Assembly (NCBI GenBank): GCA_016928495.1
Contig: JAFGKQ010000239.1
Location: forward strand, 1 to 7,405
DNA from: Candidatus Fermentibacterales bacterium
GTDB taxonomy: Bacteria; Fermentibacterota; Fermentibacteria; Fermentibacterales; JAFGKQ01
Direction of reading: 5' to 3'
Length of the DNA stretch: 7,405 nt
Position numbers and translations under genes: made by a program
Shown here: positions 1-7,405 of the stretch, one piece after another
Numbering within the stretch: position 1 is the first letter of the stretch
Layout: every line of letters starts with the position of its first letter
The notes under the pieces: generated by a model
What the model was told of the DNA's origin: nothing
What the model saw: the letters and a program-made list of their open reading frames with translations, nothing else
Databases searched by the model: none

Positions 1-23
1 AGCATGGCGATGAGGGTTCTCAT
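1..23 (-). CDS. Start of an unidentified gene, cut by the left window edge
   Basis: An ATG on the minus strand overlaps the cdd stop codon (ATGA arrangement). A strong Shine-Dalgarno sequence (GGGAGG) lies 7 nt upstream. Only seven whole codons are visible, reading M-R-T-L-I-A-M, with the next codon beginning CT. The hydrophobic start could be a first beta strand or a signal peptide, and nothing more can be said from so few residues. Its position as the next gene after deoB and cdd makes a nucleoside salvage function plausible, but that is only inference from context. The start itself is well supported by the ribosome-binding site and the 4-nt overlap. Confidence 0.6.
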
Positions 24-451
24 GAAAGGTCCTCCCATCCCTCGGGATGCGGCAGCGTGAAGGCGCAGGGCAGAAGGTCCCCCAGTGTGTGGCCGGTGAC
101 GCTGCCGTCGGGGCTCATGACCAGGATCTGCGTCTCGCTGCCGCAGAACTCGAGGAGAGCCTGCCTGCAGGATCCGCAGGGGTAGGCGGGCCCGTCCGGC
201 GAGTAGACCAGCATGCGAGAGAACTCCCTGGCGCCCGAGGCGACCGCCTGGAACAGAGCGTTCCGCTCGGCGCAGATGCCGAGTGAGGGCACGGCGCTCT
301 CCACGTTCGCGCCCGACCACAGCCTTCCGTCCGCGCCTTCCAGCACCGCGGCGACCCTGAAGCCCGAGTAGGGGGCATAGGCGCTCCCTGCCGCTCGCTG
401 CGCCAGCTCCCTGATCTCATCCAGCTTCCGCTCGTCGTTCCCATACTTCAT
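20..451 (-). CDS. cdd: Cytidine deaminase, homotetrameric zinc type
   Basis: This 143-residue protein is predicted to deaminate cytidine and deoxycytidine to uridine and deoxyuridine in the cytoplasm as part of pyrimidine salvage. Its length fits the short tetrameric class. The substrate-binding region YAPYSGFRVAA lies near residues 25-35. The HAE-like motif is ICAERNA, with zinc ligand C60 and catalytic proton-shuttle E62. The second motif, PCGSCRQAL, supplies zinc ligands C92 and C95. The C-terminal TLGDLLPCAF is typical of the family. The ATG at 451 is chosen because the conserved domain begins right after it. The open frame continues upstream to 589, but only through deoB in another frame. 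GGGAG lies 10 nt upstream, and the gene begins 7 nt after the deoB stop. It ends overlapping the next gene by 4 nt, so translational coupling is likely. Confidence 0.95.
   Translation of the reverse strand: MKYGNDERKLDEIRELAQRAAGSAYAPYSGFRVAAVLEGADGRLWSGANVESAVPSLGICAERNALFQAVASGAREFSRMLVYSPDGPAYPCGSCRQALLEFCGSETQILVMSPDGSVTGHTLGDLLPCAFTLPHPEGWEDLS
31..36 (-). promoter_or_regulatory. Ribosome-binding site of the left-edge gene
   Basis: The minus strand reads GGGAGG 7 nt before the ATG at 23-21. It lies inside the last codons of cdd. This is the main evidence that a further gene starts here, since almost none of its coding sequence is in the window. Confidence 0.65.
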
Positions 452-458
452 CTGTCGA

Positions 459-1637
459 TCACTCCCGTTCCGTGCCCATGACGGCTGAGAGAAAGGACTC
501 ACCTGGGAGCCCGGTCTCCATCCCGAAGAGCTCGGCAAGGGTGGCCCCCGCGTCGGAGAAGCTGCTCCTGGTGCCCAGATCGGCTCCACTCCGACCCGGG
601 GAGTAGGCTATGAGTGGCACTCGCTCCCTCGAGTGGTCGGTGCTCGAGGTCGTCGGATCGTTGCCGTGGTCGGCGGTTGCGATCATGATCTCTCCCTCGC
701 TGATAGCCTCGAGGAGCGCCGGCATGGCCCGGTCCACCTCCTCCAGCCCACGGGCGAAACCCTGCATGTCGTTCCTGTGTCCCCACCTCGTATCGAAATC
801 GCAGAGGTTCGCGAAGATCAACCCCGATGCGGTCGATCGAAGCATCTCCAGCAGCACCTCGAGCCCTTCCGCGTTGTCCCTGACGTGCGTTGTGGTGATG
901 GAGCGACCCGCGAACAGGTCGTCGACTTTGCCGACCCCGGTTCGCGCGATGCCGGCCTGCTCCATGAGATCTAGCAGGCCCGGGCCCGGAGGCTCGATCG
1001 AGAAATCGCGCCTTCCCGGCGTCCTGACGTAGGATCCGGGCGAGCCGACGAAAGGGCGGGCTATGACCCTCGAGACGGCATGGGGACCCAACATGACCTG
1101 CCTGGCCCGCTCGCAGATGTCGTACAGCTCCTGCGGCTCGATCACGCCCTCGTGGGCCGCGATCTGCAGAACGCTGTCGGCCGACGTGTAGACTATGAGG
1201 GCGCCGGTGCGCTGGTGCTCGGGACCCAGCTCCTCGATTATCCTGGTCCCGGATGCAGGCGTGTTGCCGATGAGCTTCCTGCCCGCTGCCGACTCCAGGG
1301 CGCGGATGACCTCCGGCGGGAAGCCGGACGGATAGGTGGGGAAGGGCTCCGCCGTGACGATGCCCATCATCTCCCAGTGGCCCGTCGTCGAGTCCTTGCC
1401 GGCGGAGGCCTCCAGCATGCTTCCAAAGCTCGCGAGAGGACGCTCCACCGGGGGAACGCCCATGATCGACCCGTGCGCGTTGCCGAGGCCGAGGCTGCCC
1501 AGACAGGGCAGGTCCAGCCCTCCCATGGCTCTGGAGAGGTTGCCCAGGGTATCGCTGCCCTCGTCACCGTAGTCCCGGGCATCGGGCGCCTCGCCAGCGC
1601 CCACTCCGTCGAGCACCAGAAGCAGGGCTCTGCTCAA
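459..1637 (-). CDS. deoB: Phosphopentomutase
   Basis: This 392-residue enzyme interconverts ribose 1-phosphate and ribose 5-phosphate, and their deoxy forms, so nucleoside sugars can enter central metabolism. It belongs to the alkaline phosphatase superfamily and needs two Mn ions. Visible features are the N-terminal LVLDGVGAGEAPDA with metal ligand D10, and KDSTTGHWE with T85 as the expected phosphorylated threonine. FDTRWGHRND supplies D282 and H287, TADHGNDPT supplies D323 and H324, and H335 lies in TDHSRERVP. These match the Bacillus cereus enzyme residues as I recall them, at an almost constant offset. The start is TTG; no better start exists, because family proteins begin immediately before the first metal motif. 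No good Shine-Dalgarno is visible. The gene starts 21 nt after the upstream stop, so reinitiation or coupling is likely. Confidence 0.95.
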   Translation of the reverse strand: MSRALLLVLDGVGAGEAPDARDYGDEGSDTLGNLSRAMGGLDLPCLGSLGLGNAHGSIMGVPPVERPLASFGSMLEASAGKDSTTGHWEMMGIVTAEPFPTYPSGFPPEVIRALESAAGRKLIGNTPASGTRIIEELGPEHQRTGALIVYTSADSVLQIAAHEGVIEPQELYDICERARQVMLGPHAVSRVIARPFVGSPGSYVRTPGRRDFSIEPPGPGLLDLMEQAGIARTGVGKVDDLFAGRSITTTHVRDNAEGLEVLLEMLRSTASGLIFANLCDFDTRWGHRNDMQGFARGLEEVDRAMPALLEAISEGEIMIATADHGNDPTTSSTDHSRERVPLIAYSPGRSGADLGTRSSFSDAGATLAELFGMETGLPGESFLSAVMGTERE

Positions 1638-1658
1638 GGCTGCGGCATCAGGGGGCGC

Positions 1659-2129
1659 TCAGAGGGTTCTCTCTACCAGGAAGAGGGTCTTGAGCTTGTC
1701 GTCGGTGTCCCTCAGCCTGAGAGAGAGGACCTCTGCGAACTTCCTCATGACCCTGAAGGCTACCTCCGGGTTGCTCTCGAAGATCCTGTATATCGAGTCA
1801 TGGGAGAACAGGGCGAGCTCGGTGCTCTCGTGAGCGTAGACCGACGCGCTCCGCGGCTTCTTGTCCACGAGCGCCATCTCGCCGAAGAACTCGCCTCTGC
1901 GCAGCAGACCTATCACCTGCTCTATCTCGTCCGTAGCCCTCTTGGTGACCCGGACGCTGCCGGAGAGGATGAGGTAGAGGTCCGTGCCGGTCTGCCCCTC
2001 GCCTATGATCATCTCGTTGGGGGCGTAGCTCTCGGTGTTCATGGAGCCTACGAACTGCTCGAGCTCTCCGGGCGACAGCTCCTCGAAGAGGTAGGCGCCC
2101 CTGAGTACTTCTTCGTGTCTGGGATTCAA
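1659..2129 (-). CDS. Stand-alone cyclic nucleotide-binding domain protein, no DNA-binding domain
   Basis: This 156-residue protein is almost entirely a Crp/Fnr-type cyclic-nucleotide-binding beta barrel. It contains LFEELSPGELEQF near residues 14-26, a GEGQTGTDLYLILSGSVRV strand pair near 43-61, and a phosphate-binding cassette near 82-97. In the cassette, E84 and R93 followed by S-A-S are the residues expected to hold the sugar phosphate, so cAMP or cGMP binding is plausible. A C-terminal helix follows, and the protein ends without the helix-turn-helix of CRP. It is therefore probably a sensor that acts through a partner, not a direct transcription factor. The start is TTG, strongly supported by GGGAGG 6 nt upstream. 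It leads the deoB-cdd run. In enteric bacteria deo and cdd genes answer to cAMP-CRP, which makes the pairing suggestive, but any role here is inference. Confidence 0.88.
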   Translation of the reverse strand: MNPRHEEVLRGAYLFEELSPGELEQFVGSMNTESYAPNEMIIGEGQTGTDLYLILSGSVRVTKRATDEIEQVIGLLRRGEFFGEMALVDKKPRSASVYAHESTELALFSHDSIYRIFESNPEVAFRVMRKFAEVLSLRLRDTDDKLKTLFLVERTL

Positions 2130-2135
2130 GCGCGA

Positions 2136-2141
2136 CCTCCC
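2136..2141 (-). promoter_or_regulatory. Ribosome-binding site fixing the TTG start of the cNMP-binding gene
   Basis: The minus strand reads GGGAGG 6 nt before the TTG at 2129-2127. It is a near-perfect anti-16S match at good spacing and decides in favour of the TTG. Confidence 0.7.
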
Positions 2142-2171
2142 GGTTTCGGCCTCATTCGGTCCCGAGGCACC

Positions 2172-2200
2172 AGTATCTTCCTCCGGCCGGGCCTTGTCCA
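2172..2200 (-). promoter_or_regulatory. Putative sigma-70-type promoter for the cNMP-deoB-cdd operon
   Basis: On the minus strand, TGGACA (2200-2195, five of six matches to the -35 consensus) is followed after 17 nt by GATACT (2177-2172, four of six matches to the -10). This falls in the 80-bp gap between the stop of the NFACT gene and the TTG of the cNMP gene. It would give a leader of about 35 nt. Transcription could also read through from the upstream gene, since I see no hairpin with a T run in the gap. Confidence 0.42.
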
Positions 2201-2209
2201 GGCGGATGC

Positions 2210-3808
2210 TCAGCGCTCCAGGTCCACGAACAGCGTTCTCTCGTTGCTGTAGAGCACCTCGCCCGGCTTCCCGCCCCTCATGCGACGCAGGAACCTCGCA
2301 TCGGTGACGTCCACCGCCACGACGTCGGAGCCTGCGGCCCCTGACCTCTTCGCGGCCAGCGCAGCCGCCCTCAGCAGGACTGCCTCCGGAGGCGGCTCCT
2401 TCCTACCGTCCCTCTTGACCAGCACGTGTGGGCCAGTCTTGCCCCGAGCGTGGAGCCACATGTCGCCCCTCCTGGCGAGCCCGAAGCTGATGCGATCGTT
2501 CTCGGATGCGTTGCGTCCGATGAAGCAGCGCCAGCCTTCGATCATCACCAGCCTACCCGGAGCGTTGCTTTCCCGGCGGTCCCTCCCCGTCTCCGCAGCC
2601 GCTCTCGAGGAGAGGATGGAGGCCGCCTCCTCCTCGGTCATCCCGGGCAGCTCCTCGAGGCGACCTTCCAGAAGTGACACCGACTCCCGCAGCCGGTCGG
2701 CCCTCGACGCCAGCATCTCTCGCTCCCTGTCGACGTTCCTCGCCTTCCTGTAGAGCCTCTCGGCGTTCTCGACAAGGGTCCTCGAGGGCCTCAGCGGGAT
2801 CGTGTGCTGCGCGCCGCCCCAGTCAGTGACGCGGATCTCGGAGAGCCCCCTTCTCCTGCCCGCGCCTGGCCTGGTCTTGAGAAGGTCAGCCCAGAGCCTG
2901 AGCGTCTCCGGGTCCCTGGACATCTCGATGGCCTGTTCCACCCTGGCGAGCAGCCTCGATTGCTTCGAGATCTCAGCAGCGAGACGCCTCTCGAGGCGGT
3001 CTCTCATCGGATGACTGTCCGCGCGCTCCGCGGCGGAGGCGGACAGGAGGGCGGAGAGGGTGTTCTCCACCGGTTTTCCCTTGCCCATGCTGATCGGCAA
3101 CAGGCCCTCCGGGCCGAGCCACGGATGCAGGTCGCCTTCCAGAAGCGCGTCCCTCAGCCTTCGGAGCACGAGCGAGGGATGCTCCCCTCGAAGGCGCGCT
3201 TCCTCCAGAACGGCCCTTGCGGTGGCCGGCCCGACTCCCTCGAGCCCCCGGCACATCTCAGTCGGGGACGGCCCGGAGGAGCCGGTATCGAGAAGGCCCG
3301 TCCGTTCCCACTCCTCGAGGCTTCTCCCGGAGGGGGGAGGGGGCCGGTACCGCTCACCCGGGAGGATCGTCCTGTACCGCGAGAGGCCGGGCGTGACCCT
3401 GCGGGCGCAGGCAACGACCCTGAGGTCCGGGGCAGGCCTGTGGAGGATGATGTTGGCGTTCCTTCCGGTCATCTCGAACACGAGAGCCAGGCCCGAGTCA
3501 TTGCGGGCCGGCGAGAGCCTGATGATGAGAATCCTGTCCAGCCCGGGCTGGTCGACGCCCGAGACCACTCTGCCCTCGAGGTGGTGCCTCCATACCGGTG
3601 GGGCCGACAGGATCTGGCCGGGGCTCGCGCCTTGCGCCGGAAGCCACTCCAGGCCCGGCGAAGAGGGGTCCCAGATGAGTCGGAGCAGGAAGTCCCGGAG
3701 GGGCAACTGGAGCACGGACCGCTCGATCCAGCCGGGTCTGCCGCATCTCCGGCCGACGATGACCGATCGGAGAGCTGGAGTTACGACAGCGAGACTGACT
3801 CCGTCCAT
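2210..3808 (-). CDS. rqcH: NFACT-family ribosome quality control protein (RqcH/Rqc2/FbpA homologue)
   Basis: This 532-residue protein is expected to bind obstructed 50S-peptidyl-tRNA complexes and recruit Ala-tRNA for C-terminal tailing of stalled chains, as shown for Bacillus subtilis RqcH. The NFACT-N domain covers about residues 1-180. It has the conserved D91-R92 pair in LDRILII, then EMTGRNANIIL and a SRYRTILPGERY segment. A helix-hairpin-helix-like LEGVGPATARAVL lies near 189-201. Charged helices at about 269-315 and 345-390 fit the coiled-coil arms. The C-terminal NFACT-R domain (about 426-532) shows GRNASEND, DMWLHARGKTGPHV and GKPGEVLYSNERT. The ATG at 3808 is chosen because M-D-G-V fits the family start. 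The open frame extends to 3904 but would then overlap the divergent yicC. Shine-Dalgarno is weak. Some members were called fibronectin-binding proteins; that label is unlikely to be its main role. Confidence 0.9.
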   Translation of the reverse strand: MDGVSLAVVTPALRSVIVGRRCGRPGWIERSVLQLPLRDFLLRLIWDPSSPGLEWLPAQGASPGQILSAPPVWRHHLEGRVVSGVDQPGLDRILIIRLSPARNDSGLALVFEMTGRNANIILHRPAPDLRVVACARRVTPGLSRYRTILPGERYRPPPPSGRSLEEWERTGLLDTGSSGPSPTEMCRGLEGVGPATARAVLEEARLRGEHPSLVLRRLRDALLEGDLHPWLGPEGLLPISMGKGKPVENTLSALLSASAAERADSHPMRDRLERRLAAEISKQSRLLARVEQAIEMSRDPETLRLWADLLKTRPGAGRRRGLSEIRVTDWGGAQHTIPLRPSRTLVENAERLYRKARNVDREREMLASRADRLRESVSLLEGRLEELPGMTEEEAASILSSRAAAETGRDRRESNAPGRLVMIEGWRCFIGRNASENDRISFGLARRGDMWLHARGKTGPHVLVKRDGRKEPPPEAVLLRAAALAAKRSGAAGSDVVAVDVTDARFLRRMRGGKPGEVLYSNERTLFVDLER

Positions 3809-3835
3809 CTCGGCAGGGGATCTTTCCAGTGTTCG

Positions 3836-3863
3836 TTGGCTTTGCGCGCGAGGCTGGTATAAT
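3836..3863 (+). promoter_or_regulatory. Extended -10 promoter of the yicC-gmk/coaB-udg-dnaB operon
   Basis: TTGGCT (3836-3841, four of six matches to the -35 consensus) is followed after 16 nt by a perfect TATAAT at 3858-3863. TG one base upstream makes an extended -10. This is the only clearly AT-rich patch in the 89-bp divergent intergenic region. The expected transcription start near 3870 gives a leader of about 28 nt to the ATG at 3898. It also rules out the longer upstream reading frame beginning at 3829. Confidence 0.72.
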
Positions 3864-3897
3864 AACCGAAAACTCCGTGAGGGGACCAGAGAGTCTG

Positions 3898-4821
3898 ATG
3901 TCACTGGAATCCATGACCGGTTACGGCAGCGCCAGGAAGCCCTGTGGGGAATCGCTCGAGGTTCTGGTCGAGGCCAGGTCGGTGAACCACCGCTCCGTGC
4001 AGGTCCACATCTCTCCTCGAGAGCTGCCGTTGTCCCTGACGGCGCGCATGGAGGAGCAGGCCAGAAGCCGCTTCACTCGCGGGAGGATCGAGGTGAGGGT
4101 CTCCGTAGCTGCTGCCGGGGACGCGGCCGCCGGCGCAGCCTCGTGCCTTGACATCAACCTCGCCCGTGCTCTCGCCGAGGCCTCGGCATCACTCGCAAGG
4201 GAGCTGGGGATCGAGGAGGACATGACCTCCTCGCGGCTGCTGCGTTTCCCGGGGGTCGTCTGCGCGGGCCCGGCCCAGGCCGTGCCCCCCGGCATGCTCG
4301 ACGATCCGGGTTTCGCGGAGGCACTCCTCGAGATCCTCTCCTCGGCGCTGGACAGCCTTGCGGAGTCCAGAGCGAGGGAGGGCGGCGTGCTTGCCGGAGA
4401 TCTGGCTCGCTCCCTGGAATCGGTGCTCTCGGGGATCGAGGATATAAGACAGGGCGAGGCCCAGAGGGCCGGAGCACGCGCGGCGAGGCTCAGGGCAAGA
4501 ATGGAAGAGATGCTCGAGGGGGCATCCAGGGCGGCGGACCCGGACGGGACCAGGCTGATGCAGGAGGCTGCCATGTTGTCCATGCGCGCGGACGTCACGG
4601 AGGAGTGCGTCAGGACCGAGGCGCATGTCCGCGAGTGCCTCGATCTGCTGGGGGGGGAAGAGGCGGCTCCCGGCATGAGGCTGCAGTTCCTTCTGCAGGA
4701 GATGCAGAGGGAGCTCAACACCATGGGCAGCAAGCTGGACGAGGTGGAGACGACCAGCGCGGTGGTGGGGATGAAGGCGACGGTGGCGTCCATGAAGGAG
4801 CAGGCAGCCAACATTGAGTGA
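3898..4821 (+). CDS. yicC: YicC-family endoribonuclease
   Basis: This 307-residue protein belongs to the YicC family, whose Escherichia coli member is an endoribonuclease involved in small-RNA turnover. The N-terminal domain opens with SMTGYGSA. It continues with EARSVNHRSVQVHISPREL and the RGRIEVRVSV strand, all typical of YicC N-terminal domains. A long helical middle part follows. The C-terminal domain has the hallmark GMRLQFLLQEMQRELNTMGS, with the protein ending in K-E-Q-A-A-N-I-E, the usual family terminus. Length is close to the family norm of about 290. The ATG at 3898 is chosen because it lies just before the SMTGYG motif and downstream of the inferred transcription start. Its last 8 nt overlap the next gene. 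yicC directly before gmk is a widespread arrangement. Confidence 0.95.
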   Translation: MSLESMTGYGSARKPCGESLEVLVEARSVNHRSVQVHISPRELPLSLTARMEEQARSRFTRGRIEVRVSVAAAGDAAAGAASCLDINLARALAEASASLARELGIEEDMTSSRLLRFPGVVCAGPAQAVPPGMLDDPGFAEALLEILSSALDSLAESRAREGGVLAGDLARSLESVLSGIEDIRQGEAQRAGARAARLRARMEEMLEGASRAADPDGTRLMQEAAMLSMRADVTEECVRTEAHVRECLDLLGGEEAAPGMRLQFLLQEMQRELNTMGSKLDEVETTSAVVGMKATVASMKEQAANIE

Positions 4822-6130
4822 GGCGGAAGGCTACGGGATCCTGCTGGTGATATCGGGGCCTTTGGCGGCCGGCAAGACGACTCTGGCGAGGAGGCTCGTC
4901 GAGGAGGTGCCGGGCTGCGTCTTCTCGGTCTCCTGCACTACGCGCGAGCCCCGTGGCAGCGAGAGTGACGGTCTGGACTACCGCTTCACCACTCCTGAGG
5001 AATTCGAGAGCCTCGTCCTGGCGGGCCATTTCCTGGAATGGGCCGAGGTCCACGGGAGCAGGTACGGCACGCCCGCCGGGCCCGTCGATGCCCATCTTGC
5101 GGCCGGCAGGAGCGTCGTCCTGGACATAGACGTGCAGGGCGCCATGCAGGTACTGCGGGCCAGACCCTCGGCCGTCCTGGCGTTCGTGTCCCCGCCCTCG
5201 CTGGAGGTTCTTGCCGGAAGGCTGCGGAAAAGGATGACGGACAGCGCGGGCGAGGTCGAGCGGCGGCTGGGGGAAGCCGTTCGAGAGAGCCGGTGGGCCG
5301 GCGCTTTCGACTACTTCCTGTGCAACGCCGAGCCCGACCCAGCGTTCGAGGAGCTGCGGAGCATCGTGGAGGTCGAGCGGAAGAGGCTCGAGAGATCGCC
5401 CTACCCGGACTGTGTCAGGGCCTACGAAGCGGAGTGGTTCCATGGCCTCGGCTGGTGGAGGGGCCGCTCCGTGGTGGTGACGGCAGGGCCGACCAGGGAG
5501 CCCATAGACGAGGTCAGGTTCGTCTCCAACAGGTCCAGCGGCAGGATGGGATTCGATCTGGCCAGGGCCTTCAGGGACGCCGGCGCGCGCGTGACGCTCG
5601 TTTCCGGTCCCTCTTCGTGTCCGGAGCCGTGCGCCGTCGAGATGGTCAGGGTGACCTCCTCGAAGCAGATGCAGGCGGCGGTCCTGGAGCGAGCAGATGG
5701 CTGCGACCTCGTGGCGATGGCCGCAGCGGTCTGCGACATGAGTCCGGACAGGATGGCCAGCGGCAAGCTCCGGAGGCACGCGCTTCCCCTGGCGATCACG
5801 TTCCAGCCGACCGCCGACATCCTGGCCAGCCTGGCGGGATCCGGGTGCCCCGTGCTGGCCTTCGCCCTCGAGATGGGCGAGGAGGGATCACGCGAGAGGG
5901 CCATGGAGAAGCTGAGAGAGAAGGGCGCCCTGGCGATCTTCCTGAACAGGGGCGACCTGCCGCACCGGGGCATGGAGTCGGAGATGAACGGGGGTGTGCT
6001 CCTCTTCGCCGATGGCTCGTCTCTCGATATTCCCCTCGGCTCCAAGCGCTACGTCGCGGAGAGGCTCGCAGCCGGCATGGGAAGCTGGCTGGCTTCCCGC
6101 GTGAGGGGTACCCGCGGTGGGCCGGGCTAG
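4814..6130 (+). CDS. Guanylate kinase fused to phosphopantothenoylcysteine synthetase (Gmk-CoaB)
   Basis: One uninterrupted 438-residue frame carries two enzymes. Residues 1 to about 207 are a complete guanylate kinase (GMP + ATP to GDP + ADP): P-loop SGPLAAGKTT at 14-23, GMP-binding TTREPRGSESDGLDYRF at 42-58, DIDVQGA at 104-110, and the lid region with RLRKR at 136-140. Residues from about 217 to 425 are CoaB, which joins phosphopantothenate to cysteine, normally using CTP. AGPTREPIDEVRFVSNRSSG, AAAVCDM and SGKLRR are present. Escherichia coli CoaBC residues R206, N210, A275 and K289 correspond at a constant offset to R235, N239, A304 and K318. The flavin-dependent CoaC decarboxylase half is absent. 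The TTG start overlaps yicC by 8 nt; AAGGAG lies 13 nt upstream, which is long. The P-loop departs from the usual GPSGAGKST. Each domain call is firm; joint production as one chain is inferred from the open frame. Confidence 0.93.
   Translation: MSEAEGYGILLVISGPLAAGKTTLARRLVEEVPGCVFSVSCTTREPRGSESDGLDYRFTTPEEFESLVLAGHFLEWAEVHGSRYGTPAGPVDAHLAAGRSVVLDIDVQGAMQVLRARPSAVLAFVSPPSLEVLAGRLRKRMTDSAGEVERRLGEAVRESRWAGAFDYFLCNAEPDPAFEELRSIVEVERKRLERSPYPDCVRAYEAEWFHGLGWWRGRSVVVTAGPTREPIDEVRFVSNRSSGRMGFDLARAFRDAGARVTLVSGPSSCPEPCAVEMVRVTSSKQMQAAVLERADGCDLVAMAAAVCDMSPDRMASGKLRRHALPLAITFQPTADILASLAGSGCPVLAFALEMGEEGSRERAMEKLREKGALAIFLNRGDLPHRGMESEMNGGVLLFADGSSLDIPLGSKRYVAERLAAGMGSWLASRVRGTRGGPG
5457..5473 (+). 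promoter_or_regulatory. Possible internal ribosome-binding site and GTG start for free CoaB
   Basis: GGAGG at 5457-5461 is followed after 9 nt by GTG at 5471, which is in frame as codon V220. This is exactly where the CoaB domain begins (VVVTAGPTREP). The spacing is good for initiation, so a separate CoaB polypeptide of 219 residues could be made besides the fusion. GGAGG also occurs by chance in GC-rich coding DNA, so this is a candidate only. Confidence 0.35.
6103..6108 (+). promoter_or_regulatory. Ribosome-binding site of the uracil-DNA glycosylase gene
   Basis: GAGGGG lies 8 nt before the GTG at 6117, inside the end of the Gmk-CoaB frame. It supports the GTG as the true start and a 14-nt overlap between the genes. 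Confidence 0.6.
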
Positions 6131-6836
6131 CCCCGGGGCGGGAAGCCTCTGGCGGGTGATCGAGTCCTTCGGATTGGAGAGGGTATACCTGAGGCGTCCC
6201 GCGGACGCTGGCCCGACCGCAAGCGCCGGGGAGCCCCGGGGACCGGGTCCAGGCCCCGGCGAGTCCGTGGAGATGCTTCTGGCGGCTCTGCGGGAGAGGG
6301 TCGGGGACTGCAAGAGCTGCGGGCTTTCCGAGAGCCGCACCAGGATCGTGATGGGGGAGGGCAATCCTGACGCCGGGATCATGCTGGTGGGAGAGGGCCC
6401 GGGCAGGACGGAGGACGAGACCGGCCGCCCCTTCGTGGGCAAGGCCGGTCAGCTTCTCGACAGGATACTCGCCTCGATAGAGCTGGACAGGGACAAGGTG
6501 TTCATCACCAACGTGGTGAAGTGCAGGCCCACCGGCAACCGGACGCCGAGCGACAGCGAGATAGCGGCATGCTTCTGGATACTCGAGGAGCAGATAAGCG
6601 CTATGAGACCGGGGCTGATCTGTGCTCTGGGGGCTCCTGCGGCCAGGACCCTTACCGGTCTGCGCAGGGGAATCGGGCAGATGAGGGGAGAGATCCAGCG
6701 CTTCGGGAGAATCCCGGTGGTCGTGACCTATCACCCGGCCGCGCTGCTGCGGTCACCCGCTCTGAAGAGGCCGGTATGGGAGGACATGAAGAGAATGCGC
6801 GATCTGCTCGTGGAGCTAGGGCTGCCGAGGTGCTGA
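6117..6836 (+). CDS. udg: Family 4 uracil-DNA glycosylase with Fe-S cluster
   Basis: This 239-residue enzyme should remove uracil arising in DNA from cytosine deamination or dUTP incorporation, starting base excision repair. Four cysteines fit the family 4 iron-sulfur site: C65 and C68 (CKSC), C136 in NVVKCRP, and C152, sixteen residues later. The active-site motif GEGPGRTEDETGRPFVGKAG spans 92-111. The second motif, with H206 in YHPAALLR, is intact. Residues 1-55 are an extra N-terminal part with a Pro/Gly-rich linker near 33-50. Such extensions occur in some members annotated as phage SPO1 DNA polymerase-related proteins. The GTG start is backed by GAGGGG 8 nt upstream and overlaps the previous gene by 14 nt. 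It ends 1 nt before the dnaB start, placing repair and replication functions in one transcript. Confidence 0.93.
   Translation: MGRASPGAGSLWRVIESFGLERVYLRRPADAGPTASAGEPRGPGPGPGESVEMLLAALRERVGDCKSCGLSESRTRIVMGEGNPDAGIMLVGEGPGRTEDETGRPFVGKAGQLLDRILASIELDRDKVFITNVVKCRPTGNRTPSDSEIAACFWILEEQISAMRPGLICALGAPAARTLTGLRRGIGQMRGEIQRFGRIPVVVTYHPAALLRSPALKRPVWEDMKRMRDLLVELGLPRC
6827..6830 (+). promoter_or_regulatory. Ribosome-binding site of dnaB
   Basis: GAGG lies 7 nt before the GTG at 6838, within the last codons of the glycosylase gene. It supports the GTG start. Confidence 0.5.
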
Positions 6837-6837
6837 G

Positions 6838-7405
6838 GTGACCCAGAGGACGCTCCCCGGCAACTACGAGGCCGAGCGCAGCGTGATCGGGGCGATCCTG
6901 GTGGACCCCGAGCTGGCAGTCGAGATCTTCTCCGTCCTGAAGGCCGATGACTTCCTGGACAGGAAGCACAGGGCCATATACGAGGCCTGCGTCGAGCTGG
7001 ACTCCAGGAGCAGTCTGATCGACCTGGTGACCATCAACGCGGAGCTTGAGCGCAGCGGCAGGCTCGAGGACGCCGGAGGGCTGGAGTACCTGGCGGCCCT
7101 GACGGAGGAGATCCCCACAGCGAGCAGCGTCAAGAGCCACATGGAGATCGTCCGCGACAAGGCCCTGCTCAGGAAGCTGCTCGCCGCCTCGAACGAGAAC
7201 ATGAGAGAGGTCTACGAGTCCACCGACGATGCCAAGACCGTGCTCGACAGGGCGGAGACCAGGGTCTTCAGGATATCCGAGAGCGTGACCACTTCCGACT
7301 TCGTAGCACTGAAAGACCTTGTAGACAAAGGGATAGCGAGCTTCGAGAGACTGCGGGACTCTCAGACCTACATCACGGGCGTGCCGTCCGGCTTCGCCGA
7401 CCTGG
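6838..7405 (+). CDS. dnaB: Replicative DNA helicase DnaB, 5' part only (cut by right edge)
   Basis: The 189 visible residues are the N-terminal domain and linker of the hexameric replicative helicase that unwinds DNA at the fork and contacts primase. LPGNYEAERSVIGAIL near residues 6-21 is the classical DnaB opening. It is followed by DFLDRKHRAIYEAC, LIDLVTINAEL, and GGLEYLAALTEEIPTASSV. The linker helix region comes next. GVPSGFADL at the end is the segment that comes just before the RecA-like ATPase domain, so Walker A and the catalytic part lie beyond the window. Full-length members have about 440-470 residues. The GTG start is 1 nt after the glycosylase stop and has GAGG 7 nt upstream. No intein or other insertion is seen in the visible part, though insertions in dnaB usually lie further downstream. 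Confidence 0.93.
   Translation, partial: MTQRTLPGNYEAERSVIGAILVDPELAVEIFSVLKADDFLDRKHRAIYEACVELDSRSSLIDLVTINAELERSGRLEDAGGLEYLAALTEEIPTASSVKSHMEIVRDKALLRKLLAASNENMREVYESTDDAKTVLDRAETRVFRISESVTTSDFVALKDLVDKGIASFERLRDSQTYITGVPSGFADL

Follow-up and report, generated by a model that had tools for sequence, protein, structure and literature searches.

The closest described relatives of the protein analysed here are the bacterial guanylate kinases (Gmk), such as those of Escherichia coli (2an9) and Mycobacterium tuberculosis (1znw), and the two known arrangements of phosphopantothenate-cysteine ligase (CoaB), which is either joined to CoaC in the bifunctional CoaBC (Dfp), as in Mycobacterium smegmatis (6tgv) and E. 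coli, or encoded as a polypeptide separate from CoaC, as in eukaryotes and streptococci (TIGR02114/TIGR02113). The CoaBC of M. smegmatis is a dodecamer centred on CoaC, with the active site of CoaB at a dimer interface, and the CoaB of this bacterium expressed alone neither forms dimers nor is active, whereas E. coli CoaB alone is dimeric and active (PMC7794376). Linkage of gmk to rpoZ is widespread, with coaBC coming next in some species (PMC9973325).

Here, we explored a window of 7,405 nucleotides, one short contig of a draft genome of a Candidatus Fermentibacterales bacterium (2.31 Mb, 81% complete, 337 contigs), in which Gmk and CoaB are encoded by a single gene. Like bacterial Gmk, the fused protein has a complete kinase domain with the P-loop, the GMP-binding residues and the lid arginines, and its gene occupies the same place in the gene order after yicC; unlike bacterial Gmk, it carries a C-terminal CoaB domain, and rpoZ does not come next. 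The CoaB half resembles that of CoaBC in its fold, in the equivalents of R206, N210, A275, D279 and K289, in its genomic position between gmk and udg/dnaB, and in having an N-terminal partner domain. This partner, however, is guanylate kinase rather than CoaC, the gene for which lies elsewhere, and the K-x-K-K motif is replaced by K-x-x-R. As in the separate CoaB/CoaC systems, CoaB and CoaC of Fermentibacteria are two polypeptides, but the fused CoaB is of the CoaBC type and is joined to Gmk, and the stand-alone CoaC fits the CoaBC profile better. In the open-licence literature, to which our search was limited, we found no paper on a Gmk-CoaB fusion, nor one joining guanylate kinase to CoaBC or phosphopantothenate. 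Thus, the fusion is apparently undescribed, in line with the initial annotation, which knew of no such protein. What is new is the combination, its fixation across a phylum and the displacement of CoaC; each domain by itself is ordinary.

Two complete domains in one reading frame

The fused gene and its parts are as follows.

4814..6130, plus strand: gmk-coaB fusion coding sequence, 438 aa, a single open frame with no stop; TTG start
4841..5371, plus strand: guanylate kinase domain (aa 10-186; PF00625, TIGR03263, model fold against 3tr0)
4856..4879, plus strand: Gmk P-loop GPLAAGKT (aa 15-22), matching GxxxxGK[ST]
5396..5455, plus strand: interdomain linker (about aa 195-214), ~20 residues, partly helical in the model
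5456..6088, plus strand: CoaB (phosphopantothenate-cysteine ligase) domain (Pfam aa 215-396; similarity to about aa 425)
5516..5530, plus strand: CoaB R235...N239 (E. coli R206, N210; alignment to 1u7u)
5765..5776, plus strand: CoaB K318-x-x-R321 (K-x-K-K elsewhere in bacteria; K318 corresponds to E. coli K289; alignment)

That a complete Gmk and a complete CoaB share one frame, as initially annotated, is borne out by profile searches: PF00625 (Guanylate_kin) matches aa 10-186 with 115.6 bits (Pfam cut-off 25.2), PF04127 (DFP/CoaB) matches aa 215-396 with 169.7 bits (Pfam cut-off 22), and the Gmk half scores 188.7 bits against the equivalog TIGR03263 (NCBIfam cut-off 160.45). The CoaBC family TIGR00521 is matched by its C-terminal half only (positions 185-387), with 142.4 bits, below the NCBIfam cut-off of 219.7, and the protein falls outside the definition of bifunctional CoaBC, that is, CoaC (PF02441) and CoaB in one chain with a full-length match to TIGR00521.

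The predicted model of the fused protein, built as a monomer only, has a mean pLDDT of 83.6 and a pTM of 0.80. Its Gmk part superimposes on 3tr0 (Z 20.4, rmsd 3.1, 191 residues) and its CoaB part on E. coli CoaB 1u7z (Z 29.8, rmsd 1.6, 212 residues), the confidence being low in the GMP-binding part (pLDDT <50 at residues 38-57 and 76-82).

Both active sites had been reported to look conserved, and the comparison of 31 fused proteins extends this observation. In the Gmk half, the P-loop lysine, S40, R44, R47, Y56, E75, Y84, T86, D104, D106 and the lid arginines are invariant; S40, R44, R47, Y56, E75, Y84 and T86 are what we take to be the equivalents of yeast S34, R38, R41, Y50, E69, Y78 and S80, with T in place of S80. 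In the CoaB half, aligned to E. coli CoaB 1u7u, the counterparts of R206, N210, A275, A276, D279 and K289 are R235, N239, A304, A305, D308 and K318, and these, too, are the same in all 31 proteins.

Two loops of the fused CoaB depart from the usual pattern. In place of K-x-K-K, which is conserved across bacteria apart from a few exceptions (PMC7794376), there is K-x-x-R, where the first lysine is kept, the second is variable (E/K/P/R) and the third is arginine; given that K-x-K-R is present in some unfused CoaB, K-x-K-K is a common rather than a defining feature of CoaB. In the loop over the phosphopantothenate site (window positions about 5942-5974), the usual N-D is mostly N-x. In addition, the P-loop of the window protein, GPLAAGKT, is unusual, all 30 other fused proteins compared having GPSGAGKT. 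These departures might be taken to mean that one half is a pseudo-enzyme, retained for structure or regulation alone. Such a loss of function appears very improbable, given that the catalytic residues are invariant, that purifying selection acts on both halves (dN/dS 0.04-0.24 in nine pairs), and that the fused frame is the sole Gmk match and the sole CoaB match in its own genome, with no second match to either elsewhere in the phylum at E <= 0.001. We also considered, and rejected, an internal start from which CoaB would be translated independently: most of the proteins have in-frame start codons in the linker, but neither their position nor a Shine-Dalgarno pattern is conserved across the phylum.

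Distribution of the fusion

We searched the window protein against 42 genomes of its phylum, Candidatus Fermentibacteria (Hyd24-12). The complete in-frame fusion, as one match over both domains, was found in 38 of them, with 45-54% identity to the window protein across the genomes other than its own; in 3 more, the match is broken by a contig end (G020, G027, G037), and in the remaining one, G038, which is 79% complete, there was no match to the fused locus. The fusion is also present in the public records of candidate division Hyd24-12 UBA5074 and of a Candidatus Fermentibacteria MAG (L034, L035), which come from two different studies. No relative with separate gmk and coaB was found among the 42 genomes.

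In a draft that is 81% complete and broken into 337 contigs, a short contig such as this one could, in principle, contain a spurious fusion through assembly, binning or sequencing error. The same in-frame fusion in 38 independent genomes, diverged to 45-54% identity, and in the two public records refutes this explanation, leaving it with a negligible probability. Thus, two doubts raised together with the initial annotation, a stop or indel missed at the junction and close relatives retaining two separate genes at this locus, are both laid to rest within the phylum. The fusion is real, old and fixed across the phylum. Its spread through the phylum was absent from the initial annotation, as were the displaced CoaC and rpoZ and the location of CoaC beside pantothenate kinase.

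Outside the phylum, we searched 509 genomes, 343 of them from across the domain and the others from the phyla of G248 (2 genomes), G110 (17) and G373 (147). None yielded a match spanning both domains among the matches listed, which are ordered by E-value such that a spanning match would rank first, whereas a distant fusion appearing as two separate matches could escape notice. The six most suspicious long gmk frames (G366, G178, G248, G235, G110, G221) are not fusions: these are GC-rich frames encoding Gmk alone, with coaBC separate or outside the stretch. In four genomes from the phylum of G110 (G391, G393, G394, G396), the Gmk matches continue past the end of the domain across 2-3 in-frame TAG codons, which probably reflects read-through into the next gene, although TAG may be recoded. 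Within the Fermentibacteria, a 656-aa frame in G041 (L162:2013-3980) resembles a triple Gmk-CoaB-UDG fusion; because the C-termini of both CoaB and UDG turn into unrelated sequence and no other genome has such a frame, we treated it as probably the product of indel frameshifts in this assembly.

Gene neighbourhood and origin of the fusion

The fused gene is embedded in a conserved neighbourhood.

2210..3904, minus strand: rqcH/NFACT-like gene, divergent upstream flank, conserved (PF05833, 130.9 bits; synteny)
3829..4821, plus strand: yicC/yloC endoribonuclease, upstream flank, conserved (PF03755 and PF08340; synteny)
6117..6836, plus strand: family-4 uracil-DNA glycosylase (udg), downstream flank, conserved (TIGR00758, 202.7 bits; synteny)
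6838..7405, plus strand: N-terminal part of the replicative helicase gene dnaB, cut by the contig end, downstream flank, conserved (PF00772; synteny)

The TTG start of gmk-coaB overlaps the yicC stop by 8 nt. Further upstream in the window, between deoB and rqcH, positions 1659-2129 of the minus strand encode a 156-aa protein in which a cyclic-nucleotide-binding domain stands alone, with no DNA-binding part attached.

In Fermentibacteria, the gene order is rqcH(-) / yicC - gmk-coaB - udg - dnaB. Identical flanks surround separate gmk and coaBC genes in WOR-3 (L104), Gemmatimonadota (L082, L112) and other groups (L043, L149, L152, L153, L154), rqcH being absent from some of these unfused stretches as far as they extend. 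The Gmk and CoaB cores are 51-87 nt apart in the fused proteins as opposed to about 590-1200 nt in the unfused loci, where the gap codes for rpoZ and/or the CoaC half of coaBC (an rpoZ product recognised by eye in L082, for example, contains MRVFTPDEVAENTFSKYLGVLVAARYARELNALPRETLPLGQEKKLTTRSLEALTSGQIEFRLV). The order gmk-rpoZ-coaBC, which the initial annotation regarded as usual, is thus indeed found as separate genes in other phyla, in agreement with the literature (PMC9973325), and the suggestion that the joining is a by-product of gene adjacency receives direct support from the identical flanking synteny.

Phylogenetic analysis placed the fused CoaB domains in a single clade (support 100/100) on a long stem (1.02 changes per site), with Gemmatimonadota as the weakly supported sister group (84/3). 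Given that the same flanks enclose separate gmk and coaBC in other phyla, with rpoZ and/or CoaC in the gap, the simplest and most likely account, judging from these sequence comparisons, is that the fusion arose once and in place, when the rpoZ-coaC interval was lost. The ancestral locus would have had the order rqcH / yicC-gmk-(rpoZ)-coaBC-udg-dnaB, and a single event in the ancestor of the Fermentibacteria would have eliminated the intervening segment with rpoZ and the CoaC part of coaBC, bringing coaB next to gmk. Deletion is the mechanism that we infer; a rearrangement or a two-step loss would now look alike.

Under this scenario, CoaC would have survived as a gene of its own beside the pantothenate kinase gene coaX, and rpoZ elsewhere. 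Stand-alone flavoprotein domains are encoded in 39 of the 42 genomes, mostly in frames of ~180-200 aa; in the genome from which the window comes, PF02441 is found in a 182-aa frame on a different contig from the fusion. This protein is CoaC, matching positions 2-175 of TIGR00521 with 162 bits as against 109 bits on the streptococcal CoaC profile, below the cut-off of the latter. The motifs PHxxL, PxM[NH]xRMW and CGxxGxGR are kept in the 34 stand-alone proteins compared, and the stand-alone CoaC sequences form one clade (100/99). Wherever the flank is long enough, coaC belongs to a nadC - coaX - coaC - mtnA-like cluster (L033:413-3201; L115-L142, L164-L167). Thus, CoaC has parted from CoaB and is now next to pantothenate kinase. 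Similarly, rpoZ is present at other loci in 39 of the 42 genomes; in L144-L147, its frame adjoins another long frame and a lipoprotein-like frame of ~420 aa with ACGTQ after the signal. Given the presence of CoaC and rpoZ at other loci, the respective steps are retained, but the link between CoaB and CoaC is gone.

Function of the fused protein

Gmk and CoaB have no substrate or product in common. The Gmk half would catalyse GMP + ATP -> GDP + ADP, and the CoaB half 4'-phosphopantothenate + Cys + CTP -> phosphopantothenoylcysteine + CMP + PPi. Recycling of this CMP by the fused kinase could be envisaged as the reason for the fusion, but cytidylate kinase, although not found in the 81%-complete genome of the window, is encoded in 37 of the 42 genomes of the phylum, so that Gmk is not needed for this purpose. 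Because the two reactions share no metabolite and the CMP released by CoaB has a kinase of its own available, we see no metabolic need for the link and favour a bifunctional enzyme whose two active sites work independently on one chain and which very probably originated at this locus, a single time, in the ancestor of the phylum. Both activities, the use of CTP and the independence of the sites are inferred from the comparisons above, and the main expected consequence of the fusion would be the obligatory 1:1 production of the two enzymes.

It seems unlikely that the fusion functionally couples CoA synthesis to the supply of guanine nucleotides, whether by inter-domain allostery or by an effector common to both halves, for instance (p)ppGpp or CoA thioesters. 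The fusion persists in three families of the phylum and was nowhere seen to have been reversed, which would be compatible with such coupling, and (p)ppGpp inhibits some Gmk enzymes. Mycobacterial CoaBC, for its part, is regulated by CoA thioesters (PMC7794376). Nevertheless, Gmk uses GMP and ATP whereas CoaB releases CMP, the latter being within reach of cytidylate kinase in most of the genomes, and chance fixation of neighbouring genes accounts for the joining by itself.

Compatible with independent active sites on one chain is the possibility that Gmk serves as a new scaffold for CoaB in place of CoaC, such that self-association of Gmk pairs the CoaB domains and forms the active site at their dimer interface. 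The failure of M. smegmatis CoaB to dimerise or work without CoaC (PMC7794376), the detachment of CoaC from CoaB throughout the phylum, the short, partly helical linker of near-constant length, and the E. coli Gmk entries 2an9 and 2anb, oligomeric by title, all point in this direction. However, E. coli CoaB dimerises and functions by itself (PMC7794376), so that a scaffold may be unnecessary, and we consider this role possible but rather doubtful. Still less probable is a dependence of the CoaB half, whose nucleotide and substrate loops have diverged, on Gmk, be it structural, as in the case of a scaffold, or through the use of GTP, the released GMP being re-phosphorylated by the fused Gmk. 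Returning to the enzyme with two independent sites, the kinetics of its CoaB may differ from those of other CoaB, given the K-x-x-R motif, the N-x loop and the long stem branch; the loop departures, read from alignments, may be leads to an altered mechanism but do not amount to proof.

Implications

The fusion is a clear example of a conserved gene neighbourhood giving rise to a protein fusion, and serves as a marker character for the Fermentibacteria. In practical terms, automatic annotation may name just one of the two enzymes in the fused protein. Finally, with CoaB joined to guanylate kinase and CoaC encoded elsewhere, these bacteria are a natural test case for the dependence of CoaB on CoaC in assembly and substrate passage.
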